In this document: positions 1 to 64,000 of the stretch, piece after piece
How positions within the stretch are numbered: position 1 is the first letter of the stretch
Layout of the letters: each line of letters begins with the position of its first letter
NCBI GenBank assembly: GCA_002989075.1
Contig: PSQN01000016.1
Location: 3,302,336-3,366,335, forward strand
Source: Arthonia radiata
Taxonomy: Eukaryota; Ascomycota; Arthoniomycetes; Arthoniales; Arthoniaceae
DNA: 64,000 nucleotides
Direction: 5' to 3'
Notes under the pieces: model-generated
What the model was told of the DNA's origin: nothing
Seen by the model: only the letters and a program-made list of their open reading frames with translations
The model's database searches: none
Translations under genes and position numbers: made by a program

Positions 1-872
1 TTCGTCACGGCCATAGGCCGCTCCCCGCAAATAGCTGACATCGCCCTGAGCGTTTATCGTCGAACCAGCTACGGCTTCGGGAGGAATGCTCTCAAGCGGG
101 TTTGGGGGTGGAGGGGCCGGATTGTCGCTGTCGCAAAGTCAGCATTCGAAGATACATCAGCCGTAAATGTATGAAGGCTCGGGTCGCACCTCTCTTCCTC
201 GTCCTTTTTTGTGGACCCCTTCTTCCGCTTGGGGGTGGGTATGCGGCATTCGATGGAGAAGGCGACACAATTGGTGCACGGCACGCCGAGACTCGCGGCA
301 TCGCATCGGACCTGTGTTTGCGCTGTTAATGCGCTGTTGCGGTTTTGGTGGCGGATGGATGTAGGCTGGGTGCCTGGAGTGGGGTGGAGCTGTTTACCTT
401 GCGGGCGTGACAAGTCTGTGCGAGCAAACAAAGGTTAGCGAGGTGCGCAATCACAAACAAGGCTTGCGACAGCCCGACAATCTGCGAGGGACCGGACGGA
501 AGATGTATGTGTTTGTGTGCGGTCGATCACCGAGGCACCTCGGCTGGGGGCAGGAAGGATGAAGCTTTTGGGGACGCGCTGCAGCTATATAGAAGCCTGC
601 TCCCGTCCAATCTTCGCAGGGATGAAACAATCATCTCAACATACCTCACATGCTCTTGACGCGCGCTGCCGCCTGAAGCTGGGATGGCCGGGTGTTTGAC
701 TTGATGGCGCGCCACCACCGGGGTGGGCAGAGGATGGGTGCTGCTGGGGTGGGGTGTGCTCGTGTGATTCTGGCGGAGGCTGGTTGGTCTGGATGGGCTG
801 GAAGTGAGCTGAATGCTGCGGCGGTGGTTGTTGAGAATGATGAAAGCTCATATGCTCCATTGGGACTTGCAT
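1..872 (-). CDS. Zn(II)2Cys6 transcription factor, 5' part (runs off the left edge)
   Basis: Sequence-specific nuclear regulator of the fungal binuclear zinc-cluster class. The coding exons deduced from splice signals are 872-645, 415-398, 311-190 and 127-1; all phases join. The N-terminus is rich in Gln, Pro and His. The zinc cluster is split over three exons: RACE, then the 18-nt micro-exon TCHARK, then VRCDAASLGVPCTNCVAF followed by SIEC. This gives C-x2-C-x6-C-x8-C-x2-C-x6-C, a complete six-cysteine cluster, followed by the basic stretch PTPKRKK. The 62-nt intron at 128-189 has a CTGAC branch point. The C-terminal regulatory domain lies outside the window. The zinc-cluster text resembles the cutinase/fatty-acid regulator group (CTF1/FarA-like) from memory, so target genes are not claimed. 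Class is certain, subfamily is not. Confidence 0.85.
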
Positions 873-2288
873 CGTGTGTAGACGACTTCGGCGCTGAGGG
901 CAATGGATGAAGAGGCCGCGGCGAAAAGATCTTGAGGGAGGTGTGTATTGAAGGTGGACGGGAGGCTAAACCCTCTTCGGCGGCCATTTCCACATGCCTC
1001 AAGTCTAGACAACAGACGCAGCCCAATCGTCTGGTCCCGATTATAAGAAGAGTGGAAAGTATAATAATAATGTTGCGGCTATGCAGACGTGTGGGGACGA
1101 TTGTCTGGGGGAGCCGACTAATAACGAGTGACGATCCGGCCCGAGCATTGGCGACGTAGGAGTGAACTCATTCTCATTGATGCCTCGCTTCCCCAGATTC
1201 ACGAACACGCATCGCTTGTTGATTTGACATGTGGGCTGATCGTCTGCTGCTCATCTTCCTTGCTGCCGAATTAGATCTAGCTGCTGCTCAGAACGAGCGT
1301 TTCAGGCGCTTCCATTTCATCCCTCAGTCCTTTGAATCCTAAGGTTCGTATGCACAGAACCGCGAGTCAAGAGAAGAGCGGTCGAATCGATTCGCAAACT
1401 TCTCACCCTCCGTCAGATCCAGTGGCCCTGCATTCAATGAGAATCCAAAGAAGTCGGCATGACTTTCCCGAGCGCCGTGGTCCACAGGCGCGACAGCTAG
1501 CTACTCGCGACCAGGTCGCTGGGTTCTCCCAGTATTTTGCGTCACTTTCATGCACTTTCGTCTTGGTTGTAGTGCGATCTATCTGCAGCATGCTATGCCA
1601 GCGGAATGACAGACGATCTAGCCAGCATATATATAAATCTTATCCTATATTGCTCGATGCGTTTAAGTATATATCAGGGCGGACCCTCTCCTTGCATCTC
1701 CCTTAGAGGACCTCCTTACATGCGTACAATTAAATTCAAAACCGCCTCTCATTGTCCCTGTCTTCATAAAATGCGAACGCATCGATCCTCCACGTCTTAC
1801 TTGCAATCCCCTTCCAGATCGCATCCCCAAGCAGTACTCAAGCCGTTGCACCCCAGCTCCGGGCGTCGATCAACGCGCAACGGCGCGCTCTCAGTCTCTG
1901 GAATGGCAGGACGCCAGACCAACTTAGAGAACCCTAAAAGACTGGTCGGCAATATGAATTCCTCCGAGTCGCAGGTTTCACCTCCCTAATCAGTGGAAAG
2001 CTGCGCTAATTATCCCGAATCTTTCTCTTGGACTGGTCGTGTGAGGATCTGATGCGAAATTGAGTCGACAGATCGGGAAAGAGCCGAGGCTTCTCTTTCA
2101 TGCCTGTTTGCACCCCACCAGTTCGATGTCCAGCGCTGTATGGCTTTCGATGTGGTCTTTTGCCGTTCGTATGAAGCGTTGTATACTCGGGTCAAACTTG
2201 CAGTAGTAGTCATGATCATATTACACGTAGCATAACGCTTGGGTATTCACAGCTCGCTAAACTAACACAAACGTCAATGTCCCACTCG
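873..2288. other. Gene-free stretch of 1.4 kb
   Basis: No supported gene. It must hold the promoter and leader of the zinc-cluster regulator on the minus strand and the 3' region of the membrane-protein gene. AT-rich patches with TATATA runs lie around 1625-1680. The open frames here have no start, splice or composition support. Confidence 0.5.
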
Positions 2289-3641
2289 CTACCTCACCAC
2301 CTTGCCTCTTCCACCGTCGTCCTCTCCAGGCAACTCATACACATGCCCCTTATTCACCGCCTCCGCACCCATACCCTCTTCCGCGTGCCGCGGCGCCTCA
2401 TGTATCGCGTTTTGTTCAGGTGCCTCCACCACTTCGTTCGGCGCCTGACCGTCCGTGTAGCCCTCTTTCTTGTCCGTGGGTATTCCGCGATCATCTTCAT
2501 ACTGAGGTAATTGCTCGTGCTGCTCGCCGCGACTTCTCTTTCGTCGTCGCAGAAACCAGAGTATTGCGAGGACTATTAGGACGAGCGCGACGAACCCACC
2601 CACTGCGCCACCGACTGCTGCGCCGACCGGTGTGCCACTGCCAGGCTCTGGTAATGGTGTCGGTGTGGAGGTGGGACCGGAGTCTCCGCCAGCGGAGGAT
2701 GATGTGAAGCCGGATGCGAGCTGCGTGGACATTTGTTAGCTTCAAGATAGTTCCAGCTTGCTCAATTGACCTTGATAGGCCACCACAGCTTTGTAGATAA
2801 GGAGCATCAAACTCACAGTCGAGAAAGCTTTGTCGTTAATCTTCGCCGCGCTTGAAAACTGAAATATCATCTGACTCTTGTTCCCTCCCGAGTTCGCCAT
2901 ATTCAAATAGCTTCCTGGCACCTTTCCTCCCGTATTGACTGCCATCCGCCAACTACTCCCATTCGCCTCATTCGTGAGAAAGCTGTTCTGTCCATCGCCG
3001 CTGGGTATTACACTCCATACGGCGTTGTTCTCTGTGAGATTTGTGACGCCAACGCCTGTCGACGAGCAGTCATCATCACAGTTGCCGAAGGTAGACTGTT
3101 GTATTGCGGCTAGGTACACTGGTGGTTGGGAGTTCTGTGGCCGAAGGATGTACTTCGAGCTGTTTTGTGGAGATGGGAAGAACTGGAAATTGAAGGGATG
3201 CGACGTGTCGGATTTGTTGTATGGGGACAAAAAGGCGGAGCCGTAAGGGCCCTGCTCGGCGAAGAAGTAGTTGCCGGAGGTTTGGAGGCCATTGCCATTC
3301 GCTGTGGCGAAGCGAACGACGTACTGAGTGACTTGTCAGCTGGCGTTCTCGAGAGGCGAGGTGAATTAATTCGCCCGGGTCATTCGAAAGGGCCGTCTTG
3401 CAAAAGAACACGCAGGTCACGACTATTGTCAGTCTGACCCCAGAAACTGTCGCATAGATGGCGCTGTCGAGTAGGCTCGAGCGGAGTGAATCGAACGAGG
3501 AGTACGATGACTTGGCGTGTTGCTGCTATCTGATCTTCTTCCTGACAGTGCGCAGAGCCGTGAATGGGCATCGAAGAGGCAGACGGTGAGGAGATAGGGT
3601 TTATGACATACCCAACTGTTCTGGTCGAACATGGAACCCAT
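2289..3641 (-). CDS. Single-pass membrane protein with Ser/Thr-rich stalk and dibasic cytosolic tail
   Basis: Cell-surface type membrane protein of unknown function, about 322 residues. Exons: 3641-3612, 3323-2817 and 2720-2289; phases are 0 throughout, and both acceptors are preceded by CTGAC or CTAAC branch points. Residues 1-180 form a Trp/Asn-rich globular part with several N-glycosylation sequons. Then comes a stalk of Ser, Thr, Gly and Pro, a hydrophobic segment at about 211-234 (GGFVALVLIVLAILWFL), the stop-transfer RRRKRSR, and an acidic tail of about 85 residues. No signal peptide is visible before the first Met, and none was found in the 200 bases upstream. The globular part loosely recalls ricin-B-type folds in similar fungal proteins; that is a guess. 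The first intron (288 nt) is long for this locus, so exon 1 is the weakest part. Confidence 0.65.
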
Positions 3642-4228
3642 GACGGGCTCTGTGTCGACTTGTAACTCGCAGTGGTCGCAACCACACCCTGCTGCCACCC
3701 GATCGTGATTACTGACAGCTCACAGCTGTATTACGAGATGATAGGAAGCCTACGGGCGCACACGAGGTAACAGAAACGAAGGAATCAAGCAGACGAGGAA
3801 GATCAATCTCGAGGGGGGCGGTCTAGAGAGGGGCCACCATTTCCTATGTACGCCTGGCGTGATGGGTCGGGGCAACGGTCGGAAGATTGCCTATTCTTGC
3901 AGGCCGGGGCGCTCGTTTACCTTGACCAGCACCAGGCGTATTCGAGTCGTTTTGCTGCGCACGCGGCATGCGGACAGGAGTTACAGAGTCTTATTGGTGA
4001 AAACTAAGACGTGCCGGCCAACATCTGCCTTGCTCTAGCCGCTTCAGGCTGGTACGAGCCGTGTGGCCAAGGCCCGGGGCCGGAAGTCAAAGCGTTCGTG
4101 GCTGGGGGGCAAAGTTCGTTTCAGATATTTCTGGACTCGCATTGAGTACCTAAACTGCGGTGTCGCTATGAAAGAGCCGTTGCGGGAAGGGTGTTGAAGG
4201 TGCCAAGTGATACTCGAGGAGCTGGCGC
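3642..4228. other. Gene-free stretch
   Basis: No supported gene. It separates two minus-strand genes and should hold the promoter of the membrane-protein gene. The open frame at 4044-4232 (-) abuts the end of the orphan gene but lacks independent support. Confidence 0.4.
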
Positions 4229-5681
4229 TCACCGTGAAAAGACACTCAAACCGGAAGGACTGAGCGAGGAAGGCTCGACGGAGGCAATATGGTATGAGAG
4301 TATGGTATTCAGACGATCGTTTGGTGTCGTCGCGATGTGCAACTCGGGCACTGCTATACGCCGCGTAATGTATATGCTCATTCGATCGAGCCTCTGCTCG
4401 AGTCTAGCGACCTCCCCTGCGAGCGAAGTCGATAGCAAAGCCTCCTTCACAAATCTCGCGTCTGTCTCAACGTCGGCCTCTACGTTCTCCTTCTATGAAA
4501 CGGTCTCTGCTCGCTGCTAACACTGCGTTGTCTCAGTGAGAACACCTCTAGTGGCGCCTAGCAAGAAGTTGGCGCGCCTGGTCCTCGACCGCCCAGATGG
4601 CTTCGATTATCATCCAGCAAGCGACTGGCAGCTCTTACAAAGCGGGTTGGTCAAAGCGCTCGTTCCAGTTGTTGACATGGAAACGTGCTACTCTTCTAGC
4701 CTCGTCCTGCTTGACCTGTGCATCCCAACCCGAGTTCCACAGCAAACGAAGCTGTTCTAGGCTCAGGGGGCGCCGCGGTGGCTCTGCGAATTAGTATGTT
4801 AGCAAACACATTCATATTTAGGGGTACACTTCTCGGGCTTTGTGACCAAGAGACCGAGGTGCAAAGTATCTAATAACCCGAGGGTGCCCTCGAGGCTGTG
4901 GTCATGCTTCGCTCTCTTAGAGCAGGGAGGAGAGGTCTTACCGTGGCCGAGGAACGATTGCACCCTACCCCGGAATGCCACAGTCACTTCAGTATCGAAG
5001 TTCATCTGTCGCGCTTGCTCCCAGCAAGTGAGCGCTCTCTCGAAGCTAGTCGTACGGATACTCCCTCATGTCGGATGGTTGAGCTGATACTTCAGCTTAC
5101 CTTGCGCAGCCGGTACGTTGAGCGTATATGCCGCATGGAATAGACGCATCCACTGTACGGCAGAGCGGTCGTTAGTATTGAAGTTGGTCGTCGTGCCCGC
5201 GGCGAGGTTGATGCCGGGACTGCAACTGCTCATCATCCACTTGACCAGGTCATCGATAGTCTCTTTGGTGTAACCCCTCAACGCCCACACGTGAGGTGAG
5301 TTATCTACGCGAGTGTCACCAGGCTCCCTTCGAGCAAAGACTCCCACGCCAGGTAAAGTGGAGGGTGTAGCTGGGCTTCGAGGTACGATGTTTCCCCTCG
5401 CATCGCCAGAGAAGGCTTTGAGCAGCTGCATGGCGACATGGTCGAGAACAAATTCGAACTGCCGATCGTGGCGCACCCGAGTATATATGTCTACGCGGTG
5501 TGACCTGTCGCGCCGAAGCTTGTCCCGCTCTTCCGTCGATAGGTCTCTGAGTTGCGTTTCAGACAAACGGAGACAGGGAAGCGGGAGTGTTCACCGAGGT
5601 CAAAGCCATCATGATCGTGTCGGTGACTTTGCCTTGCCATGAAAGTGCTCCAGGGTTGCCGGAAGCTAGTGGAGCAGACAT
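4229..5681 (-). CDS. Orphan protein of about 311 residues, five exons
   Basis: Not recognised. A phase-consistent model is 5681-5633, 5544-5101, 5013-4942, 4783-4639 and 4454-4229. Introns 2-4 have normal GT-AG ends. Intron 1 only keeps frame if it uses a GC donor (CAAG|GCAAAG) with the second AG of a CTCAGAG acceptor; the GT donor nearby gives the wrong frame. The product is charged and soluble, with Trp- and Arg-rich helices (for example LRLLWNSGWDAQVKQDEARR) and a C-terminal amphipathic helix (LAGEVARLEQRLDRM). No signal peptide, membrane segment or catalytic motif is visible. Exon 2 composition (TEERDKLRRDRSHRVDIY and onward) is clearly protein-like, so a gene is likely although exons 1 and 5 are less sure. 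Its upstream region carries a 65-bp duplicated element. Confidence 0.55.
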
Positions 5682-5918
5682 TGTGAAAGCGTGGTGTGCG
5701 GTTGAAGGAATATATATTGGAGCGCTTTGTTGATATACGTTCGGAAGGTATCTCAGAGACTGCGCTCGCTCGTATATAGGGAAGCAGTTGGCGAGCAAGA
5801 AGGTAAGACAGTCAGATTCGTGACTGCGAAAGAGTGCTGAGGGATGTCGAGAAAAGTAGAAAGAGAAGAAAAAAACAGAGGAGGCAGAGATATATATAAT
5901 GCTGAGACCGCGCGACGC

Positions 5919-5983
5919 GCTAAGAGAGCAATCAGCTCCACTCGACAAACGGCGCGGCGCGGGAGGGAGGTGAGGGTCCTGGA
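5919..5983. repeat. Direct repeat copy 1 (65 bp)
   Basis: Begins GCTAAGAGAGCAATCAGCTC and ends GGGTCCTGGA. It matches the copy at 6031-6095 in 58 of 65 positions with no gap and an exact offset of 112 bp. The core CAGCTCCACTCGACAAAC and the purine-rich GCGCGGGAGGGAGGTGAGGG are shared. Confidence 0.85.
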
Positions 5984-6030
5984 TCGTTGTGATTGTGAGT
6001 GTTCCTGGGGATTCTGGGGCAGCGCTCTAC

Positions 6031-6095
6031 GCTAGCAGAGCAACCAGCTCCACTCGACAAACGACGCAGCGCGGGAGGGAGGTGAGGGCGCTGGA
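6031..6095. repeat. Direct repeat copy 2 (65 bp)
   Basis: Begins GCTAGCAGAGCAACCAGCTC and ends GGGCGCTGGA. The seven differences from copy 1 are five transitions and two transversions. Both copies lie upstream of the minus-strand orphan gene, so they could be duplicated promoter sequence; no function is shown. Confidence 0.85.
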
Positions 6096-6518
6096 ATATG
6101 CGATTGCGGGAGGTCTTGGGGTACTTGGCCAGGGCTCACGGCCAGCCTGGCCAAAGGTGAGCGCGCTGAGATGCGTCTTGGAGGTGCCGAGGGGTCCCGG
6201 CGTTCCGATGCCCCGTTTTTACCTTGAGCCAACAAGCACAAGATAACGGTTGGCAAACTGTTTAGAACGTTGGTCTCTGTTCAGCCGCGATATGGGTGGC
6301 AATGAGGTGAGGCAGGCCTCTAAAGGAGAGTGCTTGCTGGAAACGCTCGATGGACGATTCCCCAGGAGAGACGGCAGACGCTGTCGCTCTCCGGACGCTC
6401 GTAAACTGATACCAGGTAGAAAATTCAAAGAATTGAGGCATCTCCGGTCGAAAACCTTTTTGCTATTCAGACTTATCGCGCCAGCCACCCAGGGCACTCT
6501 CAGGCTTTGTTATCAGAT

Positions 6519-8662
6519 TTACGAGAGTTTGTATAGATCTTTCGCGACCATGTCCCTGCAAATGGGGTGGTAAAAGTCCTTATTCTTCTCAAAAGTGCTG
6601 ATTGCCAGCTTGACATCAACCTTTCTCAGCTGACGATACAGGGGGCGAACAAACTTCATCCTACCGACACGACCAAGCAGATCCGTTGTCTTGGGCAAGA
6701 CTTCGTCATCCCCTGCTCTCATGGCGATTTGGTAGTACCTGCTAGTGAGCTCCACATTCTTGCTGTCGAGCACGTTGTAAGCAGAGCCCATCTCATGCGC
6801 ATCTGCAGGGTTGAGTGGCTTGTCAAACTGCTGAACAGCTTCAAGGAAGACTACAAGCTGACTTGAGCTCCAGTCCTTGATATCTGAACGATGTGGTTTG
6901 AACTCTCCTGACGACGTCTGACTTAGCGTGCGCCACTTGTCTGCAAGCTCGTAGCAAACCTTTGCTCTCGAATCATCGAAATGTGGCTTGATAGGGAAGC
7001 CCGGCTTGTAGAACCAGGCGTCCCAGTCGACGCTCGCAAGCTTGTCAGAAGATTCCTGGTCTTCAGCGAAGAAGTCCAGCAGAGTAGCCTTAAAGTCGTA
7101 CGAGTCAAGAGACTTGAACTTCCAGATTGTGAAGTAGTGCGGGATGAACTTGTCCCATTTCGGTTGACCAAGCAAAGTCTCCAGGTACATCAAGAATGCG
7201 AAGCCCTTTTCGTAGGGTACTGTAGAGAATGCATCGTCTGGGTCCTTGCCCTTAAGATCCGGGACCAGCTTTGTGAACTCGTTGTCCTCGCCAAATTCTT
7301 TGATGCTATCTGAAAGAGCCTTCCAGCCGATGATGGAAGAGAAGCCGCGTGCTGCTTCACCGTCATTTAATGCTGCTTGTAGTCTGCGCTCAAGGTACGT
7401 GGTCCATCCCTCATTCAGCCAAAAATGCTCCCATGAAGCAGTGCTAACTAGATTACCGCTCCAGCTGTGTGATAGCTCATGAGCAATGGTGTCAATGTTT
7501 TGCTTGTCACCAGAGAAAGTTGTTGGGGTCAAATAGGTGTAGACCGGATTCTCCATGCCTCCGTAGGGAAAACTCGGAGGTAGGACGAGAGCGTTGTAAG
7601 TGCCCCAAGCGTAGGGATAGATCAGCTTCTCGATGGTCTCCATATACTTCTCCGTATCTCCCTCCATTTCCCATTTGAAGTCATCAAGTTCAGGAGGTCC
7701 CGTCCAGATAGTGCTTCGTGGCCCGATTGGGGCACTGACAATGTCGCCGCTGGCGACCGCGAAGAGATAGCTAGGTATCGGCACTTTCTGTTCGAAAGTA
7801 TAGGCATGATCACCCGAGCCATCCGTGGCCTTCTTTGTATCCAGTGGTAGCCCGCTGGCCAGCGTCTGCAATGGCGACTGCAGTCTGAATGAAAAGGTCG
7901 ACTTGACGTCTGGTGTGTCCTGACACGGAAAGACTGATCGTGCATGTATCGCCTGCGAAGTCAGCTCGGTAATTTGGAAGGTTTGACTATTATGCTAGGA
8001 TATGCCAAGACAAGACGCAGAGCATGCGTTGCCATTCAGGTTGCTTACCTGACATTGCGACTGAGCGGAAGCTGTGTTAGCTGAACGTCCATTGGGGCCA
8101 ACCACGCCGACAAAAACTCACAAACATGTACGGGTGCTTCTTGTTGGACGTCTGGGCAGGCGTGAGCCATTGCAATGCCGTGCATTTATCGGTTGTTGAT
8201 GATGAGATCTAGGTTCGAGGCTTGTCAGCAGTTGTTGCATCATGTCGATGATGTGATGTTCGTACGTCGAGCTCTATTTCTTGTCCCTTTGGGACGCCGC
8301 CATCCAGCCTGATGGACAAGGGACTCCCATATGGCTCAAACCGCGACGACAAGCTCCACTTCTGGGCTTTACCGCTGATCTTCACATCCTTCACATCAAG
8401 GTAGCTGAGGCGCGTTAACAGAATCACGAGAGTTCTTGAGGGTTTCTGCATGATACCTTGTATCCAGTAAGACCTCGTTTGTCTCAGCATCGGTAATGGA
8501 TTCTAGCTTGAGCTTGACAACACCCGCCAGGAGCTTCCGCTCAAAGTCTATGCGGAAGTCAACGTCGGTATGGACCGTCTTCCAGTTATTGTAATTCGAA
8601 AGCGTATTAGGGTCTCTAGGTGTATTGATGGAGACGTTTGCAGGCTCCGAGCTTGTGGCCAT
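6519..8662 (-). CDS. LAP2: Leukotriene A4 hydrolase / M1 zinc aminopeptidase homolog
   Basis: Cytosolic M1-family metallopeptidase removing N-terminal residues from peptides; animal members also hydrolyse LTA4, and the yeast homolog is Lap2. Exons: 8662-8457, 8404-8266, 8208-8122, 8060-8049 and 7952-6519, giving 625 residues, a normal length. Exon 4 is only 12 nt and encodes SQCQ, completing the family motif [18 protein letters not shown]. Substrate-recognition loop GGMEN is at about 279-283; the zinc site HELSH is at about 306-310, followed by NEGWTTY, whose Glu is the third ligand. The C-terminal helical domain carries RPLYRQLRK, as expected for LTA4H rather than other M1 enzymes. All introns are 52-96 nt. 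Identification is firm. Confidence 0.96.
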
Positions 8663-9158
8663 TGCTGCTTTGGCACGATATCTTGTGCTGCCACAGATCC
8701 CACGGCATTGGACACGAAACGTGAGAGGTAACAGATGGAAGGAACAATGGATGACAGTCATCGATAGATTGACGACATGGCTGAGCTTGAGCTATGGTCA
8801 CACGAGAGCACGCAGCGAGAGCATGGACAGGGTTGTGACAAATCGGCTACAGTTCATCAAACACGCTGTCATATACAAAAGGATCTCGCCATGGGAGGAT
8901 GATTTGGTCACCGGCAATCCACACGAATGACCCACTAATGCGGGTACCGACCTGCTGCCTCCCATGCCTGTCTTCCCAAACGCATCTCCTGGTAGCCGGA
9001 CAAAAATGCCAGACCAGAGTACTCGCCGACATGCCTATCGATACTTCCACAAGCCTACACAAGCGCCACGCAAAAAACAAGCTCCATCGAATCGTTCAGT
9101 CATGAAACATCCCTCAAAGTAGTATCCGAACAGAATCTTTTTCGCCACAGGCTCCCCA
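8663..9158. other. Gene-free stretch
   Basis: Promoter of the LTA4H homolog and 3' region of BEM1, both on the minus strand. Nothing else seen. Confidence 0.4.
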
Positions 9159-11183
9159 TCAAAACCCTTCATCATTCGTGACTCGCAACACCAACTTGTC
9201 ATTATCTCTCCTCGCTCGGTTCAGTAGCTGGTCTTCCGAGTACCCTGAATCATCGCTGAGTGGGTAGAATTGCCCGTCGACCTCGTTCTTATAGTCGATC
9301 ACCAAGTTGTTGGCTTGAGAGTTCGGCCAGCGATCCCGCACCTTCTCGAGCAGTTTGCTGTAATCAAAGTCCTCGTCCAAGCGAAGCACAACCACATCGG
9401 TCCCGCCAAAGTACGCCTTTACTTTGACTTGCGGCTTTGACATCGAGGAGCCACTCGCGATCTGTGCCAGAGAGCCGCTGCCACCGCTGCCCATGCTATA
9501 CATGCCTTGCCCATTGGCGCCTGACGGACCCCGCTGGTGACTGATCGACTGTTTGGCTGCGCCGTAGCCGGCTGGACCTTGAGCGTTGTAGGGCTGTTGC
9601 ACGCTCTTCGAAGGGCTTGTGTAATTTGTGCCCGGGTAACTGAGATTGCCAGTGCTGGATTGCCGTGAGTCGTGAGGATAGCTGTGTTGCGAGCTACCTT
9701 GGGATAATCGCGCCTCATCTTCAGGCTCTGGCACGCCTTCAATCTCTGTATCTCCCTCGCGAGGCGAAAAGAACTGCCGCACTACAGGATGGCTGATAAT
9801 GTGTGACGGTAGAGTGAGCAGGGAGGTCAGGTAACGGTCCATGTGATCTCTTCTCTCGCTCGTTAGTCTTTCCGTGACCCACGGCAAAGGACCAGGCATA
9901 AACGGGAGCGTCCGCTTGAAACCTTCCACTTTGCCTGCTTCTTGAGGAAACGCTTCCATCAAAGCCGTCTGCAATGCGTAAAAGTCTGTGTATTCCCGGT
10001 TCAGCTCCCAACTCTTCCCGTTGTCCATGAAAGCTTCCACGATGAACCAGAATTTCATCTCGTGATGGCAGTATCGTGGTACTCGTGCTCTCATGGGCGA
10101 CGCTAGTGATGCATAGCTCTGCGATGACTGGCGTTCTGTGGCGTACCCATTGGTGTATCCTTGCTGGTATCCGTTGCCGTTCATCTGACTGTCCACACTC
10201 GCACGCTGTGAATTTTCTGTGGAACTGCCCAGCTTGCCTAGTGGTATGCTGCTATTCTTGTAGCTTGCTGCCATACGCTTCCACTCCTCGACCTTTGGCA
10301 CTCCTGCCTTCTGCACCGCCTCTTGGGGATCAGCAACGGCAGCGCCTGTGGTCATATCGCGGATCTCAATGAAGGACACTGGTATGAGACCCGGGCCACC
10401 AAGTCTTGTAATAGGCTTTGCGACGAACCATTCGGGGTTGGACTGTGCAATGACGATGATCGCCTCGCCTGCTTTGGCCTCCAGCTCGTCCGGCCGCTCG
10501 GCGTGGAAATCGTACTGTACGACACCGTATACCATTGCGCCAGAGGTTCTCCCCAGCTTCGACATCCGCGTCGCATCCATCGGTCCCCCACCGTTCATGC
10601 TGACATGCCCATTCGTCGCACCTTGCTGATTCTGTACAGATTGTCTGCTCGCTACCACACTTCGGTCGACTAATTGCATACTGCTGAGCTGCTGCGCTGT
10701 GCTCGCTACCATTGACTCAGATCCTCCGCTCGTTCTTGCTTGCTTTCCAACGAGCTCGAAGTAGTTGACAGGAACGAGGCCCCGCGTGCCGATGATCGGG
10801 TTACAGGCTTCATACCAATCCGAATCGTTCTCGCGTCCAACGACATGGAGGAAGTCGCCAGTGGTGAAATTCAGATAGTTGGGGTCATTGTCGCTGCTAG
10901 AGTAGTCGTAGAGGGCTTTTATGACCTGATTGTACTGTTAGTTGTGTGGCTCGTGCATAGGCGCCGGCTACGCGTGGGGGACACGGAGTCGCGTAGGATG
11001 CTGGGACATACTTTTTTCGGGGGCGCAATGGCGAAATCGCTTTTGGCGGGGATTGAGGAGTGGCCTGGTCGAAACTCGGAGGAGCGGTCGCTGCTGCTTT
11101 TGGTGGACCGGCGGAACTGGGGTTGGTCAGCTGCTGCGCTGCGACGGCGTTGGACGCGTTGAGGTTACACCTACGTGCTTCAT
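9159..11183 (-). CDS. BEM1: BEM1-type polarity scaffold (SH3-SH3-PX-PB1)
   Basis: Scaffold that gathers Cdc42, its exchange factor Cdc24 and PAK kinases at sites of polar growth. Exons: 11183-11175, 11116-11012 and 10925-9159; 626 residues. The first coding exon is 9 nt (Met-Lys-His); joined to exon 2 it makes MKHFRRSTK, matching the conserved N-terminus of the family (MKxxRRSxK). SH3-1 lies at about 39-100 (VIKALYDY, DWYEACNP), SH3-2 at about 168-225 (VVQYDF, PEWFVAKPI), PX at about 322-440 (FWFIVEAF, with RRDHMDRYLTSLL), and PB1 at about 538-620 (VKVKAYFGG, with Asp/Glu-rich OPCA-like part). The linker between PX and PB1 is Ser/Gly/Tyr-rich and disordered. Domain order is diagnostic. Confidence 0.96.
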
Positions 11184-12322
11184 GCTGCTGGCCGCTAGAA
11201 GCGCGCAGTATCAATGAAACCCCCAGATTGCGAACGAGTGTGCCGGGCGTAATTTGGCGATTGGGTCCGTGCAGTGCTGGGTTGGCTGGAACAAAGCGGC
11301 GGGCAGATTGGACGACAAAGGCAGGCACGCGTCGGCGATCCGGCAAGCGAGCGAAGTCGACGAGGACTACGGCCAATGTCCAACGAGTGGTGGGGCTGAG
11401 AGTGTTGAAGAGTAGTTGGTGAAGAAGACAGTTGTACGAGAAGCAGAGATGGCGATGGATTGGGCGCGGTTTGCGGGGGGGAGTCGTCAGCGCTGATCGC
11501 GAGTGTGACTGAACATCGGAGGTGGCGCTCAACAACGTGACACCAAAACCCTGGGTCTCTTGTCACGCCCAGCACGGTAGGATTGTGTGTGTTTTGAGTC
11601 AACGTTTGGGTATCAATCAGTGGAAGGGCATGTGGATCATTTGCAGAAACTTCGTTTGAAGGCGCAGCAGGGTGCAGGATGCAGTGTACGGGGGAGGCAG
11701 TTCTTCTCGAAGTCAGCGCCTCAATGCCCTATGACGGGCAGGTACAGCCGCAAAAAACCCCCCAAATTGCCCCCAAAATTATTAGATGCCGGAGATGCCA
11801 AAGCTGTCAAATGCATTGCGCCTCAAAATAATGTCCGCTTCCGCTGCCGCGACTTTACTTATGCAGGTCCCGTTACGTGCATGCATCCTGCCCATTGACC
11901 TCTGCAATTGATTTGCTGCTCTTTCTGCAACGCTGCTGCATCTCCTCTTCCAGGCTCCACTTGTCATCCAACCCTGTCATGCTCGCCGTACGACCACAGA
12001 AGATGCAGACGGATAATCATGCTCTATTCTCTTGCACTCGCTATGTTGTCGCTCTTGCAATGGCAACATAGGCGTGGGAGTGCCGCGCTGGTGTAGCTGT
12101 GACCGCCCATCCAAGATCACTTCTCTCGCCCAGCATCTTCGCACCCGGGCCGGCGCACCTACCCCAGCACTCATTTGGTTCTCTACTTGTCCATGTCCTC
12201 TCGCATCGGGCTTCCCTTTCATCACCAGTTAGGCTGATGCCGGTTCTGGTTGTGCTTGCATGCGCTCGCTGTATACCATATCTCCTCATCAAGGCAGTAG
12301 CAACTTTCAGAGAAATCCAAGC
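11184..12322. other. Gene-free stretch of 1.1 kb
   Basis: Promoter and leader of BEM1 plus the 3' region of the THP3-like gene. Minus-strand text just upstream of the BEM1 start is rich in C and T, as in fungal leaders. No gene seen. Confidence 0.45.
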
Positions 12323-13860
12323 TCAGATCTGGCCTTTGATATCCACCGTAGAGAATGCGGCACCCTTCGCCTTTTCAAATATTTGGCCAGCTTTAGCAGC
12401 CAAGAAGCGGACTCCCTCGTCCTTTTGTTCAAAGAGATGCTCACCACCATGCTCGCAGATAAATTGCGCGCATGCTTGTTCGTCCTTGAACGCCAACTCT
12501 TCTGCTATGAATTGCAAGGGAAGGTCGGGCTTGTACCTGAGGATATTCGTTAGTCGTGATTTCAAGAGCGGATATGTCAGGCAACTTACCCGCGACAAAG
12601 ACTTGCCAAAGCTGATAGCCGCTCCCGGTCGATGAACATGTCCATCAAATAGCCACCCATGTTGGGCGGCTCACTGTAGAGCTTAAAGAACCTGTGATAA
12701 TTACTCAAAGCAAGCGCCGACCGCGCTTGCAGTGCATGCTGCACCGCCGGTTGCTCGCGATCAGCTGGCGTTACGTCGGCAAGCACTCGGTTCATGTCGG
12801 TGCGATTGCATGTGTATACAAAATAGAGAATACGATAGGCAAGAAACTCTGCGGGGCGCCCACGTAGGCCTTGCTTGTACAGGGCACGAAGTTGTGTCTG
12901 GCACTGATTATACTCACCAATGTCACCCATCTCCAACGCTATTCGTGCATGCGTCTCGTACACTCTGACAAGAAAATCATTCTTGATGTGCTGTACTGTT
13001 AGATCCTGGCGCAGGGACTTGAATTGATCGCAAACATAATTATAGTCGTGTTCGGACTTCCATTTCCCCCGGAGGAGGTCAAATGTCTGGCGCAGAATGT
13101 GCAGAGGACGAACGGTGTCAGGTTTCGGCGGCGCTGTGAGACGGAGATATCGCTTCTCGAGCTTCTCACATGTCCCAACAATCGGCCCAGTGACAGCGTC
13201 GAGCGGTGGAGTGACCTCGCGGTTGCGTGGTGCATCCTTCTCGAACCGCTGTTTCCTCTTCTCGAGGTACGCCGTAGACTTACTAGATTCGTTCAAGCTG
13301 CCGGTGTCCTCGCGAAACTTGCGTTGTCTCTTTTCCTGTTTCTTCGATGGTTCATTCTCTGGATAGGTCAAGCGATTCTCAAAGGCATTGGACGTTTTAG
13401 AAGACCGCCAAGGGGGTACGGGCGCATCATCCTCAGGTTCTGACGATTTGCGCTTTTTGGAGTTCGGGGTGTTAGTAGCAGCAGACGGGTCACTTATGCG
13501 AATGTCGGCCACGTTTCGCCATGGTTGTGGAGGTGAAACAGCAGGCTTGGCCAATCGCTCATTGAGAATATATTGGTGGGGGAGCGGGTGCTTCTCCCAA
13601 TCAATAGCGTTTAATGTATGGTCAAGTACCGTAGAATTGATGACTTCTTTCATTTTGCTGATCCACTCGTCCTGTGCAATGCCTGGTACTTGATTTTCAG
13701 CAGCAAAGCTTCGCTGCACATATAAGCGGACGGACGGAGGCCATTCGATCTTCAGACTCGGAGGTGGCGGTTGCTGCTGTGGTGACATGATCGATGATGA
13801 ATTCTGCGTATAACCAAGTCTAGTGCGTGTAGAGACGGATGTGAAAGCGGAGGCCGACAT
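12323..13860 (-). CDS. THP3: SAC3/GANP-domain protein, THP3 (LENG8) type
   Basis: Nuclear protein of the SAC3/GANP/PCI superfamily; yeast Thp3 works with Csn12 in transcription elongation and splicing. Exons 13860-12590 and 12536-12323 with a 53-nt intron (GTAAGT, ACTAAC, CAG); 494 residues. The N-terminal half is disordered and basic, with an NLS-like KKRKS and KKQEKRQRK. The SAC3/GANP core starts at about residue 220 and contains RPLHILRQTFDLLRGKW, then LRQDLTVQHIKNDFLVRVYE, the hallmark of this family, then ARIALEMGDIGEYNQCQTQL. The C-terminus includes the winged-helix/PCI-like end. An alternative start is the second Met in frame (MSPQQQ), 24 codons in. Family assignment is firm; the detailed role is taken from yeast. 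Confidence 0.9.
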
Positions 13861-14234
13861 GGCGGCGATGGTTCAGAAGTTGGCAGAGCGGAAAGAAAGG
13901 AAGAGGGAACAGATGAGGGGACACTCGTCTATGTGAGGTCTGACACTGGATGATTGTCTCTTAATTGTTCAAGGCGATGGATTCTGACGCAGATGATAGA
14001 GCGACCAGTCTTCTCGTGCTTGTGGAAGAAACGCAGGGAAAGGAGGAGGATGGAGCCGACGGAATGAAGGGCACGCGGACAGAGCGTAACGCTGACTCAG
14101 CAACTCATAAGCTTCCTCTTCCGTCCAGAGGTGACAGTGCCAAGGATCCGCTGCGCTCTTCATCTGATCTCGATGTTTGATCACTCATCATTGCAGTCCT
14201 TCTGTAACGATGCTAATGCGGCCAGATACACTGC
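13861..14234. other. Divergent promoter of THP3-like and VPS36 genes
   Basis: 374 bp between two divergent start codons. A 67-codon plus-strand frame at 13977-14180 lies within the likely VPS36 leader but shows no other support. Confidence 0.45.
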
Positions 14235-16082
14235 ATGCTACGGCCTCTAGACCTGACGACTGCTCTGCGGCCATCGTTATTACCGGATGAGACATTGCTG
14301 TTTGTACAAGATGCCGTAGGACTCTATGGAGGCAAGGCCAAGCTTGCCGATTATCAGAATGGTCAAGCATATTTGACCTCGCATCGAGCTTGCTATGTGG
14401 ACAACGAGCATCCTCGAGAAAGGGCTGTAGCTGTTGACCTGAAAGACGTAGAACGCTGTGAACTTTATGCCAGGTTCCTGAAGTCCTCCCCCAAGGTCAC
14501 GCTTATTCCAAAGGCTGCTAAGTTCGGTCTGGCTGGCCTCAAGACTCCAGCGAGCTCATCTACTTCAAGTTCACCGGCGCCCACTGTCGCAAGAGCTCAG
14601 CCTTCCCAAGAGTCTAGCAGACTTACTTTGAAGGATGCAACATGGGTGTGTCCTATCTGCTCGTTTTCAAATCCAGTGCCACCAAACTTCGATCCTGCGG
14701 TGGCCAATACCAGCACGCCACTACCACCATGTCAAGCGTGTGGTATCAAGCCGCCTCTAGCTCACCTAACGAAAGCCGTCATCAAAAACTTGGGTAATCA
14801 GCAACGCGCTCAATCCGGTCTTGGATTGGATGGCATGCCCACGGCTACCGCCACCTCGGTAGACTTTACAGAAGAAGGCGTCCGATGTCCGCGATGCACA
14901 TTTCAGAACCACCCGTCACTCAGCGTCTGCGAGATGTGCAATACATCTCTAGTGGTCGTGACAAAGCAGGTCGGCAACCGCCTCTCAGTATCCGGCAGCC
15001 CAAGTCGATCTTCGACGCCTGCCATAGCACAGGGCACCGGCGTACCAACACTGGACGCTTCAGAGGACATCAAGTTCTCCTTCCGCTCCGGCGGCGAGAA
15101 GATCTTCGTTGAACGACTCAAGGGTGCATTGACACAACGGAAATGGCTGGCTCAAAGCGCACCATCAGCCCCTAAGCCTGAGGAAGGCTCCACCACTAAG
15201 TCAAGCCAGCAAGACCAACCACGCATCGGCATAGCCGGCCTCGAGCGCCGCGGACTCGAACTACGCAAGAAAAACGAATTCGTCATTGGCAACGCCTTCG
15301 AGGATCTCGCTGCGCTCATGGCCTCAGCCAAAGAGATCATCGCCCTCGCGGAATCCCTCTCGTCTCAGTCCCAGCCAGGCGTATCAACCGACGGCTCTGC
15401 AGCCAATACAACGGATCCCCAAGCCCTCCTCTCCCAGCTCAACCTCACAACAACAAAAGACATGCTCTCCTCCACCAAATCCTCCAGCGCCTCCCTCTAC
15501 CTCACCGAGCTCTGCCGCTCCATCGCCGAATTCCTCACGGACGACCGCCGCGCGATCCTCAAAAACAGCGGCGGCGTGATGTCCCTCGTCGACCTCTGGG
15601 CCGTGTTCAACCGCGCCCGCGGCGGCGTCGAGCTCGTCTCCCCGTCCGACTTCGCCGCCGCCGCCGAATTGTTTGATAAGCTCTCCCTACCCGTGCGTCT
15701 GCGTCGCTTCAAAAGTGGCCTTCTTGTCGTCCAGGACCGCAACCGCACCGACGACAAGACTATCGCCTCCCTTATCTCTTGGCTTTCTCTGCTTAAGGAA
15801 TTTCCACCCGAGACCGAAATTTCGTGGTCCTGGCGCGAATGGGGCCGCGGCGTCACCGCACAGGAGGCCGCCGAGCGCTTTAGCTGGAGCATCGGCGTCG
15901 CGGCGGAGGAGCTGGAGATGGCAGAGGAGCGCGGCGTGCTGTGCCGGGAGAGCGGCGTCGAGGGTGTGAGGTTCTGGGAGAATAGCATGGAAACTGCAGA
16001 GATCGTAGACTGGGAAAAGGATCGAGAACGCAGGGAGAGAAAGGCGCTTGAGGAAAATTTGAAACAGCTTGGTCTTTACTAG
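14235..16082 (+). CDS. VPS36: ESCRT-II subunit VPS36
   Basis: Endosomal sorting protein; binds phosphoinositide and ubiquitin and assembles ESCRT-II with Vps22 and Vps25 for multivesicular-body formation. Single exon, 615 residues. The start MLRPLDLTTALRPSLLPDE matches the family N-terminus. A GLUE-type PH domain (YQNGQAYLTSHRACYVD, about 42-58) is split by a large insertion holding two NZF zinc fingers: WVCPIC with CQAC at about 140-176, and VRCPRC with CEMC at about 217-240. The EAP30 winged-helix part begins at about 330 (GIAGLERRGLELRKKNE) and runs to the end. The codons from about 15,400 on are markedly GC3-rich compared with the first half. Identification is firm. Confidence 0.95.
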   Translation: MLRPLDLTTALRPSLLPDETLLFVQDAVGLYGGKAKLADYQNGQAYLTSHRACYVDNEHPRERAVAVDLKDVERCELYARFLKSSPKVTLIPKAAKFGLAGLKTPASSSTSSSPAPTVARAQPSQESSRLTLKDATWVCPICSFSNPVPPNFDPAVANTSTPLPPCQACGIKPPLAHLTKAVIKNLGNQQRAQSGLGLDGMPTATATSVDFTEEGVRCPRCTFQNHPSLSVCEMCNTSLVVVTKQVGNRLSVSGSPSRSSTPAIAQGTGVPTLDASEDIKFSFRSGGEKIFVERLKGALTQRKWLAQSAPSAPKPEEGSTTKSSQQDQPRIGIAGLERRGLELRKKNEFVIGNAFEDLAALMASAKEIIALAESLSSQSQPGVSTDGSAANTTDPQALLSQLNLTTTKDMLSSTKSSSASLYLTELCRSIAEFLTDDRRAILKNSGGVMSLVDLWAVFNRARGGVELVSPSDFAAAAELFDKLSLPVRLRRFKSGLLVVQDRNRTDDKTIASLISWLSLLKEFPPETEISWSWREWGRGVTAQEAAERFSWSIGVAAEELEMAEERGVLCRESGVEGVRFWENSMETAEIVDWEKDRERRERKALEENLKQLGLY

Positions 16083-16637
16083 ACCTTTGCTGCACATCGA
16101 ATGGCATCATGCTGTGGACCTTGCAGCCTTCACGATGAGCTCGTGTCTTTGTTTCGCGCCTGGGTCGTGCTCACTGCGCCCGCATCACCTTAATGGCGCG
16201 ATGTCAGGTTCTTATCGTCGCCATCTATTTGCTCATGTGGCGCCAAAGTCAGAGCACGCACGCTGCCTGCCTTGCCATCTTCGCTCCGCCAATTTGGACA
16301 ATGCCGTCGGAGTGATTGTACCGGCCACAGCTTTTCGTCCTTTCTCAAGACCTGTGAATGCTGTGCAAGATAGACTCATCAGTGCAGATCTTTCTACGCT
16401 AGACAATTGAACATCAAGCGAAAATCAGTGCATATGGCTTACAACAGTGAGGAAAGATGTGAGATTGGTCACTGCATAAGCGTCGAGATAAGCATATAGT
16501 ACATATATGTAAGCCAGCAGCGAAACAGACAGCACACACGACTTTTTGACAGGGCCCGAAGACATACCCAAGCGTACAGCGACGCATACCACCACATCGC
16601 AACCCCCACACGACAACAAACACTACTTCGAAGCTTT
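16083..16637. other. Convergent 3' intergenic region
   Basis: Lies between the ends of VPS36 (+) and the BTB gene (-). No gene seen. Confidence 0.4.
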
Positions 16638-17738
16638 CTAAGCCCCCATGCTGACCCGCGCGCGCTTCTTGCCTCGCCCACTTCCACTCGGCGTGCCGCC
16701 AACAGCCACGCCCACGGCGCCCTCGTCGCTGATGCCCAGATTGCCACCGCGCTGCTTCTCCTTCTGGTCGAGCACGCGCTGCAGCACGTCGAAGCCGAAC
16801 TGCGGGAACTCGAGACACATGGCGCGAAACTCTTCTTCGGCATCGTGGCGCAGGACATGAGAGCGCGTCGCCCAGAAGGCTGCGACGGGTGCGCGGATGG
16901 TCTTGTCTTCCACGGACGTGGATGAGTAGACGTAGCGGGCGTAGGCGATCTCGCCGCGTGCGGTCGAGGTCGTGCGGTGGATCTTGGTGTGCGCCAGGGA
17001 CTTCAGTTGCTGGAAGGTGTGTCAGTAGTGCGTGTATATGTGCCAAACTGAATAGGGTTGATAGACGTACCGGCATATTGAACTTCTCAGCGAGCGTGTA
17101 CACGCGGGCGTGCTTGAGCAGCTGGCTGCCATCTTGGTCGACTTCAGGTATGCTGGGGTCTGTCTCGAGGGCTGCATCGCGCCCGTCTCCAACGCGACGC
17201 GGGAAGTATTCGCCGTTGTAGAGGTACTCGAGGACGGAGCCCACGGCTTCGATGTCGTCTTCCGGAAGAGGGATTGTGCGATTCTAACGGGGTCAGTTCG
17301 AACGTTCAGGGCTTGTGGCCGTCTGCTCCTGTGTTCTCAGATGCACGTACAGATTGCGAGAGCTCAGCGCAAGCTTGCTCGAAGAAAGGTGATTTGGTGA
17401 GGAGGTCCTGGTGCGCCGAGAGTATGACGGCGTTGCTGCGCGGTCCGACGGCAAGCTGCACGATGGGGGACTTCAGATAGCTGCATTTCATCAGTCAGCT
17501 TACTGATGAAGTTCGGTAAGACAACCGCTGGATAGCTTGTGGCATGAACAAGCCTGCAACGAGTCTGTGATGCCCTGACAGCGACGTACTCAAGGAAGGA
17601 AATCCGCTTGGGAGGCTCGTCGCCAACATCGCCAGGCAGGGTGTCATCAGCGCCTTCAGCTACTCCGGCGCCGGCCATCTCAACGTCCTCGCCATCGTTG
17701 GCGAGTTCGGCCACGGCATCATCTCCAAGGTCAGCCAT
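16638..17738 (-). CDS. BTB/POZ-domain protein with basic C-terminal tail
   Basis: BTB protein of 287 residues, probably a dimerising adaptor (the family includes cullin-3 substrate receptors and chromatin factors). Exons: 17738-17590, 17480-17351, 17283-17071 and 17009-16638; phases agree and introns are 61-109 nt. The N-terminus is acidic (VAELANDGEDVEMAGAG). The BTB fold starts at about residue 50: YLKSPIVQLAVG, NAVILSAHQDLLTKSPFF, then the helical part ending VLEYLYNGEYFP. The later part has YTLAEKFNMPQLKSLAHTK. The C-terminus carries GRGKKRARVS, a likely nuclear localisation signal. It is not a close relative of the tandem BTB family at 50-56 kb: it lacks the C-x2-H-x-H-x5-C tail. Confidence 0.88.
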
Positions 17739-18578
17739 GTCAGGGAGTGTGGTGGTTGTAGAGGGCCTTGGTATTCAGACGCAGGCAGCTTTTGCGATGC
17801 GAACACGAGACGCCGAATGAAAGACTAGACTACAGTAACGAGCGACCAGATGAGAGCAAGCCGAGAATAGTGGATGATGAACAGCGTACTCCGTAATTGC
17901 GATGGCTGGGACTCGGGAGGTCAAGATGGAGCAAGCCTTGGGCCATTCGTTCCTGACTAACACACTCTTTTGCCAGGAACAAAACAGTCGTCCCAAATCC
18001 ATCGCGAAACGAGATCTCGCACCTGAGAAGACATGACATAAAATGCACATCTCGCTAGTCTGCGCACCCACGTACATTTGGCCGAAACCCTCGAATCTGA
18101 AATCTCCTCCAGATTTGCGTTGGAGTAGCGGCTACGGTCGAAACCCCACAGATTGCCAAGCGTGTCACTACTAGTGCAGAGCTAGCACTAGCGTATATTC
18201 TCTCGAATCAAACGTCTCCACTTCCTGACATTTGGCTGTGACGAGCGAGTTGCATGTAACGAGACTGACTACGCAAGCTGTCGGGAGTCACTGCTGCAAT
18301 CATAGACGACGTTACTGCTGAACGATCGAAAAGCTTCAGCTGTATACCGCAAGGAGGTGCCATACCATAGACCAGATGTTGTCACTCTGAATTGCTTGGA
18401 AATGTTAGGATGTCATTGATACGTAGCTTGGACCATACCAACTCAACAAGCTTAGAACTAGGCTCGCGCTGGATCGACTCTATCCATCAAATGTACATTG
18501 GTCGCCAAACAAAACTTTCACTGACGCCTATCTGCCTTCTTCATGCTGCATTCAAGGCAAAGTCAAGCTCAACATCAA
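17739..18578. other. Gene-free stretch of 0.84 kb
   Basis: Promoter of the BTB gene and 3' region of the WD-type gene. The minus-strand frame at 17775-18077 is not supported. Nothing else seen. Confidence 0.4.
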
Positions 18579-21155
18579 CTACCGATACTCCAATCCAGGG
18601 AACCGCTTCCGGGTGTGAAAATCCAGCCTCAGCTCCATGATGCCCTCATCGGTACCAACAAACAGAGTGCGAGAGCCATGCGCAAGCATACGCGCATCTC
18701 TCGCAGCATCGCCGCCCGTGTCCTCTGGCAGTGGAGGCACCATGACCCCAGCAGTCCCAACACCCCATTCGACAAGCTCAGCCTCGTTAGCAGGCATTGC
18801 GTACACTCTTCGATGCAAGGCAGCCTCTTGTGGGTTCATGAAGCGCAGCGCCGGGGCTACACCGACTCGACGAGTCAAGCCTGTCTGCAAGCCAGATTCG
18901 TACTGCCGGGCCGCAAGAGCCTCACGTCGCCAAACCTGCTCTCGCTCGCGTTGCTGCGCTTGAACGCGATCTTGACCTTGTTCGTGGGGCTGATCCTCCT
19001 GTTGAACTATCTGTTGATATCGCTCAAGTAATGCTGGAGTCATACGGGCATCTCGAAATGTTGTTGGAAGTCGCGAATATGGATTGATGGCAGCAAGTTG
19101 ACTGTCTCGGGCTCGAGATGCCGCAGCAGCCGACTCTATAATGTTGGTGCGCCCTACCGGGTCACGTAATGAGGGTAGAGTGACGCCAGTCGCAGTGCTC
19201 GCACTTCGTGACGCGTTGTCTGAAGGCAGATTGACATTAACAGCGTCCGACGAGGAGTTGACGCTGTCGTTGCCGCCGAGCGTTTGCATGAGCGGTGGCA
19301 AGCTCAAGTAAGGGTCATGCGCAGGATCATCGCCTCTGGCTCGGCTTGTTGCGGCATTTCGGGCAATACTGGCGTAAGTCTCGGGGTCTTCGTCCCTGAC
19401 TCTTGCGATGGCATCTTGTATAGTCCGCCACGGGTCTGCTGAGCCCTGTTGCTCCGACAGCCGACTTGGGTTTGAGCCAGATGGCGGTGACAGCACGACG
19501 GAGCTGCGACGACGTGGACCAGGCGCCGAAGGGTTTGAAGTAGACACATTGCGTCGAGAGTCGTTGGTGTCGCGCATGTAATTCCTCAGAGTATCCAGAA
19601 CCGCCGCGTCCTGGCGTAACCTGGCCAGCTCACGTCCGGAACCTGTGCCTGGAACGGGCGTATGGCTGCCATGCTCGGATGTCGGCCGGGTCTCCTGCCT
19701 GTCCACATTTCTTGCGCCCGGAAGATAGCTAATACTTCTCGGTGTTGGCTGACTCGAGCTACCCTGGAGGTCACGGAGAGCTGCTTGGTGGGCTTCGTTG
19801 CGTTCTCGCGAGGTGCGAAGATTGTCAAGGATCTGCCGTTCATCCTCATCCAGTCCAGCGTCTTGATAGGAAGCAAGGTTGGTTCGCCGATGCAAGGCTG
19901 GGGCCACCGTCGCAAAGGAATCAACGTCGCTACCAAGTTGGCGCTGTCGCTGGCGTATGAATTCCATTTCGAAATCGAAGTTGCTGTCGTCGAACGCATT
20001 CGACTGCGTGGAGCTCTCATCTGTCAGCGGCACCTTTTTGACGTCTTGAGCTTTGGAGTCAAGTGTGACTGACTGGCGAACAACGAGTCGAGAGCGTAAG
20101 TCCCCAATGCAGATGCGACCATTGTTCTCAGCCCAGATCAGGAAATCCCATGGACTGGGAGCAAAGCACATAGCTCGTACCGCCCCTGCGGGTGACTCCG
20201 GTCTCGAAGAGGGTGCGAATGTGAATAAGCAATCCGAAATGTCATCCGCGTCCGCAATCGCCTCCATATCGAAAACCGAAATGTATCCGCTCTCAGAGGC
20301 AGTTGCGCAGAGCTTGCCAGTTTCGCTCCATGCTGTCGTGAAAGACGCGAGGCTGTCGTATTGAGCAGCTTTCGGAAGCTGAAACATTCGCTCTTGCTCC
20401 CACCTATACCAAGCCAGCTCGCGGTCTGTGCAATGTCTTAGACGCTCTAGGTTGTCCTCGATGTCCTGACGTCGATAGAAATACGCAACATTATGATCGC
20501 CTACAATAACAAGCCTGCGTCCGTTTGGCGAGACCGTTGCGTGGTTCATGGGCTGAGAGAAACCATCTACGAGCTGCTCTTGATCCCTACTGAGAGACCA
20601 TGTGCGAACCATCTTGTCATTGCAAGTCACTACTGCAATCACATCATCGTCTACTCCCTCGCATGGAGGACTAATGCGATGTATGGATATCGAGTTCACT
20701 ATATCACGACCCACCTTCTCGATTCTCGTTCTAGAGGGGAATATCTGACTGAGAAAGGACGGATCGTCGAGAAGAGAGGTATAGCCGAGGCGTTGACTTG
20801 CTGCAGCGAGATCCGCCAATGGACTTTCAGAGGCGCGTGTCAACGGCGTTGCTCCTTCAGGAATGCGTACGTAAGCCAGATAGCCGTGGTCGTCGCCTGC
20901 ACAAAAGTAGCCGTGACCTGTCGCTGTGCATTTGGGTGCGAAGGGCAGTTCTGTAACATGTTTCCGCTTTTTGGTGGCAGTATCAATCTTGTAGACATCT
21001 TTGGTATTCGCGAAGTATATGCAGTGGGCATTCGGCGCACTGGCCATATGCCGGAGCTGGTTGTGGGCATTGGGGATCTTGGAGGAGTACCATGTTCGCT
21101 CGGGGTGTACGAAGTTGTCGACGTTGTGAGGCGAAAGGGTGGTGCCGACGGCCAT
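18579..21155 (-). CDS. WD-repeat-like protein with DUF2415-type motif
   Basis: Single-exon gene, 858 residues. The N-terminal 400 residues look like a beta-propeller built of weak WD-type repeats (for example VIAVVTCNDKMVRTWSLS and NHATVSPNGRRLVIVGDHNV). At about 315-350 is VRAMCFAPSPWDFLIWAENN followed by GRICIGDLRSRLVV, which matches my memory of the fungal DUF2415 domain. The central region is disordered, rich in Ser, Arg, Asp and Pro, and ends in a Gln/Arg-rich helix (QAQQREREQVWRREALAARQ). The last part carries GVMVPPLPEDTGGDAARDAR. It probably serves as a scaffold; no pathway is implied by neighbours. Start ATG fits the N-terminal alignment of such proteins. Confidence 0.85.
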   Translation of the reverse strand: MAVGTTLSPHNVDNFVHPERTWYSSKIPNAHNQLRHMASAPNAHCIYFANTKDVYKIDTATKKRKHVTELPFAPKCTATGHGYFCAGDDHGYLAYVRIPEGATPLTRASESPLADLAAASQRLGYTSLLDDPSFLSQIFPSRTRIEKVGRDIVNSISIHRISPPCEGVDDDVIAVVTCNDKMVRTWSLSRDQEQLVDGFSQPMNHATVSPNGRRLVIVGDHNVAYFYRRQDIEDNLERLRHCTDRELAWYRWEQERMFQLPKAAQYDSLASFTTAWSETGKLCATASESGYISVFDMEAIADADDISDCLFTFAPSSRPESPAGAVRAMCFAPSPWDFLIWAENNGRICIGDLRSRLVVRQSVTLDSKAQDVKKVPLTDESSTQSNAFDDSNFDFEMEFIRQRQRQLGSDVDSFATVAPALHRRTNLASYQDAGLDEDERQILDNLRTSRERNEAHQAALRDLQGSSSQPTPRSISYLPGARNVDRQETRPTSEHGSHTPVPGTGSGRELARLRQDAAVLDTLRNYMRDTNDSRRNVSTSNPSAPGPRRRSSVVLSPPSGSNPSRLSEQQGSADPWRTIQDAIARVRDEDPETYASIARNAATSRARGDDPAHDPYLSLPPLMQTLGGNDSVNSSSDAVNVNLPSDNASRSASTATGVTLPSLRDPVGRTNIIESAAAASRARDSQLAAINPYSRLPTTFRDARMTPALLERYQQIVQQEDQPHEQGQDRVQAQQREREQVWRREALAARQYESGLQTGLTRRVGVAPALRFMNPQEAALHRRVYAMPANEAELVEWGVGTAGVMVPPLPEDTGGDAARDARMLAHGSRTLFVGTDEGIMELRLDFHTRKRFPGLEYR

Positions 21156-21869
21156 GACGTGGCTGCTTTAGGTAGGCTCGAAATCCTTGCGGTGTGTGAC
21201 AATTTCAATAGCGATGGTGTAGGACAGTCTTCAGATTATGTGGATGCACCATGCTTTGTTAATCTCAGCCAATCAAGGCTGTGACGTGGCAAAGCCCAGC
21301 GAGGCAGTCGCGACTCGGGTGTTTGATAGCCGCCAGAGGCCTCATGCGATTAACATCCGATCAAGATACGTTCGTCCGGACTCAAGGATGGATTCAAACG
21401 TCTGGCACGTCCAGCTTGCGAAATGGTGGGAGTGCGGGCTAAGCTAGGTGTCGTAGGCTGCGCTTTACGTCGCGGGTGAGAGTAATGCTGTGCGTCAGTG
21501 CAAGGTCTGTTCGGATATACACAAACTTATTGCAATGTCCTCGACAAGGTCAATGAATGCTATGCAAGTAGGCGGGCAATAGTGTAGTGAATCGGTGAGT
21601 ACAGACGAGAAAGGTGGAGCAACATTGAAGATACGATGATCTCACCTGTGGCTAGTGATAGTTGTGGCTAGTGGAGCTCGAGGCTGGTCTGTGCGCTAAT
21701 GATGCTCTAGAGATTGGAAGATTTTCGAAGTGTTCCATTTTGCCCCCGTCCTCCATCAACATCAACCTTGGTCTTCAAATCAGTCTTCTGCAAACCTTTT
21801 CACATATCAATCGCGTAGCCTGTCCTTCCTCCAGACGGATCTTGCTGGTCTTTTCTGCACACACCCAGC
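21156..21869. other. Divergent promoter of the WD protein and SSC1
   Basis: 714 bp. A heat-shock gene promoter might be expected to hold GAA/TTC arrays; around 21,715-21,740 there are several GAA and TTC triplets but not at canonical 2-bp spacing. No gene seen. Confidence 0.4.
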
Positions 21870-24022
21870 ATGCTGGCTACAAGGTTACCGCGCGCTCTTC
21901 CGCGAGCTTCAGCCTCCGTCAAGTCATCGCATATCCGACAATCATACCGGCCGCTCAGCTCCTCGATAGTACGAAAAGCAGATGGCGAGCAAAAGGTCAA
22001 GGGCGCCGTCATCGGCATTGATTTGGGTACGACGAACAGCGCCGTGGCACTCATGGAGGTAGGCAATGTTGCTCATTTCATCAACGCTCACTTCGATGCT
22101 AATGCTTCAATAGGGCCAACAACCACGAATATTAGAAAATGCCGAGGGCACGAGAACTACTCCATCAGTCGTTGGCTTCACAAAAGATGGCGAGCGTCTA
22201 GTTGGTGTGTCCGCCAAGCGCCAGGCAGTCGTTAACCCAGAAAACACACTCTTCGCGACGAAGCGCTTAATCGGCCGAAAGGTGGGCCCATAGTCGACGA
22301 TACACTATAGATTTCAATACTAACACCTCCATGTAGTACAGCGACATCGAGGTACAGCGTGACATCAAGGAGGTTCCATACAAGATCGTTCAGCACACCA
22401 ATGGCGACGCATGGGTAGAAGCGCAAGGCCAGAAATACTCGCCTTCACAAGTTGGTGGTATGGTATTGAACAAGATGAAAGAGACTGCCGCTTCTTTCCT
22501 TGGTCGTGACATTAAGAATGCGGTGGTGACGGTACCTGCCTACTTCAACGATGCTCAGCGACAGGCCACGAAAGACGCTGGTCAAATCGCTGGCCTTGAG
22601 GTGTTGCGGGTGGTAAACGAGCCCACCGCGGCCGCGCTTGCGTACGGTCAAGACAAGCAAGATGACCGCGTGATTGCCGTTTACGATCTGGGTGGCGGTA
22701 CTTTCGATATCTCTGTCCTCGAGATCTCCAAAGGTGTCTTCGAAGTCAAGTCGACCAACGGTGACACACATCTTGGTGGCGAGGATTTCGATATTACGCT
22801 CGTCCGCGACATCGTTGCGAAATTCAAGAAAGACAACGGGATTGACCTCTCAAGCGACCGAATGGCCGTACAGCGTATCCGTGAGGCTGCTGAGAAGGCC
22901 AAGATCGAACTCTCCAGCTCCCTTCAGACTGAGATCTCATTGCCCTTCATTACAGCCGATGCCTCCGGCCCGAAGCATATCAACCAGAAGATGTCTCGCG
23001 CGCAGCTCGAGCAGCTTGTAGGGCCTCTTGTCAGCAAATCCGTCGAGCCCGTCCGGAAAGCTCTCAAGGACGCCAACCTTCAAGCAAAGGACATCCAGGA
23101 AGTCATCCTCGTTGGTGGCATGACCCGCATGCCCAAGGTCTCCGAGACCGTCAAATCCATCTTCGGCCGCGACCCCGCCAAGTCCGTGAACCCTGATGAG
23201 GCCGTTGCCATAGGCGCTGCCATACAGGGCGCTGTGCTTGCCGGCGACGTCACTGACGTTCTCCTTCTGGATGTCACTCCTCTCTCTCTTGGTATCGAGA
23301 CCCTCGGCGGTGTCTTCACCCGTCTCATCAACCGCAACACCACCATCCCCACGAAGAAATCTCAGATCTTCTCCACCGCTGCTGACTTCCAGACCGCTGT
23401 CGAGATCAAGGTCTACCAGGGTGAGCGTGAGCTCGTGCGCGACAACAAGATGCTGGGCAACTTCCAGCTGACGGGCATCCCGCCTGCCCACCGCGGCGTG
23501 CCACAAGTCGAAGTTACTTTCGACATCGACGCCGACTCCATCATGCACGTCTCTGCCAAGGACAAGGCCACGAACAAGGACCAAGCCATCACCATTGCAT
23601 CTGGCTCTGGTCTCTCGGACCAAGAAATCCAGGGCATGGTCGACGACGCCGAGAAGTACGCCGACACGGACAAGGAGCGCAAGGGCGCCATCGAGGCTGC
23701 CAACCGTGCCGACTCCGTGGCGAATGACACGGAGAAGGCATTGAAGGAGTTCGAGGAGAAGCTCGATAAGACGGAGGCGCAGAGCATCAAGGACAAGATC
23801 GCGAGTCTGCGGGAGGTAGTGGCGAAGAGCCAGAGTGGCGAGGGGGACATCACCGCTACGGAACTCAAGGAGAAGACAGATGAGCTGCAGACAGCGAGCT
23901 TGACGCTATTTGATAAGATGCACAAGGCACGAGGCGAGGAGAGCCAGCAGCAGCAGGGTGGCGAGCAAGGCCAGGAAGGAAAGCAGGGCGAGCAGGGCGG
24001 CGAGGGCGACAAGAAGCCATGA
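21870..24022 (+). CDS. SSC1: Mitochondrial Hsp70 (matrix import motor and folding chaperone)
   Basis: ATP-driven matrix chaperone that pulls precursors through TIM23 and folds them. Exons 21870-22058, 22114-22281 and 22337-24022, phases 0; 680 residues. Residues 1-40 form an Arg/Ser-rich presequence ([20 protein letters not shown]). Hsp70 signatures are intact: [16 protein letters not shown] at about 48 (interrupted after Glu by intron 1), [13 protein letters not shown], and [10 protein letters not shown]. The substrate-binding domain contains [20 protein letters not shown], and the lid ends in a Gly/Gln/Glu-rich tail ([18 protein letters not shown]). [11 protein letters not shown] with the presequence points to the DnaK-like mitochondrial clade, not cytosolic SSA. 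The donor of intron 1 (GTAGGC) is slightly unusual. Confidence 0.96.
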
Positions 24023-24389
24023 AACGTCTAGTATGTTGACCTTCCACGATGGCTTGGGCACGATGCAACGGCTGCATCCAAAAGCTCCCCTTATCTACAC
24101 TTTACCACACCCTTGTACTCATACCCCTCTTCCTTGGATTTGTACATTCAGCTTGTCTGTATGCGAGCAGATACGGCGCTGTCTTTCTAGATCTGGGTTT
24201 CGCTTCATACGTTGACTTTTGGGTGGGAAAAGAGGAGTCAGGCGAGCCGGTGGGGAATAGGCTGAACATCTGCCAGACCCGCTGTACGCATCATAGTAAT
24301 ATACCTCTTCTCCGCTCAGAGCAAATGTCTATCCGCCTTCATTGTCTTCTCCTGTCTATATACGACGACCATGAGGATGTGTATCGCAT
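24023..24389. other. Convergent 3' intergenic region
   Basis: Between the ends of SSC1 (+) and the proline-rich gene (-). Nothing seen. Confidence 0.4.
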
Positions 24390-26597
24390 TTAGCGCCCCC
24401 AATGCACATCTTTGAAATGCACATCTGGCTGCTCAAGTATGTTCAACAGTGTCCGCCGTTTTGACCTTCTACGCCATTCGATCTTGGCGACTTCGTTCTT
24501 GACGCTCCACCAAGGCGATTCGCCTCGCAAGCTCCAGCTCTCCACGCCGTCAATGCGAGGAAGTTCTTTCGCGCCTGACTCACCAGGCGTCTGAACCGCG
24601 CTGCGTTGCCCGTGAAACACGCAATAGCCAGTGTGCCCAAACATCGGACAGGATGAGTCGCTACGTCCGTGTGAAGGCATACCAAGCATGAGCCTTTCGC
24701 CACTCTGAATATACTTTGAATCAGGTGCTTCGTGGTCGTGGCTAGCTCTGCGGGTGACAGAATGGCGAGGCGACACGTATTCAGCACCATCGACATCGCT
24801 CGCTCCGTCCGAGTCACGACTACGCGCCGTTCTCAAGCTGCTGGCGAAGTCTTGAGTAGATATTCGCCCGAGCCCGATCTCTCTGTCGCTGCTGCCATCA
24901 GATGCCGAGCTACGTTGAAGGCCTCCATGTATGGGGCAGTAATCGCCCTGACCGCCGCGGTGCTTGGGATGCAGTGGACACAGCAAGCTGTTCTGGTAGT
25001 GATCCGGCACATGCGGGATGTGTTCTTGCTTTGACTTCACGACTTGCCCTTCGGGCGTGGAGAAGTAGTCATAGATCGGCCTCCGGAAAACGTACTCTTC
25101 TGCCGGCGGCGTTGGCGGAGGGATGAACGCGTCAGGCGGCAGACCTTGCTTGGCCGCCCGAGCGTGATGATCGTAGCTCGGTGATATGCGATGTGGATCA
25201 ACGACTACGGTACTTGAAGCATCGCTGGGAGTTTTGCTGAGGGCCAGCGCGGTATCCGTAGAAGGAACAGGTGCATCATTGACGCCCACGTGCTGTCTCA
25301 ACGGACTCTGCCGGCTCGGCGATGATTTGCGTAGTTCAGCTTGTCGCCCTTTGAGATGCAGATTGTGTGCTGCCGGTCGCAGCGGGTCTTTTGGAGGCGT
25401 TGGAGGGGGGGCTGAAGCAATTGGATAAGCATCCGCGGGCATTGGCGTGGGTGGACGCAGCCCTGATGTTGTTGCAGTGACAGGCGGTGTGGGAATTTTT
25501 GCAACTTCATAGTCAGATATCGCTCGCCGTGTTGAAGAGATGATGTTCATAGCGGCAGCAGGTTGGTTTGGGCCGCTCAATGGACTACCCGGTGTTTGTG
25601 GCAACAGCACCGTGGCATTAGTGTTGCTTGCTCCCGGCAGCTTGATATGTGAGGGAGCAGGACCTGGACGACTTGAGTACTGGGACTCGTAAGTGCCAAC
25701 AGTCCTCATGCTAGCCTCAGCACCAGGATTCTCGTACATATTAGGAGGCACGCCGGAGCTTCGAGCATGCTTAGGTATGTTGAACTCTTCGTTTGGCCTC
25801 TCAAGTGGAGTTTGGGCTAGAGATCTTGAGATTGTAGTTCCAGGAGACAGCCCGCTGCTCGGTGTTGATGGGCTTGAAGAAGTCTTTTCCATCGGTGTTG
25901 GAGTTCCAGGCTGTGAAGGACTTGTGTTGTCCAGGAAAGACTTCAAAGACTTCATGTTCGCCATCGAAGGCCGGAGCGAACGTCGAGAATGAGCAGGGTC
26001 GTGTCCAGCCTTGACGGTGGCGTGATATTGACGAAGCGCTGAAGGGTCTGCGCTTATGCTGCTTTGCCTCTTCGTTTGCATGTCTTTGATTTGTTTGACA
26101 TCTTCGATGAAAGTCTGTGTACCCTTATCAACATAGTTTGAAGGACGAGTATTGGTCCTCATCGGCGACCTTGGAGGCTTGCGCCGGAAAGTCATAGCTT
26201 TTGCGAAGCTTCGCATAGTTGTCACGAAGACGCCCTGAGAGGTCTTTCGATCTTCTCTTGGATCTCGTTGTCCAGCCGGTCTATCATGGTCGTGCGTTAG
26301 ATCTTGCTGATCTGGCACCAAGCCGTACGCTTCAGGTGGGAGCGGCGGGAGCGGTTTGTTCAGATACTCAGGTGAGATCCTTGGAGGGCTCCAAGCGGTA
26401 GAGTCTGAAGCACTTGCATAACGCCGGTAATCTGCGTCAAGAGCATTGATCTGCGTGCCTTCGGGGGCAGCGAGGCCAGTCGGGCTCTTCAAATTCCGCC
26501 TCTGAGCCAATGAGAGATCTGCTGAGTTTCTCACCTGTGACGGCGATGGTGGCTTTGTAGGGATGTGAAGCGTTGGCAGTTCCTCCCGCGTAGGCAT
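24390..26597 (-). CDS. Disordered proline/serine-rich protein
   Basis: Unrecognised fungal protein of 735 residues in one exon. Nearly the whole chain is low-complexity Ser/Pro/Thr. Proline clusters such as LNKPLPPLPPEAYG and APPPTPPKDPLRP resemble SH3 or WW ligands. A more ordered segment near 125-175 (RSFAKAMTFRRKPPRSP, then DKGTQTFIEDVKQI) is basic then acidic. Two Cys/His-rich patches near the C-terminus, LLCPLHPKHRGGQGDYCPIH and CPMFGHTGYCVFHG, have paired C-x-x-H and C-x-x-H spacing and could bind metal; this is the only hint of a folded module. The C-terminus VDWGR-like end (DVHFKDVHWGR) is compact. Likely a signalling or cortical adaptor, but no function is claimed. Confidence 0.8.
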   Translation of the reverse strand: MPTREELPTLHIPTKPPSPSQVRNSADLSLAQRRNLKSPTGLAAPEGTQINALDADYRRYASASDSTAWSPPRISPEYLNKPLPPLPPEAYGLVPDQQDLTHDHDRPAGQRDPREDRKTSQGVFVTTMRSFAKAMTFRRKPPRSPMRTNTRPSNYVDKGTQTFIEDVKQIKDMQTKRQSSISADPSALRQYHATVKAGHDPAHSRRSLRPSMANMKSLKSFLDNTSPSQPGTPTPMEKTSSSPSTPSSGLSPGTTISRSLAQTPLERPNEEFNIPKHARSSGVPPNMYENPGAEASMRTVGTYESQYSSRPGPAPSHIKLPGASNTNATVLLPQTPGSPLSGPNQPAAAMNIISSTRRAISDYEVAKIPTPPVTATTSGLRPPTPMPADAYPIASAPPPTPPKDPLRPAAHNLHLKGRQAELRKSSPSRQSPLRQHVGVNDAPVPSTDTALALSKTPSDASSTVVVDPHRISPSYDHHARAAKQGLPPDAFIPPPTPPAEEYVFRRPIYDYFSTPEGQVVKSKQEHIPHVPDHYQNSLLCPLHPKHRGGQGDYCPIHGGLQRSSASDGSSDREIGLGRISTQDFASSLRTARSRDSDGASDVDGAEYVSPRHSVTRRASHDHEAPDSKYIQSGERLMLGMPSHGRSDSSCPMFGHTGYCVFHGQRSAVQTPGESGAKELPRIDGVESWSLRGESPWWSVKNEVAKIEWRRRSKRRTLLNILEQPDVHFKDVHWGR

Positions 26598-27078
26598 TCA
26601 AGAACTGTGTACGTTGATGGCAGCTTCGCCACAAAGCGAAGACGCGTTGTAAGGCCGGTGCCAGCACAAAGGTGCTCATAGGGAATGTTTGCTTTGCATA
26701 GGGATATAGTGGGTGCTTGAATGAATGAAAGAAGGTTTGGAGATTCTGCAAAATGCGAAACCGATCCAGGAGCATATTGGAGAAATTATTGGCCTACGCA
26801 TCGAAGGAAGGAACTGCCCAGCTCAGGATGTCACTTCGCGTAACCGTGAGTGCCGTCAGACCGTGCGGATCTGGAACGTTGTCAGACTAAATAAGTCGCT
26901 CGTCGCGATATACATTTTTTAGGCCGGTACGAGACATCTTATTGAAAAATTCACAGCTTTTATACCGAAGGATTGATGGCCTTTGGACAAACGAACAGGA
27001 GGCTGGCAAATATCGACAACTGTAGCGTACAGACTGTAGATCAATGTCTCATGCCGACAGTGCTGACTTACATTGCAT
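26598..27078. other. Gene-free stretch
   Basis: Promoter of the proline-rich gene and 3' region of the dehydrogenase gene. Nothing seen. Confidence 0.4.
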
Positions 27079-28210
27079 CTATTTCTCAAACTTCAGGCCA
27101 CTCTCTTTCCTGATGGCGCCGTAAATTCCTGGGATGTCGCCCTTGGATCCCATATGGTCTTGGACATCCTTCAGATGTTTATCAGCGACCTCTACAGCAC
27201 GCATGCGCGCACCGTGAGCATTCGCAATATCTAGTGCATGTTTGGCGTCTTTCCTTGCCAGATCCACACCGAACAATGGCTAAGCCTGTCAGTTTGATAC
27301 GAAACTTCAGAGAAAGCGAGCATGCTTACTTCGTCGCGTTTGTAATAGTCTCCTTGCATCATACTGTCCAACGCGTCAGTTGCAGCTCGTATCATGCAGC
27401 TCAAAAGACTCACCGAGTTGAATACGCCACGTATGGGCCTGGGAAGAGAGCGGAGATGAACTGGTGTAAATTGTCGTTCCCGAGACCCTAATCAATCGTT
27501 CAAAATGAGGACTCGTCAGAGCCATGTAGCGATAATGATACTTACTGATTTTTCGGCTAACGTGTGACCTTCGCCGAGGGCCTCATTCATTTGCAAGATG
27601 AACGTGTTGCCAACGATTTTCATCAAGCTCGCCTTTCCAGGCTCCTGATCGCTGAAGTCAAGGTCTTGGCGTCCAATGACACCAGTCGTATACGGCTTCA
27701 CTCTGTCCACGGCAGCTTTCGGTCCTGCGAGGACAGTGATGACTGAGCCAGCCTCTGCCATTGCTGGGGCGCCGAAAACAGGCGATGCAACAAACTCGGC
27801 CCCATGAGAAGTCAGCCTTTTAGAGATAGCGTTTGTAGTATTCGGGTGAATAGTGGAGCAGTCAACAAAGAGCTTGCCAGAGACGTCGTTCTTCACGAAC
27901 GAAGCAACGGCGTCCTCTACAGACTTATCGTCACCAAGGCAAAAGAAGATTACGTCCGAAGCTTTAACGGCATCGTCCATGCTCGCCACGACTTTGGTCT
28001 TTCCCGACTCGCGTGCAGCTGCGAAGTCCTCAGCGCGTTTGGTAGTGCGGTTGAATACTATGAGCGGCTGTGCCAGGTCACCCTTTTCCGCCAGGTTTTT
28101 CGCCATTCCCTGGATCACGGTGAGCGAGAATATGACCTTGGTGCATGACAAGAAGAGTTACTCACGCGTCCCATATTTCCGAGACCTATCCATGCTACTT
28201 GAGGAGACAT
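27079..28210 (-). CDS. NAD(P)-dependent beta-hydroxyacid dehydrogenase (3-hydroxyisobutyrate/6PGDH family)
   Basis: Oxidoreductase of the beta-hydroxyacid dehydrogenase superfamily; substrate cannot be told from sequence. Exons: 28210-28166, 28109-27546, 27487-27414, 27363-27330 and 27279-27079; all phases join to 305 residues, the usual size. The Rossmann motif is VAWIGLGNMGRGMAKNL, split by the first intron right after GLGNMGR. The substrate-binding region has FVDCSTIHPNTT. The catalytic lysine sits in GKASLMKIVGN at about residue 175. The C-terminal helical domain contains NDNLHQFISALFPG and ends with a conserved-looking GIYGAIRKESG. No mitochondrial presequence is visible, so it is probably cytosolic, which argues against a classical valine-catabolic HIBADH and for the GLYR/NP60-like group. 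Confidence 0.92.
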
Positions 28211-28711
28211 TATTCTGATCTGGTCCCTGCTTGATCCTTATTCTTGTCTCACTCGTGTTCTGCAGTGCCGGATACTTCTGCACGCGCTTTGAAAGAGCTA
28301 CTCAAGAGCTATGAAAAAGATTGTTGGAGTATAACCTTCTGCCTCAGAGCTAATGTGAGCTAAACACCGTCAAAACGCAGGCTGATGACGTTCGTGGTAG
28401 GGAAGAACGGCTAAATCTCGGGAGTTGATGCCGGAAGGCTCCCTGCACCCCTGAGATAGGTCGTTGACATTGGCGATATTTATCGATTTCCTATTGACCT
28501 CGCTTCAAGTAAATTCCCTGTCCTTCACAGCGTGCATAGGGTGTGTTGACTAACCTTGATGCATACCTATCGCCAGCTCAGTATGAGCTTATGAGCCTGT
28601 GCAGCTGGTTTCAGGGACGAGCCTCGGGCAGCATGTCGACTTTGGCCATGCTGCAGAGAGATCTTGCTCCGCTCCAGGTCGCTTTCTAAGACCCCCTTCG
28701 TGACGCAGAGG
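28211..28711. other. Divergent promoter of the dehydrogenase and ARG2
   Basis: 501 bp between divergent start codons. It contains an upstream ORF listed separately. No other feature seen. Confidence 0.45.
28633..28689 (+). promoter_or_regulatory. Candidate upstream ORF in the ARG2 leader
   Basis: ATG to TAA encodes 18 residues (MSTLAMLQRDLAPLQVAF) and ends 22 bp before the ARG2 start chosen here. It could lower translation of the main frame. It is unrelated in sequence to the arginine attenuator peptide known from the carbamoyl-phosphate synthase small-subunit gene. Whether it lies in the transcript is unknown. Confidence 0.35.
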
Positions 28712-30705
28712 ATGTCCTCGTCGCATGCGCGAAGCTTTCATCGAAGTCAGAAGCTATGCTATTCCGCCGTACACGCATTTGGGAGAACGCCCCCTGTAAG
28801 CACAGGCTTGAAGCAATCGAAGCGTCGGTACGCTCCGAAGCGGGAAACGGCCCCGAGAGAGCGGGAACGGAAAGTAGACGGAGAACGTGTAAGCGGGGGG
28901 AGCACAGTATAGACGGTTCATGATTGACGCTGCGTAGGATATATTTCTCTCTGTCCTGAGTGCTTCGACTACGAAGCGTGATGCAAAAGCTTACATCTCG
29001 CGGTTCTCCCCCAAAGCTTCAGGCAAGTACTTGAATTATTCTAGCTGGAAGTCATCCTGACGCATCTTCAGACGCCAATGGATCCGCGTCTTCCCCTCCT
29101 CGTCATGTCGCACTCGTCAAATTGCGAGCTCTTGAGACAGTGGACGACTTTGTGATTGACGGGTTAGGGCGTACATTCTCGCAATTGAGCAGGCTTGGAC
29201 TGAGTTGCGTTGTCATAGTCGAGGCGCAGCATGATCCTTCGCTCAATCTTAGAACAGGAACTGCTCAGAGACTCACCGCTTCCCGGCAAGCTGATCGCCT
29301 GGTATCGGCTCTGGAAAAGGCCAAATCAGTTGAAGCACGTCGGCTGGATGACCTTCTAGGAATCTCGGCATCCTCTAAAGCGCCATCGCCGACTGTACGA
29401 GTGCGAGGTCAAGTAGAAGTGCAGTACTCAGAGCTGTTATCCAGGACGCTAAGCCGAGGGCTCATCCCAATCATTTCACCACTGGCATTTACAGAAGAAA
29501 CTCAACGTCTTACTGATGTCAAAGCTGACGATGCAATTTTGGCGATTGTGAGAGAGCTCGCTGGAGTCAGAAAACCCGTTCCACTCGCATATGAAGATGC
29601 TCAACTTCCAAGTTCACGTGCAGAGTCTACTTCGACTCTGGCCACGGACTATCATGTCGACCGTTTAGTCATTATAGACCCCGTTGGTGCTCTTCCATCC
29701 GCTAACAGGCTCGACAATACCCACATTTTTTTGAACATGGAGCAAGAGTACGAAGACACCCGAGCAGAACTCCTCCAGGCCTCTCAGACAAGTCAGTCCA
29801 GCGAACAAACAAAGCAGCACGTCGCCAATCTGGATCTTCTTCGCAATGCGCTTGTTTTGCTTCCACCATCCTCCTCCGCTCTGCTGACAACACCGCGGCA
29901 AGCAGCGACGATGATCAGACCAGAGTCCGAGACCGATGCGCTTGGTGTGCAAACACGACGACCGAAGAACCCTCTGATCTTCAACCTCCTGACGGACAAG
30001 CCTCTCATCTCGTCGTCGCTTCCAGCAGGACGAATGAGCAGTGGTGGAGATTCAAGCTCTCCTATTCCTTCGATCTCTCCTCAGGCCACCTTTGCGAAGC
30101 GAGGCATGCCCTTGACCATCATACCCAACGCCAAAAAGCACGCCTGGCAGCGACCGAAGGCAGAAGATTACCATATGAATCTTCAGGATCCGCGCATCGA
30201 CTTTCCGCGTTTGTTGACGCTGATTGAGGATTCATTCAATCGGCCATTGGATGTGGCGCACTACCTCGAGCGGATTCGTGGTAAGATTGCAGGCGTCATT
30301 GTGGCAGGAGAGTATGAGGGAGGAGCGATTTTAACTTGGGAGTTGCCACCAGGAGTAGCAGATGATGGCAGTGAGAGCAGTCGTCAGCGGATGGTGCCGT
30401 ACTTGGACAAGTTCGCCGTTCTCAAGCGCAGTCAGGGGGCTGGCGGGGTTGCCGATATCGTGTTCTCAGCCATGGTCCGAACGTGCTTTCCAGATGGGGT
30501 CTGTTGGAGAAGCCGACGAGACAATCCGGTCAACAAGTGGTACTTTGAGAGGGCTGTTGGGACTTGGAAAATTCCAGAGTCGAGTTGGACCATGTTCTGG
30601 ACAGACAAGCAGCTTGAGCAGGATAGCCAACAATGGCGCGACTACGAGGCTGTCTGTAGGACAGTTGCTCCAAGCTGGGCTGACAACAAACACAAGGCCG
30701 ACTGA
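28712..30705 (+). CDS. ARG2: Mitochondrial amino-acid N-acetyltransferase (acetylglutamate synthase)
   Basis: First committed enzyme of ornithine/arginine synthesis: acetyl-CoA + glutamate to N-acetylglutamate in the matrix. Exons 28712-28888, 28938-29022 and 29072-30705; 631 residues. The N-terminus MSSSHARSFHRSQKLCYS is Arg/His/Ser-rich, a fitting presequence. Exon 2 encodes DIFLSVLSASTTKRDAKAYI, a conserved fungal ARG2 block, followed by HVALVKLRALETVDDFVIDG (kinase-like domain). The C-terminal GNAT domain has YLERIRGKIAGVIVAGEYEG and FAVLKRSQGAGGVADIVFSA, the acetyl-CoA site. Intron 2 (49 nt) starts with GC (CAG|GCAAGT) and ends CTGAC...CAG, a standard GC-AG intron. The presequence exon is less certain than the rest. 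Confidence 0.93.
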
Positions 30706-31027
30706 TCAATCATGCCATCCATTGCGGAGTCTATTGGCTGTTTTGTTGGGCAGGTCCAAGTCATTGAGCCGGCATGCAGATGAAGAGGATGGGATCCAAC
30801 AAAAGCAGACTAGCGTCAGGGCACCTTCAAAGCGCGGAGTAAGTCCGCAACAGCCGGATAGCCCCACCCAAAATAACACAAACGTCAGCGTGGGGCATCT
30901 CACTCAACGCCAGACCAAATTTCCGACCGCAAGTCCTCAAAGCTTCATCTCCAGCGGTCAGTCCATCTACACCATCTATCATATCTTTCACGCCTAGTAG
31001 CTACTCATTTGCGCGGGAATCTCCATC
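30706..31027. other. Intergenic region, ARG2 3' end and PGI1 promoter
   Basis: 322 bp; contains CT-rich text just before the PGI1 start. Nothing else seen. Confidence 0.4.
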
Positions 31028-32743
<1,716 letters not shown>

Positions 32744-32970
32744 ATATCCGCGCGCGTTCGCCGGCCGAATATGTGATGGCGTACATGCGAAGCACCGTAT
32801 ATTGGATGTAGCGACACGAGAACCTTCTCAGTGGGAGGGCAATACCTCTTATGCGACGACCAGATCCGACAATGTACGTATCAGTTCAGGCATGTGACAT
32901 AAAACCGGACAATTCATGTTCATGACTCGCACGCGTATTGCTCAAATCCGAATCTCATTTGCTACTCCAA

Positions 32971-34766
32971 ATGTTTTCAAATCTCTCTCACGACCGGCGC
33001 GATGTGTTTGCGATGACACAAAACCTCTCGCGGACCGAATCGAGGTCTTTGTTCTCGCTATCCCTCGCCTCAGTCGTCGTCTTGGCTCAGACCTTTGCGG
33101 GCGATGGAGCTCCGGTCGTCGCGTCGCTGGCCTTCAGCGCACTCGCGTTTGCAACCACGTACGCGTTGATCCGATGGCTTGGCCCAACCTTCATTGGTGC
33201 GGGTCTGAAGGGAAGAGACATGAGCAAGAAGGCCCGACCTGAGATGTATGTGTCCATCGACCACAGCTCTCGCAACTCGCGATCAGATGGAGCCACCCTC
33301 TCTTCTATGCTTTCTAACATACCCTCCGTAGACCCGAGACAATGGGCGCAATATGCGCCGTAGTCTACCTCCTCATTATCATTGTTTTCATACCGTTTCC
33401 TTTCTACAAAGACATTGTCGCTGCAACTTCTGGCGGAGGGAATCGGGACGTGACTCTGGAGATCGAGCATGTCGACACTGGACGCTACCTCAAGCGCTTT
33501 CCACACTCAAAAGTACGCCCGCATAGACCGAAGTTCTACATGCTGGGGAGTTTCAGTCGCTGACACTGTGGCTCAGCTTGCTTCGTACCTCTCAGCTATC
33601 CTCTCTTTGCAGTCGATCACACTACTTGGGATCGGAGATGATCTATTCGATATACGCTGGAGACACAAGATCCTCATTCCGGCATTTGCATCAATACCCA
33701 TCCTGGTCGTATATTTCGTAGACTTTGGCGTCACTAAGGTGGTCATTCCGACCGCCCTACAGCCATACCTGGGAGAGCTGTTTGATCTTGGTACGCGCGC
33801 GTTCGGCCTTCATCGAGCCGCAAGAGGCAGTAACTGATCATGACTGAAGGGTGGCTTTACTACGCTTACATGGCCGGCATCTCCATTTTCTGTCCCAACA
33901 GCATCAACATCCTCGCCGGCATCAACGGCATCGAAGTTGCCCAATCCATCGTCATCGCGCTCCTCATCCTCACTAACGACGCGCTCTACCTCCTCCCACC
34001 CAATGCACTCACCAACTTCCTTCCCACGCCGTTTCGCACGTCTACTTTATCCACACCAACGCCATCCACCACTCACAATCCCTCCACCGACCCTCATCTT
34101 TTCAGCACGTTCCTCCTCCTACCATTCCTTGGCGTCTCTTTCGCCCTCTTCGCACACAACAAGTACCCTGCGCGTGTCTTCGTGGGGGACACATACTGTT
34201 ACTTCGCGGGCATGACGTTTGCCGTCATCGCAATACTCGCACACTTCAGCAAGACGCTGCTGCTCCTGCTAATTCCGCAGATCTGTAATTTTCTCTACTC
34301 AGCGCCGCAGCTGTTCGGGTTGGTGCCATGCCCGAGGCATAGACTTCCCCATTTTAACGCACGAACTGGACTTCTTGAGCCGAGCTGGGCGGACTTTAGT
34401 CCGCCGTTGGAGATCAAGAAGGAACACAATGGTACTACGAATGGCAGCGCGGCTGTCGCGTCAACACCCGGAGGGCTCCCGCAGCACAGACCTGTGGTGC
34501 TGAAGCGACCATTGCACTCAATCGTTCGGTCGGTGTTAAGGCTGCTTGCGCATTTGCGGCTTTTGGAGATTGAAGAAGATGAAAACGGCAAGATTCTGCG
34601 CACCACGAACATGACGCTGTTGAATCTATGGCTTGTGTGGTTCGGTCCGATGCGTGAAGATCGGCTGTGCTGGAATCTAGTAGCCGTTCAGACCGCGATT
34701 GGGTTGACGGGGCTGATAGTAAGGCACAAGATGGCAAGCTGGGTGTTTGGGAGAGACAATTGGTAG
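32971..34766 (+). CDS. ALG7: UDP-GlcNAc:dolichyl-phosphate GlcNAc-1-phosphotransferase
   Basis: ER membrane enzyme of the first step of N-glycan precursor assembly; target of tunicamycin. Exons 32971-33245, 33332-33512, 33577-33790 and 33850-34766; 528 residues from the first in-frame ATG (a second ATG 14 codons later is possible). About ten hydrophobic segments are visible. Conserved blocks: KKARPEIPETMGAICAVVYL across intron 1, LLGIGDDLFDIRWRHKI (metal-binding Asp cluster), NSINILAGINGIEVAQS, and VFVGDTYCYFAGM (catalytic loop), ending in LCWNLVAVQTAIGL. A low-complexity Thr/Pro/Ser insertion follows TNFLPTPFRTS. Ends 29 bp from the tail of the convergent thioesterase gene. Confidence 0.96.
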
Positions 34767-34795
34767 TGAATGCAGCTCAGGTCGAGCAAGTCGAC

Positions 34796-35350
34796 TCACA
34801 GCTGTGAGTTTCGAGGCTGCACGCACAGACCCCTCGCCTCTGCCAGCAGCGTACCTTCTCCATCCTCAAGTCGCGCCGAAAGCCAGACCTTTCGTCCCTC
34901 TCTACGGGTCTGCAGACTGCGACAGATGTACACGCCGGGCGTTCTTATGGCGCCTCGAAAATCGACATTAAGATTGGCCGTAACGACGTCATTTTGCGCA
35001 GACGTCTGCCCAAGTGCGGTCATAGCTGCGAAGCAGATTGCCTCGTCGAGCGCGAGACAAGTCATGGAGCCGTGAAGAATGCCCGGATGACCATCAAGGT
35101 GAGGCGAGCCGACAGAAATGATAAGTATATGCTCTAGTGCGCCGTCGGGTCGCGAGGAGCCTTTCGCGATCAAAGACGTCACAGCACGGACTCTAGTGGG
35201 TGTAGCAAGCGTGGCGCCCCATATATGATCGCGAGACTCGCGCTCGGGGTCATTGCGGCTGTCAAAAGCAAGGAAGCGGTAGTCGGGAGATTTGAGAATT
35301 TTCTGACACCAGAGGAGATCAAAATCTTCGAGGTGCTCCTGGACGGGCAT
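34796..35350 (-). CDS. Hotdog-fold thioesterase (PaaI/THEM4-like)
   Basis: Small single-exon protein of 184 residues from the ATG at 35350 (MPVQEHLEDFDLLW). The open frame continues upstream to 35503 without an ATG, so the longer version would need a GTG start or an extra exon. The hotdog core is visible: GHPGILHGSMTCLALDEAIC carries the His-Gly-Gly/Ser loop and catalytic acidic residue, followed by VTANLNVDFRGAIRTPGVYI and KVWLSARLEDGEGTLLAEARG. Acyl-CoA substrates are likely from the family. Substrate and compartment are unknown. Confidence 0.82.
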   Translation of the reverse strand: MPVQEHLEDFDLLWCQKILKSPDYRFLAFDSRNDPERESRDHIWGATLATPTRVRAVTSLIAKGSSRPDGALEHILIISVGSPHLDGHPGILHGSMTCLALDEAICFAAMTALGQTSAQNDVVTANLNVDFRGAIRTPGVYICRSLQTRREGRKVWLSARLEDGEGTLLAEARGLCVQPRNSQL

Positions 35351-35843
35351 CGTATGTCTCTCCGAATCTGAAATCCTCGAGAGCAGCTTGTTACCCGCAC
35401 AATTGCCTTCCTTAACCGCAAAGATCGGCCACAGGGCGCGTTTCAATGTTCGCCTATTCGAGGTACCAAAGCTGCTTGGAACGGGATGAGTCTTTGCGTC
35501 CACGGGGGATGCTACTTGTCTCTCGTTCCGTTCGTTATAATTCGGTGGAGGCTCTTCCCTCGTACCTTAGAAAGACCGATTGAAGGTTTAAAACGGTATG
35601 GCCATAGTGAGGGCCTTCCACGCTGTCGCACACTTAAAAGGCACAAATTACCCAAAACGGCCTATACCCGTATCAGTAGCCCTACAAGGCTCGTTGCCCA
35701 GACAGCCCCAAACCCGCAGCGGCAGTGCACATGTGAAAGTTGCTGCTGATATGCTTGCTCAGCTTTTTGCTTTCGTGGCTTTAATCAAAGCATAGATCTG
35801 TCGCAGACCCTTTGACCAACCAAACATATACCAAGCAAGCATA
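35351..35843. other. Divergent promoter, thioesterase and BAR protein
   Basis: 493 bp. It includes the ATG-less upstream extension of the thioesterase frame (35351-35503). Nothing else seen. Confidence 0.4.
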
Positions 35844-37069
35844 ATGGACAAGTTTCAAGCATTTGGCAAGAATGTCTCGTACGTCCGCATCCATACCAGA
35901 CGGATATCAGACAACCAGATACTGATCGCTCACGCAGGGCATCCTTCACACCCTTCGCCAACCGGACGCAACAGATGCTCAAGGAGCAGTTCGGCCAAGC
36001 TGGCGAGAAGGTAGAAGCTTCCTCCATGCCACCAGAAGCTTGCAAGACGTTGCTGACTGCCCGTTAGACCGAGCTCCCTAACGACTACCTCGAGCTCGAG
36101 AAACGAGTGGACGCCCTCAAGAGCGCGCACATGAAGATGCTCGCCGTCACGTATGTCTCCTGTCCAGTCATCTCCTTCTGGATCCCACCTGGTCCAGACC
36201 CCACCATGGCCTTCAACACCGCCCACTAACGCTCGCGTGTCCACAGCTCTCAATACACCAACGAATCCTACGACTACCCCCCCAACCTCCGCGAATCCTT
36301 CACCGACCTCTCTCGCACCATATCCGAAAAGGTCACCCTCCTCTCCTCCGCCTCCACCCCCGGCGAAGCCCAAGCGGCCCTCACTGCCCCGCCCACCGCC
36401 AAACCCCAACCCAAGACCTTCAACCACGCCATCGCCCGCGCCGCGCTCGCCTCTTCCCAGCTCCTCCACTCCTCCTCCAACGTCAGCTCCACGAAAGAAG
36501 ACCCGCTCGCCGCCGCTCTCGAGAAGTACGCGATTGCGGAGGAGAAGGTGGGCGAGGCACGCCTGAACCAGGATGCGCAGATTCAGAGCAGGTTCTTGGC
36601 GGGATGGAGTACGACGCTGAATACGAATTTGAAGTTCGCGACGAGTGCGAGGAGGAGTGTGGAGAATGCGCGGCTGAGTTTGGATGCGACCAAGGGGAAG
36701 CAGGCAGAGGTGCATACGGCGGAGGTGGAGAAGAAGGAGGATGAGCTGGTGGCGCAAACGGAGGAGGCGGAGGGTGTGATGAGGAATGTGAGTGCCCTCT
36801 TGTTCTTTTGACTTTTCAGCCTCGCGGATTGCAGAGACTGTGTGGGCGTATGGGCGTGAAGGACAGATTGTGGCAGGGAGGCGCGTGCTAATGATGTGAG
36901 ACAGGTTCTAGACACACCCGAGCCTCTCCGCAACCTCTCCGAGCTCATCGCCGCGCAAATGGAGTATCACAAGCGGGCCCACGAGATCCTGAGCGACCTG
37001 GCGCCGACGATCGATCAGCTGCAGGAGGAGCAGGAGGCCGACTACAGAAAGGCTAGGGGTAACGCGTAG
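35844..37069 (+). CDS. GVP36: BAR-domain protein, GVP36 type
   Basis: Membrane-curving protein of the endophilin-like BAR group; yeast Gvp36 acts in Golgi and endocytic traffic. Exons 35844-35878, 35938-36010, 36068-36150, 36247-36787 and 36905-37069; all phases agree, 298 residues. N-terminal amphipathic segment MDKFQAFGKNVSASFTPF, then RTQQMLKEQFGQAGEKTELP and NDYLELEKRVDALKSAHM start the BAR helix 1. Long charged helices follow (AALEKYAIAEEKVGEARLNQ; EVEKKEDELVAQTEEAEGVM), ending LAPTIDQLQEEQEADYRKAR. Total length is a little below yeast Gvp36. No SH3 domain, which separates it from endophilin. Confidence 0.88.
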
Positions 37070-37699
37070 ACCACGCGACCTCGTGCCGCGATTGCTATGG
37101 AAGTGAAGCGGCGAACTTCTATGTGAGAGAACAGAAGACACGACGTGCAGGGGCCTGGGAGGCATTGTTACGATGGCAGAACGAGTCTAGGTTAACGCTT
37201 GAATGATACCATTGGTTTGAACCCATCCTTTTTCGATTCTCCTGCATCAATGTTCACACTCGACAATGTATGTTGGACGATCGCAAACGTGCATAGCACC
37301 ATTGTGAGTGTGCTGTTCTTGCGAAAGCTTTCATTTAGAAATGTGGGTGCTGTCCTCAAAACAGGTCCTGCTTTTACATAGGTTCTATACCTCCCTCGTG
37401 AGCTCGAAATGCTATCACCCTGCCAGATCTTACAGCGTGTCCAGGCGATAATCATGCGCAAAGATGGAGGAGTGACTGACAGCATAGGGACGGTCAAACG
37501 GAGGGCGTATCATAGGTATTCGCAGCCTAGATCTCATCATTGCGTATACTACAGACCGCGTCCGTGACAGAGCCGCCATCAGTTGCATCCATAAAGACAT
37601 CGTGGTACGTATACACGGATCAAGGTCGTCGAAGTGCTCGTTCACCCGGTACTGCGCGCTTTCAACGCAGCCTGCATCAAACAGACAGCCTCATAAACA
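37070..37699. other. Convergent 3' intergenic region
   Basis: 630 bp between the BAR gene (+) and the disordered basic protein (-). No gene seen. Confidence 0.4.
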
Positions 37700-39637
37700 T
37701 CACCGCCACGGACTGCTGCTTCCTCCAGCCCCAATATCCGCACTCTCAAAACTCATCTCCCAGTCGTCGACCTCTGCGAACTTCTCTTTGGCCTTCGTGA
37801 GCTCTTCGCTCTTCCCCTCTCCCACCTTTCCTGCATCTGCTCCTCCCGCACTCACCCCTACCCCATCCCCTTCGTCCTCGGAGCTCAGACCTGGAGAAAC
37901 CTCCTGCGCGTTCTCCACATCAAACGCAGCACTACTGCGCCGACCGTACGTCTTCTTGGCTTTGCCATTCGTCTTCGCTGCAGATTTCGCGGGCGACTTT
38001 GCGTTGCGTTTCGAAGTAGCAGGCGTCTTGCTATTAGCATTTGACGCCCGGAGCGCGGTCTTCTCCTTGGGCTCCTTCGCACGCGCTCGTGATGAAGCGG
38101 CGAGCTCGTCACCGCTGCCCTCATCATGCTCAGCCTCGCTTTGCGCGTCCTCGTCGTCGGTGGACAGGATCTGAAATTCATCCCGCTTCCGTCTTTGCTG
38201 GCGACGTGCGTTCCGTTTGGGCAGGAAGAACGTGAGTTGGGCGGATGTGAGTGGTTTGTCTGTCTCTGGCTTGGGTTTCGTGGATTTGCGGGTCTGTTTC
38301 GCGTGAGGATTGGACCTGACAGAAGTGGACGGTGTACGGCGTGTCTGAGCGGGCGATGAAGGTGGTGTGGAAAGCGGCGATGTGGCGTTAATGGGCGAGG
38401 ACAGGCGGGCGGGCTGGCTACGTGCTGATCTGCGTGAGGGGCACGATGGTGTGCGTTGGGCTTTGCGGGGCGGTGGGAGTGGAAGCGGTGAGTCGTACGA
38501 CGGTGAGCGGCGTTGGGAGGTGGTGCTGGGTCGCGGGCGCGTAGGTTGGGATGAAGGGACGCGGGACTCGTCGTTGAGGACGTGGTCAGCAGAATTTGGT
38601 GCTTGAGGACTCTCGAAAGCGCCGTCTGGTGGTGAACTACCTGGACTTTGGCTGGCTTCGACTTCAATCTCGGGGTCGTCACGTTTGCGTTTCCTTGAAC
38701 TCGATGTCCTGAGCGGCTCTTCGTCTGCTGCGGCGGCTTCAGGAACAGGGATGTCACCAAGTGAGAGGATGCTCTCCTCACCCGCATTAGTCTCCACGCC
38801 CGCGACATCTGCGGCAGTCGAAATGCTATTCCGTCTGCTCTCGACACGCTGCATCTGACTTAGTAGGCTGGGCTGTCTTGGCCGGCGCTTGAAGTTGGCA
38901 ATGCTGAGGAAAGAAGGTGTCGCCGGAACATTAGGCGCAGCCGTACGGTGTTGCGCAGCCGCAGAGGTCGTTCGATCCTTAGAGGTGTCACGTGCTGTGA
39001 CCATGGGAGCATCTTTCCGAGCATCCTCTTTCGCAGCTTTGATTTGCTTCTTCGAGGCAGGAATGTCACTGCCACTGCCGTCGATACTATCGTGGCGCTG
39101 CTCTTGTCTGCTCGTGCCCGGACTTGCGGTAACCTCGTCTTCGGTCCAGCCCAATCCACCAGTCGGCTTCAAACCAGGTGCGTGCTTGTCTCGCAAAGCC
39201 GTGGCCTTCTGCTGTAACTTCTCGCCCGGCTTCAACGCAGCTTTTTGCACATCATACTTCTGCAACGACCTTCGCACACGCCTCGTCGCATCGCTCTCGA
39301 AGCTTTTGCGATGCTTACGTGATGCTTTCACTGTTGCCGACTCCCCAAGTGCGCCGTGCATGCGGACAGTGCTGGTTTCATTGAGCGCCGCGTTGGTCGA
39401 AGCCTGGTGTATTTGGCGCACAAGGTGGTCGCTATCGGAACTGGCATTGCCGGAGGCATTACGCGCCGCTTTCCTGAGATCTTCAAGCTCATCTTCGTCA
39501 AGTTGGTGAAGATTTTCTCGAGTGGGGAAGTCAATGGTGCGGGTGGACTCCGGGTGAGTGTCTTTGCCCGGGTGGCTTCTAGCCCAGAAGCCTTGGGTCT
39601 TGTTCTTCAACGTGCGCTTGAGTGGTGGACGTGGCAT
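37700..39637 (-). CDS. Disordered, highly basic, nuclear-type protein
   Basis: Unrecognised, 645 residues, single exon. The first in-frame ATG is at 39637 (MPRPPLKRTLKNKTQGFWAR). The chain is rich in Arg, Lys, Ser and Pro with many monopartite NLS-like runs (SSRKRKRDDPEIEVE; FFLPKRNARRQQRRKRDEF). Alternating basic and acidic blocks are seen, for example ILSTDDEDAQSEAEHDEGSG. A conserved-looking N-terminal helix (LDEDELEDLRKAARNA) and a C-terminal one (EELTKAKEKFAEVDDWEMSF) flank the disordered middle. PLTSAQLTFFLPKR may be a short docking motif. It is probably a chromatin or cell-cycle protein, but I cannot name the family. Confidence 0.82.
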   Translation of the reverse strand: MPRPPLKRTLKNKTQGFWARSHPGKDTHPESTRTIDFPTRENLHQLDEDELEDLRKAARNASGNASSDSDHLVRQIHQASTNAALNETSTVRMHGALGESATVKASRKHRKSFESDATRRVRRSLQKYDVQKAALKPGEKLQQKATALRDKHAPGLKPTGGLGWTEDEVTASPGTSRQEQRHDSIDGSGSDIPASKKQIKAAKEDARKDAPMVTARDTSKDRTTSAAAQHRTAAPNVPATPSFLSIANFKRRPRQPSLLSQMQRVESRRNSISTAADVAGVETNAGEESILSLGDIPVPEAAAADEEPLRTSSSRKRKRDDPEIEVEASQSPGSSPPDGAFESPQAPNSADHVLNDESRVPSSQPTRPRPSTTSQRRSPSYDSPLPLPPPRKAQRTPSCPSRRSARSQPARLSSPINATSPLSTPPSSPAQTRRTPSTSVRSNPHAKQTRKSTKPKPETDKPLTSAQLTFFLPKRNARRQQRRKRDEFQILSTDDEDAQSEAEHDEGSGDELAASSRARAKEPKEKTALRASNANSKTPATSKRNAKSPAKSAAKTNGKAKKTYGRRSSAAFDVENAQEVSPGLSSEDEGDGVGVSAGGADAGKVGEGKSEELTKAKEKFAEVDDWEMSFESADIGAGGSSSPWR

Positions 39638-40033
39638 TCTTAACGTCCTTGTATGAGGCGTGCCGGCATATGGACGCCCGATATAAAGATACAATCTGGT
39701 AAGCGAAAGGTTCGATGAGGTCAAAGACCGGGGACGCGTTATTTAGTAAAAAGGTCGCGCCAGGGTTGGCAACCCGAAAGTGAGGTCACTCTGATCGAGG
39801 TGTGATGGACGGCGCTTGGGACTTTGTCTAAGCTGAGGAAAACCTGCACATATCAATCTGTCTGCCTTGAACCTGGCTGTATCCGGTATTTGACCTTCAA
39901 GTTTGAAATCACATACCAACGAAGAAGACCAAAACCAGTGTAACAGCAGGATCAGACTGCCCTATACGTCCACACGAACTCCGCTGCGAACCCACTGCTC
40001 ATCTTCTGTCCGACACAACATACATCTTGAACT
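39638..40033. other. Divergent promoter
   Basis: 396 bp between the basic protein (-) and the MTFP1-like gene (+). Nothing else seen. Confidence 0.4.
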
Positions 40034-40909
40034 ATGGCAAACGACAATCAAAATCAACCACCCGCAGACCCATCAGCAATCCCACACACGCGCTCCGAGC
40101 CCCGACCTGACTTCTCAACCCCACCTCCTCCCAAACGGCTGCCTCGGCAGATTCAAGCAACAATGGACAACGAGGAAAAGTTCTGGGAGGCCATGACACA
40201 GGGTGAAGGGCCCGACAGCACCGAAAGCAACGCACGTTATGCCGCCTACGCCAGCCGAGCGCGCACGATACTGCGGTCCGCGCACAGATACGTTGCATAT
40301 ACAAGTGATATTGGGGAGTCTTTCCGGCCGATCGCGCATCCGTGGCTGGTGCGGAGCGCGTATGGCATAAGTTGGGCGTATCTAATAGGTGACGTGAGTA
40401 ACGAAGGGTACAAAGCATATACGAGAAACCAGGCTGTGCTGCATCCTGCCGAAGACACAGGTGCAGTGTACGACGCGAGCAAAGATGTGAAGAGAAGCGC
40501 ATTAGCTGCGAAAGAAGCAGAGATCAAGGAGACAGCGAAGGGTGTCGCCTCCGCTGCGGCGGATCTTGCGAGCCCTACACCGCCTAAGATCGCACCGCTA
40601 GAGGATTATAGAACGGTGATGGCAGAAAGGGCCATCTTCCAAAGCTTGGCGAGCATGGGGTTACCCGCGTTCACGATACACACGATTGTGAAGCAAAGCG
40701 GGCGTGCGCTGAAGGGCGTGAAAAATACACGGATACGTACATGGGGCCCCATTGGGCTAGGCCTGGCAGTTGTGCCAGCGCTGCCATTCTTGTTTGATGA
40801 ACCAGTGGAGAAGGCGGTGAGTTGGGGCTTCCACAGGGGGTTCGAGATGATGGGCGGTAAAGCGGCGGTGGAGGGCAGTGCGCACGCGGAGAGTAAGAAG
40901 GAGTTATAG
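40034..40909 (+). CDS. MTFP1: Mitochondrial fission process protein 1 (MTP18) homolog
   Basis: Inner-membrane protein; animal MTP18/MTFP1 affects mitochondrial fission and inner-membrane integrity. Single exon, 291 residues, longer than the animal form because of a disordered Pro-rich N-terminus (residues 1-50). The family core reads RYVAYTSDIGESFRPIAHPW and VRSAYGISWAYLIGDVSNEG, then YKAY. The second core block has RAIFQSLASMGLPAFTIHTI and VKQSG, ending GPIGLGLAVVPALPFLFDEP with VEKAV. Three to four hydrophobic segments fit an integral membrane protein. Identification rests on these blocks and is strong; the N-terminal extension has no clear presequence. Confidence 0.92.
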   Translation: MANDNQNQPPADPSAIPHTRSEPRPDFSTPPPPKRLPRQIQATMDNEEKFWEAMTQGEGPDSTESNARYAAYASRARTILRSAHRYVAYTSDIGESFRPIAHPWLVRSAYGISWAYLIGDVSNEGYKAYTRNQAVLHPAEDTGAVYDASKDVKRSALAAKEAEIKETAKGVASAAADLASPTPPKIAPLEDYRTVMAERAIFQSLASMGLPAFTIHTIVKQSGRALKGVKNTRIRTWGPIGLGLAVVPALPFLFDEPVEKAVSWGFHRGFEMMGGKAAVEGSAHAESKKEL

Positions 40910-41171
40910 TTGGCTCGAGATCTTTTTATGACGCTGCTCAGTAATCATACATATGGTGGCTGCGCTGCTTTTCCGACAGCGACAGCTCGCCGACTGCTGG
41001 TTTTGCTGCAATCTGATATCTACGCCATTTTCTGCATTGCTATGCTCATCATGCATCGCTATGCTATGCCCACCATGCATCGTCAAATCGAAAGGACTCA
41101 AAGAAGCATCAATTGGCCAAAAGCCTGCTTCAGTCAGCAATGCGCTCTTGCGCGCAATGTTGGAGTAAAAC

Positions 41172-42290
41172 TCACCATCCACCGTCAACAGCCACCGTCT
41201 GGCCGTTAAGGTACTGATTGGTTGCCATAAAGAGACACACGTTCGCCATGTCTTTTTCATTACCTGGGCGCTCCGACAGGAGATGAGCAAACTGCTCTTT
41301 CTCCAATTGGCTCTTGTTGGTTGACTCGTCGGAGCCGAAAGCGGTCATCTCAGATGGGTACACTCCAGGGGCGATGGAATTGCACCGGATCTTGATCTTG
41401 TTGTTCGAGAGCTCGGTAGCGAACATCTCATTGACGTGAATGGCGGCACCCTTGCTAGCATTGTACGCGAAGTGGGCTTGGCTCTGTTTCGTGATGCCGC
41501 TGATTGAGGTGATGTTGATGATGCAACCGCTCCAGCCTGGATTCGCTTTGGTGGACTTCTCGAGCAGTGGAAGGAAGGCAACTGACGTGAAGTATACGGC
41601 CGCGGTGTTGACGTTATAGATGTCGGTCCAAGTCTGGAAGGTGTCGTTGTCTGCGAAGAGCTTGTCCCGGACTTCAGTGGCCGTCTTGCCCTCAAACTTG
41701 CTCTCGGGACCGCCTAGAGCGCTACGTGTCAGCACAATGTATTTCAAGAGAGCACACAAGCGTGTGTCTTTTGCTTTCAGAATGAATGATTCAAGACAGC
41801 GCCTCCGTTGCAATGACCGAAAGTCCCCCAAGAAACAAAAGAAGTTGCGGTGTGGAGGCTGTAGACTTACCTGCGACGTTACGGTTCTGAGCACCCTTTG
41901 GTGATCCAGCCACGCCGGCATTGTTGACCAGGATGTCAAGACGGCCTTCCTTCGACTCGAGTTCGTCGGCAAGGCGCTTCAGCTCTGGCTTCGATGTCAC
42001 GTCACCGGGAAGTGGAATGATCTCGCCCGTTGCATGCGGGCCGTAACGCTTAGCAGTCGTTTCGAGACGCTCTTCGCGGCGGCCGACGATGTATACCTTG
42101 GCTCCATTGACGGCGAGAGCCTGAGCACACCTGAAGTACTTGTGAGCAAAGGAGCACGCGGCATTAGGCTCTTATGCAAGCAGGCCGCTCACATCAAACC
42201 GATACCGGTCGCTCCACCTGTGACGAGAGCGACTTTGCCCTTGACATCGAAGAGCTGCGAGGACTCGAAGTGTGATTGATCTTGAGACAT
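41172..42290 (-). CDS. Short-chain dehydrogenase/reductase
   Basis: Classical SDR, about 299 residues, NAD(P)H-dependent; substrate unknown. Exons 42290-42193, 42130-41871 and 41713-41172 with phase-consistent junctions. Cofactor motif VALVTGGATGIGLM (TGxxxGIG) is split by intron 1 after Leu. ILVNNAGVAG gives NNAG. The catalytic Ser is in INITSISG and the Tyr/Lys pair in FAYNASKGAAI (YxxxK). The C-terminus IRCNSIAPGVYPSEMTA and GQTVAVDGGW completes the fold. Arg-Arg after the second strand (VYIVGRREERLE) suggests NADP(H). Fungal proteins of this shape are often labelled rhamnolipid-type 3-oxoacyl-ACP reductase; that label is only a similarity. The second intron is 157 nt. Confidence 0.94.
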
Positions 42291-43170
42291 GTTGACTGTA
42301 GGTTTATCGTTTTCGCTGAAAAGATTCTGTGGTAGAGCAACGGCGGTGGTTGACGGGGATCAAATTTGGTGCGGCGAAGAGACAGCGATCACAAAAAAGC
42401 AAAATATGAAAAGCCTTTTGCCATTGGCAGCAGCTCAAGGTGACGCACTGACATCATGCAAGCGCGTACCTGCATGTTCATCTTGGCCCGAGCGCTTGCG
42501 GCTCTTGGAAGATGCTGTCAGAGATGAGAATCTACGATCCTACTGTGCGTGCTCTCTTTAACACGTTTGTACTAAGCCTGGGCGACCTGACCATTGTACT
42601 TTCTATGCGTTGACTTCTGGACGTGCATTACTGGAGATGGTAAGACGTCTTTTCTAAGCCGTTTTTCAATGATATGTGGGATGAGCTGAGGAGTGCGAAG
42701 CTCGGGCAAAGTCTGTATCCTGGAAATTGTAGTTGTGTGTGTTCCTACGGATTACGGCGTCTTCGCTGCGCAAGTTGATGCTTGTAAACATTTTCGACCT
42801 TCGCTTTGCACACAAGACGGAATGCTGGGAGAGTAAAGGCCGCGTCGTGCATGATAGAATATTTCATGCTGTCATTCCGAGGCATCTGAGACCTATGCAT
42901 AGCAAGCGTCCCGTCGCAGCTGTGAGGTCAAGATGAGAGAAAAGCAGGAGACGCACTTTGGACGATAAGATGATACGAAGTGACTTAGGGTTAGGGCGCA
43001 GCAAGCTCGGGCCAACCCTCCAACCGCATGCGATGTTCAGGGAACTGTCTCCCAGCTCAGCAACACCTCCGATACAATTGGAGACCCTCCTTCAACGCCT
43101 TGAATCCCCCGAAAATAGTTTTTGAATTCCAAAAGGTTTGGTACAGGCAGTCTCACAGACACTATTCAAG
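42291..43170. other. Divergent promoter, SDR and ATP19
   Basis: 880 bp. No gene seen; a TTAGGGTTAGGG 12-mer occurs near 42,986-42,997, too short to mean telomeric repeat. Confidence 0.4.
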
Positions 43171-43707
43171 ATGGTCGCATACTACACGATAGCTGGTCGT
43201 CAAGTCGGCTCACACGTTGTACGTCTCGCATAATTTCAGATCGTTTAGGGCGCCGTCAAGCTTGACCGCAAGCTTCTCTGGAGCTCGATTTGCGGGCGAA
43301 GGCTCGCTGAGGCAACATCGATGTCGTCCAGGGGCGAGCTGCAAAAGTCTTGCAATGAGCTTTCACTGACCAGCACGCAATAGCTCGCAATGGCCACGCT
43401 CGGCTCAACCTTCGCCGGCACATGGCTCGCAATGCGCCGTGGGGGAGACAAGAGCAAGCAAACGACTGGAAACAAGACACAACCCCCAGTCCAGGCGGGC
43501 AGCAAGGAGGAGGAGGCATTCATCAAGTGAGTTGGACCTAAGTCTCTACTCAAGCCAAAAACACCAATCACACAAGACAAATGAGGACACTTAGCGCAAT
43601 CTGCCTGGTTATTTGAAACCACAGTATTGCGAGGGCTACATGCTGATGAGGCGCGCAGCGAATTTTTGAAAAACTCAGAAGGAGAGGGCGAGAAGGCCAA
43701 GCAATGA
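43171..43707 (+). CDS. ATP19: F1Fo-ATP synthase subunit K (small inner-membrane protein)
   Basis: Accessory, dimer-associated subunit of mitochondrial ATP synthase. Rebuilt from splice signals because each exon is tiny: 43171-43218, 43384-43526 and 43659-43707, phases joining to 79 residues. Exon 1 reads MVAYYTIAGRQVGSHV and exon 2 begins LAMATLGSTFAGTWLAMRRG, together matching the subunit K pattern of MV-x-Y-x-I-x-GRQVGSH-x-LAMATLG. A single hydrophobic segment spans about residues 17-31. The tail QAGSKEEEAFINEFLKNSEG is the usual acidic end. Introns are 165 and 132 nt, long relative to the exons. The gene is convergent with PRO1, 158 bp away. Confidence 0.88.
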
Positions 43708-43865
43708 ACAAGCAATGCATTGGGTGCGTCAGAAGTGGGAATGCATAAAGACGGCGGTCATGTGAGTAGCATGAATGTAAGATAAATGGATGCACCAGCT
43801 ATTTGCAGAGACAATCAAGCTCTTGCTTGTGCTTCTACATGCGCAGCCCGTGTTGCTTCTTCAAG

Positions 43866-45393
43866 CTAATCGCCATTCTGTTTGTGTCCCTGATCGATTA
43901 CTGGCGACATCGGTCTGCTCGGCATCTCTCCAGCATCTGCCAGCGCTATGTTCTCTCGCAGCGCGACATACTCACTGTCAGAAAAGCCAAGCACGCTCGC
44001 GATCTCTGAGCTCTTCAGCCCAGCTATGCGCTTCACCTCCGATGCCGAGTAATTGACGATCGCCCTACCTATCTCTCGTGCTGCCGGATCCGCGGCTACC
44101 GCGGCAACGTTATCGAGGGACTTATTCCTCAGATGAGCGAGCGACGGTGTGCTCGGGGTTCGAGGAAACTTCGAAATGCCGTTTGGTGCTTCGCCTGCTT
44201 CCACCTCCGTAGAGAATGACTGGGAAACGGTAGGTTGCGACGGCGAGGTCTGAAGTTGTGGCTTTCGCTTCGGCACTTCTACCAGCCTGACACACTCTTG
44301 CTGGGAGAAGACGCCATCGACATCCACTATGCCTGCCGGCAACAGCCCCGCCTTGTCCGCCAAAGCCTTCGCTGCGCCAGGATCGATGTACACAGTTCCA
44401 TGAGCTCGCAGGCCGTGCAGGAGCCAGAAATGGCGATCGCCGATTGGTTTTTCGAGTGGTAAAAAGCGCGTGTGCAGCGGTGCGCTTTCCTCTGCTTGCA
44501 GGCCTGGTGTGTTAGGCGTGCTTGCCTGCCCTTCGATCGGTGCACCGTCCGTCTCTGGTCCCCAAAATCGTTGACGTGCCTTCTTCTCCTCGAGGTACTT
44601 GACTATGCCCAACACATTTCCAGGCTTGCTGCTCTTTGTGATGATTGTGGTGACACCTGCTGCTGTTGCTAATCTTGCTGCAATGATCTTCGTTGACATG
44701 CCGCCCGTGCCTAAAGAGCTGCCAGCGCTTGACGTGTCCGCTTCTAGCTTCGAGATGTCCTCAACCACCTCAATAGGCATTGCGTCTGGGAATTTCCGCG
44801 GATTCTTGTCGTATAAGGCGTCTACATCCGTCATGAGGAAGAGATAGTCCGCTCCTACCATGCCCGCCGTAATCGCACTCAGAGTATCATTGTCGCCGAA
44901 TTTGTCAAGAATTTCCGCCACTGCCACCGTATCGTTCTCGTTCACGATCGGTATCATGCCCATGTCTAAAAGCTCCATGAATGTATTCTGAGCATTGATG
45001 TACTGCGCTCGATCTGCGATGTCGTTCCTCGTTAACAGAATCTGCGCGATGCCTTGATCTAGACGGTCGAATAGCTGATCCCAAAGACCCATGAGCCGGC
45101 ATTGGCCTACTGCTGCCAGTGCCTGCACCTTGGGGAGATGCTTCGGTCGGCGGGGAAGGCCAGTCTTTGCAAGGGCGAAACCAATAGCGCCAGAAGAGAC
45201 GATAATGACATGAGAGCCATTGCGGCGAAGGGCCACAGCTGTTTCGACTATGAGGGAGAGGATGGAAAGCAGAGGTTGGTGAGTATGCTCATCGACGATG
45301 GAGGATGTGCCTGAACATGGTCAGCGACTTGCAAGTGATGCTCCTCGAGATAGTCCTACCAAGCTTAATGACCACTGTCGGGTGCTTCACCAT
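43866..45393 (-). CDS. PRO1: Glutamate 5-kinase with PUA domain
   Basis: First step of proline synthesis: phosphorylates glutamate to gamma-glutamyl phosphate. Exons 45393-45360 and 45310-43866; 492 residues. N-terminus MVKHPTVVIKLGTSSIVDEH carries the amino-acid kinase start (KLGTSS). Next come HVIIVSSGAIGFALAKTGLP, then QILLTRNDIADRAQYINAQN, and IPIVNENDTVAVAEI with FGDNDTLSA. GTGGMSTKIIAARLATAAG is the nucleotide/substrate loop. The C-terminal PUA domain starts near residue 300 (GTVYIDPGAAKALADKAGLL). The linker and PUA contain a Ser/Pro-rich insertion (QLQTSPSQPTVSQSFSTE). No glutamyl-phosphate reductase domain, as expected in fungi. Confidence 0.96.
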
Positions 45394-45724
45394 GATGCAC
45401 GTTGCTTGAGGGGTGTGAAGGCCCAAAGGCAGCCTTCTTATGTGATTCAGAGAGGATGTCAGGCGAAGGACGTCGCCTGCAGCATTTTCAGCTACCCCAG
45501 GTCTCGACTGTCCAACAACACCCACCACGAGCTGAGAGGATGCAACGTAAGTCTCGGTGTGCAAGGCATCGCGCGCGGTCCTGTTTTGCGTTCGGTCAAG
45601 AATTTGATCTGGGACCCCACATTGATTGAAAGCCCGTCAATGAAATCTCTTTATAAGGATATCACTCCGATCTCGCGTCCATCAAGATCCTCTCCGAGTC
45701 GAGCTTTCTGACATTCCATGCAAG
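45394..45724. other. Divergent promoter, PRO1 and ATP23
   Basis: 331 bp. Nothing else seen. Confidence 0.4.
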
Positions 45725-46521
45725 ATGTCATCAGAGGCCAGCGGCGCGCCTGCATCTGCACCATCAACGACCTTCGACCCCAAACATTCCTCCTCAACCT
45801 ACGATCCCGCCTGGTACACTTGGTCGCGCTTCTTCAGTATCCTCTCCTCCAGCGCCAGTAATCGCGAAACCCAGGAATACATCCACGCCGACTCCATCGC
45901 GCGCGAAGAAGAGATCTGTAAGCGCTGCGAAAATTGGAGGCAATGGCTCTTCGATTACTCGCCCACCGTGCGCTACATGCAAGACAAGACCGCGAAGCTA
46001 GGCGGCGAGTTGAACGATACGAACGTGGTGTGCAGAAGGTGTGACTCTTTGACGTCGGGCGCGATGCAGTTGAAGAAGGCGGCGTTTCACAAGGAGTTCG
46101 GCATACTGCTTTGTGCGAATCACCTGGCGAATAAAGGCGAGCAGGAGGACGCGATGGCGCACGAAATGGTGCATGCGTACGATTTTCTGCGATTTCAGTA
46201 CAATGAGAAGAATATAAGACATGCGGCATGCACTGAGGTAGGAGGACACAGGCTCTCGCGATGGTCTGAGAGGTGACTGACGAGTTCCAGATTCGAGCCA
46301 GTATGTTGAGTGGCGAATGTCGCTGGGTTCGTGAATTCTGGCAAAGAAAGCAAAGGTACAAGTTCACGCAGCTCTTTCAAGACTGCGTCCGTAGGCGCGC
46401 AGTGCAGTCCGTCATGTCACGCAAAGATTGCAAAGATGACGTCCAAGCGGTTAAGATTGTGAACGAGGTCTGGGACAACTGCTTCGCCGACACAAGACCA
46501 TTTGATGAGATCTACCGATGA
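45725..46521 (+). CDS. ATP23: Mitochondrial inner-membrane metalloprotease ATP23
   Basis: Intermembrane-space zinc protease that matures Atp6 and assists Fo assembly. Exons 45725-46237 and 46291-46521; 247 residues. The zinc site [12 protein letters not shown] (HExxH) is at about residue 147. Cysteine pairs typical of the family are present: [20 protein letters not shown] and CANHLANKG, later [20 protein letters not shown]. The C-terminal part ends [17 protein letters not shown], a conserved ending. Intron of 53 nt in phase 0. The neighbouring ATP19 encodes another ATP-synthase-related protein, but they are not in an operon and the proximity may be chance. Confidence 0.95.
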
Positions 46522-46691
46522 CATTGTGACATTCGAAACATGCAGATTCAATGTCTGGGCAGTTTTCATGCATAGCGAAGGCGCCCGAGGAAATGATGCC
46601 CAATTACCCAACTCCATACGATGAGCATCGTCTAATGAAAAACACACAATGCAACGCCTATGCCAATCTTGTTTGGTAAACGGTTTCACTG

Positions 46692-48063
46692 TCATAGATC
46701 GTCTCTGCTCGGCTTATTGGAGGCTGAATCCCTTTTCATGGTTCGATCGGGCTTCGCGCAGTGTTTCAAAATCCAGGGGTGCTTTTGCACCTCGGCGAGG
46801 TTTAATCGTTTCTCTGGATCAAGGACCAACAACTATGAGAAAAATTGTCAGCGGTGAAGCTATACCAGGGGCTGCAATACTTTACGAACCCTCTTGATTA
46901 GGTCTCTCGCCTCAGAAGACACGAAAGATGGTACCGTCATCTCACACCGGGCTATTCGCCGTTGCGTCATCGTTGGCGTGTCCTCAAATGGCGCTTCTCC
47001 CACCAGAAACTCGTACATCAATACGCCCAGACTCCAGAGGTCGACCTTCTGGCTATAGAAGTTGTCCTGATTGCCAGGCTTCAGCATCTCGGGTGGAAGG
47101 TAGTCAAGCGTTCCACACATCGTATTCCGCCTGTTGTTGGGCGCATGAACAGACCACCCAAAATCAGAGATCTTCACCTCTCCATGAATGCCGACCAAGA
47201 TGTTCTCAGGCTTGATGTCCCGGTGCATGACGTGCTTTTTGTGCAGGTACTTCAGCGCTGACGCCATTTGCGCAATATACTGGGCGGCCTTCCACTCGGG
47301 AAAGCGGTTCTCTTTGCGAAGATGCTTGTATAGCTCGCCTTTGCCAGCGAACTCTAAGATGAGGAAGATTCGTTTGCTATCGTGGAAATGGCCGTATAGT
47401 CGCAAGATATTGGGATGCGCAAGGTTCGACTGAATTTCGATCTCTCGTCTTGTCTGCTTCTCGACCTTGCCTTGTTGCAGCTCAGACTTGTGGAGGACCT
47501 TCAATGCACAAACGAAGCCTGTGCTCTTCTCCTTTGCCAGGTATACACGGCCGAACTTGCCCTTCCCCAGAGGCTTGCCAATTTCAAACATGCCCAAATG
47601 CCATTTCTTTGCTGCGGCGCCTGGCATGAGATGGCTGGGATCTGAGAGCCTTTGCGACTCCACTGATTCGTCCGATGGCCGGGATGAGATTGAAGCATTG
47701 GCGACACGGAGTACGCGAGGTGGTGAAGATGCTTGAGGAGCGTGTGATTCCCGCCATTGCGCGGCTTGTGAGGGTAGAGTGACTTTGGCTTTGGTAGGGG
47801 CATTTGTCTCGTTTGGGCCTTTAACGGCGAGCTTGAGAAGGTTCATTCGGTTTGTGCTGGCGCTGAGCTGACCGTTGGAGGCGCCTAAGCCAGACATAGA
47901 CATTGCTGTTGATAACGAGCCCTGCGAGCTGTCAGCTTTGGTAGTGCACCATTGCGCTATCCTTGCTGACCTTCGATTTGTGGTATCCTGCATTCGTTGC
48001 GGGACCATTCTCATCATTCACGGTCATATGCTCGAGACGAGACTCAAGCATTCTGATAGACAT
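46692..48063 (-). CDS. IPL1: Aurora-family Ser/Thr kinase
   Basis: Chromosomal passenger kinase controlling kinetochore attachment and cytokinesis. Exons 48063-47971, 47921-46881 and 46832-46692; 424 residues. N-terminus [20 protein letters not shown], with a likely alternative Met four codons in. The kinase domain starts at about 150: [20 protein letters not shown] (P-loop), [11 protein letters not shown] (catalytic Lys), [13 protein letters not shown] (HRD), [20 protein letters not shown] (DFG and activation loop with RRxT), [10 protein letters not shown]. The last exon supplies [17 protein letters not shown]. The first intron uses a GTCAGC donor, which is non-consensus, but the CTGAC branch and frame support it. 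Spacing to the divergent TIP41 start is only 270 bp. Confidence 0.94.
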
Positions 48064-48333
48064 CTTGAGAGCTTGCGAGTGCTGTATCTCGAGGTGACTG
48101 GTGTACTGAATGTCCTGATCAGCCAGCCGTCTTAGTGACGCTTCGAGACGCTGAGTAAATAACATTGCCCCAGCAACCAAAGGTGTTCGGAGATTAGCCT
48201 TATGTCCGCCAAGATCGCGCCACGCGCCCTCCAACGTCCACCGTGCACCTGAATATAAATCTGTCTTCGCATTTTCGACAATAGTTCGAAGCCATCCATC
48301 AAGCTGTAAAACCTGCGCGGTTCCACGGTGGTC

Positions 48334-49146
48334 ATGGCTACCAATAGTGGCATCACCGAGCCATACCCCGGACAAGCTGGCAAACCCAATACTCTGGACC
48401 ACCGCGGATTCAAGATCATCACGCAAAAGCTACCCATTCTAAAGGCCGGGCCGATCGAAGAGATAACCGAAAAGCTGGGTATTGCGCCCCCTGAAATGAT
48501 TTTTGGTGATAATTACGTGGCTTTGGAGCATCCAAAGTCTCGGTGGTCGATCAACTTCAACGCGTTCGACGCGCTCGATCGCGTCGATAAAACCGGTGCC
48601 GCAATGCTGCAAGTCGCACACTCTTCAGAATGGCAGAGAAGTCGCGAGCATCATCATGAAGGCATCAAAGAAGTGGTGAAGCCTTTCGACTGGTCCTACA
48701 GTACAGATTACAAGGGCACTGTCGCACGTGATGGTCCACAATTCCAGCCTTCCACACAGTCAATTCCACTGGAGCTACTGAAGCGCGCCGATCCCATCAA
48801 ATTTTTTGACGAGGTCATGCTGTACGAAGACGAGCTTGCAGACAACGGTATCACCATGCTATCCATTAAGATCAGGGTCATGCCCGACCGTCTGCTCCTG
48901 CTCACCCGGTTTTTCATGCGACTGGATGACGTGGTTTTCAGGATCAGAGATACGCGTGTCTTCGTAGAATTTGCAACAGGAGAGGTCATTCGAGAGTATA
49001 CCCAGCGTGAGGAGCAGTTCGAGACCGTCAGAAGGGCTCTTGCATCTACTGGACAGGACGTGCCAAATATGCTGAGGGACGCGAACAGATTGGGCGAGCT
49101 CTTGCCCGTTGTTAAAAGGGAGTCAGATGTGGTTCAGGTGGGATGA
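48334..49146 (+). CDS. TIP41: TIP41-like regulator of type 2A phosphatases
   Basis: Partner of Tap42 and PP2A-like phosphatases in TOR signalling. Single exon, 270 residues from the ATG at 48334; the frame opens 6 bp earlier with GTG. Family blocks: HRGFKIITQKLPILKAGPIE, LGIAPPEMIFGDNYVALEH, then DWSYSTDYKG, and IKFFDEVMLYEDELADNGIT. The core continues with SIKIRVMPDRLLLLTRFFMR and VVFRIRDTRVFVEF. The C-terminal tail after GEVIREYTQRE is extended compared with the core. Divergent from the Aurora gene; both are cell-growth or cell-cycle regulators, but co-regulation is only a possibility. Confidence 0.96.
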   Translation: MATNSGITEPYPGQAGKPNTLDHRGFKIITQKLPILKAGPIEEITEKLGIAPPEMIFGDNYVALEHPKSRWSINFNAFDALDRVDKTGAAMLQVAHSSEWQRSREHHHEGIKEVVKPFDWSYSTDYKGTVARDGPQFQPSTQSIPLELLKRADPIKFFDEVMLYEDELADNGITMLSIKIRVMPDRLLLLTRFFMRLDDVVFRIRDTRVFVEFATGEVIREYTQREEQFETVRRALASTGQDVPNMLRDANRLGELLPVVKRESDVVQVG

Positions 49147-50363
49147 GCGACGCATCCCTACATCTCGCCGGGCCACTGTTGGCACCTGACTATAATCATA
49201 TCGCCATTGCCAGCAGTATATTGACAACGTGCCTTGCTCAATAGGGAATGCGCTGCAAGGCGCATCTCAGCTAAGCAGCCAGGTGTAACCGCGAAATCTT
49301 GATGATTCGGCTCGCCTTTACAGGTCTTCTACTGATGCCATGTCGTTGATTAATCCTAGGGCGACTAAGGCGGTGATGCCCCCGTCCAGGCTTTCAGACA
49401 ACGCAATTTACGTCACGAACAGAAATCCCAATCTGGGACCTACTATTAGTGGCTAGTATCGACTTGGGTCAGTGCTGAACGAGAAGCTCAAGCGGCGCTG
49501 CTGGGGTTTGACGGGAGCTGCAGGCACTATCGTTGCCGTCCATGGCAACGACAAAGCTACTCTTGACGTACTATTCGTAGTGTTGTGACATGATTGAGCT
49601 ACTGTCAGAATGCTGTGCTTGGTCGCACGCGGAAAGCCGAGAAGAGCACCGACCATCTCACCGATCATCGCACTACGCCTTGGAAAGCGCAGTAAGATGG
49701 CAGAAAATTAGTACGCTTGTACAGTCTGTCATAGAGACGCTGATTTTCCCCGGATTTGACATCTGTGCCAGCTGTAGCAGACGACTCTATCGACCCCTTT
49801 CGTTGGATCGAAATGCGGCTTTGGCAATGTGGCAGGGATTTACCATGTTGGTTCCTTATCAATGCTACGTACGATGTCAAGGTGCAATCTATCCTGAGCA
49901 ACCGTTTTGTGAAGATCAGATGCCGTCGTTTCTCGGCATTGTTGCCAATGCGAAAGCTGGCACCGGCAGTGGCGGTCCGAATCCTTTTTCTTTGAGAAAT
50001 GGTCTTGATGAAGACCTCCTGCATAGTCACAAAGAACGGCCCTCCAATAGACTCTTGACATTAGCTCAATGTAGCAGATACCCGTGATTATGTCAGTCTG
50101 GAATCCATATTCGATCTAACGAACCGGCGCCAAAATTTGTCTGCAAAGGACACGAGGATGAAGAAGTTTCTGTGGTGGTCATTTCAATGAAGTGAATGCC
50201 GGATGGCTCGACTGCGACTTCCGGATTGGATTCTACTGACTGGCGGTGACAAGAGGAAAGCAGATAAGTCTGCTCCACCTCTCCGTCAAAACGCAGAACT
50301 GTCATCAAGCTGCCTCTCATCTCTACCCCGACTTTCAAAAACCACTCATGCAAGCGCGCAATA
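49147..50363. other. Gene-free boundary region
   Basis: 1.2 kb separating the housekeeping block from the accessory BTB cluster. Short frames on both strands (for example 49590-50087 +) lack protein-like composition. No transposon ends or repeats recognised. Confidence 0.45.
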
Positions 50364-51230
50364 ATGTCTAAGGCGGAAAATCTTCGCTATTTCCGCAGGT
50401 CGGGTGCACCTCTTCCAAACGAGTACGTGTAGAGTGATTGCCCCTTGCAGACAACGTACGTAGAACTGACAAAGCGGAGCTTACTGAACGGCGTCACAAT
50501 ATGCGTGCTCATCGGACCTTTGTCTGCCAGAAAGACGTACTCGATTCACAAGAACTTGATCTGCGCGTATGTCCTCGCGAATCCATTCCTACCCGTTCGA
50601 GATTAACGCGCGCTAACGACAAGCTAAAGCTATTCTCAATACTTCTATGCCAGTTTCAATGGCAAGTTCCTGGAAGCTGGTAAGAAGGAAGTCGTGCTTG
50701 ATGAGGAAGATATCTCCGTGTTCGATAGAGTCTACGTGTGGCTGTACTCAGGAACGCTGCACTCTGAGGCAGAGCGCCGCGACTCTCGACTCCAAAGCCA
50801 TCTTACCGACCTGTGGCTCTTTGGTGATCGTCGCAGCATGCCAGCGTTGCAGCATGCCGCACTCGATGCTCTGAACGCCAACGTCTGTGAGACATTCCAA
50901 ATCAGGGACGGCAAATTCATCTCAGTGCTCTACGCAGACTCTCCTCCTGCTGCGAAAGTGCGTCTTTGGATGGTCGAGATGTTTGCGAGAATGGACGACG
51001 AACAGCGGATACGGACCGCAATTGATCTCGCTCAGGAAATTCGCAAATCTGCTCCAGACAAAGACTTCCTTATCGCGCTCTGCAAGCGGTTGATTGAGCT
51101 CAAGCGGGAAGGCGAGAAGTCAGACAATTACAAAAAGCATTTCGAACAGTTGAGCCTATGCCAGTACCACGAACACGCGGACCAGCAAGATTGCGACACT
51201 CTTGCAAAGCAAGAGCACGGCGCTAAATAA
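50364..51230 (+). CDS. Tandem BTB protein 1 with CxxHxH tail
   Basis: BTB/POZ protein, about 248 residues, first of five tandem paralogs. Exons 50364-50422, 50480-50566 and 50630-51230; introns have ACTGAC and CTAAC branch points. The short N-terminus contains LRYFRRSGAP, a basic motif shared by the paralogs. The BTB fold: LLNGVTICVLIG, TYSIHKNLICAYSQYFYASF, FLEAGKKEVVLDEED, VFDRVYVWLYSGTL. Then LTDLWLFGDRRSMPALQHAA, the common helical block, and SPPAAKVRLWMVE. The C-terminal tail CQYHEHADQQDC fits C-x2-H-x-H-x5-C, possibly metal-binding. The second intron splits the codon after LIC, at the same place as in BTB protein 4. Function unknown; BTB proteins of this type are probably adaptors. Confidence 0.85.
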
Positions 51231-51745
51231 GGCCGACAAACCCCAGTCACGCAAGATGCCGGAACTCGACTGGACGGGACAACCTTCGCCAACATACTGG
51301 TTGTGCACGCAAAGGCTCAGACCCACGGAGTGTTCGTGCCATCTCTCGATTGTCCTTGTCCAAGACGAAGTCACAATCCAGCCCGTGAAAGAGGTCAAAC
51401 TCAGTACAGCGAGCAATGGAATACTCTGACATCAATGGAACCATAGAGCCAATGACTGCAGGAATAACGATGGAAACTCTTCCCTGCTCTATCTCACTTT
51501 AAATCTTCCGTACTCGTGATATTGTTTATTAGCCAACAGACCCATGTTTGTTGTGCTTTGAGCGCACATGCTTTGTACAGTCTCCACACAGTGCACGCAG
51601 GATTTGGGAGGTGAATGCAAGGTAAAGCTGATGGTTCTGGATCAATGCGACACCGCAGGACACCTTAACAGCCTGTCATGAACTGTGTTTCGGCATCCTC
51701 AACAACTCATCACTCTCAAGCGTTGTCTATTCTTGCCCTGTGAAG
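51231..51745. other. Intergenic region in the BTB cluster
   Basis: 515 bp. Promoter of BTB protein 2. No gene seen. Confidence 0.4.
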
Positions 51746-52449
51746 ATGTTGCAGATGACGATTGATTCTTACCGCAAGCAGGATACGCCACCAGCACACA
51801 CGTAAGTCCAAAGACTATACCATTGGTAACAGAAGAATTGCTAACCATTCTCAGGCTGATTCAAGGACCTGTGATCCGCCTAGTGGTCGGCAAGCGTCCC
51901 GAAAGCAAGACCTATTTTGCCCACAAGGCCATGCTGTGCCATTACTCAGCCTACTTCGGAGCCGCGCTTAGCAGCCGCTTCGCTGAAGGCAAGGTCGTGA
52001 AAGGCATCCAAACCGTGAAACTGGACGACGAGAACGCACTGTTGTTCGACCGCGTCTATTACTGCCTCTACAGCGGCACCATCCTGACTGAAGCTGAGAT
52101 GCGGGACTACAACATGCAGCCAATGCTCGTCGACCTTTGGATCTTCGCCGACCGGCGCATGATGCCTGCGCTTCAGAACGCTGCCCTGGACGCAATCAAC
52201 CGCAACAGCTGCGTCACTGGCAAGCTTTGTGAGATCTCTCTCATCCACGTCCTGTTCAACACGGCACCGAAGTCAAGCAAGGTCCGAGCCTGGATCGTGG
52301 AGCAGTTGGTTCGGGTGAAGAACCTTCAGGTTCTGTTCGATCGAGACGTGCCGGAAGAATGGAACTTCCCGTCGATGGAGTTCCTGACTGCGCTTACGCT
52401 GCGTTCGAATGAGCTCTTGAGTGGTGGGAAGAAGCTGATACCAGATTGA
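51746..52449 (+). CDS. Tandem BTB protein 2, tail behind an in-frame TGA
   Basis: Exons 51746-51801 and 51855-52449, phase-consistent; 216 residues to the first stop. N-terminal motif DSYRKQDTPP, then LIQGPVIRLVVG, TYFAHKAMLCHYSAYFGAAL, the DDENALLFDRVYYCLYSGTI block, and LVDLWIFADRRMMPALQNAA. The frame ends with CTGATACCAGATTGA, but stays open for 35 more codons (52450-52557), reading LNKLD then MCVFHEHGDGMDCKAL and ending TGA. That extension holds the C-x2-H-x-H-x5-C tail found before the stop in paralogs 1, 3 and 4. No in-frame intron that removes the TGA was found. So this is a truncated protein or a readthrough gene; the main frame is otherwise intact. Confidence 0.85.
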
Positions 52450-52557
52450 CTGAACAAGCTGGACATGTGCGTGTTCCACGAGCATGGGGATGGGATGGAC
52501 TGCAAGGCTCTGGCGGAAGAGGATCGGATGTTGCGAGATGATAAGATGAAGGGATGA
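52450..52557 (+). other. In-frame extension of BTB protein 2 after TGA-CTG
   Basis: 35 sense codons directly behind the stop, in the same frame, encoding the conserved family tail (CVFHEHGDGMDC) and closed by its own TGA. The stop context is TGA-CTG-A. Confidence 0.7.
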
Positions 52558-52769
52558 AATACCAGTCGAGACTCGAGGGCCGACAGCAGGACGCAGAGCT
52601 TTGTGAACTTGTCTTCATGCTGGAAAACGCGATCGCGGGGAACTTGCGGTCATGAGTGAGGCCGGCTGGGTATTCCAAAATGGGTTAGCACACTGCTATG
52701 TCTGCTTGTCGTCTCTCATATCAAGCTCACTCTCGCTTCACTTGTACTTTCGACTTCAACAAGAATTCA

Positions 52770-53593
52770 ATGGTGTACACGATGGCCACTGCAAATGCGT
52801 TGCGTTACTACCGCAAAAAGAATGCACCTCCACCGACGGTGTGAGTTCAGATTGAAAGCACAACGCAGCTATTGACTGACGGTTTAATAGACTGCTGAAA
52901 GGCCCAGTCGCTCGCGTCGAGGTTGGATCAGATCAACAGGTCTTCTTCATCCACAAGGCGCTGCTGTGTCACTACTCTCAATATTTCGATGCCGCGCTCA
53001 ACAGTTCCTTCATAGAGGGCGAAACTCAAACAGTCAAGCTAGAGGAGGAGACGCCTGAGGTCTTTGATGTCGTCTACTCATGGCTCTATACCGGCAGCCT
53101 TCAGTCAGAAGAACAAGCGAAAGACTACGAGTATCAAATCATTTTGGTCAACATCTGGTTGTTCGCTGATCGTAGAGGCATGCCTTCGCTTCAGAACAGC
53201 GCGTTGGATGCTTTGAAAAAGAACGTGGAGACGAACAGGGTGGTGACCATGACGCTCGTAACGAAGCTGTTTCGCGATGCACCAGCAAATGCAAAGGTTC
53301 GAGGCTGGGTGGTTGAAAATTTTGCATTATTGTCGGATCGGACGATGTTAGTGCGCACTTCAGAATATCTGAGGGAGAACGGGCAATTCAGCAGCTGCTT
53401 TGACTTCATGTCAATGCTAAGCCTACGGTTCTTGGACCAACGCGATCGAGTGGGTGATAAGGGCGCTAAGATCGGTTGCGACAGGGAAATGGCAGCGCTG
53501 AAGATGTGCCCGTTCCACGAGCATCGCGAGGGTGAGGATTGCAGGGTTCTGGCGCTGAAGGATGAGGAACTACGTGGGACTGGGACTATCTAG
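52770..53593 (+). CDS. Tandem BTB protein 3 with CxxHxH tail
   Basis: Exons 52770-52840 and 52891-53593; 257 residues (245-residue product if the second ATG, 12 bp on, is used: that start gives MATANALRYYRKKNAPPPT). The BTB fold: LLKGPVARVEVG, VFFIHKALLCHYSQYFDAAL, ETPEVFDVVYSWLYTGSL, then LVNIWLFADRRGMPSLQNSA and APANAKVRGWVVE. It continues into MCPFHEHREGEDC, the intact tail, before the stop. Its exon-intron layout matches BTB protein 2: a single phase-2 intron just before the LLKGP strand, and no intron after LLC. Paralogs 2 and 3 are therefore the closest pair by structure. Confidence 0.85.
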
Positions 53594-53994
53594 GGCCTGG
53601 GCTGCTATGCTGGACACTCTCGAGAGAACCTATGGCAGAACCCTACTAAATGATGTTGCTGATACTAGCTAGTAAGGTAGCGGCGGCCGAGAAGAACAGC
53701 AGAAGCAGATATTTGATCCAGCTGGGAAAACAAATTTCGCTGCTGCGCCAGCGACTGAACACTCTGATCGTCCCACTTTGCATTTTAGCGAGTGCCTAGT
53801 TCCGCTGCGCAATTGCGCTCTACTTCTGGTTACGCCAAGCGAAGTCGATACCCTGGAGGAAAAAGGTGAAACGCAAAAAGTGAGAGGTGGTCGTCACGTT
53901 GTTTGCCTTCATCACCCTACCACAACTAGTTAACAGCAGATTGCTAGATCGTTTCCTTCCTCTTTCCTCAACAACTTAGTCAGACGCCCGAAAG
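53594..53994. other. Intergenic region in the BTB cluster
   Basis: 401 bp between BTB proteins 3 and 4. No gene seen. Confidence 0.4.
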
Positions 53995-54851
53995 ATGACA
54001 GCATCGAAATATTATCGTAGGATGTGCTCAGGGCCCCCAGCCTCGTACGTTCTCATTTTCAGTACATAAGAAGGCAGACTAATACCCTAGTTAGTCTGAT
54101 TAAGGGCCCTTTCGCTACCATCGTTGTCGGAAATATTGAGTCTCAGACCTTTTACGTTCACAAAGAGCTGATATGCTTGTGAGTCCTGGGATAACCGTAC
54201 CCAACATCCTCAGACACGATAACACTTAGTCTCAGCTACTCTAGCTATTTTAACGGCGCACTTATGGGTGGCTTTGAAGAGGCGCAAACCGCGACTGTTA
54301 ACATCAGCGAAGAGGTTCCCGCCGTCTTCCAGTGCTTCTATTATTGGCTTTACAACGGTTCTCTATTCGAGAAACACGTAGCAGACAATGGTAGTAGTGC
54401 TGATGCCCTGTCTAAGAGAGAAGATCTAGCGTACCGGTGTTGGACCTTTGGCCACCGTCGCGGCATCCCAGGCTTTCAAAATTCGGCAATCAACGACATC
54501 AAGGACAAAGTCGCTCACTCATGGAACCTAAACGCTTCTGCGATGGACAGGACGTACGGCGACACTCCGAAGTCAGCTAAAATTCGGCTCTTCATCGCAG
54601 ATCTAGTTGCCAGCTCTGGCTTTCAACTGACACCTAAGGCAATAGCCGCAGACGGAAGCTTGGTCTCTGTGGACGAGGATGACTGCAAGTACAATCCAGC
54701 TCTCATGGCTGACTGCTATACTGCGTTGCAGAAGCGTTACAGGGCTGGAAAACCGATGCTGTCCAAGACGACGATGAAGTTGGTCGACTTGTGCCCTTTT
54801 CATGAGCATTTGGACGGCGAGACATGTTCCACGCTGGATAAGAAATCATGA
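53995..54851 (+). CDS. Tandem BTB protein 4 with CxxHxH tail
   Basis: Exons 53995-54044, 54095-54178 and 54236-54851; 249 residues. N-terminus MTASKYYRRMCSGPPAS, then LIKGPFATIVVGNIESQTFY, VHKELICFYSSYFNGALMGG, VFQCFYYWLYNGSLF, YRCWTFGHRRGIPGFQNSAI and TPKSAKIRLFIADL. The tail LVDLCPFHEHLDGETC is complete. The second intron lies at exactly the same codon (after LIC, phase 2) as in BTB protein 1, so these two keep an ancestral intron that paralogs 2, 3 and 5 lack. Sequence has drifted more than in 2 and 3. Confidence 0.85.
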
Positions 54852-55220
54852 GGGGCATGGCTACAACACAGTGTCAGCAGAGCAACGCGCGAGGCTTGGC
54901 GACTCTGAAAATGTATTCGAGATCCTAGCTCTTCCATGAGTTCGCTAGTGGAATGCATTTTGCTGCCGGGAAAAATCTGGGAATGTGACAAATGACCAGA
55001 CAATAACGCTTGTAATGCTGTAAGATTTGGATGAACCTAGCCAGCCAATCATGAGTGTTTTCTCAGGAGTGATTTGACAGCCGCTTCTTGAGCGGTAGGT
55101 TGAAAGCACGTTCGTTGTACTCTCTTAAACCGGTTCCACTCAACAGCAACTGGCTATCTATGTACGTGGATAGTCTTCAGACGTAGTATCACATGGAGAC
55201 CGCCAGATAATCACAACGAC
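54852..55220. other. Intergenic region in the BTB cluster
   Basis: 369 bp. No gene seen. Confidence 0.4.
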
Positions 55221-56055
55221 ATGCCCTTGTTAAAGTACTCTGAAGCTTGCGGTTCGGGACCGGATGCATCGTGCGTGGGCCACTGCAGCGACTTAGTCGT
55301 TAACGGTAGCGTGGTTTGGACCCAGCTAACATGTCTCCGGGCTCGTGAGAGGACGTGTCAGCACCATCACAGCCGGCCATAGCAAGCCAGCCGAGGAATT
55401 GCTGATCTACATAGAGCACCTCTGCTACTATTCTACACCCTTCAAAGAAGGGCTCATTAGGTTATTAATAGAAGCAGCAACGCGTGAGGTTCATCTCTCC
55501 GACGCTAGCTCACAAGTGCCCCAGCGCTTCCACTGCTGGCTATATTGTGGGCGACTCTTTGAGCCCTCTTTGAACCCTCTGCAGACCGTAGAATCAGCTT
55601 ACGGAGAAAATAGAAAGAGGCTTACAATGTTTCGGTGTTTGGACCCCGCCGGGGCATTCCCGGCCTCCAAACTGCCGCACTTGATAGCTTTTCTATCGAC
55701 GATTCTTGAAAGCTTCGAGACCAATACAACCAAGGTCCAGGACGTGTACGCAAACACTCCGAAATCTGCAAAGGTGTGCAAATTCATTGCGACAGTCGCA
55801 GCAGCAACGTGCCTCAACATGCTCATAGACTGTAACGACGCACAGGGACCGCCATGGTCAACCGAGGATGAGGACTTGAAGGTGTCTCTAGCATTCTTCT
55901 CCAACGCGTCCTTGCATATGCGGCCGCAATACAGTAAAAGCTGCGGTACGCCGGCGGATCGCAAGCAATGACTGCGCGAGCTCGACTTGTTCCGCTTTCA
56001 CAAGCACGCAGAAGGGGAGACTTGTACAACAATCGCAGCTGCGGGGACGTCGTAG
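55221..56055 (+). pseudogene. Fifth BTB paralog, decayed
   Basis: Clear relative of BTB protein 4. A 50-nt first exon (55221-55270; MPLLKYSEACGSGPDAS) has the same length and phase as in protein 4. The second exon should begin one base before CTCGTG at 55342, but the expected AG reads GG there, so the splice acceptor appears lost. The frame then runs through LVRGRVSTITAG, EHLCYYSTPF, RFHCWLYCGRLF, and YANTPKSAKVCKFI to a TGA at 55969-55971. Behind it the frame stays open for 27 codons and encodes LRELDLFRFHKHAEGETC, the family tail with its first Cys replaced by Phe. It could instead be a divergent gene using another start. Confidence 0.6.
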
Positions 56056-56674
56056 AGGATTGGGTATGAAGCTGTGCTTGGTGCACGGGAGCGAGAGGCG
56101 AAGAAAAACAGGGGGATGACGCTCAATGTCTTGCATTACGGGGGTTGCGAGTGCTGGGCGCCTGTGTAGGTGGCAGCAGCCAAATCACAGGATCACGAAG
56201 GAAGTCTTGCGAAGACGATTGTGATGAGACTGAGGGCGGATAGTTTGGGGTGTGGGATCCCGGCAGATCACTGAAGAGTAATAATATCGTTAGCGTGGTC
56301 CCCCTGATTCACATCTTACTCTCCGCTGGGATATGCGAACCCAATATGTATGAGTGTATTTGCCTTGATCTCTAGCAACAGAAGTATGTTCTGTGCACAA
56401 GCACGTACGCCAACTTGGCAAACACGATCTCCTCTCCCTTCCTTTGTCATGTATAAAGGTGAAGAGGGCCAGCGCGCTGTAAGCGATCTGCTACCGATCA
56501 GATCTCCAGACACGTTGGGAGCGAGTCAGGAGCTACGATACTGCAAAGCATAATAGAGATGACTAGCGCAGCTAAGCGCCAGCAGAACTACGCCGCTTTT
56601 AGGATCTGGAGTGCTTCATGTTTTTGTAAGAAGCCAGCGATGGCAGACTAGCCTGCAGCACCTTCAGCGACCTA
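56056..56674. other. Gene-free stretch
   Basis: 619 bp between the decayed BTB copy and the small orphan gene. No gene seen. Confidence 0.4.
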
Positions 56675-57189
56675 CTATGGCAGAGCGCGATACGCCCTGA
56701 TGATCCAATTGCGCTCCAGCTGCGGCACCTCGCGCGGATTTCGCGCCACCATCGTACTACCTTTCGAACCGGCAATCCCTTTCCAATCCCTCGACTTATA
56801 CCACACAAAGCTGAACTTCACGGTGCCGCCGAGCCCGAAGAACGTCTTTACTGGTTTCTTGGTTGTATATCTTCGGTTTCTCTTTGGGACGCCCCACAAC
56901 ATCTTGGTGAAATCTAAGGTATCGTCTTCGTGGTACGTGATGATCAGTTTGGTGCCCTCAGTCTTACACGTTGGCTCCGAAGGTCCTAATCCTTTGTATA
57001 TGTCTGTCGCGAACGTCTTCCATTGCTGGCGGTGATTCTCGTCGACTGAGATGTCTGTTTACGGCATTCAGCTAATCTTCGCGCCATTTGGCAGCACAAG
57101 CGCCCGAGAGTGGACATACGCCATTGTTTGTTGTTCTCCGGTACCGATATCACAGCGCGAACGTCTGCCGTCGTATCGGGAGTTGCCAT
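56675..57189 (-). CDS. Small orphan protein, 146 residues
   Basis: Not recognised. Exons 57189-57120 and 57045-56675 joined by a 74-nt GT-AG intron (donor GTATGT); phases agree. The protein is compact and charged, with many Trp and Lys: ENNKQWLDENHRQQWKTF, ATDIYKGLG, KLIITYHEDDTLDFTKMLWG, FGLGGTVKFSFVWYKSRD. No signal peptide or membrane segment. It is the only minus-strand gene in the accessory region. Alternating hydrophobic strands suggest a small beta-rich fold. It is probably lineage-specific; frame, splice signals and composition make it more than a chance frame. Confidence 0.6.
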
Positions 57190-58197
57190 TCTGATAAGTC
57201 ACCGTGTTTGGTACCATTGTTTAGGACAGAAGATACAGCTAGAATGAAGCTCGATAAAGAATGGTAGAATGCACATACAAGACACGATGTAGCGAAATCG
57301 CGAATGTATGCATAGTGCGAACACGTGTAGGAAAACGTATCCGCGGACACCTATACCGGGAACGTCAATGGGAAGGATCGGCCTGCATGGGCTTCCGGTC
57401 TCAACTGATGGACCAGGCCAGACCACACCATTGACATTACTGGCTGAGAGCTTTTTGAATGCACAGGTGGACTTTTGTAGCCCTTCGCAACACATAACGG
57501 CGAGGTAACAATGAGCTTGAACGAAGCAGATCTGTGGATTTTGCAATAGTTTCAAGGATTTGTCGACGGAATTCCGTGGATGGGATTTTCCACGGATGTC
57601 GCACGCGAGTTCCATAGACAGAATCGCTACGTTTGCAACGAGTCCAGGATACCACCATACGTCCAGCTCTTCGGACAACAACAGACTCTGTAACGGTAGG
57701 CCAGTACTCGACGACACTTCGCTTCCGATGGCGTGTTCCCTATCGTAGCATATGCTGTGCATGCACAAATGAAGAAGACTTTGGTGCGAACATCGATCGA
57801 TATGTCGACATTTCATCGAAACTTAGCCATAATAGGTAACTCGGCTTAGCATGCTACGATTTTATCAGCCACGTTCAGCCGATGGGGGCGGTTAGCGCCG
57901 CCTGCATGGTTTGCGAGGTACCGCTTTACTTTCTCTCTGTCAGCCTGTCGTCAGGCAATTCTCGCGCAGCTTGCGTCGGTATCATAGCCTTTAAATAGCC
58001 ACAGGCTACGGGAGCATAGCCTTTGAGATTACCTTGTCCAACAATACTACTCAGACTGCAGCTGTCTGAGTAGCCCTCCAGCCCTGCAAGATGACCTCAT
58101 GCCGCCCTGGGGGCCGTCAACATGGACGCGTCCTTCCCAAATCCTCTTCTCGACCCTCCTCCGTCTGGCGCGCTCGAAATGAACCACGACTTTTCAA
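57190..58197. other. Gene-free stretch of 1 kb before the NLR gene
   Basis: A 205-codon minus-strand frame (57199-57816, ATG start) is Cys-rich with no supported domain and was not accepted. The stretch must hold the NLR promoter. Confidence 0.35.
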
Positions 58198-59869
58198 ATG
58201 GACCCAGTCACGGCCGTGAGCCTCGCTTCCGCAGTCGTCCAATTCGTAGAGTTCACGTCTATCATCGTCAAGAGGCTAGACGATTACCGACGGAACGCTG
58301 AAAGACTGCCAAAATGCCTTCGTGACGTTCAGACGCAGCTGCAGCTTCTTCTGGTGACTTTGCCCAAGACAAAAGAGCGAATGGAGATCGGTGATGCTGA
58401 GCTTGAGACTAAGCGTGCTGTTCTCGATGCCGTGACTGGGTGTCTCGGTCAGGCCAAACAGCTTGATAGCATACTCCACAAGTTGCTACCAGACGCTACG
58501 GACTCGAGGTGGATTCAGTACACCAAGGCTTTTTCTAGCCTTAAGTTTGAAGGCAAAGTGCGCGAAATCGAGTCAGTGCTGCAGCGCTACGTGCAAAACC
58601 TAATCTATCACGAAACTGCGGGCGCCCACAGTGGTAACCTGTCTACTCGATCCAAGCCGAAGCGCATGCAGGCAATATTCGACGTGCCATTTCGTAGAGA
58701 CCCCGCTTTCACCGGACGCACAGATATACTTGAAGCCCTGCAGCAAGGATACGCGAAGAGGGCAGCCATGTCAGTTGTGGGCATTGGAGGCGTCGGGTGG
58801 GTTCCTATCCCCTGCTATTCGGTTCATATCACTGAAAGATTGGAGGAAATCACAAGTAGCTATCGAGCACTGCTATCAACATCAAGTTCGGTGTCCTTTC
58901 CAGCACGTTTTCTGGATCCATTGCAGCACCTTTGCACGTTTTGAACAGGGCTTTAAACGAATAGCTCGCGTTCTCGACATCGCTTTGCCGAATGACAAAG
59001 ACAGCGATCCGCTTGGATACATCTTCGAGTGGCTCGAAGACGAGAGTAACGGCGGATGGCTTCTCGTTTTGGACAATCTCGATGATTCGGATCTTGTGAT
59101 TCAAAGTCGCCGACGCGGGACTGGAGAAATGAAAAACCGTTCCGTACTTCCGTACCTTCCGCAATCCAACTTGGGGCAGGTCCTTGTTACTTCTCGAGCT
59201 CGACGAATTGGAACGCGGCTGGCTGGTCGTAGTTCTACACTCAATCTTGCTGAGCCCCAGTTGGAAGATTGCGTCAGGATTTTGCGCGCACGTATGGATA
59301 CGTGGCAGAATGAAGAGCAACTTTTACTGCTAGCCCAAGCATGCGATTGCCTCCCACTTGCAATTGTCCAGGCAGCAGCTTTCATCGATGAAACTGGCGT
59401 CAATGTTGAACATTACCTTCAGCTGGTACAGTCCGAGCGCGAACAGCAGGCACTCCTCGAATACCAAATTACTGATTTTCGCCGTGATGTCGCTGACAAT
59501 ACCAGCACTGCCTCGTTTATGGCAAGCTTTGAAGTCACTTTCGATCGCCTAGAAGACCAAAATCCTGTTGCACTCGGTCTTCTTGGGGTTATGTCCACAC
59601 TGGAAAGACATCAAGTTCCTCGGTATCTTGTCCGTCGAGGGCGATTTCTGGACATCCCTGAAGTCGAATATCTGCAAGCGTTGTCTCTTCTACAAGCCTT
59701 GCACTTAATTACCATCGATCTCTCACATAGACATTACTATATGCATCGGCTACTACATGCTTGTTTTCAAAAGAAGCTACAACGCCAGGGACTGTTTCAT
59801 GAATACCAATATGAAGTAGCTGGATCTCTGTATGAAGTCTTTCCTTACAACGACCACGATAAGTACTGA
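58198..59869 (+). CDS. NLR-type STAND NTPase, SesA-like and NB-ARC part
   Basis: N-terminal half of a fungal NOD-like receptor; such proteins act in non-self recognition and programmed cell death. Exons 58198-58796 and 58846-59869. Residues 1-140 (MDPVTAVSLASAVVQFVEFT and following) resemble the SesA-type N-terminal domain. The P-loop GIGGVGKSQVAIE is rebuilt across a 49-nt intron that cuts inside GVGK. Next come GGWLLVLDNLDD (Walker B), GQVLVTSRARRIGTRL (sensor), CDCLPLAIVQAAAFI (GLPLA motif) and YYMHRLLHACFQKKL (MHD-like). The frame closes with TGA after NDHDKY, exactly where the conserved Trp of the NW-x-x-C-x-x-L-L-P-H-A motif would stand; the next codons read EDFYNILSHAEHV. The NB-ARC core is whole; the receptor is cut off before its repeats. 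Confidence 0.8.
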
Positions 59870-61161
59870 GAAGACTTTTATAACATACTCTCACATGCAG
59901 AACATGTGATGATCAGCCTTGAAAAGCTCGAATGTCTGCCTTTACCAGATGCGAAATTGTTCGCAAAACTGCATCTGATGCTTTATAGCACGCTCGGTCG
60001 ACGTCGAGAGTGCTTTGCAATTGCCCATGAACTGGAAGCTAATTACGAATTCTTCGAAAATCACAAAGACGACGAGCCAGCGTGGTTTGACAAGAGCAGT
60101 AGTGTTTTGCAATCCCTCGCTCGCACTCTAGGCGACTACGACCGTGCTGAAGCCTTGCTCGAAGATCAGTTTGCAGGGCAATCGTCTACTCTCGAGAGCC
60201 TGTCAAACATGACAATCCAAAAGGCTCACTACAGACTGCAATGTGATGATGTACAGGGTGCCGAAGCTCTGGTCAATGAAATACGAATGAAGCAATCAGA
60301 CAACGAAAAGGCAGGCAAAGAGCCCAATGAGTATGTGGAGATATCCTGCAATGAGCTTGAAGCCATGATCAGAAATGCACGCAATGATCTCAAAGGAGAG
60401 AGCGACATCTATGAATGGCTGGTGCCTCGCTTTATACAGTACTATGGGCCGGAGCATATCAACGCTTTTAGCATTGCGAAGGCATATAGTTTATCTTTAG
60501 AGCGCAGCATAGATACGCCGAAGCTATTGACATTGCGGAGACCTTAGCGCATCGACAACGAAAAGGGCGGCCGCGCACCGAACGGGAATTGGCAATGAAC
60601 CTTATTACGTTGGCGGAATGCTCTTTGTGCATTGGACGCTTCGATCTCGCGGAACGATACCATATGGAAAAACTTGAATTGCTTCCATTCAGCCATCCGA
60701 AACAGCAACAGCAAGAGTTAGATACACTGACAAGACTGTGTGAAGCGCAGTGGTACCAAGGGCGAGATCTCGCAGCATTGGAGACCGAGCGGAAAATCCT
60801 GGATTTTCTACCCTTGGAATTCATAATTTTCAACGCTGTGACCGAGCTTCACTTCCAGAATTTGATCCAGTTTGGCTTTCAGCTGCACCAACGCGGCCGC
60901 GGCGCTAGTTGTGCTCGATTCCTGACCACGTTGCTGGAACTCCAAGGACAATCAGAGATGTCTCCTGAATACAAGGCGCATGCAAGGCTTTGGCTTGATC
61001 AGGTACAGCAATGTTCGTGTAGAGCTATTGATCTACCCAAACCAGCCCTTTGGCGAGCTCCGTGCAGGGTGCGCACGTCGGGTACTGAGGCAGGCCGGGC
61101 GAGGCTCTCCCGCATTCATGCTACGGAAAATGAGCCTGCGCAGTACACCGTGTGGCTTTGA
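59870..61161 (+). pseudogene. TPR part of the NLR gene, in frame behind the stop and then frameshifted
   Basis: In-frame continuation of the NLR. It reads LPHA-like NILSHAEHVM, then helical TPR-type repeats (FAKLHLMLYSTLGRRRECFA, LARTLGDYDRAEALLEDQFA). Near 60,460-60,500 the frame shifts by one: IAKAYSLSL leads in the first frame, and RAQHRYAEAIDIAETLAHRQ follows in another, forming one broken TPR unit. The second frame runs to a TGA at 61159-61161 with more TPR-like text (NLITLAECSLCIGRFDLAER). Beyond 60,985 the protein-like signal fades. A further in-frame stretch 61162-61320 (PWLIQNISGPEVMREIG and an acidic tail) may belong to it. In-frame GT-AG candidates of 54 nt (from 59,864) and 62 nt (from 60,438) would remove both breaks but delete conserved repeat text, so decay is preferred. 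Confidence 0.65.
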
Positions 61162-61603
61162 AGCTTGAAGCCAAGGGATCGCGACGCACCGCGGCCGTGG
61201 CTCATCCAGAACATCAGTGGTCCGGAGGTCATGCGGGAGATAGGCCTGGTTGACGATGGCTCCGATGCTGAGACCGAGGAAGAGTTTGGCTATGCAAGTG
61301 AAATTACTGGCGAGGCATGACATCCCATTCCGCAATATCACGGGGTTGCCGTAGATTTCGAATGGATGGGGAACGAACACGTGACTAACGAAGGTGCATA
61401 CTTTGCATTTGTCGTTTGGCCTGCTAATGTCTAGCAAACGTAGATGCACCCAAGCCACACTTCCCATGACAAACATTTTAAGCAAACAAAAGCTTGGCAA
61501 GCTTATACTCTTCCCCAATTTACAGCTCGCTCGATGTCTCAGCTGCGCTTGGCTGTCTCTTTTCAAGCTCATCTCTATCCAACTCGCCGATCAAGCAGCT
61601 GCC
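61162..61603. other. Region between the NLR remnant and the first F-box-like gene
   Basis: 442 bp. The first 159 bp continue the NLR frame (see previous entry). The rest holds the promoter of the next gene; no other gene seen. Confidence 0.35.
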
Positions 61604-62128
61604 ATGAAACCAACTAAAGAGTTGCCAGACGATTCGGCCACAGACTCTGTCTGGAGTTCTAACTGGGGCAACGATAGCTGTGAGAGCGCCTCGTGGATCG
61701 AAAAACCGACAAGCAACCATGCATGGAGCGCAGTAGCGCACGCCAACGAGCCATGGAGCAACACACCAATACTACCCAAGCTGCCTCCCGAGATCATCGC
61801 CAAGATTATCGACTTTCGCCTTGACACCGACGTGACCACCACACCCAAGAGCTACATCAATTCAGCCTCAACTCTGGCTGCCATTGCACCACGCGCTCAT
61901 CGTTATGTCTACAACAAAACCGACGGTTATTTAAAAAGTCTTGTGGACCAACACACCGCAACTAGAGAGCGGCTCGTGAACGCCCGTGCCAAGGCCGTTT
62001 TAGGAGACTTTAGTGAGGAGCTTGCGGAACTTTTGGCTCAACACACGTTTGAGAGGGGACTGAAAAAGCTGCTTGAAGATGCCCGCACTTCGTTGAGGTC
62101 AGCCTTGACGTATGCGCAAAACTGGTGA
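61604..62128 (+). CDS. Small F-box-like protein A
   Basis: 174 residues, single exon, ATG at 61604 (the frame opens earlier with GTG only). The N-terminus is Trp/Ser/Asn-rich (WSSNWGNDSCESASWIEKPT). At about 63-79, LPKLPPEIIAKIIDF matches the start of an F-box (LPxE-x2-x-x-I). It continues with TLAAIAPRAHRYVYNKTDGY, similar in position and spacing to proteins B and C that follow. Long helices follow (LLAQHTFERGLKKLLEDART). F-box proteins link substrates to SCF ligases, but the motif is short here, so the role is only a suggestion. Confidence 0.6.
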   Translation: MKPTKELPDDSATDSVWSSNWGNDSCESASWIEKPTSNHAWSAVAHANEPWSNTPILPKLPPEIIAKIIDFRLDTDVTTTPKSYINSASTLAAIAPRAHRYVYNKTDGYLKSLVDQHTATRERLVNARAKAVLGDFSEELAELLAQHTFERGLKKLLEDARTSLRSALTYAQNW

Positions 62129-62442
62129 GGATGCGCCAAGGCCGGCAAAGGAAAGGCGAGGCAACAACAACAGGAGGACGTCACGACACAAACCAAGACC
62201 ACAACCAGTGGGCAGCTAAATAAACACGTTTGAAGGGCTCCCAAGAGGGCGCAAGCGTTGCCAGCACGGCGGAGCTTGATGGTGATGCGTAGGGGATGAG
62301 GCTTTGCAATCAAACCTCGCTTCACTTATTCACCTATGCTCTCACATCTATCTATTCCTGTAGCTTGATTTGTCTTGTTCTTGTTCTTCTTCTCCTTTTG
62401 TGTTTCCCTCTTCAACATCCATCTAACTCCGACAAGCTGCAC
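62129..62442. other. Intergenic region
   Basis: 314 bp between F-box-like genes A and B. A strongly pyrimidine-rich leader (TTGTTCTTGTTCTTCTTCTC) ends it. In frame it would code for a Leu-rich stretch from an ATG at 62296, which would add a hydrophobic N-terminus to protein B; leader is the more likely reading. Confidence 0.4.
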
Positions 62443-63009
62443 ATGGCACAGTTTCCAGAGATGGATCCAATTCCACTGTCCACTGCAGACCAGCCGCCAA
62501 CCGCTCGATGCGTTCAACCTCTATCCGATCAACCTCAATCTGATCAACCGTCAGAAGATCAACCTCGCTTTGTCCGACCTCAACTAGAGCCACCGGAAAG
62601 CGACGCTGATACGTCAACGAAGCTTGCCCTCAAGGTCATCTTGATGATAGTGGACTATAACCTCGAAGAAAGTCTCATCACCACACGTGACAACACTGAT
62701 AGCTACGATGCCAGCTACTATCTATCTGCACTCACTCTCGCCCATACCTGTCGTGCGCTCCGCACCCACGTAATCGAGAAGACTGGGGAATATCATCGCA
62801 CTGCGGAGGAAAACTGGATTGCGGCCGACCTTCACAAGTTCAACTCGAGGTGCAAACACAAAACCAAGAAATTCATTGCCAAGTACCTGTCTCTTTGCGA
62901 CGACTGTGCAGCAAGATTCTACGAATCAACAGCTTTAATGGCACTAGACCTGAAGCTGCAGGAGGTGCTCAGGATCTTGAATGGAGAGATGGGGATCCAC
63001 CAAGGATAG
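62443..63009 (+). CDS. Small F-box-like protein B
   Basis: 188 residues from the ATG at 62443; a longer form of 237 residues from 62296 would start with a hydrophobic segment (CSLICLVLVLLLLLCFPLQ) and is judged a leader artefact. The N-terminus is Gln/Pro/Asp-rich with repeated SDQPQSDQPSEDQP. The middle (LALKVILMIVDYNLEESLIT and SALTLAHTCRALRTHVIEKT) aligns in position with F-box-like protein A (IIAKIIDFRLDTDVTTT; STLAAIAPRAHRYVYNKT). The C-terminus holds a Cys/Lys-rich helix (SRCKHKTKKFIAKYLSLCDD). Weak F-box similarity only. Confidence 0.6.
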   Translation: MAQFPEMDPIPLSTADQPPTARCVQPLSDQPQSDQPSEDQPRFVRPQLEPPESDADTSTKLALKVILMIVDYNLEESLITTRDNTDSYDASYYLSALTLAHTCRALRTHVIEKTGEYHRTAEENWIAADLHKFNSRCKHKTKKFIAKYLSLCDDCAARFYESTALMALDLKLQEVLRILNGEMGIHQG

Positions 63010-63434
63010 TGGACGGCGGCAAAGGCTGAGCATAATGGCGGGCGGGGGCGTGATGAGAGGCCGTGTCAGAAAACACACTCTGACATGATACGACCACGAG
63101 ATAGAGACGCAGACCGAAGATGGAGAGAACCAATGCGTTTTGAATGAGTCACTGCTTCAAGCATTCCTCTACTGCCACCTGCTGTATCCCGATGGCGTTG
63201 AGTCTGCCCCTAGAACTCAAGTCGCACGACGTCTGATGAGCAGCCTATGGAGCTTACAGGCACGAAGTTGCATGGACGCGTGATGGTCTCATTGGAAGAC
63301 TATTTCACCAACAGAGGCTGCTCTTCTCACCGTGCAGCTATCCTTACAATGGCTTCTCAGAGCACACCTGCTCTTCTTGTTACTTGCTTCCCATACTACA
63401 TGAAACAACTTATTTACCTCACAATACCCAAGCC
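63010..63434. other. Intergenic region
   Basis: 425 bp between F-box-like genes B and C. No gene seen. Confidence 0.35.
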
Positions 63435-64000
63435 ATGGCGGACTCCGTGATGGATCTGAGTGCGCAAGTAGAAGGCAGAATGGCTACTGATCTACCACCG
63501 GTGGTTATGTATCCGGCGTCCGCCTCGTCTGGCCTCACCACTCTTCTGTCCTCTAGATCGGCAAGTCCAGCTTCACCTACTGTTGGTCGCGTGTCCTCGC
63601 CTGACACTGCCACGCCCTCATCGCCGGCTACTGATACGCCAGTCACACTACCCAATGCAACAGGCTCTTTGATGAGGGCCAGGTATACGAAGGTCGCAAG
63701 CTTTTCATGCTCCAAGCTCAAGAAGGCGTCTCGTCGCAACAGCCGCGAACTGCCTCCTAACCTCCTCTCTAAGATCGTCTCATACCGCCTTACTGACGAA
63801 TTTCTCGCCACGTTCGACTCCGATGACTTCTGCGACCCTACCTATCAAACTTCCCTTCTCGCTCTCGGCACTGCTTCGCCGGTCTTCATCTCTCTCGTCA
63901 TTCAGAAGCTACAAGAGCATCAGAAGATCGTTAGAAAGCGTCGGGATCAGGTCTACGAGGCGCGTAAGACTCAGAGTGAGACATGCCTGGAGCAAGACCT
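63435..64000 (+). CDS. F-box-like protein C, 5' part (runs off the right edge)
   Basis: Open from the ATG at 63435 to the window end, 188 codons and no stop. The N-terminal 100 residues are Ser/Pro/Ala/Thr-rich (SASPASPTVGRVSSPDTATP) and disordered. At about 118, RELPPNLLSKIVSYRLTDEF is F-box-like and parallels A and B; TSLLALGTASPVFISLVIQK then aligns with the second block. It ends in a basic coiled helix (HQKIVRKRRDQVYEARKTQS). Third member of a tandem trio on the same strand. Confidence 0.6.
   Translation, partial: MADSVMDLSAQVEGRMATDLPPVVMYPASASSGLTTLLSSRSASPASPTVGRVSSPDTATPSSPATDTPVTLPNATGSLMRARYTKVASFSCSKLKKASRRNSRELPPNLLSKIVSYRLTDEFLATFDSDDFCDPTYQTSLLALGTASPVFISLVIQKLQEHQKIVRKRRDQVYEARKTQSETCLEQD

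Follow-up and report, generated by a model that had tools for sequence, protein, structure and literature searches.

A UGA-CUG stop shared by two tandem BTB-type paralogs of Arthonia radiata: possible readthrough into a conserved Cys/His tail

Introduction

Efficient stop-codon readthrough in Ustilago maydis requires no more than a UGA with CU behind it, the outcome depending mainly on the two bases that come next after the stop (PMC4207609). Through UGA-CU(A), the U. maydis genes tpi1, rpe1 and art1 gain peroxisomal signals. The retrotransposons of fission yeast conserve a TGA with CTA or CTG behind it between their Gag and Pol parts (PMC10085805). The mammalian readthrough consensus is UGA CUA (PMC4359377, PMC12233894), represented by LDHB, MDH1 and AQP4 (UGA CUA (G)), where the extended isoform is the minority product. 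The bases before the stop are reported to count as well: a U directly ahead of it is associated with reduced readthrough in mammalian cells, and A at positions -1 and -2 with enhancement in yeast (PMC12233894).

What might a UGA-CUG be doing between the body of a BTB-type protein and a tail that its neighbours carry without interruption? The window analysed here is a stretch of 64,000 nucleotides of the ascomycete Arthonia radiata (assembly GCA_002989075.1, contig PSQN01000016.1, positions 3,302,336 to 3,366,335), from a genome of 33.5 Mb in 16 contigs in which a profile search found 60 BTB-family places. Two genes of a tandem cluster in the window, P2 and P5, have the stop context UGA-CU, which is leaky in a fungus. 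Like tpi1, rpe1 and art1 they combine UGA and CU with a short in-frame extension that bears a recognisable motif, and in U. maydis no RNA structure is needed. The U. maydis extension adds a peroxisomal signal, whereas in P2 and P5 it is a Cys/His tail that stands uninterrupted in paralogs; the P2 and P5 extensions end in MKG and GTS, and by eye neither end is a C-terminal peroxisomal signal. The U. maydis genes also have CUA and a known readthrough product, whereas P2 and P5 have CUG and a putative product. TGA-CTG is among the conserved contexts of the fission-yeast elements, likewise in a fungus, but there it belongs to a mobile element and a Gag-Pol fusion, and the stop is preceded by GAA, compared with GAT in P2 and CAA in P5. 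The mammalian genes share the short stop context with a minority extended isoform, but their consensus is CUA, and 'CUG' is absent from the main text of PMC4359377 and PMC12233894. Among the titles and abstract openings listed by the literature searches, none reports readthrough in fungal BTB genes, and such a report may exist.

A tandem cluster of five BTB-type paralogs

Five BTB-type paralogs, P1 to P5, lie in tandem within the window (Table 1; exon boundaries are putative, and the acceptor of the P5 intron, GAG, is uncertain). P2 and P3 match the BTB profile PF00651 above the Pfam cut-off, with E values of 1.7e-6 and 5e-10. The place of P1 also exceeds the cut-off in the genome search, at 22 bits, and its exon fragment alone falls below it in hmmscan. 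The P4 exon fragment is below the Pfam BTB cut-off (E 0.09), and P4 was assigned to the family through its similarity to P3. The P5 exon fragment has no Pfam BTB match; its placement is based on its body, whose best other match is P4 (E 4.6e-10).

Table 1. Features of the BTB cluster, in positions of the window
Feature	Position	Strand	Remarks
P1, BTB-type paralog	50364..51230	+	putative exons 50364-50422, 50480-50566, 50630-51230
P1 tail LSLCQYHEHADQQDC	in P1 50364..51230	+	ordinary frame
P2 body, BTB domain	51746..52446	+	putative exons 51746-51801, 51855-52446
P2 TGA	52447..52449	+	followed by CTG 52450-52452
P2 extension, 35 codons with C-x2-H-x-H-x5-C	52450..52557	+	closing TGA 52555-52557
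P2 body and extension, whole span	51746-52557	+	
P3, BTB paralog	52782..53593	+	putative exons 52782-52840, 52891-53593
P3 tail KMCPFHEHREGEDC	in P3 52782..53593	+	ordinary frame
P4, BTB-type paralog	53995..54851	+	putative exons 53995-54044, 54095-54178, 54236-54851
P4 tail DLCPFHEHLDGETC	in P4 53995..54851	+	ordinary frame
P5 body, diverged BTB-type paralog	55221..55968	+	putative exons 55221-55270, 55350-55968
P5 TGA	55969..55971	+	followed by CTG (TGA-CTG 55969-55974)
P5 extension LRELDLFRFHKHAEGETCTTIAAAGTS, 27 codons	55972..56055	+	closing TAG
P5 body and extension, whole span	55221-56055	+	

P2 and P5 are old duplicates, since only 38 of 202 body residues are identical and 0.71 of synonymous body sites differ between them. 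P4 and P5 were grouped in a weak tree with long branches, for which, as for the coincidence figures below, the P1 model was 8 residues of exon 3 short; the alignment and the pN/pS values used the full P1 model. The P5 body appears strongly accelerated in the same weak tree (branch 6.36, compared with 0.33 for P4), and it is without some residues common to P1-P4, yet its 223 codons are open.

In the predicted structure of P3 (mean pLDDT 73, 11 rows), the long helix ends at residue 185, a short one spans 196-201 and a last one 216-228. By our own count the stop column corresponds to P3 residue 198, inside the predicted 196-201 helix, and on this model a stop there would take away the tail and keep the BTB domain and the helical body. 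No PDB structure matched the model with an E value of 0.001 or lower; BTB structures of KBTBD2 and SPOP came closest, from E 5.5e-3 upward.

The same stop column in P2 and P5

The first-pass annotation had described a TGA-CTG in P2 followed by 35 open codons in the same frame, and both the coordinates and the reading are right: the frame runs AAG CTG ATA CCA GAT TGA CTG AAC AAG CTG GAC ATG TGC GTG TTC CAC GAG CAT, and the post-stop codons encode LNKLDMCVFHEHGDGMDCKALAEEDRMLRDDKMKG. Searched against its own genome, this 35-residue tail had three matches, namely itself, P3 (E 2.6e-4) and P1 (E 0.011), and is therefore homologous to those tails and not a chance reading. Its description as the counterpart of the P1, P3 and P4 tails, all three of which stand in the ordinary frame, holds as well.

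Overlooked at that stage was P5, which also has TGA-CTG ahead of its tail and in the same column as P2. The P5 frame reads GAT CGC AAG CAA TGA CTG CGC GAG CTC GAC TTG TTC CGC TTT CAC AAG CAC, and in its tail the first Cys is replaced by Phe. The two TGA codons aligned in one column in all three MAFFT modes, and with either P1 model. The column stands seven codons ahead of the first tail Cys, and in the other three cluster genes (P1, P3, P4) it holds a sense codon, for the residues H, E and T. All five genes have a hydrophobic residue in the next column (F, L, M, M, L), so that the CTG after the stop is unremarkable and adds little. Pfam has no match in the P2 or P5 tail; from the Cys/His pattern of its sequence, the tail is a candidate metal-binding module.

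Both post-stop tails resemble translated tails of the family

Seven ordinary tails, each scored against a profile built without it, range over 25.7-43.2 bits, and both post-stop tails fall inside that range, P2 at 36.6 bits and P5 at 32.9 bits. How long could an untranslated tail keep such a score? Neutral decay was simulated with 4,000 runs per start, the outcome being that the score was reached with an open frame. The P2 score was reached in fractions of 0.154 and 0.065 of runs from the P3 and P4 tails, respectively, at 0.1 substitutions per site, 0.050 and 0.023 at 0.15, and 0.013 and 0.009 at 0.2. For the P5 score the fractions were 0.162-0.307 from P4 or P3 at 0.1 substitutions per site, and 0.042 from P3 and 0.028 from P4 at 0.2. 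Starting from the P1 tail the value was 0.000 throughout, which is uninformative, the P1 tail itself scoring below P2 and P5. By these simulations, a tail that is not translated must be young in both genes, its age being under some 0.15-0.2 substitutions per site. By 0.5 substitutions per site, less than the divergence between P2 and P5, the fraction had dropped to 0.000; a stop inherited from the P2-P5 ancestor with no translation of the tail is thus very unlikely, leaving either readthrough or two young independent stops. As for the P5 body, neutral simulation to 0.3 substitutions per site left a 224-codon body without a stop in 0.85% of the runs, and since the 223 codons of P5 hold no stop, P5 was translated for most of its history, despite its long branch.

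The pN/pS values of the tails, which between paralogs mix the periods before and after the origin of each stop, were 0.58 (bootstrap 95% interval 0.34-0.99) for P2-P5, 0.53 (0.32-0.91) for P4-P5, 0.46 (0.23-0.80) for P2-P4, 0.51 (0.28-0.90) for P1-P2, 0.54 (0.34-0.87) for P1-P5 and 0.54 (0.32-0.87) for P3-P5. Pairs of ordinary tails gave 0.73 (0.40-1.38), 0.35 (0.19-0.66) and 0.51 (0.27-0.92). In the closest pair, P2-P3, no constraint is visible, at 0.90 (0.46-1.84). A separate feature of this pair is its synonymous likeness in the tail (52450-52557 and 53489-53593), where 10 of 14 same-residue codons are identical, compared with 37 of 85 in the body; this may be noise or chance, or a short gene conversion tract.

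Readthrough, double nonsense and splicing as possible explanations

Readthrough of P2 had been put forward in the first-pass annotation as a possibility, and it is now more likely than could be known from P2 alone, because the diverged P5 shares the TGA-CTG column, the tails are family-like and UGA-CU is a known readthrough context in U. maydis. The tail pN/pS values of P2-P5 and P4-P5 lean the same way, and so do the limitation of such a stop to these two among the 10 tail carriers and the lack of a fitting donor for an in-frame intron. Most ribosomes would stop at the UGA and release a BTB protein without a tail, and a minority would insert an amino acid at UGA-CUG and continue for 35 (P2) or 27 (P5) codons, the product gaining the Cys/His tail that is a permanent part of P1, P3 and P4. 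The stop would have been inherited and not gained twice, the ribosomes would indeed have to read through it, and the tail, as a candidate metal-binding module, would presumably do something beyond the reach of the short form. Against this stand the three cluster genes that have no stop, the P2-P3 pN/pS value, the lost Cys of P5, a PGK control with an ordinary stop, a GAPDH search with no match, the U before the P2 stop (P5 has the A at -1 and -2) and an RNA fold that is not unusual behind either stop (z-scores +0.87 and +0.77 for P2, -0.17 and +0.50 for P5). A common origin also requires several losses of the stop, since P1, P3 and P4 are without it and P4 groups with P5 in the weak tree. Overall we favour the leaky UGA over two recent independent nonsense changes, and give readthrough in P2 and P5 an even chance. 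In the alternative, P2 and P5 would each have lost the tail lately, and the shared column and CTG would be coincidental, aided by a short tolerant linker and by the hydrophobic codon usual after that column, which makes the CTG unremarkable; the short proteins may remain functional, or decay of the genes may have begun. The sense codons in the stop column of three of the five genes, the acceleration of P5 and its missing first Cys, and the pN/pS of 0.90 all speak for such a double nonsense change, as do the decay simulations if the untranslated tails are less than about 0.1 substitutions per site old (0.065-0.154 for P2, 0.162-0.307 for P5). It requires two young events in one column. With even weights, the probability that two independent stops share a column ranges from 0.0043, for the whole gene, to 0.0556, for a short linker, with codon weighting from 0.0057 to 0.0327, and for the same column with both stops TGA from 0.0002 to 0.0019, in a simple model that does not fix the ancestral codon and whose values a mutational hot spot would raise. 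We regard the double change as quite conceivable, if somewhat short of probable.

Splicing would explain the TGA differently, by an intron with its 3' end at 52458 (P2) or 55980 (P5) that removes the stop from all or some transcripts. The earlier statement that no in-frame intron does so needs amending: in-frame GT-AG pairs do exist (for example 52348-52458, 111 nt), and what stands is that none has a donor of the type used in the cluster. Splicing is favoured by an AG that both genes have nine bases after the TGA, and by the putative first intron of P1, whose 3' end likewise has a TGAC eight or nine bases ahead of an AG. The seven introns of our gene models are 50-79 nt long, and all have GTNNGT donors (GTACGT, GTATGT, GTAAGT, GTGAGT, GTACGT, GTGAGT, GTGCGT). 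The in-frame pairs from GT or GC to AG were listed at 30-400 nt, with donors from 52150 (P2) or 55600 (P5) and the acceptor before the tail Cys, and no listed donor is GTNNGT; those that would remove the TGA include GTGCCG (52348), GTGAAG (52315) and GTGTCT (55882), among others. The in-frame GT-AG pairs measure at least 99 nt and the GC-AG pairs at least 69 nt, and such an intron would cut away part of the body that can be aligned to the paralogs. The better upstream donors, of the GTNNGT, GTRAG, GTANNT or GCRAGT kind (two in P2, one in P5), are out of frame, and P1, P3 and P4 continue through the stop column with no intron. We therefore consider splicing improbable. The sequence rests on one assembly, and a sequencing or assembly error would have to have struck one base in each of two diverged genes, in the same alignment column and without a frame shift, an explanation to which we attach hardly any weight. 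Outside these explanations, the P1 tail region (51138-51218) folds better than its shuffles (z -2.2, with 5 of 200 shuffles as good), possibly by chance, as one of seven stretches folded.

A further, bolder proposal, which we think less likely than not, is that an inherited UGA-CUG sorts the paralogs into those that always have a tail (P1, P3, P4) and those that have it conditionally (P2, P5), so that termination efficiency would act across the family as the switch for a module that is a candidate metal binder and not a targeting signal. If P2 and P5 are indeed read through, readthrough would extend beyond the peroxisomal-signal genes described in PMC4207609 to another class of protein, and the cluster would offer a natural comparison of one tail in two settings, behind a stop and free of it. 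If the double nonsense change is right instead, the cluster would provide a neat case of parallel tail loss.

Tail carriers in the genome

In the DNA of the first scan, 10 tail carriers were found, eight with the tail in the ordinary frame and only P2 and P5 with a stop ahead of it. The first tail profile was built from the eight ordinary tails and used in a six-frame search, which recovers those eight by construction; beyond them it found P2 (iE 1.1e-5) and P5 (iE 0.0011), the next match being at iE 2. Nine further pieces of DNA, scanned later, gave nothing better than iE 0.97. The 60 BTB places lie within the DNA analysed, with limited flanks, as judged by comparison of coordinates, and on it the profile revealed no further gene with a stop before the tail; the whole genome was searched with single proteins. 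Another '1 TGA' in the P3 search (C13:2013034-2013414) proved by its coordinates to be an ordinary stop behind a tail. The window and loci L032 upward contain 60 frames that run from stop to stop over 250 codons or more; TGA-C closes four of these and TGA-CT none, P2 and P5 being shorter than that limit. As readthrough controls in the same genome, PGK has an ordinary TGA-G stop and a short extension, and the GAPDH C-terminal domain family PF02800 had no match in the genome, in which PGK was found; a gap, a stretch left out of the searched sequence or exon splitting may be the reason. Pattern searches for relatives outside this genome gave no match in IMG/VR and 22 matches in GTDB, none of them a relative.

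Two other BTB loci deserve mention. One BTB match (L028 1501-1755, G000:C5:1110050-1110304) has a single internal TGA, for which an intron is the plain reading. In a distant paralog (L063 201-995, G000:C2:1385300-1387000), which belongs to the nine further pieces, the tail is a variant, CMDYHIHERTNSC, with a longer basic extension behind it in the ordinary frame; its C-x3-H pattern was spotted by eye, the profile having missed it (iE 6.8), and L063 was left out of the bit-score profile together with L047, which had been in the first tail profile.
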